From assembly GCA_002733505.1 (NCBI GenBank), contig NVVW01000022.1, positions 1 through 44,165 on the forward strand: a stretch of DNA of 44,165 nt, read 5' to 3'. Of this stretch, positions 1 through 44,165 are shown in pieces (the stretch's first letter is position 1; each line of letters opens with the position of its first letter). The position numbers and the translations under genes are program-made. Below the pieces are notes generated by a model. It was given only the letters and a program-made list of their open reading frames with translations, was not told the DNA's origin and searched no databases. This DNA is from Methylophaga sp. (GTDB lineage: Bacteria; Pseudomonadota; Gammaproteobacteria; Nitrosococcales; Methylophagaceae).

Positions 1-16
1 ATAGCCTTCGCTCCAT

Positions 17-99
17 CGAGCTATTGCATAAAGGCCTTTAGTTGCAGCTAAAGGTGGGTCTCAGTTTACCCGTTTTTTTGCTTGAGTTTAATCATACAA
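17..99. repeat. Left arm of 83-bp window-end inverted repeat
   Basis: These 83 bases are the exact reverse complement of 44083-44165. Inside lies a hairpin with arms CCTTTAG and CTAAAGG. The right copy leads into an IS3-like orfA start, so the repeat is probably linked to an insertion sequence or a dispersed repeat at which the assembly broke. Beyond base 99 the two copies diverge. Confidence 0.85.
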
Positions 100-158
100 T
101 TGCTTCCAGTTGACCGTAAAAAGCGTCACGATTGAAACCCAGAGGTTGAGAAATATCA

Positions 159-719
159 ATGAGTATAATTGATGATTTGAAGGAAAAAGCTGTTGGTTAT
201 GCTGAAGATGTAGGCAAAAAGAAAGATGTAGTAGTTAAAAAAGCAGCACATCTCAAAAAAGAATATGATGAGAATCAGCGGGAACGGATGGAGCATTGGG
301 TATACAAAAAAGAAGCAGAGCTAAAAGAACTTGAAAAAACACTAAAGAAGCGCGAAAAAGCAATAAAACAAAAAGAGTTGAAACTAAAACAAAAGTTCTT
401 TCTGAGATTTGTTCTTGTGGCTGCTGGGTTATCTATTATTGGTCTGTTTTCACTAGCTTCAATCACATCGAGAACTAACAATCAAGAGCATGTCTCAATT
501 CCTCTAAGTAGTAATTCAGGTACAAGAGAATTGACTTCAAAAACAACTGAGCCATATACTTCTAAAGAATCTGTGGTGTATAGCACATACGGTGATATTG
601 ATGCGGATAATCCTAAGTTTGATGTAGGAAAATATTGTTTAGATAAAGAAAAAATAAGTAATATTACTTTCGAAGAATGTTTGGCTGTTGCTGCTGCAAA
701 GATTATGTCTAGAAAATAA
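159..719 (+). CDS. Coiled-coil, single-TM hypothetical protein
   Basis: I do not recognise a family for this 186-residue protein. Residues about 1-80 are very rich in Lys and Glu with heptad-like spacing, which suggests a cytoplasmic coiled coil. A hydrophobic segment at about 81-103 should span the membrane. A Ser/Thr-rich linker follows, and the C-terminus carries the motif YCLDK then TFEECL. A similar Y-C-x-D-K / F-x2-C-L pair occurs after the membrane segment of the protein at 30454-31062. The two cysteines could form a disulfide if that end is periplasmic (inference). A purine-rich stretch (GAGGTTGAG) precedes the ATG. It lies just inside the window-end repeat. Confidence 0.6.
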   Translation: MSIIDDLKEKAVGYAEDVGKKKDVVVKKAAHLKKEYDENQRERMEHWVYKKEAELKELEKTLKKREKAIKQKELKLKQKFFLRFVLVAAGLSIIGLFSLASITSRTNNQEHVSIPLSSNSGTRELTSKTTEPYTSKESVVYSTYGDIDADNPKFDVGKYCLDKEKISNITFEECLAVAAAKIMSRK

Positions 720-781
720 TATGCTAACAAAAATATCAAGCTGACGCTTGCGAGCTTAGCAAAAATGCTAGGGCAGGTTAA

Positions 782-1795
782 TTAACTAATAACTATTCTT
801 CTCTCTTCAGTAACTGACTCTAGTGCTGCTACAATTGTTTTACAATTAGCTTTTGCATCTGCCATCGACAATTCAGGTGCTTTGTCATTCAAAACACAAT
901 CACTAAAGTGCTTAATTTCTTCTACAAAATGGTTTGCTATAGATAATTTTTCTTGATGCTGTTCACCGGCATCTGTCCACCAGTTAATCACTGGGGCATC
1001 ATCGGGGTTTTGCCATACGGTGTCGCATTTTACGCCGCCTAATGTGCCTATAATTTCATATTCTGATCGACGTGCGTGTTCAAAACTCATTTCAAAATGA
1101 GCATAGCGACCATCGTCAAAGTCTAAAATGCCGCTCAAGCTAGTGTCTGCACCATGTTCATTGAGTTTTGCCATGGCTATTACCGCAATCGGATCGTTAT
1201 CAAACCACATGCGTGCCGTGTGAATGGCATACGGGCCAATATCCCACATTGCACCACCACCATGCGCCATATCTCGGGTGATGCGATACATACGTGCTGG
1301 TTTCATAGGGAATGCAAAGCTGGTTTTAACCGTTCGCACCTCGCCGATTGCACCAGAAGCAATGAGATCGCGCACAAACTGATGTTGTGGATGAAAGTGA
1401 TACATAAAGCCTTCCATTACCGTTACATTATGTTTCTCTGCCGCTGTCGTGATCTGATTAATTTCTTCAACCACTAATACCATTGGTTTTTCAATTAATA
1501 CATGCTTGCCATTTTTTATTGCTTTGAGCGCCCATTCGGTATGCTCTTCATTGGCCATCGGTAAATAAATAGCATCAATATCTGGGTGACTTAATAGTGC
1601 TTCAGGATCATCCAGTGTTAATACATCGGTTTCCTGTGGTGCATATTTCGCCAAGGTTTCAGCCGCAGCGCCTGCACGGCGACTGGCAATGGCGACCAAT
1701 TTGGCATTGTCGGCTTCAACAATAGCGGGCAATAGTCGCTCATTAACGCGTGCCGCACCTAAAATTCCCCAGCGTAGAATAGATTGTTCGCTCAT
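782..1795 (-). CDS. Gfo/Idh/MocA family oxidoreductase
   Basis: This 337-residue protein has the two-domain layout of the family. An N-terminal Rossmann fold begins WGILGAARVNERLL for NAD(P) binding. The family EKPM motif, with its substrate-contacting Lys, lies near residue 103. A C-terminal alpha/beta domain with GGGAMWDIGPY near residue 180 holds the conserved Asp and His region. Members are NAD(P)-dependent dehydrogenases of sugars, inositols or related polyols; the substrate cannot be told here. The start follows AAAGGTG. It is transcribed divergently from the peroxiredoxin gene across about 140 bp. Confidence 0.88.
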   Translation of the reverse strand: MSEQSILRWGILGAARVNERLLPAIVEADNAKLVAIASRRAGAAAETLAKYAPQETDVLTLDDPEALLSHPDIDAIYLPMANEEHTEWALKAIKNGKHVLIEKPMVLVVEEINQITTAAEKHNVTVMEGFMYHFHPQHQFVRDLIASGAIGEVRTVKTSFAFPMKPARMYRITRDMAHGGGAMWDIGPYAIHTARMWFDNDPIAVIAMAKLNEHGADTSLSGILDFDDGRYAHFEMSFEHARRSEYEIIGTLGGVKCDTVWQNPDDAPVINWWTDAGEQHQEKLSIANHFVEEIKHFSDCVLNDKAPELSMADAKANCKTIVAALESVTEERRIVIS

Positions 1796-1933
1796 CGTTT
1801 CACCTTTAATGTCATTTTTAATCCATCATAACCATTTAACCATGATGATAAAACCCTCAAATTATTAATGTTTTTATCTGATCGTTTTTAGATTATGCTG
1901 AACTACGCCCGATTAATTTTAAGGAGTTAAACT

Positions 1934-2440
1934 ATGACTATCGAAGTTGGACAACGCCTACCTGCAGGCAAATTGACTGAAGCCACCGAGTTCGACCCCG
2001 AAAACGGTTGCCCAATAAACCCACAAGCCTTTGACTTGGCCGAAGCGACTAACGGCAAAAAAATTGCTATTTTTGGCGTTCCTGGCGCGTTTACACCGTT
2101 ATGTTCAGCACAACATTTACCTGGATATATTGCTTTAGCCGATCAAATAAAGGCCGCTGGCGCAGATGAGATTTGGTGTATGGCAGTGAATGATGTGTTT
2201 GTTATGGCGGAATGGGGCAAGGCAAATAATGCGGCAGGTAAAGTGCGTATGATGGCTGATGGTAGTGCTGAATTGACTAAAGCCTTAGGTTTAGATCGTG
2301 ATTTAACCGCTGGCGGCATGGGCATACGCTGTTTTCGCTTTGGTATGATCGTCGATAATGGTGTGGTCACCTACCTTGGCGTTGAAGGCTCAGGCGAATT
2401 TGGTGTATCAAAAGCAGAAACGATTTTAGAGCAATTATAG
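1934..2440 (+). CDS. Peroxiredoxin, Prx5-like (AhpC/TSA superfamily)
   Basis: The 168-residue product carries the diagnostic active-site loop PGAFTPLCS around residues 50-58, where the Cys is the peroxidatic residue. This form is typical of Prx5-type peroxiredoxins that reduce peroxides with thiols from glutathione/glutaredoxin or thioredoxin. The downstream conserved Arg is present in GMGIRCFRFGM near residue 124. It is a stand-alone protein without the fused glutaredoxin seen in some gammaproteobacteria. The ATG follows a good ribosome site (AAGGAG). The gene ends at a shared bidirectional terminator facing rpiA. Cytosolic peroxide defence is the expected role. Confidence 0.92.
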   Translation: MTIEVGQRLPAGKLTEATEFDPENGCPINPQAFDLAEATNGKKIAIFGVPGAFTPLCSAQHLPGYIALADQIKAAGADEIWCMAVNDVFVMAEWGKANNAAGKVRMMADGSAELTKALGLDRDLTAGGMGIRCFRFGMIVDNGVVTYLGVEGSGEFGVSKAETILEQL

Positions 2441-2457
2441 ATTCGCTCCTCCATCTT

Positions 2458-2488
2458 AAAAACCGGCTGAACTACTCAGCCGGTTTTT
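2458..2488. terminator. Bidirectional rho-independent terminator
   Basis: A perfect 13-bp stem (AAAAACCGGCTGA pairing with TCAGCCGGTTTTT) with loop ACTAC, flanked by A and T tracts on both strands. It can stop transcription of the peroxiredoxin gene (+) and rpiA (-). The rpiA stop codon lies inside the right arm. Confidence 0.93.
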
Positions 2489-3147
2489 AATATTGTCACC
2501 TGATCATTCTCACCAATTAAAATAGCGGTGGCTAGCTGTTCAAAAATACCGTGCTCGACGATCCCCGGAACGGCATTTAATTGTTCATTCAACTGCTGGC
2601 TCGTCAATGCAGCATCAAAGGCCATGTCTAATACTAAACTACCATGAGATGTTACCGCCAAACCATCACCATTCGGTCGTAAAGCCCCCTTGCCGCCCAT
2701 ATCAACCACGCTATGCAGCACCATTTTCCATGAAAAAGGCGCTACTTCAATGGGGATGGGAAAGTTTTGACCAATACGATCAACACATTTTGAGCTGTCA
2801 ATTAATACCAGAAATTGGTCACTCGCATTCGCCAGTAGCTTTTCTCTCACCAAATCAGAACCTCGACCTTTTAATAATGCCATATTGGGGCTCACTTCAT
2901 CCGCACCATCAACATAAACATCAATATTACTTAGCTGTTCCATCGCAATAACCGTCAGCCCCATCTGCTGTGCTCTATTAGCACTCACGATTGAACTTGC
3001 CACGGTGGTAATGGTTAAACCATCAGCGTGTCTGCTAGCGAGCTCATCAATAAAGTAATTTGCCGTAGAACCTGTTCCCAAGCCGACAACCATGCCATCT
3101 TCAATCAAATTAGCAGCATGAAGCGCTACGCGTTGCTTATCATTCAT
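2476..3147 (-). CDS. rpiA: Ribose-5-phosphate isomerase A
   Basis: RpiA interconverts ribose 5-phosphate and ribulose 5-phosphate in the non-oxidative pentose phosphate pathway in the cytosol. The protein shows the phosphate-binding GLGTGSTANYFIDEL near the N-terminus, the DGADEV motif with catalytic Asp, and KGRGSDLVREKLLA with the catalytic Glu/Lys region. I place the start at the ATG at 3147 (MNDKQRVAL), which follows GGGAGGAAATAGT and gives 223 residues, close to the family's usual ~220. An upstream in-frame ATG at 3195 would add 16 residues with no ribosome site. The stop codon is embedded in the shared terminator. Confidence 0.95.
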   Translation of the reverse strand: MNDKQRVALHAANLIEDGMVVGLGTGSTANYFIDELASRHADGLTITTVASSIVSANRAQQMGLTVIAMEQLSNIDVYVDGADEVSPNMALLKGRGSDLVREKLLANASDQFLVLIDSSKCVDRIGQNFPIPIEVAPFSWKMVLHSVVDMGGKGALRPNGDGLAVTSHGSLVLDMAFDAALTSQQLNEQLNAVPGIVEHGIFEQLATAILIGENDQVTILKTG

Positions 3148-3229
3148 ACTATTTCCTCCCAATGTGTTGGCAAAACTATCCTGTAAGCATACCATGCTAA
3201 CTTTAAATCATTTGTCTAAAGAGAACAGC

Positions 3230-4111
3230 ATGGCTAACCTTAATTCAATCGTTCAACAAATTGAAGCAGTAACAGGCCACACACTTAGCAATCACCAGCT
3301 GCAATCCATCGGGGGTGGCAGTATTAATACGGCTTATCAATTAAGCACCGATGACCATGCTTATTTTATCAAACTTAACCAGGCTCATCTTGTCGATATG
3401 TTTGAAGCCGAGGCACGTGGGCTGGAGGAAATGCGCGCTTTAAATTGTGTGCGTATTCCTGAAGTTATCTGCTTCGGTCAGGCTGATGGCCATAGTTATA
3501 TCGTATTAGAATATATTGAACTAGGCAGTTTACGTGGTTCAGCCGCTGGCTTACTAGGCACACAACTAGCCCAGCTCCATAGCCATAGCCAGCCTTTTTT
3601 TGGTTGGCATATTGAGAATACCATTGGTAGCACGCCTCAACACAATGATCGAGAATATGATTGGCTCACTTTCTATAGCCAACAGCGTTTAGCTAAACAG
3701 CTCCAATTCGCGGCTAAAAATGGCTTTACCGGTCGATTACAAGCTCGTGGACAACAACTTTTAACGCAATTACCCCTCTTTTTTGATAACTACTCGCCCA
3801 AACCTGCTTTATTGCACGGTGATTTATGGAGCGGTAATGCCGCCGCCGATCCACAAGGCAACCCCGTTATTTTTGATCCTGCTTGTTATTATGGTGACCG
3901 TGAAGCAGATATTGCCATGACCGAGTTGTTTGGTGGCTTCGGTAATGACTTTTATGCTGCCTATCAAGCACAATATCCACTAGATCCCGGCTATAAAACA
4001 CGAAAAACACTGTATAATCTCTATTATATTATTAATCATCTTAATTTGTTCGGCGGTGGTTATTTAAGCCAATCTGAAAATATGATTGAGCAATTACTTG
4101 CTGAAATTTAA
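3230..4111 (+). CDS. Fructosamine/ketosamine-3-kinase family protein
   Basis: This aminoglycoside-phosphotransferase-like kinase (293 residues from the chosen start) phosphorylates fructosamines or ribulosamines on proteins, which leads to deglycation. Visible motifs are the N-terminal IGGGSINTAYQL loop, the catalytic-loop LLHGDLWSGN and the metal-binding FDPACYYGDREADIAM. I prefer ATG 3230 (MANLNS), preceded by AAAGAGAA, over the longer 3164 start, which overlaps the rpiA 5' region. In other bacteria this gene is often next to a low-molecular-weight phosphatase. Here that partner lies 2.9 kb away, separated by a decayed island. Confidence 0.9.
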   Translation: MANLNSIVQQIEAVTGHTLSNHQLQSIGGGSINTAYQLSTDDHAYFIKLNQAHLVDMFEAEARGLEEMRALNCVRIPEVICFGQADGHSYIVLEYIELGSLRGSAAGLLGTQLAQLHSHSQPFFGWHIENTIGSTPQHNDREYDWLTFYSQQRLAKQLQFAAKNGFTGRLQARGQQLLTQLPLFFDNYSPKPALLHGDLWSGNAAADPQGNPVIFDPACYYGDREADIAMTELFGGFGNDFYAAYQAQYPLDPGYKTRKTLYNLYYIINHLNLFGGGYLSQSENMIEQLLAEI

Positions 4112-4130
4112 CCAAAGGAAGCTCGGCGAG

Positions 4131-4166
4131 CCAAATAAAAGTGCTTTTCGTTTGCATGGGCAATAT
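4131..4166 (+). repeat. Duplicated 5' fragment of the phosphatase gene (attL-like)
   Basis: These 36 bases match 7022-7056, the first codons of the low-molecular-weight phosphatase gene, with two substitutions and one extra A. In one frame they still read VLFVCMGNM before diverging. The two copies bracket a block with two toxin-antitoxin loci and an integrase remnant, as expected for att duplications formed by site-specific integration into the 5' end of that gene. Confidence 0.7.
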
Positions 4167-4326
4167 GAAAACATTATTTACATAGCGCACTTTAGATGTG
4201 GTTGTGTAGCAATTATGTGTACCAATCAATCTTGAAACGGGAAAAGTGAAGTCCTTTATGTTGCCTCCAGCCCACCAGCACGATCATCTTTTATTGGCAC
4301 TCTATTCCTCTCCTCCTTGCCACTAT

Positions 4327-4342
4327 GTAGCTCGCAAGCTAC
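4327..4342. promoter_or_regulatory. Palindrome, candidate toxin-antitoxin operator
   Basis: Perfect 6-bp arms GTAGCT and AGCTAC with spacer CGCA end 9 bases before the toxin start codon. Type II antitoxins of the neighbouring kind commonly repress their own operon through such palindromes; the assignment is by position only. Confidence 0.5.
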
Positions 4343-4351
4343 ACTATCCCT

Positions 4352-4649
4352 GTGAAATATAAAATACACACCACCAGCACCTTTGATAAATGGGCATCGA
4401 AACTAAAAGATAGACAAGCCGCGAAAGCGGATTGCTATACGTTTAGATAGAGCAATCAACGGTAACCTTGGTGACATTCAGTCCGTTGGTGGGCTTGTCA
4501 GTGAAATGCGTATTTTTGTTGGTAATGGCTATCGGCTTTATTTCACTATGCGAGACAATGAACTTGTTATTTTACTTTGTGGTGGTGACAAATCTACTCA
4601 ACCACAAGATATTAAGCTTGCCAAACAAATAGCCAATGACTTGGAGTAA
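4352..4649 (+). pseudogene. Frameshifted HI1419/RelE-like addiction module toxin
   Basis: From GTG 4352 the reading frame gives a toxin-like N-terminus (TFDKWASKLKDRQAAKA). It then breaks near 4429, and the remainder continues in another frame as RLDRAINGNLGDIQSV ... RIFVGNGYRLYF ... LLCGGDKSTQ, ending TAA at 4647-4649. Together the pieces match the small RelE-superfamily toxins of the HI1419 (HigB/Gp49-like) type. A loss of two bases, perhaps GCGCGG to GCGG, would explain the shift, although a one-base gain also fits. The antitoxin ATG starts on the base after this stop, the usual operon arrangement. The toxin is probably inactive unless the shift is programmed or a sequence error. Confidence 0.75.
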
Positions 4650-4931
4650 ATGAAAATGAAAACTAAACCTTACAACCCCTTCGACCATCTACTTAATCGC
4701 GATGAAATTAGTGAGTATCTAACAGCCGCTATTGAAGATGATGATCCCACTGTATTTATTACAGCACTGGGTCATGTTATTCGTCATAAAGGCGTAGCTG
4801 CTACGGCTAAAGAGTCGGGGCTTAATCGTGAAAGCTTGTATAAATTCATTTCAGGTAAAACGAAACCTCAATGGAATACCGTAAGCAAACTTACCCATTC
4901 CATGGGGGTGAAATTAACGGCTAGCATGTAG
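4650..4931 (+). CDS. HI1420-type addiction module antidote protein
   Basis: The 93-residue protein has the typical N-terminus of the family (MKTKPYNPFDHL) and a helix-turn-helix built on AATAKESGLNRESLYKFI near residues 50-67, followed by SGKTKPQWNTV. Proteins of this family neutralise the small RelE-like toxin encoded just upstream and repress the operon. The start codon abuts the toxin stop. Because the toxin frame is broken, this antitoxin may be an orphan that still binds the palindrome at 4327-4342 (inference). Confidence 0.85.
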   Translation: MKMKTKPYNPFDHLLNRDEISEYLTAAIEDDDPTVFITALGHVIRHKGVAATAKESGLNRESLYKFISGKTKPQWNTVSKLTHSMGVKLTASM

Positions 4932-5040
4932 TTTTTTCATAATAAAAACCCGATAAAAACCATAATCTATCTAGTTTATGGCACGATTACCCAGAATAGT
5001 GACTCCCAATCATCCTTTGCATATGAAGTTGAAACTTGTC

Positions 5041-6255
5041 TTAGTTACCCCGACCTAACAGCTCGATATCTCGCTCACTAGCACCCGCTTCTGCTAGTAG
5101 GTCGTTCCAGCCTTCAAGTGCAACACGTATTCGCCCGACCAGTATTTTCGCATCAGCTTCGTTTACGCCCAATGCCTTGGCTGCTTTTTCAGCCTGATCT
5201 AATTTAGGCAGTATTTCAGACTGAGCAAGCATTAACTGATGATAGTTTCCTATTGAAGGATCTGGCACAATGTCATAAGCAGGTGATAGTCGCCATCCTC
5301 GGCCGTCATTAAGCACTGAAAAGTTTCGCAGATGATCATCTACATTTTTCAACTCACTATTAATGAGAAGCTGACCTAATAATTGATAGCAGTCATCAAC
5401 AGGTTTGTTACTGTGATACCTCAAGCAGCGAGCAATATCCTCATAACTAGCTTGGTGTGGATCTTCTTGTGTTTCCTTATCTTTCAATAAACTGTTTAAC
5501 GTCAACGTGTAATATCGCCCACCTTCAGGGCTTACATCAAACCGTTTAACCCTTAAACATTTTTGTCCCGCCAAGGTAGTTACTTCATGTTCAACCACAT
5601 CCAATCCGGCCTGATAAGCAATCTCAAGTGCAGCCCACTCAGCGGCAACGATATCGATAGGATCATTTTTCAAGCTAAACTTATACAGCCATTCCACACC
5701 ACCATCATTAATAAGCAATTTTGGTCTTGCTCCACCAGGCGAACCGCCGCCGGTCACAAATAAAGGTAAGTGTTTGGCAATAAGTTCAAAATCCGAGAAA
5801 TCCACCTCTTCATCTTTTAATATCAACTCAACCTGTTCAAGCGGTATACCGCCTGAGGGCATAGGCTGAGGTGAGTCTTTATCCGTTATAACTAAGCCAC
5901 CAATAGATCTTAGTTTATCCATGCTAGACATAACATCAATCGTGCTGGCATAACGCTTGTTAAGTGATTTAGCGATGAGCTTTCTACCCCAATTATCAGG
6001 CAGGCAATCACTAATAAATCCAGGCAAGCCACTACCTGATAATGTAAATGTAAAATTATCTATTGAAAGAGGCACAGCCACCGGATCAAATGAAATGGCA
6101 TTGGAGCGCTCCAAGTAAGACGGGCTATATCTAAAGTTAAGCAAGCTTATACCGCCAGAAGCAGTTGTTTTAGCCGCTATATCACCAGCATGGACAACCT
6201 CACCAGATGGTGTGATCCGCCACAACTTAAACCCTCTAACCGTATTTTCACTCAC
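5041..6255 (-). CDS. hipA: HipA-family serine/threonine kinase toxin
   Basis: A 404-residue HipA-like kinase, close to the usual ~400-440. HipA of E. coli phosphorylates glutamyl-tRNA synthetase and induces persistence; the target here is unknown. The glycine-rich loop GGGSPGGARPK is at about residues 169-179. The catalytic segment NVDDHLRNFSVL at 304-315 includes the catalytic Asp and metal-binding Asn. SPAYDIV at 324-330 has the second metal-binding Asp. All key residues are present, so it looks intact. Its start overlaps the upstream hipB-like stop by four bases (ATGA), indicating translational coupling. It belongs to the block bracketed by the phosphatase-gene repeats. Confidence 0.9.
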   Translation of the reverse strand: MSENTVRGFKLWRITPSGEVVHAGDIAAKTTASGGISLLNFRYSPSYLERSNAISFDPVAVPLSIDNFTFTLSGSGLPGFISDCLPDNWGRKLIAKSLNKRYASTIDVMSSMDKLRSIGGLVITDKDSPQPMPSGGIPLEQVELILKDEEVDFSDFELIAKHLPLFVTGGGSPGGARPKLLINDGGVEWLYKFSLKNDPIDIVAAEWAALEIAYQAGLDVVEHEVTTLAGQKCLRVKRFDVSPEGGRYYTLTLNSLLKDKETQEDPHQASYEDIARCLRYHSNKPVDDCYQLLGQLLINSELKNVDDHLRNFSVLNDGRGWRLSPAYDIVPDPSIGNYHQLMLAQSEILPKLDQAEKAAKALGVNEADAKILVGRIRVALEGWNDLLAEAGASERDIELLGRGN

Positions 6256-6548
6256 ATCCCTAATTCCTTAAACAGATCTGTTTCTTGAACAAATAATTCC
6301 TGAAAGCCATCGGTCACATTAAGTAGCTTGGCAGCATGAACATAACTCGCCATAGAAACGGATAAATCCCCCCTTTCCATTTTGATGTAAGTGCTCTTGC
6401 CAACCCCAATCCGAAATGCAAAAGTTTTTTGATCGTCAGAAGGATAGTGCTTTTTTCTTAAGGCTCTAAGGTTCTTACCCATCAAAGATAAGAAATGTTC
6501 ATCATTTGTCAAAACAATCCAGCCATTAAAGCTTATAATTATGGTCAT
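6252..6548 (-). CDS. hipB: HipB-like XRE antitoxin
   Basis: A small helix-turn-helix protein placed directly before hipA with a 4-bp overlap. The XRE domain runs from about LRALRKKHYPSDDQKTFAFR to MERGDLSVSM and resembles HipB-type repressor-antitoxins. The 98-residue form uses ATG 6548, but this lies within a palindrome and lacks a ribosome site. ATG 6482 (MGKNLRALRK) is an alternative that starts at the domain boundary. HipB-type proteins bind and silence HipA and repress the operon. Confidence 0.82.
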   Translation of the reverse strand: MTIIISFNGWIVLTNDEHFLSLMGKNLRALRKKHYPSDDQKTFAFRIGVGKSTYIKMERGDLSVSMASYVHAAKLLNVTDGFQELFVQETDLFKELGM

Positions 6549-6590
6549 TGTACATTATAAGACAACAAAAGAGTAATATGTTGCTCTTTT
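6532..6590. promoter_or_regulatory. Two palindromes upstream of hipBA
   Basis: The first has arms CTTATAAT and ATTATAAG (6532-6561, 14-bp spacer). The second has arms AAAAGAGTAA and TTGCTCTTTT (6567-6590, one G-T mismatch, 4-bp spacer). They lie at the 5' end of the hipB-like gene, where HipB-type autorepression operates in related systems. The binding role is inferred from position. Confidence 0.5.
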
Positions 6591-6644
6591 ATGTCAAGAT
6601 AAAGAAGAGATTGATTTCTATAAAGAGCAATTCCAAGCCCCCCC

Positions 6645-6855
6645 TTATTTCCAATGATTACGGGTATCTAACCTCTGACCTATCGTAGCAATTCCTAGCC
6701 TTACTGACCCTACGACGTACTAACCACGTTTTAGAGGATCTTCTCACTTGCAAGATTAAGCAATCACCAATTAATAAACGGCGAACTTTCCCATCCCATT
6801 TTAGGCTCTTAATAAAGTGTTCATTGTAGCTTGCTGGTATAATGGGTTCAGGCAT
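6645..6855 (-). pseudogene. Integrase N-terminal remnant (DUF4102 arm-binding domain)
   Basis: The frame from ATG 6855 gives an arm-type DNA-binding domain of a tyrosine integrase (FIKSLKWDGKVRRLL, then CLILQVRRSSKTWLVRRRV). After about 52 residues homology moves to another frame, giving LGIATIGQRLDTRN and a stop at 6645. The pattern matches RxxxxGKAxxxTIGxYP of intact integrases. The catalytic domain is missing. This is a frameshifted, truncated integrase that probably once mobilised the 4.13-7.06 kb block. Confidence 0.72.
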
Positions 6856-6951
6856 AAAGTTTCCCTTTAAAACTTATTTGCTAGAGGGTGGTTAGTGTTG
6901 TCGCACTAGCTGCTTTTAATTACACAACTTGTGTACTAATCGGGTCAGGAT

Positions 6952-6980
6952 TTGTTAAAACTGACTAGGACTGATAAAAT
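6952..6980 (+). promoter_or_regulatory. Candidate sigma-70 promoter for phosphatase gene
   Basis: TTGTTA and TAAAAT are separated by exactly 17 bp and lie 36 bp before the phosphatase ATG. Arms TGATAAA and TTTATCA overlap and follow the -10. It sits inside the inserted block, so the phosphatase may now be expressed from an island-borne promoter instead of the fructosamine kinase operon. Confidence 0.5.
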
Positions 6981-7015
6981 TCAGATCCATTATTTATCAA
7001 TCAGTTAGGGACTAT

Positions 7016-7492
7016 ATGGAACCAATAAAAGTACTTTTCATTTGCATGGGCAATATTTGTCGATCACCCACTGCCGAAGGCGTATTTAATAGCGTGATAG
7101 CAGATAAAGGTACAGCGGATCAATTTGTAGTTGATTCTGCTGGCACACACGCCTATCATGTAGGTGAACCCTCTGATACGCGTGCACAGCAAACCGCAAA
7201 AAGACGCGGTGTTGATTTATCAAAAATTCGTGCTCGTAAAGTTAACACTAATGATTTTGAACATTTTGATCATGTTTTAGCAATGGATGCTGATAACTAC
7301 CATCTGTTATTAGCAGCAAGCCCTGAACAATACCATCATAAAATCGCCTTATTTTTGGATTATGCCTCCAATAGTAGCGGACAAGATGTACCTGATCCGT
7401 ATTATGGTGGTGCTAATGGTTTTGAGCATGTCTTTGACTTGGTTGAAGACGCTTCTCAGGGGTTTTATCAAACCGTTATGAAAACAAGGTAA
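7016..7492 (+). CDS. Low-molecular-weight protein tyrosine phosphatase
   Basis: A full-length, 158-residue LMW-PTP. The catalytic P-loop C-x5-R appears as CMGNICRS near residues 11-18, and the general-acid Asp is in VPDPYYGG near residue 123. These cytosolic enzymes dephosphorylate phosphotyrosine and, in some bacteria, arginine-phosphate or sugar-amine phosphates. The family is often neighbour or fusion partner of fructosamine kinases, which fits the gene at 3230-4111. AGGGA lies just before the ATG. The first 35 or so bases of the gene are duplicated at 4131-4166, marking the junction of the inserted block. Confidence 0.95.
   Translation: MEPIKVLFICMGNICRSPTAEGVFNSVIADKGTADQFVVDSAGTHAYHVGEPSDTRAQQTAKRRGVDLSKIRARKVNTNDFEHFDHVLAMDADNYHLLLAASPEQYHHKIALFLDYASNSSGQDVPDPYYGGANGFEHVFDLVEDASQGFYQTVMKTR
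7022..7056 (+). repeat. attR-like copy of the phosphatase 5' repeat
   Basis: This is the in-gene partner of 4131-4166. It covers codons 3 to about 13 including the start of the catalytic loop, so integration at this point would keep the gene intact on one side only. Confidence 0.65.
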
Positions 7493-7564
7493 CAAAACAC
7501 CTCCTATCAACTCACTAAACCGGTAATATTTACCGCGATTTACTCGAATAAAAAAGGCATTCTC

Positions 7565-9055
7565 GTGTTCCATAAGCTTCAATTTAACCCCTCCTCGATC
7601 GCATCACTGATGCTGTTATTATCACTTTTTATATTTCCGCAACTCGCAGTTGCTGGCAGTGATAATGTTTCTTTATTAGACTTAACAACGCATTGGGTCG
7701 GTTATGCCTCATTAGCTGTTTTTTTCTTGGCTTATATGCTGGTTATTGCTGAAGAAAAAATTCATCTGCGAAAATCAAAACCGGTTATCGTTGCTGCCGG
7801 TATTATATGGGCAATGATTGCTGCCATCTATGCTGCGCAAGATGATCCCGTATTTCACCATACCGCAGAAATAATGATACGCCACAATTTGCTGGAATTC
7901 GCTGAGTTATTTTTATTCCTCTTAGCAGCTATGACCTATATTAATACCATGGGGGAACGCGGCGTATTTGATGTGCTTCGGAGCTGGTTAATCAATAAGG
8001 GCTTTTCTTTACGCACTATTTTCTGGTTAACAGGCCTGTTCGCATTCTTTATTTCCCCTATCGCCGATAACTTAACCACTGCCTTATTAATGGCGACGGT
8101 TATCATGGCAGTGGGCGGTACAAATCATAAGTTTATTGCCATCTCCTGCATTAATATTGTGGTTGCCGCTAATGCTGGCGGGGCATTCAGTCCGTTTGGT
8201 GATATTACCACCCTGATGGTATGGCAAAAAGGTGTGGTTGAGTTCCAACAATTTTTTGTATTATTCCTACCCTCTATCGTCAATTGGCTAGTGCCAGCAG
8301 TGATTATGTCTTTCTTTGTAAGCAGTGGATTACCCCCACAAATACAGACTGAAACTGCAACATTAAAACGAGGCGCTTTTATTGTTGTTTTCTTGTTTCT
8401 CCTTACTATTTCAATGGCCGCTTCTGCCCATGTCTTCTTACACTTACCTCCCGTTATCGGCATGATGACAGGTTTAGGTTTTTTAAAAATATACAGTTAC
8501 TTTATCACTAGACGTGACCAACGCGTATTCAATAAGTTAGCGTATGGTGGTGAAACAACATTAACCTTAGATGAGATCGCAAAACTCAACCAGCCATTTA
8601 ATATTTTCCAGCAATTAGAACGTGCTGAGTGGGATACCTTAATGTTTTTCTATGGCATTATTCTGTGTGTAGGCGGTCTAGGCACCATCGGTTATCTCGC
8701 TGTTGGCTCTGAACTAATGTACATTGATATGGGTGCAACCAATGCTAATATTTTAGTGGGGCTTTTATCAGCTGTGATCGATAATATTCCAGTAATGTTT
8801 GCCGTATTATCAATGATGCCAGCGATGGATACAGGGCAATGGCTATTGGTTACACTCACTGCGGGTGTCGGTGGTTCGTTGCTCTCGATTGGTTCAGCCG
8901 CGGGCGTTGCTGTAATGGGACAGGCTCGTGGGATCTATACATTTATAGGTCACCTAAAATGGATCTGGGCAATCGCATTAGGCTATGCCGCTAGTATTTG
9001 GGTTCACCTGTGGTTAAATGCACATTTATTCGATAATATTGCTGTTAGTAGCTAA
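7565..9055 (+). CDS. nhaD: NhaD-type Na+/H+ antiporter
   Basis: A 496-residue polytopic inner-membrane protein of the NhaD/ArsB (ion transporter) superfamily. The N-terminus looks like a cleavable signal (LMLLLSLFIFPQLAVAGS), typical of NhaD from halophilic gammaproteobacteria, followed by about a dozen membrane segments. Conserved stretches include SPIADNLTTALLMATVIMAVGG, here split between two helices, NAGGAFSPFGDITTLMVW and SAVIDNIPVMFAVLSMMP. It exchanges Na+ or Li+ for H+ at alkaline pH. It starts with GTG and has only a weak ribosome site. Its last codons overlap the convergent MaoC gene by four bases, and no terminator is visible between them. Confidence 0.92.
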   Translation: MFHKLQFNPSSIASLMLLLSLFIFPQLAVAGSDNVSLLDLTTHWVGYASLAVFFLAYMLVIAEEKIHLRKSKPVIVAAGIIWAMIAAIYAAQDDPVFHHTAEIMIRHNLLEFAELFLFLLAAMTYINTMGERGVFDVLRSWLINKGFSLRTIFWLTGLFAFFISPIADNLTTALLMATVIMAVGGTNHKFIAISCINIVVAANAGGAFSPFGDITTLMVWQKGVVEFQQFFVLFLPSIVNWLVPAVIMSFFVSSGLPPQIQTETATLKRGAFIVVFLFLLTISMAASAHVFLHLPPVIGMMTGLGFLKIYSYFITRRDQRVFNKLAYGGETTLTLDEIAKLNQPFNIFQQLERAEWDTLMFFYGIILCVGGLGTIGYLAVGSELMYIDMGATNANILVGLLSAVIDNIPVMFAVLSMMPAMDTGQWLLVTLTAGVGGSLLSIGSAAGVAVMGQARGIYTFIGHLKWIWAIALGYAASIWVHLWLNAHLFDNIAVSS

Positions 9056-9750
9056 AAATAAAGGCGCACCACCGTTTCGGCGATACATGCTGGCCTAGTG
9101 CTATTTTCAATTTCGATTTTTATTTCACGTACTACTTCTAGCCCGCGCTTCATCGGCACTAGTTTTGTGATCCGTGCGTGTGCTCTGATACGTTTGCCAA
9201 TTTTAATTGGAAATGGAAATACAACACTATTGAGACCATAGTTCACCACCATTCGTGCTTCCGGATAAATATTCTTTTCAGGATCAACACTGTCTGTCAA
9301 CAGTGGAATTAAAGCTAGTGTTAGAAAACCGTGAGCAATTGTAGTTCTATAAGGTGATTCTTTTTTTGCACGATCAGGACTAGTATGAATCCATTGTTGA
9401 TCTCCTGTTACTAATGCAAATTGATCAACACTAGCTTGCTCTACGGTATACCAGTCACCAACAAACGTTTCTTCACCCAAATGCGCATTGAGACGCAAAT
9501 AAACCGTTTTTAAAACATCATTTTTTTCTAATAATAATGCGATTTGCGCTTCTTCATTACCAAGAAAACTTACATACTTTCCTAAAGATATAAGCACGTT
9601 GGAATCAACCAACTTTCTATTAACAAGATCAGGGAATTGACGAATTGTTGAACCGAATTTATCAATTAAATCATCATAGCTAGATTGATATCTAATATGA
9701 TTTTTTCTAAATGATTCAACAATGTCTGTATAAAATTCTTTTTCTTTCAC
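9052..9750 (-). CDS. MaoC-like (R)-hydratase with N-terminal extension
   Basis: Residues about 95-232 form a hot-dog MaoC domain: FVGDWYTVEQASVDQFALVTGD then QWIHTSPDRA and TTIAHGFLTLALIPLL. The Asp/His pair of the hydratase motif (D near GDQQWIH and H in AHGF) is present. Such enzymes hydrate trans-2-enoyl-CoA. The first ~90 residues have no recognisable domain and are unusual for stand-alone PhaJ/NodN-type proteins, which are near 150 residues. The substrate is unknown. Confidence 0.85.
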   Translation of the reverse strand: MKEKEFYTDIVESFRKNHIRYQSSYDDLIDKFGSTIRQFPDLVNRKLVDSNVLISLGKYVSFLGNEEAQIALLLEKNDVLKTVYLRLNAHLGEETFVGDWYTVEQASVDQFALVTGDQQWIHTSPDRAKKESPYRTTIAHGFLTLALIPLLTDSVDPEKNIYPEARMVVNYGLNSVVFPFPIKIGKRIRAHARITKLVPMKRGLEVVREIKIEIENSTRPACIAETVVRLYF

Positions 9751-9790
9751 AATTATTGTCCTTAATGTTTGAAGTAATTACTCCAGCATC

Positions 9791-9840
9791 TATAGCCAAA
9801 CCACTTGAAGATGCCGTTTTCAGAGCTTAGCACGAATGCC
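9791..9840 (+). repeat. Fragment of the 266-bp inverted-repeat element
   Basis: The stretch reads like the element terminus (TATAGCCAAACCACTTGAAG) and continues into the start of its first hairpin (CAGAGCTTAGCACGAATGCC), which also occurs at 23355-23620. The rest of the element is missing. It lies in the 5' region of the DAHP synthase gene. Confidence 0.7.
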
Positions 9841-9945
9841 ATTTAAATGACCCAATGACAAGCACAAAAACTAATTCAAACATAGCCGAAATCATAAGCA
9901 ACGGGTAGAATAAGGGATTAATTTTTCTTTTAGGTAAAAAGTTTC

Positions 9946-11001
9946 ATGCTATACAACACCGATGATTTGCGTATTGCTGGGGTACAAGAAGTGATTCCTC
10001 CTGCTGAATTACATCAACAGTACCCGATCAGCGATCAGGCTTCTGCAACTACATTTAATGCGCGTAACATCACCCAAAAAATAGTACACGGTGATGATGA
10101 CCGCTTGATTGTTATTATCGGTCCCTGCTCTATTCATGATCCTGCTGCTGCGCGTGAATATGCTGGGCTTCTAAAGCCACTAATTGAAGAATTAAAAGAT
10201 GACTTGCACATTATTATGCGGGTTTATTTTGAAAAACCACGCTCGGTGATAGGTTGGAAAGGTTTAATTAATGATCCCTACCTTGATGGCAGTTACAAAA
10301 TCAATGATGGCTTAGGTATTGCCCGAAAACTATTGCTCGATCTTGCTGAAATGGGCGTGCCTGTTGGCAGTGAATACCTAGACTTGATCAGCCCACAATA
10401 TATCGCTGATTTAATCACCTGGGGTGCCATCGGCGCACGCACTACTGAAAGCCAATCTCACCGTGAATTAGCTTCTGGCTTATCATGCCCGATTGGCTTT
10501 AAAAATGCGACAGATGGAGGGCTTCAAATTGCAATTGATGCCTGTATGTCGGCCTCCAAACCCCATCACTTTATGTCGCTCACCAAAGCAGGTCATTCTG
10601 CTATATTCTCGACCACGGGTAACCCTGATTGCCATGTGATTTTACGAGGTGGAAAAGAGCCTAATTATAATGCCGAAAGTATTCAGGAAGTGGCAACGAC
10701 CATTGGTCGTACCGGACAAAAAGCCCTTTTCATGATCGATTGTAGCCACGCTAACAGCGGTAAAAGCCATATTCAGCAAGAAGTGGTTTGTCGTGATGTC
10801 GCCAATCAAATAGCCAATGGTGAAAAACGTATCATGGGCATCATGCTTGAAAGTAACCTTGTGGCTGGCAGACAAAATACCGACGAAGGTAAAGGGTTAG
10901 TTTACGGTCAAAGCATCACAGATGCTTGCATGGCTTGGGATAATAGTGAAGTGTTGTTGCGGGAGCTTGCTGAGGCGGTTCAACAACGTCGTCGCCGTTA
11001 A
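9946..11001 (+). CDS. 3-deoxy-7-phosphoheptulonate synthase, class I (AroF/G/H)
   Basis: It condenses phosphoenolpyruvate and erythrose 4-phosphate, the first step of aromatic amino acid synthesis. The 351-residue length matches E. coli AroF/G/H. Diagnostic motifs are IGPCSIHD near residue 65, KPRSVIGWKG, GARTTESQSHRELASGL, RGGKEPNY and DCSHANSGK, covering PEP, E4P and metal ligands. The N-terminus (YNTDDLRIAGVQEVIPP) is like the feedback-sensitive forms. Which amino acid regulates it cannot be decided by eye. The 5' region holds a fragment of the inverted-repeat element; I see no leader peptide attenuator. Confidence 0.96.
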   Translation: MLYNTDDLRIAGVQEVIPPAELHQQYPISDQASATTFNARNITQKIVHGDDDRLIVIIGPCSIHDPAAAREYAGLLKPLIEELKDDLHIIMRVYFEKPRSVIGWKGLINDPYLDGSYKINDGLGIARKLLLDLAEMGVPVGSEYLDLISPQYIADLITWGAIGARTTESQSHRELASGLSCPIGFKNATDGGLQIAIDACMSASKPHHFMSLTKAGHSAIFSTTGNPDCHVILRGGKEPNYNAESIQEVATTIGRTGQKALFMIDCSHANSGKSHIQQEVVCRDVANQIANGEKRIMGIMLESNLVAGRQNTDEGKGLVYGQSITDACMAWDNSEVLLRELAEAVQQRRRR

Positions 11002-11032
11002 AACTAGCACCAAATCCTTACACGAATTGAGC

Positions 11033-14000
11033 CTAGCGTTGCTCATTATCTGTAAGTGAAACAAAACCAATGTCTTCCATTATTGCGTATACCGATGGTA
11101 ATACCAGCATAATTAATAATGTAGAAGTGAGCATGCCAAAAACAATACTGGTCACTAATGGGACTAAAATTAATGCTTGAGTACTAGTTTCAAACAATAG
11201 TGGTGTCATCCCTGCAACCGTGGTCGCTGAGGTTAAGAAAATTGCACGAAAACGATCTCGCACTGCTAAGCTGGCAGCGTTATGTAATGATGCGCCCTCT
11301 TCGATATGATGTTTGACGAATACCACTAACAAGATGGAGTCATTCACCACAATGCCTGCCAATGATACAAAGCCAATCATGCTCGGCAATGTGAAATCTA
11401 ACCCCATCAATAAATGCCCCCAAATCGCACCGATTAGTGCTAAAGGAATATTTAACATGACGATGATAGGTTCTCGGTAATTCCTGAAGATCAAACTCAG
11501 TAATAAGAATACCCCTAGTGCTCCTAATGCAAAGCCCGACAAAATTGACATTTTGGTTTCAGTACCACTTTCAACCTCACCTTTCAGGCTAAATGTAATT
11601 TCTGGATAACGTAGTTGTAAGCCATTTAAAAAATCTTTTTCAGTTCCTGCTATGATTTCAGAGGTGTTAGCAACCGCCGCATCGACATCACCAAAAATAG
11701 TAATAGTCCGTTGATGATTAATATGACTGATGCGTGCAAAGCCACGTCTCTCCGTAATGGTAGCCACACTACTTAATGGTATTGCCTCACCTTTATTAGA
11801 AAAGATCATCAAATTATCAAAATCATGTAGCTCTTCACCCAGCTTACTATCCAGTTTAGCTACAATTTCGTATGCTTCACGGCCTTGATAAATATCACTA
11901 ATAATTGCCCCTTGATAAGCAGCCCGGAGTTGAGATGCAATACTTCGAGCATCAATACCAGCAGACAAAGCTCCCGGTTTAAGTTGAACGGTAAACTCTG
12001 GTTTACCTGGCCGCAAATCATCAAGTAAATTCGATACGCCATCATAACCACGTAACCAGTTTTGTAATTCCCATGACGCTGTAGATAATTTATTTAAATC
12101 GTTACCACTTAAACGAATTTCAATTGCTCGCCCAGCAGGTCCAACCTTCGGCTCTCTAAATTGAACACTGATCACACTAGGCAGATCACCACTATTTTTT
12201 CGCCATAAACTTGTTAGTTCAGCCATATGGGTATTACGTATTTCTGTACTTAATAAATCAAGGCTAATGGTTGCTAAGTGCGTACCACTTTCTGGCACAT
12301 CGCCGTGCACACCATAGCTAAGTTGTATATTTTTAACTAATGGCTCTGATTCGTTTTTGTTGAGTGTTTCAGTTGTTTCTTCTAAAGCGTGTAACAAGAT
12401 CGCCATTACGCGTTCAGTTTCAGCCAAAGGTGTGCCCTGAGCTAATAAGATACGAGCATCAACTGTGTTTCCTTCAAGATCGGGAAACGCCTTAAACTTA
12501 ACGGTGCCGGTTGCCATTAACCCAATAGATAGTACTAACATAGCCAATGTCACACCGACTGTAAGATAGCGGTATTTTATTGCTGTATCTGCAAGGCGAC
12601 CAACACGGTCACGTAGCTTGTCAAAAGCAGCTTCAAACTTTTGCCGAATTTTCGGAGGCTGTTTATGGTGAACATGCTGTAAAGAATGCATTAGGTGATG
12701 TGGCAACACTAAAAATGCTTCAATCAAACTAATGGTCAGCACCGATAGTAATACAACCGGTAATACACCTAATATTTGCCCCATTTCACCTTTCATCATC
12801 AGCAAACTACCAAATAGAAATGCTGACGTCAGAAATGAGGCTATAACACCGGCAATTACTCGATGCGTACCATCAATAGCCGCATCCATTGGGGACTTTC
12901 CTTTATTGTATTCGTGGGCGATACTTTCTGATAACACAATAGCATCATCCATCAAAATACCGATGGCCATCAGTAGTGCCACCATCGAAATCATATTGAT
13001 GGTAATGCCAAACATTACCATCATCGCTAAGCCACCTAAAAATGAAATAGGTAAACCTAAAGCCACCCAAAAAGTATAACGCCAATTAAAAAATAGTAAT
13101 AAGGCCATTGTAGCTAAAAACAAACCCTGCCAGCCATTTTTCAATAACAATTGTAGGCGATCCTTAACTAAAGCCGTGCCATTTTGGGTGATAGTTAGCT
13201 TGGTGCCTTCTGGCAATATCCGGTTTTCAGTTTTAACAAAATCATCGATAGCTTCAAACACAGTCAATAGATCATCACTGGTATTTTTACTAATTTGCAA
13301 TAAACCTGCAGCCTGATTATTAACCTCAATTCGTTGTTCACGTCGTTCAAATTTATCTTCAACCCGGGCAATATCTCGTAGCTTTATTTCGCCACCATCA
13401 GCTGAGTTTAAAATCACTAAATCAGCCAGTTCTTCAGCTGTTTTCCGAACATTATCAAAACGAATTTGATACGAGGTTTCAATCCCTTCTAATGTTCCAG
13501 CAGGTAAGTCAAGCGCTTGAGATGAAATCAAGTTAGCAATATCCTGCACACTTAGTTGATATTTAAGTAATGTATCAGGATCTATTAATACTTGTAATTG
13601 ATGAGTCGAAAAACCATCAACAGTGACAATAGGGATCTGCGGATTAGCCAATAACTTATTACGATAATGTTCCGTCAAGGCTTTCAATTCAGTGCGGGTT
13701 AAATTAGTTGAGGTGATCGCTACATTGGCAACTGCACTAATTCGGCCTAATTGTTTGATGATGGCATCTTCAGTTTCTGCTGGAAAATCTGAAATCCCAT
13801 CAACAGCTGCCTTAACATCATCATAAAAGGCGTCAATATCGCCTGCTTCGTCCATTTCTAGCGTAAAAAGTGCCATATTATCACGTGCATCACAGATTTG
13901 CTCTTTTAAATAGCTAATGCCATCGGTTGCATCTTCAAGACGATTACAAATTGCATCTTCAACATCTGCTGGTGTAGCCCCCGGATAAGGTAAAGAAATC

Positions 14001-14131
14001 TGCACTTTGCTCGGTTTAATAAGCGGGAAGGATTCTTTATTTAAATGTGTTAACGACACTAAACCGATGGCAATAATCGCCATCATTAGAATATTTCCTG
14101 CGGTCGGATGATTTATAAAATAACGAATCAT
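11033..14131 (-). CDS. RND efflux transporter permease (AcrB-like)
   Basis: The inner-membrane pump of a tripartite RND efflux system, with 1032 residues (AcrB-like size), 12 predicted membrane segments and two large periplasmic loops. The first segment is ILMMAIIAIGLVSL. The proton-relay double Asp is in LMAIGILMDDAIVLSES near residue 400. The C-terminal half includes GFVSLAGIVVNDSILLV. It overlaps the upstream fusion-protein gene by one base (TAATG), so they form an operon. No outer-membrane TolC-like gene is adjacent. The substrate is unknown; the sequence is closer to multidrug-type than to heavy-metal CzcA types (inference). Confidence 0.93.
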   Translation of the reverse strand: MIRYFINHPTAGNILMMAIIAIGLVSLTHLNKESFPLIKPSKVQISLPYPGATPADVEDAICNRLEDATDGISYLKEQICDARDNMALFTLEMDEAGDIDAFYDDVKAAVDGISDFPAETEDAIIKQLGRISAVANVAITSTNLTRTELKALTEHYRNKLLANPQIPIVTVDGFSTHQLQVLIDPDTLLKYQLSVQDIANLISSQALDLPAGTLEGIETSYQIRFDNVRKTAEELADLVILNSADGGEIKLRDIARVEDKFERREQRIEVNNQAAGLLQISKNTSDDLLTVFEAIDDFVKTENRILPEGTKLTITQNGTALVKDRLQLLLKNGWQGLFLATMALLLFFNWRYTFWVALGLPISFLGGLAMMVMFGITINMISMVALLMAIGILMDDAIVLSESIAHEYNKGKSPMDAAIDGTHRVIAGVIASFLTSAFLFGSLLMMKGEMGQILGVLPVVLLSVLTISLIEAFLVLPHHLMHSLQHVHHKQPPKIRQKFEAAFDKLRDRVGRLADTAIKYRYLTVGVTLAMLVLSIGLMATGTVKFKAFPDLEGNTVDARILLAQGTPLAETERVMAILLHALEETTETLNKNESEPLVKNIQLSYGVHGDVPESGTHLATISLDLLSTEIRNTHMAELTSLWRKNSGDLPSVISVQFREPKVGPAGRAIEIRLSGNDLNKLSTASWELQNWLRGYDGVSNLLDDLRPGKPEFTVQLKPGALSAGIDARSIASQLRAAYQGAIISDIYQGREAYEIVAKLDSKLGEELHDFDNLMIFSNKGEAIPLSSVATITERRGFARISHINHQRTITIFGDVDAAVANTSEIIAGTEKDFLNGLQLRYPEITFSLKGEVESGTETKMSILSGFALGALGVFLLLSLIFRNYREPIIVMLNIPLALIGAIWGHLLMGLDFTLPSMIGFVSLAGIVVNDSILLVVFVKHHIEEGASLHNAASLAVRDRFRAIFLTSATTVAGMTPLLFETSTQALILVPLVTSIVFGMLTSTLLIMLVLPSVYAIMEDIGFVSLTDNEQR

Positions 14132-15519
14132 TAAAATTGCTCACCTAATGCATCTTTCAACATTTTCTGTTGATAATCATCTGCTATAAGAGGTTTTAAT
14201 GGCATACCTTCCATCACCGGAACAACATCACTAATGATAATCTGCTCGCCTTCCTTTATACCAACGTCATTATCATACTCAGCAATAACAACTAACTCAC
14301 TCTGACTAAACAGAATTTTAACCGGCCGTATAACTAAAGTGTTATCAGCTGCCACGACATAAACACGACCTTGATGAACCGCCTTGCGCGGAATTACAAT
14401 GGTTTGTTTTGCTGGTGCAAAAATCTCAACTGAGGTATACATGCCCTTTAATAAAGGTGGTCGGATCCCTGGAATGATTCCCTCATACGGTTTGTTAACG
14501 GCAATTACTAAACCCAAAGTATCGCGTGTTGGATCAACTGATTCACTAAGTCGAACCAATTTACCTTGCCAAACTGTTGAATTTTCTAAATCCCCTACTA
14601 AACGAACGCGAGTTTCTAATTGCATACTGGCTAATGTAGCCTGCAAGTTTTCTGGATTTTGTAAATCAATCGCTACTTCACTTTCAGCTAAGCCAGCTAA
14701 CACTAAAGGGCGAAATTGCTGCACCGGCAACTGCGCGTTTATTTCTACTTGCTCTACGCCCAAGGCCTCGAAAAGAATGGTTCCTGCTGGCGTGGATTCA
14801 TCTTTTTCTACAGCAACGGCACCTATTCGAGCATCAAACGGCATAACTACCTCTGTGCGGCCAATAGTATCCTGACTTTGCTCTACCTGACTTTCCGATT
14901 GTTGAATTTGTGCTCGCATTGCTGCTTTTCGGCTAGCGTAACTCGCTAATTTACCCTCGATATCTTGTACTGATTGTTGCAATGACAACACATTTTTCTG
15001 TTCTGCATCTAATGATGAACGAGCAATCACCCGTTTATCCCAAAGTGTTTGTAACCGCTCTAGCTCCTTCAACCCTACCTCTAACTTTTTCTGAGCAATA
15101 ACTAAGGCGTCTTTAGTGCTGGCCTGTTCTACATTTAACTGTACTAAGGATGATTGGCTACCGGCGAGCCCAGCCTTGCTTTGATTGAGCGAAATTTCAA
15201 ACGTAGTAGGTTCAATACGAAGTACAACAGTCCCTTTTTTAATGCTAGCGCCTTGTTTAAGATCGGGATGCATATAACTTATCTTGCCACTTACTTCAGA
15301 TTTTGCATTAATCATGATCGACGGTTCTACGTGACCAAATGCGACAGCTCTAACACGGAAGGGTATTTTGTTCACCTTGATGACTTCTACAGCTTTAATA
15401 GGATAACCAATATCTTGGTGCTCTACCGGCGCTTTACTCTTCACCAGAACCACCACCACTATAATTGCTGTAATCAAAATGACCGGCAATGAAACGAAGC
15501 TTTGCAATATCTTTTTCAT
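14131..15519 (-). CDS. RND efflux membrane fusion protein (HlyD/AcrA family)
   Basis: The periplasmic adaptor of the pump encoded next. It has 462 residues with an N-terminal membrane anchor (LPVILITAIIVVVVLV). A lipoyl/beta-barrel segment follows (GHVEPSIMINAKSEVSGKIS), then a coiled-coil hairpin at about 120-220 rich in Gln, Leu and Glu, and a beta-barrel domain. The protein is longer than AcrA (397). The gene starts with ATG and is first in the operon. No dedicated regulator is visible beside it. Confidence 0.9.
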   Translation of the reverse strand: MKKILQSFVSLPVILITAIIVVVVLVKSKAPVEHQDIGYPIKAVEVIKVNKIPFRVRAVAFGHVEPSIMINAKSEVSGKISYMHPDLKQGASIKKGTVVLRIEPTTFEISLNQSKAGLAGSQSSLVQLNVEQASTKDALVIAQKKLEVGLKELERLQTLWDKRVIARSSLDAEQKNVLSLQQSVQDIEGKLASYASRKAAMRAQIQQSESQVEQSQDTIGRTEVVMPFDARIGAVAVEKDESTPAGTILFEALGVEQVEINAQLPVQQFRPLVLAGLAESEVAIDLQNPENLQATLASMQLETRVRLVGDLENSTVWQGKLVRLSESVDPTRDTLGLVIAVNKPYEGIIPGIRPPLLKGMYTSVEIFAPAKQTIVIPRKAVHQGRVYVVAADNTLVIRPVKILFSQSELVVIAEYDNDVGIKEGEQIIISDVVPVMEGMPLKPLIADDYQQKMLKDALGEQF

Positions 15520-15697
15520 TTAAATACCGACCTATATTAGCAACTAATTATATTTGATAGTATAACAACTATTATCCACATCAATTGTACTTTATTTAAT
15601 ACAGACCAGGATAATATCTATATATCTATACCTTATATAGAAAAGGAATAAAGCACTATTTTTAAATATTAATACTGCGCAAAAGTTTAGAGTACGC

Positions 15698-15703
15698 TAT
15701 AAT
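15698..15703 (+). promoter_or_regulatory. rnfA: Candidate -10 box for rnf operon
   Basis: A consensus TATAAT lies about 80 bp before rnfA in the only sizeable intergenic region upstream of the operon. No good -35 is visible at 16-18 bp spacing, so support is weak. Confidence 0.3.
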
Positions 15704-15724
15704 AAATCGTTAAATTTAACCTTA

Positions 15725-15757
15725 TATACCCAAACCACTTTAAAATATATAGGTTTT
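15725..15757 (+). repeat. Decayed terminus of the inverted-repeat element
   Basis: It begins TATACCCAAACCACTTTAAA and ends AGGTTTT, similar to the element terminus at 23355 (TATACCCAAAATACTTGAAG ... AGGTTTCAG). Only the end is present, 26 bp before the rnfA start. Confidence 0.5.
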
Positions 15758-15782
15758 CCTGATTAATTCAGTAGGTTATTAC

Positions 15783-16358
15783 ATGGCAGAGTATGCCTTA
15801 ATTCTTATTAGCACCATTCTGGTGAACAATATCGTTCTAGTTAAATTTCTAGGGCTATGTCCGTTTATGGGTGTGTCTAGCAAACTGGAAACGGCTATTG
15901 GTATGGGCTTAGCAACTACATTTGTTTTAACCCTGTCGTCTATCAGCAGTTATATAATAAACGAATACTTACTAGCACCTTTAGGTATTGAATTTCTGCG
16001 TACTATTAGCTTTATTTTTGTGATTGCTGTGGTGGTGCAATTTACTGAATTGGTGGTGCACAAAACCAGCCCATTATTATATCAAGTATTAGGGATTTTC
16101 TTGCCTTTGATTACAACCAATTGTGCAGTGTTAGGCGTGGCCTTGCTTAATGTTCAAGATGACAATAACTTTATCGAGTCAGGCTTATATGGTTTTGGGG
16201 CGGCTATTGGTTTTTCTTTAGTCTTGGTTATTTTTGCTTCTATGCGCGAACGGATTGATGCCGCTGATGTGCCTGTGCCTTTCCAAGGCGCAGCTATTGG
16301 TTTAATCACCGCTGGTTTGATGTCTATGGCCTTTATGGGCTTTGCTAGTTTGGTTTAA
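15783..16358 (+). CDS. rnfA: Rnf complex subunit RnfA
   Basis: RnfA is an integral subunit of the ion-pumping ferredoxin:NAD+ oxidoreductase (Rnf, called Rsx in E. coli). It has 191 residues and six membrane helices. The pseudosymmetric motifs [18 protein letters not shown] near residue 15 and [13 protein letters not shown] near residue 110 are present; their Cys residues hold the membrane [2Fe-2S] cluster shared with RnfE. It is the first gene of the rnf operon, five bases before rnfB. Confidence 0.97.
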
Positions 16359-16363
16359 CCATC

Positions 16364-16924
16364 ATGCTAACAGCTATTGTCGCCATCACACTGATGGCAT
16401 TATTTTTCGGCCTAGTCTTAGGTTACGCTTCTATTCGCTTTAAGGTCGAAGGTGATCCTATTGCCGATCAAATCGACAAGCTATTGCCACAAACACAATG
16501 TGGACAATGTAGTTTTGCAGGTTGCCGCCCTTATGCTGAAGCCATCGCTGCGGGTGAAGTCGCTATAAACCGCTGTCCTCCTGGTGGAGAAACTACCATT
16601 ATAGCGTTAGCTGATTTACTACAAGTTGACGTGATTCCGCTTGATGATGAATGTGGCGAAGAAAAACCAAAAACCCTAGCTTTCATTGTTGAAGATCGTT
16701 GCATCGGTTGCACTTTATGTATTCAAGCTTGCCCTGTTGATGCTATTTTGGGTGCTGCCAAACAAATGCATACCGTTATTACTGATGAATGTACTGGCTG
16801 TGAATTATGTGTGCCGCCTTGCCCAGTAGATTGTATTGATATGATTGAAACCAAACCAAACCCAAACACTTGGCGTTGGCCTGATCCCGATCACCTTGAT
16901 CTCAAAACCGGGGGGCAATCATGA
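16364..16924 (+). CDS. rnfB: Rnf complex ferredoxin subunit RnfB
   Basis: RnfB passes electrons from reduced ferredoxin into the complex. The 186-residue protein has an N-terminal membrane anchor and a [4Fe-4S] motif [16 protein letters not shown] near residue 46. A two-cluster ferredoxin domain follows with [16 protein letters not shown] and [16 protein letters not shown]. All cluster cysteines are present. Its stop overlaps the rnfC start by 4 bp. Confidence 0.97.
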
Positions 16925-18438
16925 CTGAAAAACTTGCATCCTTCCCCGGTGGTTTAGTGCTTGATGGTCAAAAACGGCGTTCGACACAAACACCTATCCG
17001 CCAAACACCGTTGAGCAAAAATCTGATCTTGCCATTGCAACAACATATTGGCGCTGCTTCTGTAGCTATCGTAGAAGTCGGTGACAAGGTATTAAAAGGC
17101 CAGAAAATTGCCCGTGCAGAAGGTCATGTTTCGGTATATTTGCATGCCCCTAGCTCGGGTATCATTACTGCCATTGATGAACAACCCATCCCACATCCAT
17201 CGGGCTTGTCAGCATTATGTATTAGCCTTGAAACCGATGGTGAAGATTGCTGGATTGAACACCAAGGCACGGACGATTTCGCCAGCTTATCTGAACACGA
17301 TATCCGTCAGCGGATTCGTGAAGCAGGTATTGTTGGGCTGGGTGGTGCGGGGTTTCCTAGTTTTATTAAACTGAACCCCAGCGTACACCATCATGTTGAC
17401 ACATTAATTTTAAACGGTGTCGAATGCGAGCCTTATATCACTTGTGATGATATGTTGATGCGGGAGCGCGCCGAAGGCATTCTTGATGGTATTGAGATCA
17501 TGCACTATGCCCTGCATGTTAAAAACTGCGTTATTGCCATCGAAGATAATAAAGCTGAAGCTATTAGTGCAATGGAGCTTGCATTGTCACAACGACCTGA
17601 GCTACAAAACACAAAAGTCGTAAGCATTCCAACACGCTACCCAGCAGGCAGCGAAAAACAATTAATTCAAGTCATTACCGGCAAACAAGTCCCTACTGCA
17701 GGCTTGCCTATTGATTTAGGTATTGTTTGCCACAACGTCGGCACAAGTTACGCCATTGGTCGTGCCATCAAACATGGTGAACCACTCATTTCACGCGTCG
17801 TTACCGTAACAGGTACTGATGTGGCTCATGCGGGCAATTTTGAAACCCTATTCGGCACGCCAATGCATGAACTATTAGCTTTTTGTAAAACTGAGCGCCA
17901 GCCAGATGAGCCCTTTATCTTGGGCGGCCCGATGATGGGTTATAACCTTTCGGGGGATCACCTCCCCGTTACTAAAACAGCTAACTGTATCTTGGTGGGC
18001 GTTGAAAATGCAGCACCCGATGCTAAGCCTATGCCTTGTATTCGCTGTGGTGAATGTGCCACTGCCTGCCCTGTCGGCTTGCTACCACAGCAACTCTATT
18101 GGCATGCCCGCGCTAAAGACTTAGACAAAACAGAAGACTATAATCTATTCGATTGCATCGAATGTGGCTGTTGCAGTTATGTTTGCCCGAGTAAAATTCC
18201 TTTGGTGCATTATTTCCGTTTTGCTAAAACAGAAATAATGAATCAACAACAAGAAACACTAAAAGCTGATAATGCTCGAATACGCCACGATAACCGACAA
18301 CATCGACAAGAATTAGAGAAAAAAGAAAAACAAGAACGCCAACGTCAGCGTAAAGCTGCGCTTGCGGCGACGAAAGCGGCAAAAGAAAAAGAAGCGGCTA
18401 AACAAAGCAATGAAGCTGATAATGTGGAGAACAACTGA
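16921..18438 (+). CDS. rnfC: Rnf complex NADH-binding subunit RnfC
   Basis: RnfC carries the FMN and NADH sites and two [4Fe-4S] clusters of the Rnf complex at the cytoplasmic face. The N-terminal barrel-sandwich region is followed by a Rossmann-like segment with [13 protein letters not shown]. The cluster motifs are [12 protein letters not shown] and [12 protein letters not shown]. The C-terminus is a Lys/Gln/Glu/Ala-rich tail, as in gammaproteobacterial RnfC. Length is 505. The stop codon sits in TGATG, the usual coupling signal to rnfD, but the following ATG now runs into an inserted element. Confidence 0.97.
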
Positions 18439-18444
18439 TGCCCA

Positions 18445-18710
18445 GATACCCAAACTACTTGGAGATGCAGGCTTCAGAGTTCAGTACGAATGTCAGGGCA
18501 AGGCGCAAGGCGCAGGAAATGGCTAGTCCTTGTCAAACATTGCAACGTAGCACTGGCTTTCGCACTGAGATCCCGAAGGGCATGATGATAAACTACCATC
18601 TTCTACGTTATAAAATGGTGAACTAGAATGACTAGTCCTACAATTTTATGCCTCAAATATGGTAGCTTTTCATCATGCTGAAACCTACATCTCCAAATAG
18701 CTCGGGTATT
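18445..18710 (+). mobile_element. 266-bp MITE-like inverted-repeat element, copy A
   Basis: The ends are imperfect inverted repeats of about 32 bp (ATACCCAAACTACTTGGAG on the left against its complement at the right end). The interior aligns end to end with the reverse complement of 23355-23620. It contains two hairpins: arms 18477-18488 with 18561-18572, and arms 18593-18599 with 18659-18665. It encodes no transposase, so it would move only with help. It lies between rnfC and rnfD, begins four bases after the ancestral rnfD ATG, and contains the present rnfD start codon. Confidence 0.85.
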
Positions 18711-19730
18711 AGCCGCTTATCATCACCTTTTTTATCAGGCACTAATCGCGTAACCCTGCAAATGTTGCAATTATTGCTAGCACTAGTGCCCGCAGTCATT
18801 GGTATTGTGTATTTCTTTGGCCCTAGTGTACTTATCACCATGGCGTTAGCCATAGTCGTGGCACTGCTAGCAGAAGCATTGATGCTAAAACTACGTAATC
18901 GTCCACTAAAACCCTTCTTAACCGATGGCAGTGCTATTGTTACAGCTGCGTTACTTGCTATCGCCTTACCACCTCTTGCTCCATGGTGGTTAGTTACAAC
19001 CGGTATATTGTTTGCCATAATTTTTGCAAAACATCTTTATGGCGGTTTGGGTTACAACCCCTTCAACCCTGCAATGGTGGCCTATGTAGTTTTGCTAATT
19101 TCATTTCCATTAGAAATGACAACATGGTTACCTGTCACAACACTAAGTGAGCAACCGCTTAATTTTGAGTCCACATTTCAAATGATATTTACAGGTCAAG
19201 TGAGCAGTGGCATTGCTATTGATTCGCTGTCAGGCGCTACGCCACTTGATGCGATGAAAACACAAATAGGCTTACTGCAAAACCCTGCTGATATTATGCA
19301 ACAACCACTGTTTGGCTTATTCAGTGGTAAAGGCTGGGAATGGATCAATATTTTATTTATTATTGGCGGTCTATACCTGCTTTATCGCCGTGTTATCAGT
19401 TGGCATATCCCGACGGCTATGATTGTTAGCTTGGCTATAATAAGTGGCATCACATGGCTGGTCGCACCTGAAACAACCGCTTCGCCATTATTCCATCTGC
19501 TGAGTGGTGGCACCATGTTAGGTGCGTTCTTTATTGCTACCGATCCGATCACTGCATCAACAACCGTCAAAGGTCGACTAGTATTTGGTGCGGGCGTGGG
19601 CTTATTAACCTATATTATTCGTGTGTGGGGTGGTTATCCTGATGGCATCGCCTTTGCTGTTATATTGATGAATATGTTGGTGCCATTAATTGATTACTAT
19701 ACCCAACCCAAAGTATATGGGGCGAAATAA
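18675..19730 (+). CDS. rnfD: Rnf complex subunit RnfD
   Basis: RnfD is a membrane subunit with a covalently bound FMN. The attachment motif is SLSGATPLDAMK near residue 180, with the flavinylated Thr in SGAT. About ten membrane segments are seen and the length is 351 residues. Conserved RnfD sequence starts around SSPFLSGTNRVTLQML. The first ~12 codons, including the ATG, come from the right terminus of the inserted element, and no clear ribosome site precedes the ATG. The old start, ATG at 18438 overlapping the rnfC stop, now reads into a 62-codon dead-end frame. Confidence 0.93.
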   Translation: MLKPTSPNSSGISRLSSPFLSGTNRVTLQMLQLLLALVPAVIGIVYFFGPSVLITMALAIVVALLAEALMLKLRNRPLKPFLTDGSAIVTAALLAIALPPLAPWWLVTTGILFAIIFAKHLYGGLGYNPFNPAMVAYVVLLISFPLEMTTWLPVTTLSEQPLNFESTFQMIFTGQVSSGIAIDSLSGATPLDAMKTQIGLLQNPADIMQQPLFGLFSGKGWEWINILFIIGGLYLLYRRVISWHIPTAMIVSLAIISGITWLVAPETTASPLFHLLSGGTMLGAFFIATDPITASTTVKGRLVFGAGVGLLTYIIRVWGGYPDGIAFAVILMNMLVPLIDYYTQPKVYGAK

Positions 19731-20359
19731 TGAATCAGGTCCAAAGCCATATTCTAAAAGTTTCCTTGATGCTGGCAGTTTTTGCCATCGTTGCTACTAG
19801 CTTAGTGAGTTTCACCGAAATTAATACACGTGAACAAATTAAAGAAAATGAACGTCAAGCACTATTAGCTGCGCTCAATGAATTAGTTGATGCTGATAGC
19901 TATGATAATGATATTTTAGCAGATACTATTCTTTTGCCCGCTGTCACTGAACTAGGCACAACAGAAGCTATTCAAATTTATCGTGCTCGTAAAGGTGAAA
20001 AACCTGTTGCAACCGTACTGACCAGCATTGCACCTGATGGCTATAGCGGCAAAATAAAACTACTTGTTTGCATTAATTATGATGGTAGCCTTGGCGGTGT
20101 GCGTGTTATTCAACATAAAGAAACACCCGGATTAGGTGATAAAATTGAGGCTAAAAAAACAGATTGGATTTTAGCTTTCAAAGGCTTATCATTACAGAAC
20201 CCTAGTGAATCAAAATGGAAAGTGAAAAAAGATGGCGGGGAATTTGACCAATTTACCGGTGCGACCATTACGCCTCGTGCTATAGTCACAGCGGTGAAAA
20301 AAGCATTACTCTATTTTGAAAAACATCGCGATGAATTATTTGAGGTCACTGAACAATGA
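19730..20359 (+). CDS. rnfG: Rnf complex subunit RnfG
   Basis: RnfG is anchored by an N-terminal helix ([16 protein letters not shown]) and carries a periplasmic covalently bound FMN at the Thr of [12 protein letters not shown] near residue 177. The 209-residue length is normal. Its start overlaps the rnfD stop by one base and its end overlaps rnfE by four, so translation is coupled. Confidence 0.96.
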
Positions 20360-21051
20360 GCAGTATCTATCGCCCAATTATTCGTGAAGGATTATGGAAG
20401 AACAATCCTGCCTTAGTCCAACTATTAGGCTTATGTCCTCTGCTTGCTGTCAGTAATACCGTTATTAATGGTTTGGGATTAGGGCTAGCCACTATTTTGA
20501 CCTTAGTTGCCTCTAACGGCATAATTTCATTGCTTCGTAATCATATTCCCGATGAAGCACGGTTACCTGTTTTTGTATTGATCATTGCTTCAATCGTAAC
20601 CATTATTGAGCTGTCGATGAATGCGTGGTTTCATGAGCTTTATTTAATATTAGGTATTTTTATCCCGTTAATTGTAACCAACTGTGCCATCATCGGCCGT
20701 GCTGAAGCTTTTGCTGCACGCAATCCTGTTGGCCCCGCATTGGTTGATGGTTTGATGATGGGCATTGGATTCACTGCTGTTTTAGTGCTTTTAGGTGCGA
20801 TGCGTGAACTGATCGGTATGGGTACATTATTTAGTGAAGCACACTTAATGTTTGGTGACGCGGCAAAAAACTTAACCATTACCGTATTTGAAGATTATCG
20901 CGGCTTTTTATTGGCACTATTGCCGCCCGGTGCTTTTATTGGGCTGGGTTTAATTGTGGCATTAAAAAACGTAATTGATGCTCGCCTATCAACTAAACAA
21001 ACTCAGACTATTATAGAAATCGAAGCCGAAGCCATTCCAGCGCCTAACTAA
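20356..21051 (+). CDS. rnfE: Rnf complex subunit RnfE
   Basis: RnfE is homologous to RnfA, with six membrane helices in inverted topology. It holds the paired motifs [17 protein letters not shown] near residue 17 and [15 protein letters not shown] near residue 108, whose cysteines contribute to the membrane FeS cluster. The 231-residue length is usual. Its stop overlaps the nth start by one base. Confidence 0.96.
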
Positions 21052-21692
21052 TGAATCAAGCCCAACGCCACGATTTTTTTGCGACGCTCAAGGCGCATAA
21101 ACCCGAACCCACTACCGAGCTTAATTATTATTCTACCTTTGAATTATTGATTGCCGTTATTTTATCGGCACAAGCAACCGATGTGGGTGTCAATAAAGCC
21201 ACGGATAAACTGTATCCCATTGCCAATACACCTCAAGCGATTTTAGATTTAGGCGTTGACGGACTTAAACAGTATATTAAAACCATTGGTTTATATAATA
21301 GTAAAGCAGAAAATGTGATTAAAACCTGTCGGCAGTTACTCGAATTGCACGATGGTGAAGTGCCAGATGATCGTGAAGCACTTGAGGCCTTACCCGGCGT
21401 AGGTCGAAAAACAGCCAATGTTATTCTAAACACCGTTTTCAAACACCCCGTCATTGCCGTTGATACCCATTTATTTCGGCTTTCCAATCGTACTGGTTTG
21501 GCGAAAGGTAAAACGGTGCGTGCTGTTGAAGATAAGCTAATGAAAGTCGTGCCTGATGAGTTTAAACAAGATGCACATCACTGGTTAATTTTGCACGGCC
21601 GTTATGTGTGCATTGCTCGAAAACCACAATGTGGCATCTGTGTCGTCTCACATTTATGCGATGATTTTCGTCGTCAAAAAAAAGCGGCATAA
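21051..21692 (+). CDS. nth: Endonuclease III
   Basis: A DNA glycosylase/AP lyase that removes oxidised pyrimidines. The helix-hairpin-helix LPGVGRKTANVIL contains the catalytic Lys, and VDTHLFRLSNRTGL contains the catalytic Asp. The C-terminal [4Fe-4S] motif C-x6-C-x2-C-x5-C is seen in CIARKPQCGICVVSHLC. Length is 213 residues. Its position after rnfE is conserved in gammaproteobacteria including E. coli. Confidence 0.97.
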   Translation: MNQAQRHDFFATLKAHKPEPTTELNYYSTFELLIAVILSAQATDVGVNKATDKLYPIANTPQAILDLGVDGLKQYIKTIGLYNSKAENVIKTCRQLLELHDGEVPDDREALEALPGVGRKTANVILNTVFKHPVIAVDTHLFRLSNRTGLAKGKTVRAVEDKLMKVVPDEFKQDAHHWLILHGRYVCIARKPQCGICVVSHLCDDFRRQKKAA

Positions 21693-22114
21693 TGTTTGAT
21701 CAAAACCGCCAACAATTACGCCAAATGTATCATGATACTTGGCAAAAAAAACAAGCTAATGCATCATTATCGGCATTAGAATCAATGATCGCCCAAGTGA
21801 TCAGCGAACATGCTGAATATCATAAAATATTTAATAGTGATGCCAGCCTAGAACAGGACTATTTTGTGGAGGACGGACAGACTAATCCCTTTCTTCATAT
21901 GGGTTTACATCTCTCTTTGCATGAACAAATATCTACCAATCGTCCTACCGGAATTCGTGATCTCTATCAGCAATTACGTGCTAAATTCGGCAATACTCAT
22001 GATGCAGAGCATCAGATGATGGAATGTTTGACTGAAAGTCTGTGGATCGCCCAACGTAATAAACAAACACCCTCAGAATCTGACTATTTAATAGCATTAC
22101 AAAAATTAGTGTGA
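21692..22114 (+). CDS. DUF1841 family protein
   Basis: A 140-residue soluble protein beginning MFDQNRQQLRQMYHDTW. It contains the family-typical stretch NPFLHMGLHLSLHEQISTNR and AEHQMMECLTESLW. The function is unknown. The start overlaps the nth stop by one base, so it is the last gene of the rnf-nth transcription unit. Confidence 0.82.
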   Translation: MFDQNRQQLRQMYHDTWQKKQANASLSALESMIAQVISEHAEYHKIFNSDASLEQDYFVEDGQTNPFLHMGLHLSLHEQISTNRPTGIRDLYQQLRAKFGNTHDAEHQMMECLTESLWIAQRNKQTPSESDYLIALQKLV

Positions 22115-22161
22115 ATACTAATTTCACCGCTGATCAACGGATAAAAAAACAAGGATAAATT

Positions 22162-23160
22162 ATGAAAGCTTTAGGGTTCAGCAGTAACGATACATCAGCA
22201 CAATTACTTGAACAATCCACACCACAGGCAACGGCACATGACTTGCTCATCAAAATTGATGCTATTGCCGTTAACCCCGTCGACACTAAAGTCAAAGCCA
22301 GTATTAAAGCCCCCATATCACCCGCTAAAATAGTGGGTTGGGATGCTACAGGCACGGTGGTTGCCATAGGTGATCACGTTGAGTTATTCAAACTCGGTGA
22401 TAACGTTTTCTATGCCGGCGATGTAACTCGTCCCGGTTGTTATGCCAGTCATCAACTGGTTGATGAGCGTATTGTTGGCCATGCGCCTACATCATTATCT
22501 GTAACAGAAATAGCCGCTATGCCACTTACCAGTATTACCGCATGGCAAGCATTATTTTCTCGTCTTCGGATCAATAAAAAACACGATGCAGGTAAAAATA
22601 TCCTTATTATTGGTGGTGCCGGCGGTGTGGGCTCTATTGCTATTCAGTTGGCAAAAAAAGTGGCAGGGCTTAATGTTATTACTACCGCTTCTCGCTCTGA
22701 ATCTGAGCAATGGTGTCGAAAAATGGGCGCTGACCATGTGATAAATCATCATAGCGAAATGGTGTTGCAATATCGTACTTTAGGCCTGCGTGATCCTGAT
22801 TATATTTTATGTTTGAATGATACCGATCGACACTTTGCTGCTATGGCAGAACTGATTGCGCCTCAAGGATTAATTTGCAGTATTGTTGGCACTCAACAAA
22901 AACATGATTTAGATTGTCTAAAATCAAAAAGCGCCGGTTTTGTCTGGGAGTTTATGTTTACCCGGTCTATGTTTAAAACTAGTGATATGATTGAACAACA
23001 TCATTTGCTCAACACTATTGCAAAACTGCTTGATGACGGGATATTAACCAGCACATTGAACCACGTTATTGGCCCGCTAACTACCGAAAATATTGAGAAA
23101 GCACATATAAAATTATTATCTGGATCAACTATCGGTAAATTAGTTTTAACATCAATATAA
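22162..23160 (+). CDS. Zinc-type alcohol dehydrogenase-like / quinone oxidoreductase
   Basis: A 332-residue medium-chain dehydrogenase/reductase. The N-terminal GroES-like domain has NPVDTKVKAS. The NADPH-binding motif GGAGGVGSIAIQLAKK is near residue 150. Zinc ligands of true alcohol dehydrogenases are not conserved, so it is probably an NADPH:quinone or enone reductase of the zinc-binding-ADH-like (ZADH/QOR) subgroup. AAGGA lies before the ATG. It is separate from the rnf unit by about 47 bp. Confidence 0.88.
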   Translation: MKALGFSSNDTSAQLLEQSTPQATAHDLLIKIDAIAVNPVDTKVKASIKAPISPAKIVGWDATGTVVAIGDHVELFKLGDNVFYAGDVTRPGCYASHQLVDERIVGHAPTSLSVTEIAAMPLTSITAWQALFSRLRINKKHDAGKNILIIGGAGGVGSIAIQLAKKVAGLNVITTASRSESEQWCRKMGADHVINHHSEMVLQYRTLGLRDPDYILCLNDTDRHFAAMAELIAPQGLICSIVGTQQKHDLDCLKSKSAGFVWEFMFTRSMFKTSDMIEQHHLLNTIAKLLDDGILTSTLNHVIGPLTTENIEKAHIKLLSGSTIGKLVLTSI

Positions 23161-23195
23161 AAACAGCGCATTCCACCAAACCTATTATCGTCATG

Positions 23196-23354
23196 TACCC
23201 GTGATCATTCAAAGTACGGTTTTTTGGTATGTATAATGGATGAGGTAGCAAGGCATAATAGTGATGTAATAGCTATCCTATTGCTCACTATTATAACGCA
23301 GCTAGCGCATTCAGTATACGTGCTAAAAATCTGTATTTTGAATGGTCACGGGTA
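23196..23354. repeat. 159-bp palindromic inverted-repeat element, type 2
   Basis: The ends are inverted repeats of about 30 bp (TACCCGTGATCATTCAAAG on the left; complement of TACCCGTGACCATTCAAAA on the right). A second internal palindrome pairs CATAATAGTGA with TCACTATTATA. No protein is encoded. It directly abuts the 266-bp element that begins at 23355. Confidence 0.75.
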
Positions 23355-23620
23355 TATACCCAAAATACTTGAAGATGCAGGTTTCAGCAAGAGAAGAAGC
23401 CATTATATTCTAGGCATAAATCCGTAGAATGAGTCATTCTCATTTAAGGATTTATAACGACGAAGATAATGGCTTATCCTCTTGCCCTACGGGAGCTTAG
23501 CACGAATGCCAGCACTGCGTTACAATGCTCGACAAGGACTAGTCATTGCCTACACATTGCGCCTTGTTCTGGCCTCCGTGCTAAGCTCTGAAATCTACAT
23601 CTTCAAGTAATTTGGATATA
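23355..23620 (-). mobile_element. 266-bp MITE-like inverted-repeat element, copy B
   Basis: Terminal inverted repeats of about 33 bp (TATACCCAAAATACTTGAAG at the left, complement of TATATCCAAATTACTTGAAG at the right) enclose two hairpins. One has arms GCCATTAT (23399-23406) and ATAATGGC (23466-23473), extended by ATAAATCC/GGATTTAT. The other has perfect 12-bp arms GAGCTTAGCACG (23493-23504) and CGTGCTAAGCTC (23577-23588). Its reverse complement aligns over its full length with 18445-18710. It ends eight bases before the dnaG start codon. Confidence 0.88.
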
Positions 23621-23628
23621 GTTCTAAT

Positions 23629-25356
23629 ATGGCCGGCCAAATCCCCCCCCAATTTATTGATGACTTATTAACCCGCGTTGACGTTGTTGATGTTGTTGAT
23701 GCGCGCGTGCCATTAAAAAAAGCAGGCAAAAACCTGCAAGCCTGTTGCCCATTCCATAACGAAAAAACGCCCTCGTTTACCGTCAGCCCTGAGAAGCAGT
23801 TTTATCACTGTTTTGGTTGTGGCGCACACGGCACGGCAATTGGTTTTTTGATGGAATACGATCAAATGAGTTTCCCTGAGGCGATTCAAGAGTTGGCGGA
23901 TCTGGCGGGCATGACCGTGCCAACGACAAGTTTTGTGAACGCCCAACCTTCAAGACAAAACCTGTATGACTTGACGGATAAAGTCAGCCAATATTATGTA
24001 CATCAGCTACACAATCATCCGCAAAAGACGGCTTTTGTAAATTATTTGCAACAACGAGGCTTGTCTGCGCAAATTATTGAACACTTCAATATCGGCATGG
24101 CACCAGACGGTTGGGATAATGTGCTAAAAACGTTCGGTGCAAATGATCAAGCGCGCAAGCAGTTAGATGAGGTTGGTTTATTAAGCAGCAATGATAAAGG
24201 ACGGCAATATGATCGCTTCCGTAACCGCATTATGTTTCCAATTAAAGATCGCCGGGGACGCGTTGTAGGATTCGGCGGTCGCGTATTGGATGACAGCACG
24301 CCAAAATACTTAAATTCACCCGAAACCCCACTTTTTCATAAAGGCAATGAGCTTTATGGTTTATTCCAAGCGCGCAAAGCCAATCGAAAATTAGAGCGAA
24401 TCATTATCGTTGAAGGTTATATGGATGTGATTGTGTTAACGGATCATGGCATTACTAATGCGGTGGCAACATTGGGCACGGCAACCACACCTGATCATTT
24501 ACGACAATTATTACGCAGCGCTCCCGAATTAGTATTTTGTTTTGACGGTGATCGTGCGGGTCGCGAAGCCGCATGGCGCGCAGCAGAAAATGCAATGCCA
24601 CTGTTAGGCGGTAATCATCAGCTAAAATTTATGTTTTTGGCTGATGGTGAAGATCCAGATAGCGTGGTGCGACAACAAGGTGCAGAGCAATTTAATCGTT
24701 TAGTGGGTCAGGCGCAGAATTATTCAGACTTCTTTCTAGCCACGCTTGAAGCACAAGTTGATATTAGTTCAATGGATGGCCGTGCCCGATTAATTGAAAT
24801 TGCTAAACCGTATCTTCGGCAGATCCCCGCAGGTATTTATCGTGATATGTTGGAGCAGAGACTAGCAGAAAAAGCCAATACTAACACTGCTATGTTACAC
24901 AAACATCTAGGAAAATCGGCTGAAAATACAGTAAAAAAACATAAAAAGCCATTAAAGTCGTCATCGGCTATTTCTCCAATTAGGATGGCGATTACTATTT
25001 TATTGCAACATCCTGAACTTCATGCCGAGATTGGTGCTTTCGATAAACTGGCATCATTAGAGCGCGCTGGCTTAACTATTTTAGTACAACTACTTGAAAC
25101 TTTAAGCCAGAACCCACATCTAACTACTGCAATGTTATTAGAACGTGCGCGAGATAGTGAACATGAAGGCCATTTGCACCAGTTAGCGCAACAAACCCTA
25201 ACATTGAGTGCTAAGGAATTGCAGCATGAGCTAACAGGCATTATTCAGCAATTGCAGCAACAAGCTATTGAACAGCGCCATGCATATCTAGTAGCAAAGG
25301 GTTTAGGCAACTTGACGGACGAAGAACGAATAGAAATTAATAGCTTAAATAGTTAA
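23629..25356 (+). CDS. dnaG: DNA primase
   Basis: DnaG makes RNA primers at the replication fork. The 575-residue protein has the N-terminal CHC2 zinc finger (CCPFHNEKTPSF then HCFGCGAHG). The catalytic TOPRIM domain shows IIVEGYMDVIVL and FCFDGDRAGREAAWRA. A C-terminal helicase-interaction region follows. It precedes rpoD, as in the macromolecular synthesis operon, but rpsU is not directly upstream. Instead the start lies eight bases after a miniature element, and no ribosome site is visible in that short gap. Confidence 0.96.
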   Translation: MAGQIPPQFIDDLLTRVDVVDVVDARVPLKKAGKNLQACCPFHNEKTPSFTVSPEKQFYHCFGCGAHGTAIGFLMEYDQMSFPEAIQELADLAGMTVPTTSFVNAQPSRQNLYDLTDKVSQYYVHQLHNHPQKTAFVNYLQQRGLSAQIIEHFNIGMAPDGWDNVLKTFGANDQARKQLDEVGLLSSNDKGRQYDRFRNRIMFPIKDRRGRVVGFGGRVLDDSTPKYLNSPETPLFHKGNELYGLFQARKANRKLERIIIVEGYMDVIVLTDHGITNAVATLGTATTPDHLRQLLRSAPELVFCFDGDRAGREAAWRAAENAMPLLGGNHQLKFMFLADGEDPDSVVRQQGAEQFNRLVGQAQNYSDFFLATLEAQVDISSMDGRARLIEIAKPYLRQIPAGIYRDMLEQRLAEKANTNTAMLHKHLGKSAENTVKKHKKPLKSSSAISPIRMAITILLQHPELHAEIGAFDKLASLERAGLTILVQLLETLSQNPHLTTAMLLERARDSEHEGHLHQLAQQTLTLSAKELQHELTGIIQQLQQQAIEQRHAYLVAKGLGNLTDEERIEINSLNS

Positions 25357-25445
25357 AATCTGCGCAAACAAAAACGTGCATTATTATAGACTTATAGTTA
25401 TAATGTCTGGCTACGCAAAATACATACGACGAATAAAGAGGTCCA

Positions 25446-27242
25446 ATGAAAGATCAACAATCACGCATTAAAGAGCTCATCACGCTGGGTAAGGAACGTG
25501 GTTATCTTACTTACGGTGAGATCAATGATCACTTACCTGAAGATCTGATCGACGCTGATCAAATTGAAGATATCATCAGTATGTTTAGCGATCTCGGTAT
25601 TATGGTTCATGAAGACGGCCTAGATACCGATGAAATGGAGCGTCTAGCAGAAGCAGCATCAAGTAATGATGATGTTTCGGCAGATGAAGCTGCTGCGGTT
25701 TTAGCAAGCTCAGATGGCGAGTTTGGTCGCACCACTGATCCGGTTCGAATGTATATGCGTGAAATGGGTACAGTAGAATTGCTAACCCGAGAAGGCGAAA
25801 TTGTTATCGCAAAACGCATCGAAGCAGGTTTGCGAGAAAGCTTACTCATGCTATCAACGTATGAGCCATGTATTATTACATTCTTAGCCCAATGCGATGC
25901 GGTAGAAGCAGGTGATTTACGCCTGAACGATTTAATCAAAGGCTTTATACTTCCTGAAGAGATCGGTGCAGATATTGTAATTCCCACACCCGTTATCAAG
26001 GTAGCAGGTGAAGAAGATGATGAGGAAGATAATACGCCCACAGGTCCCGATCCTGAAGAATCAAAAGAACGTTTTGATGCTTTACGTAAAGCGTATACAG
26101 ATGCAAAAAGTGCCTCTGAAGAGAATTTGCCAGCAGCACTAGAGCAAGTAACAAGCTTGTTTATGGAGTTTAAATTAACCCCCAAAACATTGATCCTGCT
26201 TAATAGTTTAATGCGCGATACCGTTTCAGTTATCCGTCAACAAGAACGCACCATTTCGAAAATTGTTGTTGATACCGCGCGGATGAATCGTCGTGATTTT
26301 ATTGATTCATTCACCGGCAACGAAGTCAATCTTCAATGGATTGACAAACACGTTCGTGCAAAAAAACATTATTCATCAACCATTAAGAAAAACCTTGATG
26401 CCATCTTAGCTGCTCAAACAACCATGGCAGAGCTTGCTGAAGAGCGTGGCATTGATATCCCTGCAATCAAAGAAATTAACCGTCAAATGTCGATTTCTGA
26501 AGCCAAAGCACGTCGCGCCAAAAAAGAAATGGTCGAAGCTAATTTACGACTCGTTATCTCGATTGCTAAAAAATATACCAACCGTGGTTTACAGTTCTTA
26601 GATTTAATCCAAGAAGGTAATATTGGCTTGATGAAAGCGGTTGATAAATTTGAATATCAACGTGGTTATAAATTTTCAACCTATGCAACATGGTGGATCC
26701 GCCAAGCAATCACTCGTTCAATTGCCGACCAAGCACGCACAATTCGTATCCCAGTGCACATGATTGAAACAATCAACAAGCTGAACCGAATTGCACGCCA
26801 AATGCTGCAAGAAATGGGTCGCGAACCAACACCGCAAGAATTAGCGGAACGCGTTGAAATGCCAGAAGACAAAGTGCGTAAAGTACTGAAAATTTCTAAA
26901 GAGCCAATTTCAATGGAAACACCGATTGGTGATGATGAAGATTCACACCTAGGTGATTTTGTAGAAGACGTAAATGTCATGTCACCACAAGATTCAGCAA
27001 TGAACGAAGGCCTAAGAGAAGCAACACAAGGCATCTTAGGTGGCTTAACAGAACGTGAAGCAAAAGTATTGCGTATGCGTTTTGGTATCGACATGAACAC
27101 CGATCACACACTAGAAGAAGTGGGCAAACAATTTGACGTAACACGTGAACGTATTCGTCAAATAGAAGCAAAAGCATTGCGTAAGCTACGCCACCCAACA
27201 CGATCTGATCAGCTAAGGAGCTTCTTAGATTTAGACAACTAA
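25446..27242 (+). CDS. rpoD: RNA polymerase primary sigma factor RpoD
   Basis: Sigma-70, 598 residues. Region 1.1 lies at the N-terminus. Region 1.2 has [20 protein letters not shown]. An acidic non-conserved insert follows, with [16 protein letters not shown] near residue 190. Region 2 has [20 protein letters not shown] and [14 protein letters not shown]. Region 4 has [26 protein letters not shown] precedes the ATG. A TATAAT-like box lies about 45 bp upstream, so rpoD may also have its own promoter in addition to read-through from dnaG. Confidence 0.98.
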
Positions 27243-27249
27243 AGATTAT

Positions 27250-27326
27250 GGGCCTGTAGCTCAGCTGGTTAGAGCAGGGGACTCATAATCCCTTTGTCCG
27301 GGGTTCAAGTCCCTGCAGGCCCACCA
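27250..27326 (+). tRNA. tRNA with CAU anticodon, probably tRNA-Ile2
   Basis: A 77-nt cloverleaf with CCA encoded. The acceptor pairs GGGCCTG with CAGGCCC, the discriminator is A, and the anticodon loop is CTCATAA with CAT at 27284-27286. The C4-G69 and C5-G68 pairs are the known recognition pairs of the lysidine synthetase TilS, and E. coli ileX is also close to rpoD, so isoleucine (lysidine) is favoured over elongator methionine. Its 3' half is the integration site of the downstream element. Confidence 0.93.
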
Positions 27327-27327
27327 T
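27282..27327 (+). repeat. attL: 46-bp tRNA 3'-end repeat
   Basis: Forty-six bases from the anticodon arm to one base after CCA are identical to 37478-37523. They are the left junction of the integrated element and keep the tRNA complete. Confidence 0.93.
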
Positions 27328-27336
27328 TAATATAAG

Positions 27337-27369
27337 GCCCCAGCACTATTTCGGTGTTGGGGCTTTTTT
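27337..27369 (+). terminator. tRNA terminator carried by the element
   Basis: Stem GCCCCAGCAC with GTGTTGGGGC (one G-T pair) followed by TTTTTT. It is a diverged version of the hairpin after attR at 37535-37566. Confidence 0.88.
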
Positions 27370-27389
27370 GTAGGGAAAGGTTGAGTTAG

Positions 27390-27620
27390 CTAGTCAATAA
27401 TTTCACTCAATCCTTCAATAGCATCAAATCCCAAGCATCTACAATACCAAACAAATTCCACTACATCTATACGACGTTGGCCCACCTCAGTCTTCCCGAC
27501 AAATGAATGTGGTTTTCCAAGAAGTTCGCCCGCTTGACGCATAGTTAGGCCTTTGTTTTCACGTTGTTCGCGCAACCATTGAGATATCTTCTGAGACTCT
27601 GGGGAATATAGTGTTTTCAT
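27390..27620 (-). CDS. XRE-family regulator of the element
   Basis: A 76-residue helix-turn-helix protein: SQWLREQRENKGLTMRQAG, then PHSFVGKTEVGQRRIDVVEF. It is of the compact Cro/C1-like type used as control or immunity regulator in mobile elements. It is divergent from the cargo operon, and a palindrome lies right before its start codon, so autorepression and control of the cargo promoter are likely. It lies just inside attL. Confidence 0.85.
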   Translation of the reverse strand: MKTLYSPESQKISQWLREQRENKGLTMRQAGELLGKPHSFVGKTEVGQRRIDVVEFVWYCRCLGFDAIEGLSEIID

Positions 27621-27621
27621 T

Positions 27622-27640
27622 TGTTCCGATTATCGGTACA
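27622..27640. promoter_or_regulatory. Palindromic operator beside XRE gene
   Basis: TGTTCCGATTATCGGTACA is a 19-bp near-perfect palindrome (8 of 9 pairs) directly before the XRE start, in the 88-bp divergent region shared with the cargo genes. Confidence 0.65.
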
Positions 27641-27708
27641 AAACTGCTTGTGCCTAATTCAGGAACAAGTTAATATCCAAATCAATTATTTAATAAAAGG
27701 GGTAAAAA

Positions 27709-28269
27709 ATGATACGAATTTTTGTATTTATTGGCTTGTCTTTTCTTCTCGCCTTGACAGCTTCAGGCTGCGTAAATAAACACAAGCAACGAATGGCTCA
27801 GCTTGAAGAGCAAACGCGTGTTGACGCTGCTGGTAGAAGAAAAGAGATAATGAATACCATGCGAGAGAAAGGAATTCCTGTCAGAGTTCTGGAATTAGAT
27901 GCGGGTAGGGCAAATAGTGCTGGAGGAGTTGACTTGTCCTTTCAGGTTGCAAATGCTACCAACCGTGACTTTAAATACATTGAGTTGACAGTAACACCGT
28001 TTAACCGTGTAGGTGATGTCATCAGCTCTGAAATTAATGGCCGTTCAACAATAACAGTGAAAGGTATTGGGCCAATGAAGCCAACAGTTAAATATGGCTC
28101 CTTTGATGGGCATTACTTTTCTTTTGATAATGTTTGGTACAACGGGACAATTAATTGCGTGAAGCTTTCGGAAGTGAAAATTACGTATATGGATAACTCT
28201 GAACAATTTGTTACAGGAGAAATATTATCGCTGATGAGTCCTGCAAAACATGGTGGTTGTGCTCTGTAA
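27709..28269 (+). CDS. Putative lipoprotein, element cargo
   Basis: A 186-residue protein with a signal peptide and lipobox (LTASGC, lipidated Cys at about residue 21), so it is probably anchored in an envelope membrane. A short charged helix (KHKQRMAQLEEQTRVDAAGR) follows. The beta-rich domain from about 55 includes VDLSFQVANATNRDFKYIEL and resembles proteins with FxLYD-like Ig folds (weak inference). The last ~60 residues are duplicated at 28888-29082. It is first in a tightly spaced row of genes. The function is unknown. Confidence 0.75.
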   Translation: MIRIFVFIGLSFLLALTASGCVNKHKQRMAQLEEQTRVDAAGRRKEIMNTMREKGIPVRVLELDAGRANSAGGVDLSFQVANATNRDFKYIELTVTPFNRVGDVISSEINGRSTITVKGIGPMKPTVKYGSFDGHYFSFDNVWYNGTINCVKLSEVKITYMDNSEQFVTGEILSLMSPAKHGGCAL

Positions 28270-28294
28270 GTAATTTATAATTAAAGGTGAAAAA

Positions 28295-28810
28295 ATGAAC
28301 AATATTCTAAAATTAATGGCACTATATGTCCTGCTTACTTTTAATGCTTTTGCAGATGCAAAATATAATAGTGAAAAAAACATTGTGGTGTTAGGTTCTA
28401 CGCAGATGGTTAAAGCAGATTCTGGTTCAATTACTATATATAGTGAAAAGCATGTGGAGCTATTTGCTTACGGTATGAGGGGAGATAATTTGGCTGTTCT
28501 TTGTGGGCAAGCCTCCGATTTAGGAGCATTAATATTTTTAGATAATAAAATGCAGGTTGGAGTCTCAACACCAGGAATCAGTGGCGCTAATCCCTGGGTA
28601 TCACCAGAAGATCAAAGGTTGCGAGATGATGGTTACGTTCACAGTTACATTTTTAAAGATGATAATGCGTTAGATTTAATGGATTTACTATATGAATATA
28701 GCTCTGTCGGCTTTGTTCTATCTAATGATGGGTGCAAAGGTGATACGGCAGTATTAACGGTTGGTTTTGAGACTAGGGGTATAGAAAGAGCAATGAAGAG
28801 AATAAAATAA
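28295..28810 (+). CDS. Putative secreted protein, element cargo
   Basis: I do not recognise this 171-residue protein. It has an N-terminal signal peptide (LKLMALYVLLTFNAFADA, cleavage after ADA) and a mature part with two Cys (LAVLCGQAS and SNDGCKGD) that could form a disulfide. It starts 26 bases after the lipoprotein gene, preceded by AAAGGTG, and probably belongs to the same transcript. Confidence 0.7.
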   Translation: MNNILKLMALYVLLTFNAFADAKYNSEKNIVVLGSTQMVKADSGSITIYSEKHVELFAYGMRGDNLAVLCGQASDLGALIFLDNKMQVGVSTPGISGANPWVSPEDQRLRDDGYVHSYIFKDDNALDLMDLLYEYSSVGFVLSNDGCKGDTAVLTVGFETRGIERAMKRIK

Positions 28811-28887
28811 ATTTATAATACTTTGTTTTTATCAGTGCGAGGAGACTGTAAATAATTTTGTGTCATTGCCTTTTTGGGGAACATCTA

Positions 28888-29082
28888 ATGAAGCAAACAA
28901 TTAAATATGGTTCTTTTGATGGACACTACTTTTCTTTCGATAACGTTTGGTACAATACAACAATCAATTGCGTTAAACTCTCAGAGGTGAAAATAACGTA
29001 TATGGATAACACGGAGCAGCTAGTTACTGGTGATGTGTTAGCTTTGATTAGTCCTCTAAACCGAGGTGGGTGTACATTATAA
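28888..29082 (+). pseudogene. Partial duplicate of the lipoprotein C-terminus
   Basis: From ATG 28888 the 64 codons repeat the last 64 residues of the lipoprotein at 27709-28269 (both contain YGSFDGHYFSFDNVWYN) with about a dozen substitutions. The duplicated part starts exactly at an internal ATGAAG and lacks signal peptide and lipobox. It may be a relic of tandem duplication, or a small cytosolic protein if translated. Synonymous as well as conservative changes suggest it has not been under simple neutral decay for long. Confidence 0.7.
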
Positions 29083-29099
29083 ATTTAAGGAGTCAGTAA

Positions 29100-29573
29100 A
29101 TGAAAATGTCTGGTATAGATCCAAATACAGGAGAGAAATTTCAGGCTGATGCAGAGATTAGTGATGATTTTATTCAGTCAATGTCGGAGTTTAAGGTTTC
29201 AGATATAGGCGTTAAAAAACTAATTGATGATCTTCATCTTTCCGCAGATGCAAAATCAGCTTTGCATGCTCTTTCTAGTGCAACAATTAGGACTGGTGAC
29301 TACATTTTGAAAATAGGACGAAAGATAATAGATTTTGTTTGTTCCATTTTCAAGGAATATCCCACAGCCTCTTTTGGTATGGTGTTTGGGGCTATCGTAG
29401 GATTTCTAATTACTTCTATTCCCATACTGGGGGTTGTTTTAGGGCCGATAGTAGCCCCCATCGCAATTGCTCTTGGCTTGATTCTTGGTTTACATGAGGA
29501 TATAAAAGACAAGGCTCTTGAAAGAAAAATAGCTGAAATTAATGCTAAATTCTCAACACTTAAAACCCAGTAA
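29100..29573 (+). CDS. Small membrane protein with C-terminal hydrophobic hairpin
   Basis: A 157-residue protein of no family known to me. Residues 1-85 are soluble and acidic. About 92-133 form two glycine-rich hydrophobic segments (FGMVFGAIVGFLITSIPILG and GPIVAPIAIALGLILGL) that should insert as a hairpin, followed by a charged tail. A good ribosome site (AAGGAG) precedes ATG 29100. The next gene starts four bases after its stop, suggesting a joint complex. Confidence 0.7.
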   Translation: MKMSGIDPNTGEKFQADAEISDDFIQSMSEFKVSDIGVKKLIDDLHLSADAKSALHALSSATIRTGDYILKIGRKIIDFVCSIFKEYPTASFGMVFGAIVGFLITSIPILGVVLGPIVAPIAIALGLILGLHEDIKDKALERKIAEINAKFSTLKTQ

Positions 29574-29577
29574 TTTT

Positions 29578-30432
29578 ATGACTAAGACAAATGAGCAGAA
29601 CTGGTTTGAAGATATTGAGGCAGTTATCACAGAGCCATTAAAGTTTAAGGCTAAGCTTGCTATTGGTGAAGATGCATATACTTCACTGAGATTAAAAAAT
29701 GCCGCAACTAAACTTTGGGATACGTCGGGAGCCGCGGCTACAGGTGTAGTAGTCGCTAAATCATCGTTAGTAGCATCTACTTTTTTTGCACCATCCGGTC
29801 TTTTGGCTGCAATAGGGATCGGAACTGCTGTCACACCTATAGGATGGTTACTTGCCGCAGGTGTAGTCACTGGTGGAGCTTGGGTAGGTGTAAGCCGCTA
29901 TATCAAAGGGGCATCAGCAAGTCGTGTGACGGTAATTCCCAAATTTATCAACACACCTATGGATGCATTGGCAGTGGGACTTTTTGATCTTATTGCACCG
30001 CTTGCTTTAAAGGTTGCAGCTGTTGATGGGCATATTGATAAAAAAGAAAGGAATCTTATCAGCTCCTATTTCGTTACAGAATGGGGCTACGATCAAGGCT
30101 TTGTCAACGAGGGAGCTCTTTTTATTGAATCAAAATTATCTGACTTTTCAATTAAAGATCAAGCTAAAATGCTTGCCGAGTTCAAGAAGGCTAATCCAGA
30201 TTGTAACTATGAGCCTATGTCTCAAGAAATCCTTTGTTTTATCACTGATATTATGGAAGCAGACGGGCGAATTAATGACCGTGAGGAATCTGCTATAGAA
30301 GAAATTCGTATTATTTTCAGCGAAACAAATCAGAATGCATTTGCAAAAACAATGAAGAGCAGTTGGAGGTCAGTGAAAGATACTGCTGGGAATGTACTTT
30401 CAGATGGCATTTTTCCAAATAAAAAGACTTGA
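29578..30432 (+). CDS. TerB-like domain membrane protein, element cargo
   Basis: The 284-residue form from ATG 29578 follows the preceding stop closely; an earlier in-frame ATG at 29542 overlaps that gene. Residues about 40-105 are hydrophobic and glycine/alanine-rich (VVVAKSSLVASTFFAPSG, AAGVVTGGAWVGVS). From about 125 the protein looks like a TerB/DjlA-type helical domain, with two acidic repeats AAVDGHIDKKERNLISSYF and MEADGRINDREESAIEEI, the usual metal-binding pattern. TerB-like domains occur in tellurite-resistance-linked and stress or phage-response modules. The role here is unknown. Confidence 0.72.
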   Translation: MTKTNEQNWFEDIEAVITEPLKFKAKLAIGEDAYTSLRLKNAATKLWDTSGAAATGVVVAKSSLVASTFFAPSGLLAAIGIGTAVTPIGWLLAAGVVTGGAWVGVSRYIKGASASRVTVIPKFINTPMDALAVGLFDLIAPLALKVAAVDGHIDKKERNLISSYFVTEWGYDQGFVNEGALFIESKLSDFSIKDQAKMLAEFKKANPDCNYEPMSQEILCFITDIMEADGRINDREESAIEEIRIIFSETNQNAFAKTMKSSWRSVKDTAGNVLSDGIFPNKKT

Positions 30433-30453
30433 CCTTGCTTTTCTTCAAAGTTG

Positions 30454-31062
30454 TTATTCGATAAACCAGTCCTTAGTGGTGCCCCATAGCCTATTAGCTG
30501 TCTCATTTGTTAGTTCGAGTGCATGAGCGCTTGATTCTTTCACGGCAAGCCATTTTTGGCTGCTATATTTAGTGGTTGAATCTAGTGCGGCGGCAACACT
30601 TTCTGAAGCAGATTTCTTGACGTTAATTAATATTTGTTTGGAATCATCTTTGCCTTCTTCAAGGCACTGCTGGAAATTGAATTCATCTGTAGTTCCATAC
30701 AAAATATTGTAATCATCTTGTAGGGCTTTCTTGTCTTCACAATAATCGTATACCTCAAAGCTGACCAGAGTCACTGCAACGGCAACTGTCCCAATAGTTG
30801 CGGCAGCTAATGATGCTGAAGCTACTCTTCGAGTTGAGCGCTTAGCAAATTTTTTAGTGACATTGACCTGTTTAGTTTTATGTCTTGCCTTCATCTGTTC
30901 CACAACCTTTTGTGAGGATTGAAGATCATTCAATTTATCAACTGAAGTTACGGCCAAATTAAAAGCGCCAAGAAGGGTATTGATGAATAGTGACACGGCA
31001 AAGGAAATGGCCATGATAGTCACTGTAACTGTAAGAAATATCGCTTTCATGTTTATGCTCAT
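30454..31062 (-). CDS. Two-TM hypothetical protein, element cargo
   Basis: About 202 residues, with an N-terminal hydrophobic segment (FLTVTVTIMAISFAVSLF), a basic stretch KKFAKRSTRRVASAS, and a second hydrophobic segment (LAAATIGTVAVAVTLVSF). YDYCEDKK then FNFQQCLEEG follow. The Cys-pair motif recalls the C-terminus of the protein at 159-719. It is convergent with the TerB-like gene (21 bp between stops). ATG 31062, GTG 31065 and ATG 31050 are all possible starts. Confidence 0.62.
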   Translation of the reverse strand: MSINMKAIFLTVTVTIMAISFAVSLFINTLLGAFNLAVTSVDKLNDLQSSQKVVEQMKARHKTKQVNVTKKFAKRSTRRVASASLAAATIGTVAVAVTLVSFEVYDYCEDKKALQDDYNILYGTTDEFNFQQCLEEGKDDSKQILINVKKSASESVAAALDSTTKYSSQKWLAVKESSAHALELTNETANRLWGTTKDWFIE

Positions 31063-31158
31063 CACCTATAAAACTACGGAATAATGCCCATCTTATATGA
31101 ATAATCATCCACAGGCGAGATCCGCCTATACATTCCACCAACCAACGGGAGAACCACC

Positions 31159-31680
31159 ATGACCAACACCACAGGACCATCTAAACGCATCATCAAAATT
31201 AACCAATGCCCAACCCTATCCAACAATAGCACCCTCACGTACCACATCGGTTGTGACGACGGAAGTGACAGCAATCAAACCATCCATTTCCGAATATTCT
31301 CCAACACCGGAGGAGGGTTCTTCAATGACGAATGGATTGCACTGGCTGACATTCAACAGGCTTTCGACAAATGGCCCGTAGATAGCCCTCTAACCTCATT
31401 TGCACTGAATGACCTTTTCACGGGCAAGTCAGCCAACAGCCCAGCGTTCATTATGGCGATCTTGAAAGAGGAGAGCATTGTTGTGACGTTAAAAGGTAAA
31501 CATCGAAGTCATGAGTATCAGGGTAGTGAAGAGTTTGTTGTTGAGATGAACAAGTTGATCGCTGATGGTATTGACTTGAAAGTAGACACTGACAAGAAAT
31601 CATCAAAGGTCGTAAAAGACAATGCATCTGCCAACAAGAAGTCACCTCGCAGCACCAAACCACAGTTAAAATCAGCATAG
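31159..31680 (+). CDS. Hypothetical protein of the element
   Basis: A 173-residue soluble protein without recognisable domain. It has a beta-rich middle (LTYHIGCDDGSDSNQTIHFR) and a Lys/Ser-rich tail. GGGAGA precedes the ATG. The divergent 96-bp gap to the gene on its left holds no clear promoter. Codon use is less AT-rich than in its neighbours. Confidence 0.6.
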   Translation: MTNTTGPSKRIIKINQCPTLSNNSTLTYHIGCDDGSDSNQTIHFRIFSNTGGGFFNDEWIALADIQQAFDKWPVDSPLTSFALNDLFTGKSANSPAFIMAILKEESIVVTLKGKHRSHEYQGSEEFVVEMNKLIADGIDLKVDTDKKSSKVVKDNASANKKSPRSTKPQLKSA

Positions 31681-31909
31681 AGTAAATTCATTAGTACATT
31701 TCAATTAATCTGCAACATACCTTCAAAACATGTATCTGGTACTTAAGATACCATGGTCCAAATTGCTTAACCTTCACTAACCCTAAGAAAACAATTAACT
31801 TTTCCTTAACGCATACATCCACTAATCTAAAAGCCGCCCCTATATCGACCCTTCTAAGTCGTTGAAAATAAACAATTCACACTTTAGCCTTTCATAACAA
31901 GGAGATTTA

Positions 31910-32134
31910 ATGCTGCTCACCATTCTTGCTGTATCAATATTTTTAGGTCTGTTCTTTCGTTCTTTCAATGCCTTCATGGCCGGATTCTTTGGCCTTCTTT
32001 TCTTTATTTACCCCATTCAATTCATTGGCACCTTACTAACCTGTGTCGGTATTGCCTTTTTAACTAAACTCATTAGGAGTGATAACAATGAACAATCAAA
32101 ACTTAATAATCGAAGCGATAGAAATGACAACTAA
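31910..32134 (+). CDS. Small two-TM membrane protein
   Basis: A 74-residue protein with two hydrophobic helices (TILAVSIFLGLFFRSF and LLTCVGIAFLTKLI) and a polar tail. AAGGAG at the ideal distance supports translation. The 229 bp before it show no gene. Confidence 0.62.
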   Translation: MLLTILAVSIFLGLFFRSFNAFMAGFFGLLFFIYPIQFIGTLLTCVGIAFLTKLIRSDNNEQSKLNNRSDRNDN

Positions 32135-32240
32135 TTGGGAGCTTGATGATGAGTTTCTTGCTGATGCCATCCAATCTCAGACACACCTTTTAGCTAATCA
32201 TGATTCAGATCTAGCCGATTCTGATTTCGCCATTCACTAA
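32088..32240 (+). CDS. Small acidic ORF overlapping the membrane protein
   Basis: A 50-codon frame beginning MNNQNLIIEAIEMTTNWELD, with a strong ribosome site (AGGAGT) seven bases before its ATG. It overlaps the 3' end of the preceding gene in another frame by 47 bases. The product is acidic and unrelated to anything I recognise. The overlap plus ribosome site suggests a coupled small protein. Confidence 0.5.
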   Translation: MNNQNLIIEAIEMTTNWELDDEFLADAIQSQTHLLANHDSDLADSDFAIH

Positions 32241-32317
32241 TCAACTTTAGCTACACCTCACAAAACACTCACCCGTAGCACTTCGTTACACAATCCATAA
32301 TTAAAAGGAACACAATC

Positions 32318-32551
32318 ATGACAAGCCAAAATTTATTGGAGGTTTCTGCTCGCCTGCAAGAAGCTGTTGAGCGTATCACTGACCCTCCCGATAATGCTGA
32401 GGATATTTATGATCGCTTTGAAATGACTGCAATTGCCATTCTCGATTCAGAGCACGAAAACTACCCTGAAGGGGATCTTTCCCGGCATCTGGAGGCCATT
32501 CTCTCAGCAAAACGGCGGGGGTTGGGCCTGGAGCCATTCGGGGAAATTTGA
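32318..32551 (+). CDS. Small hypothetical protein of the element
   Basis: A 77-residue acidic, soluble protein (EVSARLQEAVERITDPPDNA). AAAGGA precedes the ATG. No family is recognised. It is the last convincing gene before the long noncoding region. Confidence 0.55.
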   Translation: MTSQNLLEVSARLQEAVERITDPPDNAEDIYDRFEMTAIAILDSEHENYPEGDLSRHLEAILSAKRRGLGLEPFGEI

Positions 32552-33919
32552 ACACCACTAAGAGCCACTCTTACAACTTGTCATCACCTGAACTGAAACG
32601 TCACCCCGAAGTCCCTTGATGGGCTTGGAATAGCGTCGAATCGTCAGGTATGACAGGTTGTGGGAGATCTTTTATTTTTTAAAATCATGCTGAAAATCTA
32701 TTTGAAACATCAAACGATAACTTTTAAGGAAACCACTCGACGTAATTGACGACTTGACGCTTTGGTGCCACTTGACGTCTACGGCATTACCCGACGATGC
32801 ACATTTTGATGTCCCTGCTGGGCCGGCGACAGTTCGTCGATTGCGTCAGGTTCGGTGGCTGCTTTTTATTTTTCTACTTACTCCCGTGGGTCTTTAGAGC
32901 TCACTTGGATGACACCTCAAATGGGTTTCATTTTCCCCAGAAAATTAAAATTATTTGCTTCCCCATGGGACTCTTATTACCCTTACATCATTCCCTGTTC
33001 CTTTTACCTGTTTTTGGTCTACTTACTTCATTAATTATCAACTCTTCTCAAACCGTTATGATTGTTTATTCTATTTTCTTAATAATTTGTAAATATAGCC
33101 ATTAAATACTATTAAATTACACAAGATAGCCATTAAATGTCTCTAATATTCAGTAAACGGTTCAATATCGTTAATGTATATGGGATCTTCATTAAATCTG
33201 TAGATAAATACCTAATTTATACTTTTTCAATCATCTTTAGGTCATGTAATCATATAAATAATGCTTTTGAATGTAATTTAGAGATATCAATGAAACTTTG
33301 TAATGATGGCTCCACGGTTATTTTCTAGCCATTGCAGAAAAATAAGAAAATCTCAACTGCCCATCGACGATCCCGTCGAAGCGACGCCAACGCGTCTCAA
33401 TTCCATGCCCCACATCAATTTGTGAGTTTTAGCGATCACTTTTAACCTGTCGCCTAAATTGACGTCAAATTTCAACTCGCCGCTGACCCCTACTGGATCT
33501 TCATCATGTCGTCAGCATTTGCCATTTTCTTCGTTTTTCTAAACGCTATTTTGCGCAGGCTGATTTTGGTGATTTCTTTGTAAATAATGCCAACCATCGT
33601 TTCATCCAGAAATAAGTCACTTTCAATAGGAAATTGCTATTACTTCCTAGTGAACACATGATAATCCTTGTTGCATTATTACCACCTAATTTAAATACCT
33701 TAAAAGCTTATGATCTGGCCAATATCAAAGCGTTAAGCCACTTATAATTTCACTAAAATAATCAGTTAAAACAATTGCTTGCAAACATCTCTCTTGCGCC
33801 AGATAATGGCCTATGTGCACATTTGATAAAGCCATATTAGCCTGAAGCTAACACTAGATTTCAATTAATTATGGCTTCTCTTATGTACCAGTTCTTTAAC
33901 AAAATGGGAGTTTTTAAAT
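32552..33919. other. 1.4-kb noncoding region with TGACG cluster
   Basis: No convincing gene: the frames present are AT-rich, lack ribosome sites and look random. Between 32599 and 32848 the pentamer TGACG occurs six times counting both strands (32599, 32642, 32747, 32755, 32773, 32844). Further copies lie near 33462 and 33511. A 13-bp direct repeat ATAGCCATTAAAT is at 33095 and 33126. The region sits directly before the ATPase gene, where a replication origin or control region of the element would be expected (inference). Confidence 0.45.
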
Positions 33920-33982
33920 ATGCAATTAAATTGCAACGAAAAGTCTCACCTGTCATTTATGAGGGGTGAGCAATGGTATTAA
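33920..33982 (+). CDS. 20-residue leader ORF overlapping the ATPase start
   Basis: A short frame MQLNCNEKSHLSFMRGEQWY with GGGAG upstream. It ends seven bases after the ATPase ATG (33973), whose own site GAGGGGTGAG lies inside it. The layout is that of a translational-coupling leader; expression is not proven. Confidence 0.35.
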   Translation: MQLNCNEKSHLSFMRGEQWY

Positions 33983-35421
33983 GGCCAAGAGAAAAGATCG
34001 AAATGACTGTGGAGAGCCTAGTTGAAAATATTAGGCTTGGTCTAGATCAGGTTGGTAATCCAGTGGCAGTGATAGAAGGGGATGGCAATCATGAAACCCA
34101 CCATGTCAAAGCTAGAAGTTTCAGAAGGATTATTATTAATGAAGGTAAATCATTAGGTTTAATTCATTCTAGCAAAGAGATTGAGCGTATTCAGGATGGG
34201 GTTTGTGATGCAGCAGAAGCATCTGAAAATGAACTTCATGTTTGTCTACGCGTGGCCTCAATTGAAGGTGGTGTTGAGTTAGATGTAGGTGACAAACAGC
34301 AATCTCGATTTAGGCTAACAAACGGTAAGGTTGAGGTGGTCAAAGAAGGTTCAACAGTATTGTTCTATAGACCGGCCTCAATGTTAGCTTTTGTAACACC
34401 AGCTGAGAATGCTAACCTAAAGCTACTGTTCAAGTATCTGAATTTTGAAGAAGATCATGCATGGCTTCTGATTGTATGGATTTGTTTTACGCTTTCAACA
34501 CCTCGTTCAAGTCATGCCAGTTTCCCTATATTGGTATTGATTGCCGAACAAGGTGCTTCAAAATCCACTACGTGCAGGTTGATTCTTAGAGGCCTATTAG
34601 ATCCATCACAAATGGGCATTCAGGGATTTCCAAGTAACCGTCAAGATATCGTTTTATCGGCTAATCAGGCTCATTTCCTGATCTACGATAATCTGCGTTA
34701 TCTATCGGATAAATGGTCTGACATCTTGTGTATAGCAAGCACAGGAGGGAATGATCCAACGAGGCGTTTGTACACTGACTCTGAAATGGTCAATCATCCA
34801 TTTCATGTGCCATTGGTTCTAAATGGTATTCATGATTTTGTTGAAGAGCCTGATTTAGCGCAGAGGTGTTTACGTCTTGAATTAAAGTCGATTCCAGAAA
34901 ATAAACGTCGTGATGAAAAAGAATTTACGGATGAATTCAATGCTGAATTACCTGAAATATTCAAAGGCATTCTCGCTTTAACGGCCAGTATTCTAGATAA
35001 GTTGCCAACGGCCAAAATAATTCATCCTGAAAGAATGCTTGGGTTTGTTCGTTATCTTGCAGCAGCTGAAGAAGTCATGGATATGGAGGCCGGTAAATTG
35101 CAGTCAGTTTATAGCGGTATATTAAATGATTCACAGCGTGACAGTGTGCTTTCAGATCCTGTTGCATTGGCTGTCTACAAGCTAGTGACTGAGAAAGGGG
35201 CTAAACATGAATGGAGTGGCACACCCACAGATCTACTGGACAAGCTTAATAATCCAATGAGCTTATCTGGATATAGAGACCGTTCATTTCCGACTAACCC
35301 AATAGCACTGTCTAAACAGCTAAGTGCTCTCAAAGCACCATTATTTAGCCAAAACGTAGAAGTAGTGTTCACACGCGGTAAAGAACGCCGCATTACGATC
35401 ACTAATCTGGAAGCTTACTGA
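33973..35421 (+). CDS. P-loop ATPase, possible replication helicase of the element
   Basis: A 482-residue protein with Walker A AEQGASKSTT at 191-200 and a Walker B-like strand HFLIYDN at 234-240. TGGNDPTRRLYTD follows near 257-269, probably an arginine finger or sensor. The layout resembles the helicase half of phage or plasmid primase-helicases, and such proteins are common in small integrative elements next to the integrase. No primase motif is seen at the N-terminus (1-130). Specific function is inferred from position and fold. Confidence 0.68.
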   Translation: MVLRPREKIEMTVESLVENIRLGLDQVGNPVAVIEGDGNHETHHVKARSFRRIIINEGKSLGLIHSSKEIERIQDGVCDAAEASENELHVCLRVASIEGGVELDVGDKQQSRFRLTNGKVEVVKEGSTVLFYRPASMLAFVTPAENANLKLLFKYLNFEEDHAWLLIVWICFTLSTPRSSHASFPILVLIAEQGASKSTTCRLILRGLLDPSQMGIQGFPSNRQDIVLSANQAHFLIYDNLRYLSDKWSDILCIASTGGNDPTRRLYTDSEMVNHPFHVPLVLNGIHDFVEEPDLAQRCLRLELKSIPENKRRDEKEFTDEFNAELPEIFKGILALTASILDKLPTAKIIHPERMLGFVRYLAAAEEVMDMEAGKLQSVYSGILNDSQRDSVLSDPVALAVYKLVTEKGAKHEWSGTPTDLLDKLNNPMSLSGYRDRSFPTNPIALSKQLSALKAPLFSQNVEVVFTRGKERRITITNLEAY

Positions 35422-35545
35422 AGCCCATCCTGGGCTCAATGGGGGCAGATCTACAATTTATTGTTCTTCTGCCCTTTCTTTGCTGTTGCCACAAGGCTCA
35501 GTAATTCTCGCATCAGTTAGATGCAACTAATAAAGGTATAACCAA

Positions 35546-35866
35546 ATGTTTAATCAAAACGTAAACTTTAACAACGTACAACCTTCTTCTAATAAAAAAC
35601 AATCAACATTTATTGATGCTTCATCACTCAGTGGCTTTTTCATGGAAATAACAGAATATATTTATGAAAAGCAGCAAGGTGGCCGAATGACGGTGACAGC
35701 TAAAGATATTGTTCTTCACAGCATTACTCATGCTGATTCACAAAACGAAGCTTTGTTGACATCGTTCTCAGAAATGATCGATTTAATGGCTGACTTAGGG
35801 TGGCTTGATATTCATGCAATCGGAACTACATTCGACGATGAATTGCTTTATAAATTTAAACACTAA
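35546..35866 (+). CDS. Small protein between ATPase and integrase
   Basis: A 106-residue protein, Asn/Gln-rich at the N-terminus and helical from about 25 (FFMEITEYIYEKQQGGRM). Its position would fit an excisionase or AlpA-like regulator, but the typical AlpA motif is absent. AAAGGT precedes the ATG. Function is unknown. Confidence 0.55.
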   Translation: MFNQNVNFNNVQPSSNKKQSTFIDASSLSGFFMEITEYIYEKQQGGRMTVTAKDIVLHSITHADSQNEALLTSFSEMIDLMADLGWLDIHAIGTTFDDELLYKFKH

Positions 35867-35958
35867 CTAACTTTGGTGATGCGGTTGCAATGCTTTTATA
35901 GGTTGCAGCTGTTGTCGTCAATTCTTACACATCAAATTACAACAAAAAGAGGTACACC

Positions 35959-37143
35959 ATGCCAGTCGTAAAATTAACAGTAGAGTTCATTGAAAATAAT
36001 CTAGCCTGCCCACCAGATAAACGCAAGATTGAGTATGTCGATATTGGTGGCACAGGCTTCTACATTGCCGTACAAAAGACCAGTGAGGGGGCTGGAACGT
36101 ACTATCTAAGATACAAAAATGTTGATGGTAAGACCTGTCATCAAAAGATTGGTCGAAGCAGTGATATTTCACTTGCTGATGCCAGAACGAAGGCCAAGCA
36201 GCTTAAGTCTGAAATTCAGCTTGGTGGTGATCCTCGAGCAGAAGACAAAGCAAAGAAGCAAATCCCAACTTATCGTGACTTTATGTTGAATCAGTATATG
36301 CCTTACGTGAAGCCCAGAAAGCGTTCATGGAAAAAAGATGAAAGCTTACTACGCTGTCACATTCTTGCCGTGTTTGGCAGTAAACGATTAAATCAGATCA
36401 GCAAGGTTCAGGTTCAACTATTTCATACCATGTTACGGGAAGAAAAGGAGCTTTCAGCGGCACAATGTGATCACAACTTGAAGCTAATGAGAGCATCACT
36501 TAATTTAGCCGTAGATTGGGATATTATCGACAAAAACCCCATTGCACGAATTAAACTATTTAAAGAGGATAACAAAGTAGAACACTACCTTAATGATGAT
36601 GAGTTACAAGGATTGATACTGGTGCTTAAAACTGACCGAAACCGAATGGTCTGCAATGTTGCTAAGTTCTTGCTGGTAACAGGTTGTCGGTTAAATGAAG
36701 CGTTAAGTGCTACTTGGGCCAACATTGATGAAGATAACCGTGTTTGGGTAATACCGGCACTGCATTCTAAGTCAAAGAAGATTCGAAGCGTTCCTTTGAA
36801 TGATGTTGCAATAGGTGTATTGGGAGAGTTAGGAACAGAAGATGATTATGAGCATCTTTTTATTAATCCACGCACTGATGAGCGTTACTTCAGCATTCAC
36901 AAAACATGGAATAGATTGCGTAATGAAGCTGGCTTGCCACATCTAAGGTTGCATGATCTGAGACATCAATATGCTAGTTTCTTGGTCAATTCTGGTAGAA
37001 CTTTGTACGAAGTGCAGCAAATATTGGGGCATTCCGACCCGATGGTCACGCAGCGTTATGCTCACCTATCAAGCAAGTCTTTGCAAGCCGCTGCAGCAAG
37101 TGCTTCGAATGCTATCAACCGTGTCATGCAAGTGGTGTCGTAA
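35959..37143 (+). CDS. Tyrosine recombinase/integrase (DUF4102 type)
   Basis: The enzyme that integrates the element at the tRNA. Of 394 residues, the first ~90 form the arm-binding DUF4102 domain (YYLRYKNVDGKTCHQKIG). The core-binding domain is about 105-200. The catalytic domain has Arg244 (TGCRLNEAL), Lys near 273, His332 and Arg335 (HDLRHQYAS), His358 (LGHSDPMV) and Tyr367. All catalytic residues are present, so it should be active. AAAGAGGT precedes the ATG. It reads towards attR, 334 bp away. Confidence 0.95.
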   Translation: MPVVKLTVEFIENNLACPPDKRKIEYVDIGGTGFYIAVQKTSEGAGTYYLRYKNVDGKTCHQKIGRSSDISLADARTKAKQLKSEIQLGGDPRAEDKAKKQIPTYRDFMLNQYMPYVKPRKRSWKKDESLLRCHILAVFGSKRLNQISKVQVQLFHTMLREEKELSAAQCDHNLKLMRASLNLAVDWDIIDKNPIARIKLFKEDNKVEHYLNDDELQGLILVLKTDRNRMVCNVAKFLLVTGCRLNEALSATWANIDEDNRVWVIPALHSKSKKIRSVPLNDVAIGVLGELGTEDDYEHLFINPRTDERYFSIHKTWNRLRNEAGLPHLRLHDLRHQYASFLVNSGRTLYEVQQILGHSDPMVTQRYAHLSSKSLQAAAASASNAINRVMQVVS

Positions 37144-37477
37144 ACTGTTAGAAAAGGGGCTGGAGTGGCTGGTTTGGGTGAAAATTGCCTGACAGCTGCT
37201 CCAGAGTGCCAGACTCACAGACTTTCAGGGGGAAGCCATGCCGTGAGGGTGACTTTTGGCCGTGCTGACGGCGTGGGAAATTTGCACTGGGTTTCGGTTT
37301 TCGTTCGAAGTTCGTTTTGGGATGCTCATTACGTTTCTTCGGCTTAGTGTTATAATGAGCAGATGAAAAAGTATTCAGGTTCGATATACGGTCGCTTTGG
37401 GTTTTACATCCTGGATAGCCAAGAAATCTAGTTAGTTTTCTTCAACTTTGTGAGGCATAAGTGAGTGGTTATTGTTG
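37144..37477. other. Integrase-attR interval with inverted repeat
   Basis: No gene is supported. At 37324-37331 and 37353-37360 lie perfect 8-bp arms GCTCATTA and TAATGAGC, 21 bp apart, the second overlapping a TATAAT box. These could be arm-type or excisionase sites, or an outward promoter near attR (inference). Confidence 0.45.
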
Positions 37478-37523
37478 CTCATAATCCCTTTGTCCGGGGT
37501 TCAAGTCCCTGCAGGCCCACCAT
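37478..37523 (+). repeat. attR: 46-bp tRNA 3'-end repeat
   Basis: Identical to 27282-27327. The tRNA 5' half is absent here, so this copy is the displaced chromosomal end of the tRNA gene and the right junction of the element. Confidence 0.93.
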
Positions 37524-37534
37524 ATATAATGCAA

Positions 37535-37566
37535 GCCTCAGCATCTTTTCGGTGTTGGGGCTTTTT
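37535..37566 (+). terminator. Original tRNA terminator, right of attR
   Basis: GCCTCAGCAT can pair with GGTGTTGGGGC (with G-T pairs) before TTTTT. It is homologous but not identical to 27337-27369 and should be the native terminator of the tRNA before integration. Confidence 0.75.
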
Positions 37567-37602
37567 ATTGGGAAAGATTGAGAGGTAAGATTTAGAAGAG
37601 CT

Positions 37603-38454
37603 ATGAAAATACCAAAGCAAATCCAGCCACTTGTTGATGATGGTTTAGTCGATGAGGTTGTTAGGCGATTAATGAGTGGTAAAGAGGCCGATGTCTATGT
37701 TGTAAGGTGTGGCGCTGAACTACGCTGTGCCAAAGTATATAAAGATGCAGCCAAGCGTGGCTTCAAACAAGCGGTGAAGTACCAAGAAGGGCGAAAGGTT
37801 CGTAATAGCCGTCGTGGCAGAGCCATGGAAAAAGGTTCTAAATTTGGCCGTAAGCAGCAAGAAGAAACTTGGCAAAATGCCGAAGTCGATGCGCTCTACC
37901 TGCTCGCTGGTGCAGGGATCCGAGTTCCCCAACCCTATGATTGCCTTAATGGCGTGTTATTGATGGAATTGATCACCGATGAAGATGGTCAAGTAGCGCC
38001 GCGCCTCAACGACATCTCGATGTCTGCCGAGCAAGCACGGGAAGATCATTTAATCCTGATGTATTCCGTGATGAGAATGCTTTGTGCAGGGATTGTGCAT
38101 GGTGATTTGTCAGAGTTTAATGTCCTAGTCGATGAAGATGGCCCTGTCATTATTGACCTACCTCAAGCTGTGAATGCCGCCGCGAATAACAATGCTCAAT
38201 CAATGTTAGAACGTGATGTTCGAAATATAACACGCTACTATGCTCAATACGCTCCAGAATTACTCAACAGTCGATATGATAAAGAAATATGGACTCTTTT
38301 TGAGAGTGGTGAATTACAACCAGATACTGAACTCACGGGCTATTTTGAAGAGAATACGGAAGAAGCGGATGTGGATGGCGTCATGCTTGAAATTAAAGCA
38401 ATCTTAGCCGAAGAGCAGGAGCGACAACAACGATTACTTGAAGCGGAGGATTGA
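37603..38454 (+). CDS. RIO1-like serine kinase (PA4780 type)
   Basis: A 283-residue atypical kinase with the RIO signature. It has MSGKEADVYVV as nucleotide loop near residue 27, the catalytic loop GIVHGDLSEFNVLVDEDG near 163, and the metal-binding Asp in VIIDLPQAV near 178. A Lys/Arg-rich stretch near 70-90 and an acidic Glu-rich tail are present. The bacterial family is widespread in gammaproteobacteria but its substrate is not established. It lies 79 bp beyond attR, so it was the original neighbour of the tRNA. Confidence 0.92.
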   Translation: MKIPKQIQPLVDDGLVDEVVRRLMSGKEADVYVVRCGAELRCAKVYKDAAKRGFKQAVKYQEGRKVRNSRRGRAMEKGSKFGRKQQEETWQNAEVDALYLLAGAGIRVPQPYDCLNGVLLMELITDEDGQVAPRLNDISMSAEQAREDHLILMYSVMRMLCAGIVHGDLSEFNVLVDEDGPVIIDLPQAVNAAANNNAQSMLERDVRNITRYYAQYAPELLNSRYDKEIWTLFESGELQPDTELTGYFEENTEEADVDGVMLEIKAILAEEQERQQRLLEAED

Positions 38455-38522
38455 AAACATAGCTACTAAATATGGTGAAAACGATGCCTCTCGATTTGGG
38501 CTGAAAATCTTGAAGTCAAGAC

Positions 38523-38832
38523 GACCTTACTTTTTGATGAAGATGTCGATATTAAGAATGTCTAGAAGATGGTTTACGTTGCATATCCAACGGATGATGA
38601 TTTCGTACAATTATTGACAGAACTCCAAGATAAGAAATTGGAAAAGGTTGTAAAGTGAGTTTTGACATAAGAACTTTCTTATATCAAAAACAAGGTATTA
38701 ATTTGATACATACGCACAGCAATATGAGTATAAAAGCTTTTCTCCTGAAGCAATTAATCATGCTTAGGAAATAGCAGATGGTGAAATCCAGCAACTACTT
38801 AGTGATGCAGATAGAACGCCGGGCAAATTTTA
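38523..38832 (+). pseudogene. Decayed gene remnants of unknown family
   Basis: Between the RIO kinase and the next gene, coding-like pieces are broken by stops. One frame gives TTLLFDEDVDIKNV, a stop, then VYVAYPTDDDFVQLLTELQD to 38657. A later piece gives YAQQYEYKSFSPEAINHA, a stop, then EIADGEIQQLLSDADRTP to 38832. No family is recognised. Confidence 0.4.
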
Positions 38833-38873
38833 ATCTTTCGCCTGCGTTGGCATAACTCAGGCGAGGGCCTGTA

Positions 38874-39176
38874 TTATCTGGCTTCTGCTTCAGGGAATAG
38901 ATAATCAATACTGCTTTCATCGCCTACAAGAAGTGATAGATCCACATCAACAAAATCACTGCCACAAGCCTCTGCCCCAAATTGCATAGCTAGGCTAGCG
39001 GCTTGTGGTGAAAAATAGAGGGTTGTCGTTTTTGTTTCTTTATTGTGGCTGGAAAATATTGCCATGCCTAATGGTCGCCCTGAACCTACATATTTAGGCA
39101 TAAATGCATTCATGACTTTTTGTAATATGTTTGCAGCTTTATCGTCATCTAATTCTATTGAATACCACGTTGTCAT
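38874..39176 (-). CDS. Hypothetical protein
   Basis: A 100-residue soluble protein (TTWYSIELDDDKAANILQKV at the N-terminus, acidic C-terminus). The ATG follows AGGAG at good distance. No family is recognised; it looks intact while both neighbours are decayed. Confidence 0.6.
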   Translation of the reverse strand: MTTWYSIELDDDKAANILQKVMNAFMPKYVGSGRPLGMAIFSSHNKETKTTTLYFSPQAASLAMQFGAEACGSDFVDVDLSLLVGDESSIDYLFPEAEAR

Positions 39177-39278
39177 TTCATGCTCCTAATTATTTAGCTA
39201 TGATCGTAGCAACATTTGTTAAATAATCAACAGTAAATCTACAAAAAGGAAGCCTCCACACTACTATATGCTCACGAC

Positions 39279-39412
39279 ACTTCAAATTGCAGACTTATAT
39301 TTTTCGTCACTCCCGCATATTTTAAGCGGGAGTCTAGCCTACTAGCCATAAGATCCCAGCTAAAAGCATGCTGGGATGACGAGATTTATACAAGATCACC
39401 TGCAACTTGAAT
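39279..39412. repeat. REP-like double-hairpin element
   Basis: Outer inverted repeats TTCAAATTGCAG (39281) and CTGCAACTTGAA (39400) enclose hairpins ACTCCCGC/GCGGGAGT and ATCCCAGC/GCTGGGAT. The CGTCACTCCCGC-GCTGGGATGACG frame is typical of REP/MITE-like dispersed palindromes in proteobacteria. It has a different sequence from the two element families near 23.2-23.6 kb. Confidence 0.75.
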
Positions 39413-39455
39413 AGTTATTGAGGCTTCTTTTTAAAACTATAAAACAGCAGGGTTT

Positions 39456-39944
39456 TTAGTCAGATTCAAACCATTTGTAGACAATCCCCGCCAAAATAGC
39501 GCCTGCGATCGGTGCTAGCCAGAACAGTCATAACTGCGAGATGGCCCAGTCGCCTTGAAACAGTGCAACACCAGCACTTCTTGCAGGGCTCACAGAAGTA
39601 TTGGAAACAGGAATGCTGATCAAGTGAATTAATGTTAAGCCGAAGCCAATAGCAAGCGGAGCAAAACCTTGTGGCGCGCGCTTGTCGGTTACAGCTAAAA
39701 TAATCATTAAAAACATAAATGTCATCACTACTTCGGTGACTAATACCGCAGTATGCTATAGCCGCCCGGTGAATGTTCTCCATAACCATTTGATGCAAAG
39801 CCCGCGGTGACATCGAAGCCAGCTTGACCAGAAGCAATCACATAAAGGATGGCTGGGCCAGCAATGCCGCCCGCCACCACAAGCGCCAAGAACAAGCCAA
39901 AATGTGCCTATAAACTCGGATCCTAGTTTTTTTGTGCTATTTAT
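39456..39944 (-). pseudogene. aqpZ: Decayed aquaporin Z gene
   Basis: Pieces of AqpZ are clear: an N-terminal [19 protein letters not shown], then a jump to [20 protein letters not shown] with an estimated ~70 residues lost between. A one-base loss after GGYS shifts the frame. [21 protein letters not shown] follows, then a nonsense codon where LWLFW is expected (SQL stop LFWLAPIAGAIL). The end VYKWFESD is intact. The second NPA motif reads SPA, and the first NPA region is deleted. The start codon seems mutated to ATA. The water channel cannot be functional. Confidence 0.88.
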
Positions 39945-39952
39945 GGGTGTTT

Positions 39953-41677
39953 TTATCGAGAGAGCAGGTAAAGAAGAATCAAGTTAGCAATAAAGAGCAA
40001 TACCGAGATGAATTTCCAGAAAGCGATAGGGTTGCGTTCTAGCAGTGGGCGAGATGTTTCTGTTAGAAAATCTGGATTAGGTTTTCTTAAATCGCTTTCA
40101 AGTTCAGACATTCTTTCATAACGGTTAATAGGCTCAATTTCCACTGCTTTTTGCAGTGCGCGGTCAATCCAAGTGGGGATATTGCTAACGTGTCGGCTTA
40201 TCGGCACATATTTCAATTTATTAAAGGTGGCTTGAGTTTCTGCATTAGCAATAGCTTTGCCATAAGGCAATTTACCGGTAATCATTTCATAAGTGACACA
40301 GCCAAGCGCGAACAGATCAGATTGAGTAGTTCCCACACCATCGATCAGGTATTCTGGTGCGGTGTAATGTTTTGTGCCGAGTAATTCTTTGCGCTCAATC
40401 GGGGTTGAAATATCGGCCATGCCTGCAATTTTGGTTGAGCCAAAGTCGACAATTTTGACTAAACCTTCAGTCGTGATCATGATGTTGCCGGGTTTAATAT
40501 CTTGATGTAGCATATCGAGGCGGTGAAAAGCGCGAAGCCCTGACACCGCTTGCGAAACAATGTTTCTGATAACGGTGAGATCAGGTGCTGTTTGATCGGC
40601 CATCCACTGCTCAAGTGTTTTACCTTCGATATATTCCATTACATAATAGAGAAAACGGCGTGGACGGGTTTGCTCAATAGTGCGAATAACATGAGGGCTA
40701 TCAATGCGGCGGCCGATCCATTCTTCCATTTGAAAGCGCTCTAAATAAGCAGGATCATCTTCAAAATTAACGGAAGGCGTTTTAAGCACCACTTTTTCAT
40801 CCGTTTCGGTATCAACGGCTAAATAAAGCTGGCTTGTTGAGCTGGCATGCAGCTCTCTGGTAACACGATAACCATCTAAACTAACGCCTTCATATAACTC
40901 AGGAGGAAAGGGTAGTTTGGTTAGTTGAGAATAGGCTTCGTCACGATCTTGAGAAGGCAGCTCCGTTATTTTTATGGCAAGGCAGCTAATATTATCGAGA
41001 CTGCCATTTTCTAATGATTGGGCGCCGAGTTTTTCACATAGTTGAGATAAATCATGGCCACCCGATTTGAAAGCTTCAAGAATTTTCTTATCAGCCAAAT
41101 AATCATGAACACCATCTGTTGATATAAGAAATACATCACCCACTTCAACCGGCAATGATTTGTAATCAATATCTAAGCGATAATCTATGCCCATTGCACG
41201 GCCGAGATATTCTTGTTCGCCGGGCATATGAATACGATGATCAGTGGTTAATTGTTCTAAATTATTATCACGAAATAAATAGATGCGAGAATCGCCGACA
41301 TGGAACAAATGCGCCGTGGTGGATTTAATGACTAAACCACAAAATGTGCTGGCTAAACCGCGATCGACAGAATGAAATTGATTACTTTGGCTAAATAACC
41401 AATTATTAATCGCCGTTAAGACTTTGCCGCCTGATTTTTTCACTGACCAAGAATCAGGCGTACTGAAATAATCATCCATAAAGCCGGTGATACAAGCCTG
41501 ACTTGCCTGCTTGGCTTCGGCACTACTGCTGACACCATCAGCTAAGGCAAAGGCGGCACCTTTGCCGGTTAGTAGGTTTAAGTTTTCAGGAATAAAATGG
41601 CCTAAAGAATCTTGGTTTTCTTCTTTAATGCCCTTATCGGAATAAGAGCCTACAGAAAGTTTTAACTTTGATGTCAT
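39953..41677 (-). CDS. PP2C phosphatase-Ser/Thr kinase fusion, membrane anchored
   Basis: This 574-residue protein fuses an N-terminal PP2C phosphatase (EENQDSLG, FALADGVSSS, LISTDGVHDYL) to a Hanks-type kinase from about 265. The kinase has HQDIKPGNIMI as catalytic loop, KIVDFGSTKIAG as DFG segment and TAPEYL as APE. The kinase glycine loop is poor (ELHASSTSQLYLAV lacks GxGxxG). A C-terminal helix (FISVLLFIANLILLYLL) anchors it in the membrane. Such fusions sit next to nitrate transporter genes in Pseudomonas nas clusters, so control of nitrate uptake is likely (inference). It follows the transporter by 33 bp. Confidence 0.92.
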   Translation of the reverse strand: MTSKLKLSVGSYSDKGIKEENQDSLGHFIPENLNLLTGKGAAFALADGVSSSAEAKQASQACITGFMDDYFSTPDSWSVKKSGGKVLTAINNWLFSQSNQFHSVDRGLASTFCGLVIKSTTAHLFHVGDSRIYLFRDNNLEQLTTDHRIHMPGEQEYLGRAMGIDYRLDIDYKSLPVEVGDVFLISTDGVHDYLADKKILEAFKSGGHDLSQLCEKLGAQSLENGSLDNISCLAIKITELPSQDRDEAYSQLTKLPFPPELYEGVSLDGYRVTRELHASSTSQLYLAVDTETDEKVVLKTPSVNFEDDPAYLERFQMEEWIGRRIDSPHVIRTIEQTRPRRFLYYVMEYIEGKTLEQWMADQTAPDLTVIRNIVSQAVSGLRAFHRLDMLHQDIKPGNIMITTEGLVKIVDFGSTKIAGMADISTPIERKELLGTKHYTAPEYLIDGVGTTQSDLFALGCVTYEMITGKLPYGKAIANAETQATFNKLKYVPISRHVSNIPTWIDRALQKAVEIEPINRYERMSELESDLRKPNPDFLTETSRPLLERNPIAFWKFISVLLFIANLILLYLLSR

Positions 41678-41680
41678 TTT

Positions 41681-41698
41681 CGAGTAATTTGGGTATAT
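41681..41698 (-). repeat. Terminus of the inverted-repeat element
   Basis: On the minus strand it reads TATACCCAAATTACTCG, nearly the same as the end of the 266-bp element, three bases before the kinase ATG. Only 18 bp remain, so origin from the element is likely but not certain. Confidence 0.45.
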
Positions 41699-41710
41699 AG
41701 CATAATATTT

Positions 41711-43177
41711 TTAGTTTACATCAATCATTTGCACTGTACCATCAGGCAGGATCTCAGCCATTTGACCTTTAGGTTCATCCATAAACTGAACGGCAACTAA
41801 AATAGCGACAGCCGTGCCAGCAATAACGAGGAAGAATGTTTCGGTGGCGACCAGCGATAAGATAGTTAAAAATATTAATGCACCAATATTACCGTAAGCA
41901 CCGGTCATGCCCGCTATTTGGCCTGTCAATCGGCGTTGAATTAAAGGTACAACTGCAAATACAGCACCACAACCAGCATTAACAAAAAATGCACAAGCCA
42001 TAGATGCCAGGACGGCTAGCACGATAGACCATTCAGATGTAATTTGGCTCATTATGTAATAGCCTATTGCCAAACCTGCAATGCAAAAACTTAATGTCTT
42101 TTTACGACCAAAACGATCACTTAATAAACCACCAGCAGGGCGAGAAATAAGGTTCATAAAAGCAAAGCCAGAGGCTAATAAACCGGCCTCAATCGCACCA
42201 ATATCAAAAGTTTGAAAAAAGAATAGCGGCAACATCGAGACCACAGCAAGTTCAGAGCCAAATGCCACCATATAAGCTAAATCTAACACGGCTACTTGCT
42301 TGAATTTATACCGATGGATCTTAGGAACGGCTTTGATAAAGATCTCTTTATTGACTTGGTATATGTGATAAGCCTGATAAAAATAAAGCACAAATAAACC
42401 AATATAAAGTGCTTGAACAACTTCGGCGGACAGCAAATTAACACCGCTGGGTGAAAGCTTCCAACTCAATACTGCTAATGCTCCATACATTGGAATATTC
42501 ATCAGCAAATAGAAGTATAAATCGCCCTTGCTAGTTACTTCCAAACCGCCTGATTTTTTAGGCTTGAAATAGGTTGAACCTTTGGGTGTATCTGATACAG
42601 AATAGTAATAAACAAATGCATAAGCGAGCGCAATCACACCGGTGAGTGCCACCGCATAACGCCAGCCATTTTCGCCACCAAACAATAAGGCAACTGTCGG
42701 CAAAATAATCGCCGCCCCGGCGGCTCCAAAGTTACCTAAACCACCATAAATACCCGTTGCCAACCCTACTTGTTTTGCAGGGTACCATTCCGAAATCATT
42801 CTTACACCAATAACAAACCCTGCCCCCACAAAGCCCAACATAAATCGCGCTACGGCTAATTGTTCAAAGCTATTCGCAATCGCAAAAAAGAAACAAATCA
42901 CACTTGAAATTCCCAATAATAAGGGGAAGGTGATTTTAGGACCATATTTATCCACCAGCATGCCGACGACGATGCGAGCAGGAATAGTCAAAGCCACATT
43001 GAGAATTAAAATTGTTTTTATTTGTTGATCTGTAAGCCCTAAAGATTGTTGGACCATAATCAGCAAAGGTGCATGGTTAAACCACACTAAAAAGCTGATG
43101 AAAAAAGCCATCGAACTAAGGTGAAGAATTTTAGTATTACCGCTAAAGGATAATAGTTTGAGTTTTTGCGTCGACAT
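41711..43177 (-). CDS. NNP-family nitrate/nitrite transporter (NasA/NarK type)
   Basis: A 488-residue major facilitator with 12 membrane segments. The nitrate signature segments GLGNFGAAGAAIILP in helix 5 and GAYGNIGALIFLTILS in helix 11 are visible, and GVRMISEWYP includes a conserved substrate Arg. The pair with the PP2C/kinase fusion suggests an assimilatory NasA-like role; nirBD/nasA enzymes are not in the window. Confidence 0.92.
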   Translation of the reverse strand: MSTQKLKLLSFSGNTKILHLSSMAFFISFLVWFNHAPLLIMVQQSLGLTDQQIKTILILNVALTIPARIVVGMLVDKYGPKITFPLLLGISSVICFFFAIANSFEQLAVARFMLGFVGAGFVIGVRMISEWYPAKQVGLATGIYGGLGNFGAAGAAIILPTVALLFGGENGWRYAVALTGVIALAYAFVYYYSVSDTPKGSTYFKPKKSGGLEVTSKGDLYFYLLMNIPMYGALAVLSWKLSPSGVNLLSAEVVQALYIGLFVLYFYQAYHIYQVNKEIFIKAVPKIHRYKFKQVAVLDLAYMVAFGSELAVVSMLPLFFFQTFDIGAIEAGLLASGFAFMNLISRPAGGLLSDRFGRKKTLSFCIAGLAIGYYIMSQITSEWSIVLAVLASMACAFFVNAGCGAVFAVVPLIQRRLTGQIAGMTGAYGNIGALIFLTILSLVATETFFLVIAGTAVAILVAVQFMDEPKGQMAEILPDGTVQMIDVN

Positions 43178-43407
43178 TAACGTTTCTCGTGGTTAAGCAA
43201 TAATCAAAATTGATGGAGAGCTTGTTGCTGGAATCGTGCCAGAAGTTAAGAGATTGTTTTGTATGATGATAAAATAATGTTCGGTTTTTATTGTGCCCCA
43301 TGACATGGCATGGGGTAATTGGCCGGCACTAGAATGGTGCGTTTAACATTTTGCCTAACCGATGTGGAACGAAGCGCAGCACACACGCCTATATTTGTAA
43401 GATGCTG
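43178..43407. other. Region upstream of the nitrate transporter
   Basis: No gene is seen. It holds a perfect palindrome CCCCATG/CATGGGG with 6-bp spacer at 43296-43315, without a T tract on either strand. It may be a regulatory hairpin or repeat relic. Confidence 0.35.
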
Positions 43408-43665
43408 TTACGGTATTGAAATATCGATTAATTTTTGTAGCTTTTTACATTGATACCAATCTGTCCCGTCATCCCCACCTATTTCCCAGATTAATTTAAA
43501 CACACTTTTCATCGTTTTAATTTCTTCTGTTGATAGAATTGTGAACAGATTGCCTATTTCTCTATCCATGGAGTACATAAAAGGATCAATGCAATCTAAA
43601 TCGTTATTGTTTTTATATTCTCTTACCATGGCGTACAAGTAAAATAAAAGATCTGCAGGTTCCAT
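43408..43665 (-). CDS. Hypothetical ORF, probably N-terminally truncated
   Basis: Eighty-five codons from ATG 43665 (MEPADLLFYLYAMVREYKNN). The frame stays open upstream with protein-like sequence (DDVKREELDYYGWIYPF) to about 43750 without a start codon and overlaps the end of the quinone oxidoreductase fragment. The true N-terminus may thus be lost. No family is recognised. Confidence 0.4.
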   Translation of the reverse strand: MEPADLLFYLYAMVREYKNNNDLDCIDPFMYSMDREIGNLFTILSTEEIKTMKSVFKLIWEIGGDDGTDWYQCKKLQKLIDISIP

Positions 43666-43723
43666 GAACGGATAAATCCAACCGTAATAATCAAGCTCTT
43701 CACGTTTTACATCATCAGGTTTG

Positions 43724-43990
43724 TTAGGCTTTATCTTTATGCTCCACAGTTATGACTATATTTCCTTTTTTGTGCCCTTTGTCAACATACCTATGAGCCT
43801 CGACAATTTGTTCCAAGGTATAAGTTCTATCTATCACCGACCTTAGCTTTTTTGCTGCCATCAGCTCCTTGAGGAAGAGCAAATCTTCAGGTTTTAATTT
43901 TAAGCCATTTGATGACGTTAAAACATTAAGATAAATTCCATTCTTATTTAGATATTTAACACTACGGTCTATTTTTTTGGGGAAGATTAT
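43724..43990 (-). pseudogene. C-terminal fragment of a quinone oxidoreductase
   Basis: The frame reads [20 protein letters not shown], then [40 protein letters not shown] and [10 protein letters not shown] before TAA. This is the usual C-terminus of NADPH:quinone reductase/zinc-type ADH-like proteins. The first ~230 residues are missing; the fragment begins exactly where the IS3-like sequence stops (about 43990). It is a different gene from the one at 22162-23160. Confidence 0.82.
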
Positions 43991-44165
43991 TGAACTCTGA
44001 ACTGAGCTCTCTTCGTTTTGTTGTCATTAAACACCTCTGTTGGGTGGGTTTTGCCACCTAAGTTGGTGTCCGCTGGAGCTATTTGTATGATTAAACTCAA
44101 GCAAAAAAACGGGTAAACTGAGACCCACCTTTAGCTGCAACTAAAGGCCTTTATGCAATAGCTCG
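43991..44165 (-). mobile_element. IS3-like end fragment at the window edge
   Basis: Reading leftwards from the edge, the 83-bp repeat is followed by a leader and an ATG (44025-44027) encoding [12 protein letters not shown]. This looks like the start of IS3-family OrfA (KRRxxSxEFK), with AGAGGTG before it. After 12 codons it runs into the quinone oxidoreductase fragment and a stop. Only the end of the insertion sequence remains. Confidence 0.5.
44083..44165. repeat. Right arm of 83-bp window-end inverted repeat
   Basis: Exact reverse complement of 17-99. It lies at the outer side of the IS3-like orfA fragment. Confidence 0.85.

What the first reader, a model, noticed from the sequence alone, without database searches (positions are those of the whole stretch)
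18445..23620. Two diverged copies of a 266-bp element share two hairpins with compensatory changes
Seen: 18445-18710 and the reverse complement of 23355-23620 align end to end with ~32-bp terminal inverted repeats. Stem CTACCAT/ATGGTAG in copy A corresponds to GCCATTAT/ATAATGGC in copy B, and three pairs differ on both sides while remaining paired (T-A vs C-G, C-G vs T-A, C-G vs T-A). In the other long stem (GAGTTCAGTACG vs GAGCTTAGCACG) two more pairs change on both sides, though copy A also has two mismatches. Inference: structure, not only sequence, has been kept. That fits either a folded RNA or a DNA hairpin recognised by a transposase.
Basis: partly seen in the sequence, partly recalled or inferred. 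Interest (0 to 1): 0.8.

Follow-up and report, generated by a model that had tools for sequence, protein, structure and literature searches.

The report
Mobile repeat with self-matching DNA arms
Two stretches of this bacterium's DNA are copies of a small mobile repeat that carries no gene for its own movement; its folding arms have stayed matched while their letters changed, likely through DNA rather than RNA, and one copy is predicted to supply the start signal of a respiratory gene.

Summary
They belong to a transposase-less repeat family: 45 full-length copies read in three genomes of one genus, five more in three further genomes. Relatives show empty sites. The same genome holds an intact IS630-family element with related ends (TATACCC-N14-TGCAG), so this is very likely an IS630-type MITE. 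Pairing is conserved far beyond a tree-based null: 72 same-branch compensatory changes against 6.5 +/- 2.4. But single-sided changes go to G-U and A-C in similar numbers (44 and 29; 33 and 30), unlike RNase P of the same genus (38 and 4). Pairing is therefore likely kept as DNA, not RNA; arm-to-arm copying in replication fits best, unproven. Copy A sits within four bases of the native rnfD start codon; a sister copy sits likewise in nuoE. In both, the native start opens a 61-62-codon leader, and 48 bases after its stop an element ATG opens the gene's frame. Known kind, unusual variant.

The parts
18445..18710 (+). Copy A of the repeat element, inserted at the 5' end of rnfD
   Evidence: no element in the 16 relatives' junctions printed (of 37 loci fetched)
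18445..18476 (+). Left terminal inverted repeat of A
18477..18572 (+). Inner hairpin 1 of A (decayed arm of the three-armed fold)
18579..18679 (+). Inner hairpin 2 of A
18679..18710 (+). Right terminal inverted repeat of A; with the bases just before it, it encodes the first 11-12 codons of the extant rnfD frame
18438..18626 (+). Leader frame: native rnfD start codon (overlapping the rnfC stop, TGATG) now reads 62 codons into the element and ends at TAG 18624-18626; translation untested
   Evidence: native start by comparison with relatives
18675..19730 (+). rnfD (electron transport complex subunit D); no ATG, GTG or TTG lies in frame between the element's ATG at 18675 and codon 30
   Evidence: NF002011 461.6 bits, TIGR01946 427.5 bits
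16921..18438 (+). rnfC, upstream neighbour
23355..23620 (-). Copy B of the repeat element, 8 bp upstream of dnaG
23493..23588 (-). Inner hairpin 1 of B
23386..23486 (-). Inner hairpin 2 of B
23355..23356 (.). TA shared by B and the neighbouring element (GGGTA-TA-TACCC), read as the target-site duplication
   Evidence: same junction at other copies
23196..23354 (+). Second, different TATACCC-type element abutting B
   Evidence: 19 other places in the genome with matches of at least 150 bases
23629..25356 (+). dnaG, downstream of B
   Evidence: TIGR01391 486.8 bits

Best explanation
Copies A and B belong to a repeat family, 45 full-length copies of which were read in three genomes, that is likely moved in trans by an IS630-type (Tc1/mariner) transposase and whose three stems have stayed paired through changes on both sides, probably at the level of DNA and not of RNA. 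Shown: copy number, shared ends, no reading frame of 80 codons inside either copy, sites without the element in relatives, an intact IS630 transposase gene between related ends in the same genome, and covariation above a tree-based null in the terminal stem and in both inner hairpins. Inferred: cut-and-paste movement into TA; arms re-matched by template switching during replication (a change in one arm is copied to the other or reversed), with the terminal repeats also held alike because one transposase must bind both. Shown in sequence for copy A: it lies four bases behind the start codon that relatives use for rnfD; that codon now opens a 62-codon leader ending inside the element, and 48 bases further an element ATG opens the rnfD frame. 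Inferred: ribosomes (re)start at that ATG. The sister copy in nuoE has the same layout, so only insertions that hand on a start in frame probably survived in these operons.
For: Family: 42 full-length copies in G000 (19), G023 (16) and G008 (7), plus three in G023 with other terminal repeats, plus five in G041, G044, G061; 10 of 63 genomes of the order, own included, match at E<=1e-6. No 80-aa frame inside either copy. Ends: TATACCC...GGGTATA; adjoining elements read GGGTATATACCC. Autonomous partner: 1,111-bp IS at G000 C22:70-1180 and C28:103544-104654, ends TATACCCGTAATCCTTCAATTTGCAG / TATACCCGTGATCATTGAAACTGCAG, transposase NF033545 221.8 bits, PF13358 125 bits; these ends and those of two broken IS630 relatives match the element's end types at 18-23 of 26 positions (A's own decayed ends 15-20). 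Sites without the element: rnfD in 16 of 16 printed relatives (of 37 loci fetched); nuoE in 27 of the 28 other genomes of the genus, the 28th giving no match there. Covariation: 72 double changes on single branches against 6.5 +/- 2.4, maximum 15 of 200; terminal stem 31 against 3.1, hairpin 1 21 against 1.7, hairpin 2 20 against 1.7, 300 runs; 0 of 500 shuffles, slid controls 34-42% paired against 95.8%. DNA not RNA: single-sided WC to G-U against WC to A-C 44:29 (24 copies) and 33:30 (40 copies), RNase P 38:4; Fisher p 5e-4 and 4e-5; in 88 mostly Watson-Crick pairs 44 G-U against 59 A-C cells, 26 types each. Paired and unpaired columns vary alike (mean minor-letter fraction 0.142 over 202 and 0.155 over 64 columns). 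Template switching as a source of multi-base compensatory change: PMC8794818 (passages). IS630 elements insert at and duplicate TA: PMC2170065 (passages). Leader and restart in A and L002; NuoE and NuoD named.
Against: An R-scape-like all-pairs test on 40 closer copies gave 0 significant pairs. The 24-copy count leans to G-U (44:29), and on that set reversions run the other way (A-C to WC 43, G-U to WC 27). In consensus the + strand folds better: 33 of 41 copies have lower + strand energy, mean -5.8 kcal/mol, and eight of 100 pairs have G-U as commonest state while none has A-C; this hints at past strand preference or at the folding program's bias. For the commonest end type the middle 14 bases match the four IS ends at only 6-9 positions (shuffle p 0.027), so this exact IS may not be the mover. 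TA duplication is not proved by a clean filled/empty pair: at A and L002 junction bases are lost or changed, at L036 and L075 the flanks align only loosely or with a substitution. Loop inversion, which template switching can produce, was not seen: AATGAC occurs in 21 of 24 rows, GTCATT in none. The tree ignores recombination between copies (L061 seems to join arms of two types, by eye). No transposition, transcription or translation was measured.
Confidence: 0.7

Rival explanations
1. A folded RNA made from the element is selected, and the compensatory changes are the mark of RNA function.
For: Strong covariation; + strand folds better in 33 of 41 copies and eight consensus pairs are most often G-U; copy A would be in the rnf transcript if the operon is transcribed as one (neighbouring frames overlap; inference).
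Against: No RNA-like excess of G-U over A-C among new single-sided changes, in contrast to RNase P of the same genus; copy A folds worse on its operon-sense strand (-96.4) than on the other (-123.4); no Rfam match at E<=1 in 18000-24500.
Confidence: 0.1
2. The inner hairpins are recognised as extruded DNA hairpins (cruciform or single strand) by a transposase or host protein, and selection for that shape keeps them paired.
For: Near strand-symmetric pairing conservation; hairpin 1's 70-bp core recurs inside a second element family with other flanks; Y1 transposases, a kind that reads single-stranded hairpins (recalled), occur in G000, G008 and G023.
Against: No copy listed lies within 10 kb of the four G000 Y1 genes that pass the cut-off (in each of those first-look candidates were scored, of 88 and 115), and two of seven Y1 loci carry GTAGGAGC-type repeats instead; IS630 enzymes bind terminal repeats through helix-turn-helix motifs (PMC2170065, passages); paired columns are not slower than unpaired ones.
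Confidence: 0.15
3. The pairing is an artefact of shared descent: a perfect palindrome was copied and has not had time to decay.
For: All-pairs test on 40 close copies: 0 significant pairs.
Against: A null with the inferred changes placed at random on the tree predicts 1,721 +/- 47 paired cells against 2,319 seen of 2,421, and 6.5 double changes against 72; copies such as L227 have largely rewritten but paired stems.
Confidence: 0.05

Closest known systems
RUP of Streptococcus pneumoniae with IS630-Spn1
   Same: Small element without a gene, ends shared with an IS630-family IS, insertion at sites holding TA (PMC2229807, passages seen)
   Different: RUP is 107 bp with 9-bp contiguous terminal pairing; this one is 266 bp, three-armed, with several end types on one body
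Correia/NEMIS of Neisseria
   Same: TA-ended small repeats, stem-loop transcripts, some in-frame fusions (PMC2229807, passages seen)
   Different: RNase III processing and IHF binding were not tested here, nor was sequence kinship to Correia
CIR of Caulobacter/Brucella
   Same: Two long inverted-repeat arms (PMC2229807, passages seen)
   Different: CIR is described there as lacking the 5'-end to 3'-end stem; here the termini pair as a third stem
ISY100 and IS630/Tc1-mariner elements
   Same: TA target and duplication, terminal repeats bound by two helix-turn-helix motifs (PMC2170065, passages seen); this genome's IS630 transposase has HTH-type and DDE_3 domains
   Different: The element here is non-autonomous
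Enterobacterial RU-1/2/3 small mobile sequences with reading frames
   Same: Element frames fused to genes (PMC2759123, passages seen)
   Different: Here the element hands an operon gene a possible restart codon after a leader, at the same position in two operons; 'start codon', 'initiation codon' and 'translation start' have 0 occurrences in that paper's main text

Membership tests
IS630-derived MITE | No transposase gene; short; many copies | tested here: met
   266 bp, no 80-aa frame inside A or B, leader frame of 62 codons; 45 full copies in three genomes
IS630-derived MITE | Terminal repeats shared with an IS630-family IS of the same genome | tested here: inconclusive
   TATACCC and TGCAG shared; 18-19 of 26 positions against the own IS for the commonest end type, 22-23 at best for types L074, L076, L080, L161; A's decayed ends 15-17
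IS630-derived MITE | Insertion at TA with TA duplicated | tested here: inconclusive
   Supported by GGGTATATACCC where elements abut and by sites such as G000 GGTATAGATACC without and G023 GGTATA|TACCC..GGGTA|TGGATACC with the element (L075); no fully clean filled/empty pair, and A and L002 have altered junctions
IS630-derived MITE | Intact transposase gene available | tested here: met
   342-aa frame without stops in two places, NF033545 and PF13358 over cut-offs
IS630-derived MITE | Movement in trans | not testable with these tools
   needs a transposition assay; sites without the element show past insertion only
Structured RNA family | Covarying pairs with G-U tolerated and A-C not | tested here: not met
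   44:29 and 33:30 against 38:4 for RNase P
Structured RNA family | Match to a described family | tested here: not met
   no Rfam match at E<=1 in 18000-24500
REP/RAYT system | Element copies next to the Y1 transposase gene | tested here: inconclusive
   no listed copy within 10 kb of the four G000 Y1 genes over the cut-off (40 candidates scored in each); two of seven Y1 loci carry GTAGGAGC-type repeats
RUP / Correia | Sequence kinship | not tested
   neither sequence was fetched

The most novel reading that the evidence does not exclude
A mobile DNA whose three-armed palindrome is kept matched by replication itself: template switching rewrites both arms together, producing RNA-like covariation with no RNA behind it. 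The same element acts as a portable translation-restart cassette (leader frame, stop, 48 bases, ATG) that has replaced the starts of two respiratory operon genes, rnfD and nuoE, in one lineage.
Probability: 0.3. Interest if true: 0.75.

Novelty: new variant of a known kind. Interest (0 to 1): 0.5.

Why it matters
Covariation is widely taken as strong evidence of a functional RNA. Here strong covariation arises in a mobile element whose wobble pattern points to DNA, so counting G-U against A-C changes could be a cheap check for false RNA calls in repeats. The rnfD and nuoE insertions also suggest how a palindromic insertion inside a tight operon can be survived by re-creating a start codon.

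Tried and rejected
R-scape-like scan (APC-corrected G-test, 100 alignments simulated on the tree) over all column pairs of 40 close copies: 0 pairs at E<0.05. I judge it short of power for near relatives; I then added more diverged copies and tested the named pairs. Both results are reported.

RNA family: Rfam gave nothing. Plasmids and phages: no match for B. Promoter/terminator scan of 18380-18780: one promoter-like and one terminator-like site, both on the minus strand, not pursued.

ATG at the element's right end as a mark of gene capture: among the 42 copies only A and L002 have ATG in that frame, 39 have TTG and one is off frame; but L161 and L162, outside that set, also have ATG with a stop a few codons on (by eye), so ATG alone proves nothing. 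Three further copies open long frames through TTG (L033, L075, L077); in L033 and L077 a later ATG looks like the native start (by eye).

Selection of rows: A2 holds 41 rows (38 of the 42 copies, L069, L071, L073 and L075 left out as near-duplicates, plus L161-L163). A3 holds 24 rows that I picked for diversity from 46 (41 plus 5), leaving out rows with 48-bp inserts. RNase P control: 22 of the 30 loci returned, those of near-full length (27 of 29 genomes had a match).

Literature: eight searches, of which I saw listings only, and passages of five papers: PMC10969869, PMC2229807, PMC2170065, PMC8794818, PMC2759123. In these I saw no report of this element, of covariation testing in bacterial MITEs, or of a MITE giving a start codon to rnfD or nuoE. 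Most subscription papers are not in that library.

Full report
What was checked. A (18445-18710) and B (23355-23620, minus) align end to end with 197 of 266 positions alike and 13 pair-preserving two-sided changes. Both fold as a closed terminal stem carrying two long hairpins. The window is one contig (C13) of a 2.37-Mb draft genome; of the nine RnfD relatives with 80-90% identity, seven are titled Methylophaga, Methylophagaceae or Piscirickettsiaceae MAGs.

What it is. Searching the same genome gave 54 (A) and 82 (B) matches, fragments and self-palindromic hits included. Full-length copies read: 19 in G000, 16 in G023, 7 in G008, three more in G023 with another terminal repeat, and five in G041, G044 and G061. 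In the order, 10 of 63 genomes, own included, match at E<=1e-6; plasmid and phage collections have no match for B. Several G000 contigs end inside copies, as repeats do to assemblies. In G023 five places tie at 93% to B, which suggests a recent burst.

Ends and mover. The ends are TATACCC...GGGTATA, most often TATACCCAAATTACTTGAAGATGCAG, but the same body also occurs between quite different ends (L074, L076, L080, L161), whose left and right arms are identical over 23 bases in those four. Where elements abut, the junction reads GGGTATATACCC, as expected if each is TACCC...GGGTA flanked by a duplicated TA; no fully clean filled/empty pair was found. G000 has a 1,111-bp IS630-family insertion sequence with related ends and an intact transposase frame. 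IS630 elements insert at TA and duplicate it (PMC2170065, passages), and RUP is the published precedent of a gene-less element with IS630 ends (PMC2229807, passages). The link from this IS to this element is an inference: the four divergent end types match the IS ends at 22-23 of 26 bases at best, the commonest at 18-19, or 21 for broken IS630 relatives in G023 and G008.

Covariation. On 24 diverse copies with a 101-pair consensus, 95.8% of cells pair, 57 pairs show two-sided change, none of 500 shuffles reaches any of the five measures, and slid controls pair at 34-42%. Because shared descent can mimic this, I placed the inferred changes at random on the tree: 72 same-branch Watson-Crick double changes were seen against 6.5 +/- 2.4 (maximum 15 of 200). 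All three stems contribute: terminal 31 against 3.1, hairpin 1 21 against 1.7, hairpin 2 20 against 1.7. An all-pairs test on 40 close copies found nothing. The structure was derived from the same alignment, parsimony and midpoint rooting were used, and recombination between copies is ignored.

RNA or DNA. RNA helices tolerate G-U but hardly A-C, whereas DNA pairing and arm copying should treat them alike. Single-sided changes from Watson-Crick go to G-U 44 and A-C 29 times (24 copies) or 33 and 30 (40 copies); RNase P of the same genus gives 38 and 4 (Fisher p 5e-4 and 4e-5). On the complement strand the element gives 39 and 30. Paired and unpaired columns vary alike, so mismatch seems not to be punished. 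This fits replication template switching, which has been proposed to make multi-base compensatory changes (PMC8794818, passages). Against it, no apical loop inversion was seen, and the consensus + strand folds somewhat better than its complement.

What copy A does. In the 16 relatives' junctions printed (of 37 loci fetched) rnfC runs straight into rnfD; in the nearest the start reads ATGCC(A/T)TTAAG, and seven that I translated begin MPLSRLSSPFL. In the window the element begins four bases behind that ATG. The native start (18438) now reads 62 codons and stops at TAG 18624-18626; 48 bases on, the element's ATG (18675) opens MLKPTSPNSSG-ISRLSSPFL. No other ATG, GTG or TTG precedes codon 30 in frame. 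The sister copy L002 lies between nuoD and nuoE in the same orientation and place, with a 61-codon leader, 48 bases and ATG, though NuoE could also start at a junction ATG at codon 12. The nuoE site lacks the element in 27 of the 28 other genomes of the genus; the remaining one gave no match there. Translation by restart is predicted, not shown. B lies 8 bp upstream of dnaG, next to a second TATACCC element.

Verdict. The thing is a transposase-less mobile repeat, very likely of IS630 type, with pairing kept most likely at the DNA level. The two start-codon insertions in respiratory operons are its most interesting consequence.

Noticed in passing
L002 (G000:C42:14572-14835): Sister copy of A between nuoD and nuoE with the same leader-stop-48 bases-ATG layout; the NuoE frame opens MLKPTSSSSLGMLTGSK.
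   Followed up: yes
window 23196-23354: A second TATACCC-type element (ends TACCCGTGATCATTCAAA...TTTGAATGGTCACGGGTA) abuts B upstream of dnaG; 19 other places in G000 with matches of at least 150 bases.
   Followed up: partly
L027-L030: The 70-bp core of hairpin 1 recurs, in these four loci read, inside a shorter, single-hairpin element with ends like TATACCCGTRATCATT.
   Followed up: partly
L042, L045, L046, L047, L070, L160; G000:C22:19574-20031: 48-50-bp inserts (pattern GCTCCTGC...ATCCATG, 18 in G000, 0 in the reversed control) sit inside the hairpins of element copies; those aligned lie just 5' of AATGAC, AACGC or AACGAC. By eye they hold two small hairpins with conserved loops, like IS200/IS605-type mini-elements (likeness recalled). 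The C22 copy carries three.
   Followed up: partly
window 15725 (+), 41697 (-), 6668 (-): Lone TATACCC-like ends (one before rnfA, one at the 33-bp gap between two genes), possibly remnants.
   Followed up: no
L285, L287: Y1 transposase genes with GTAGGAGCGGCTTCAGCC(GCGA) repeats nearby, which look like Pseudomonas-type REPs (likeness recalled).
   Followed up: no
L075 (G023:C60:5222-5486): A copy interrupts a gene that by eye looks like an ion antiporter (no family search run); three relatives' places read GGTAT(T/A)GATACC uninterrupted.
   Followed up: partly
G000:C7:8554-8628, C32, C27, C28 and C29 ends: Short stretches identical to the last 23-25 codons of the IS630 transposase: internal-deletion derivatives or broken IS copies.
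   Followed up: no
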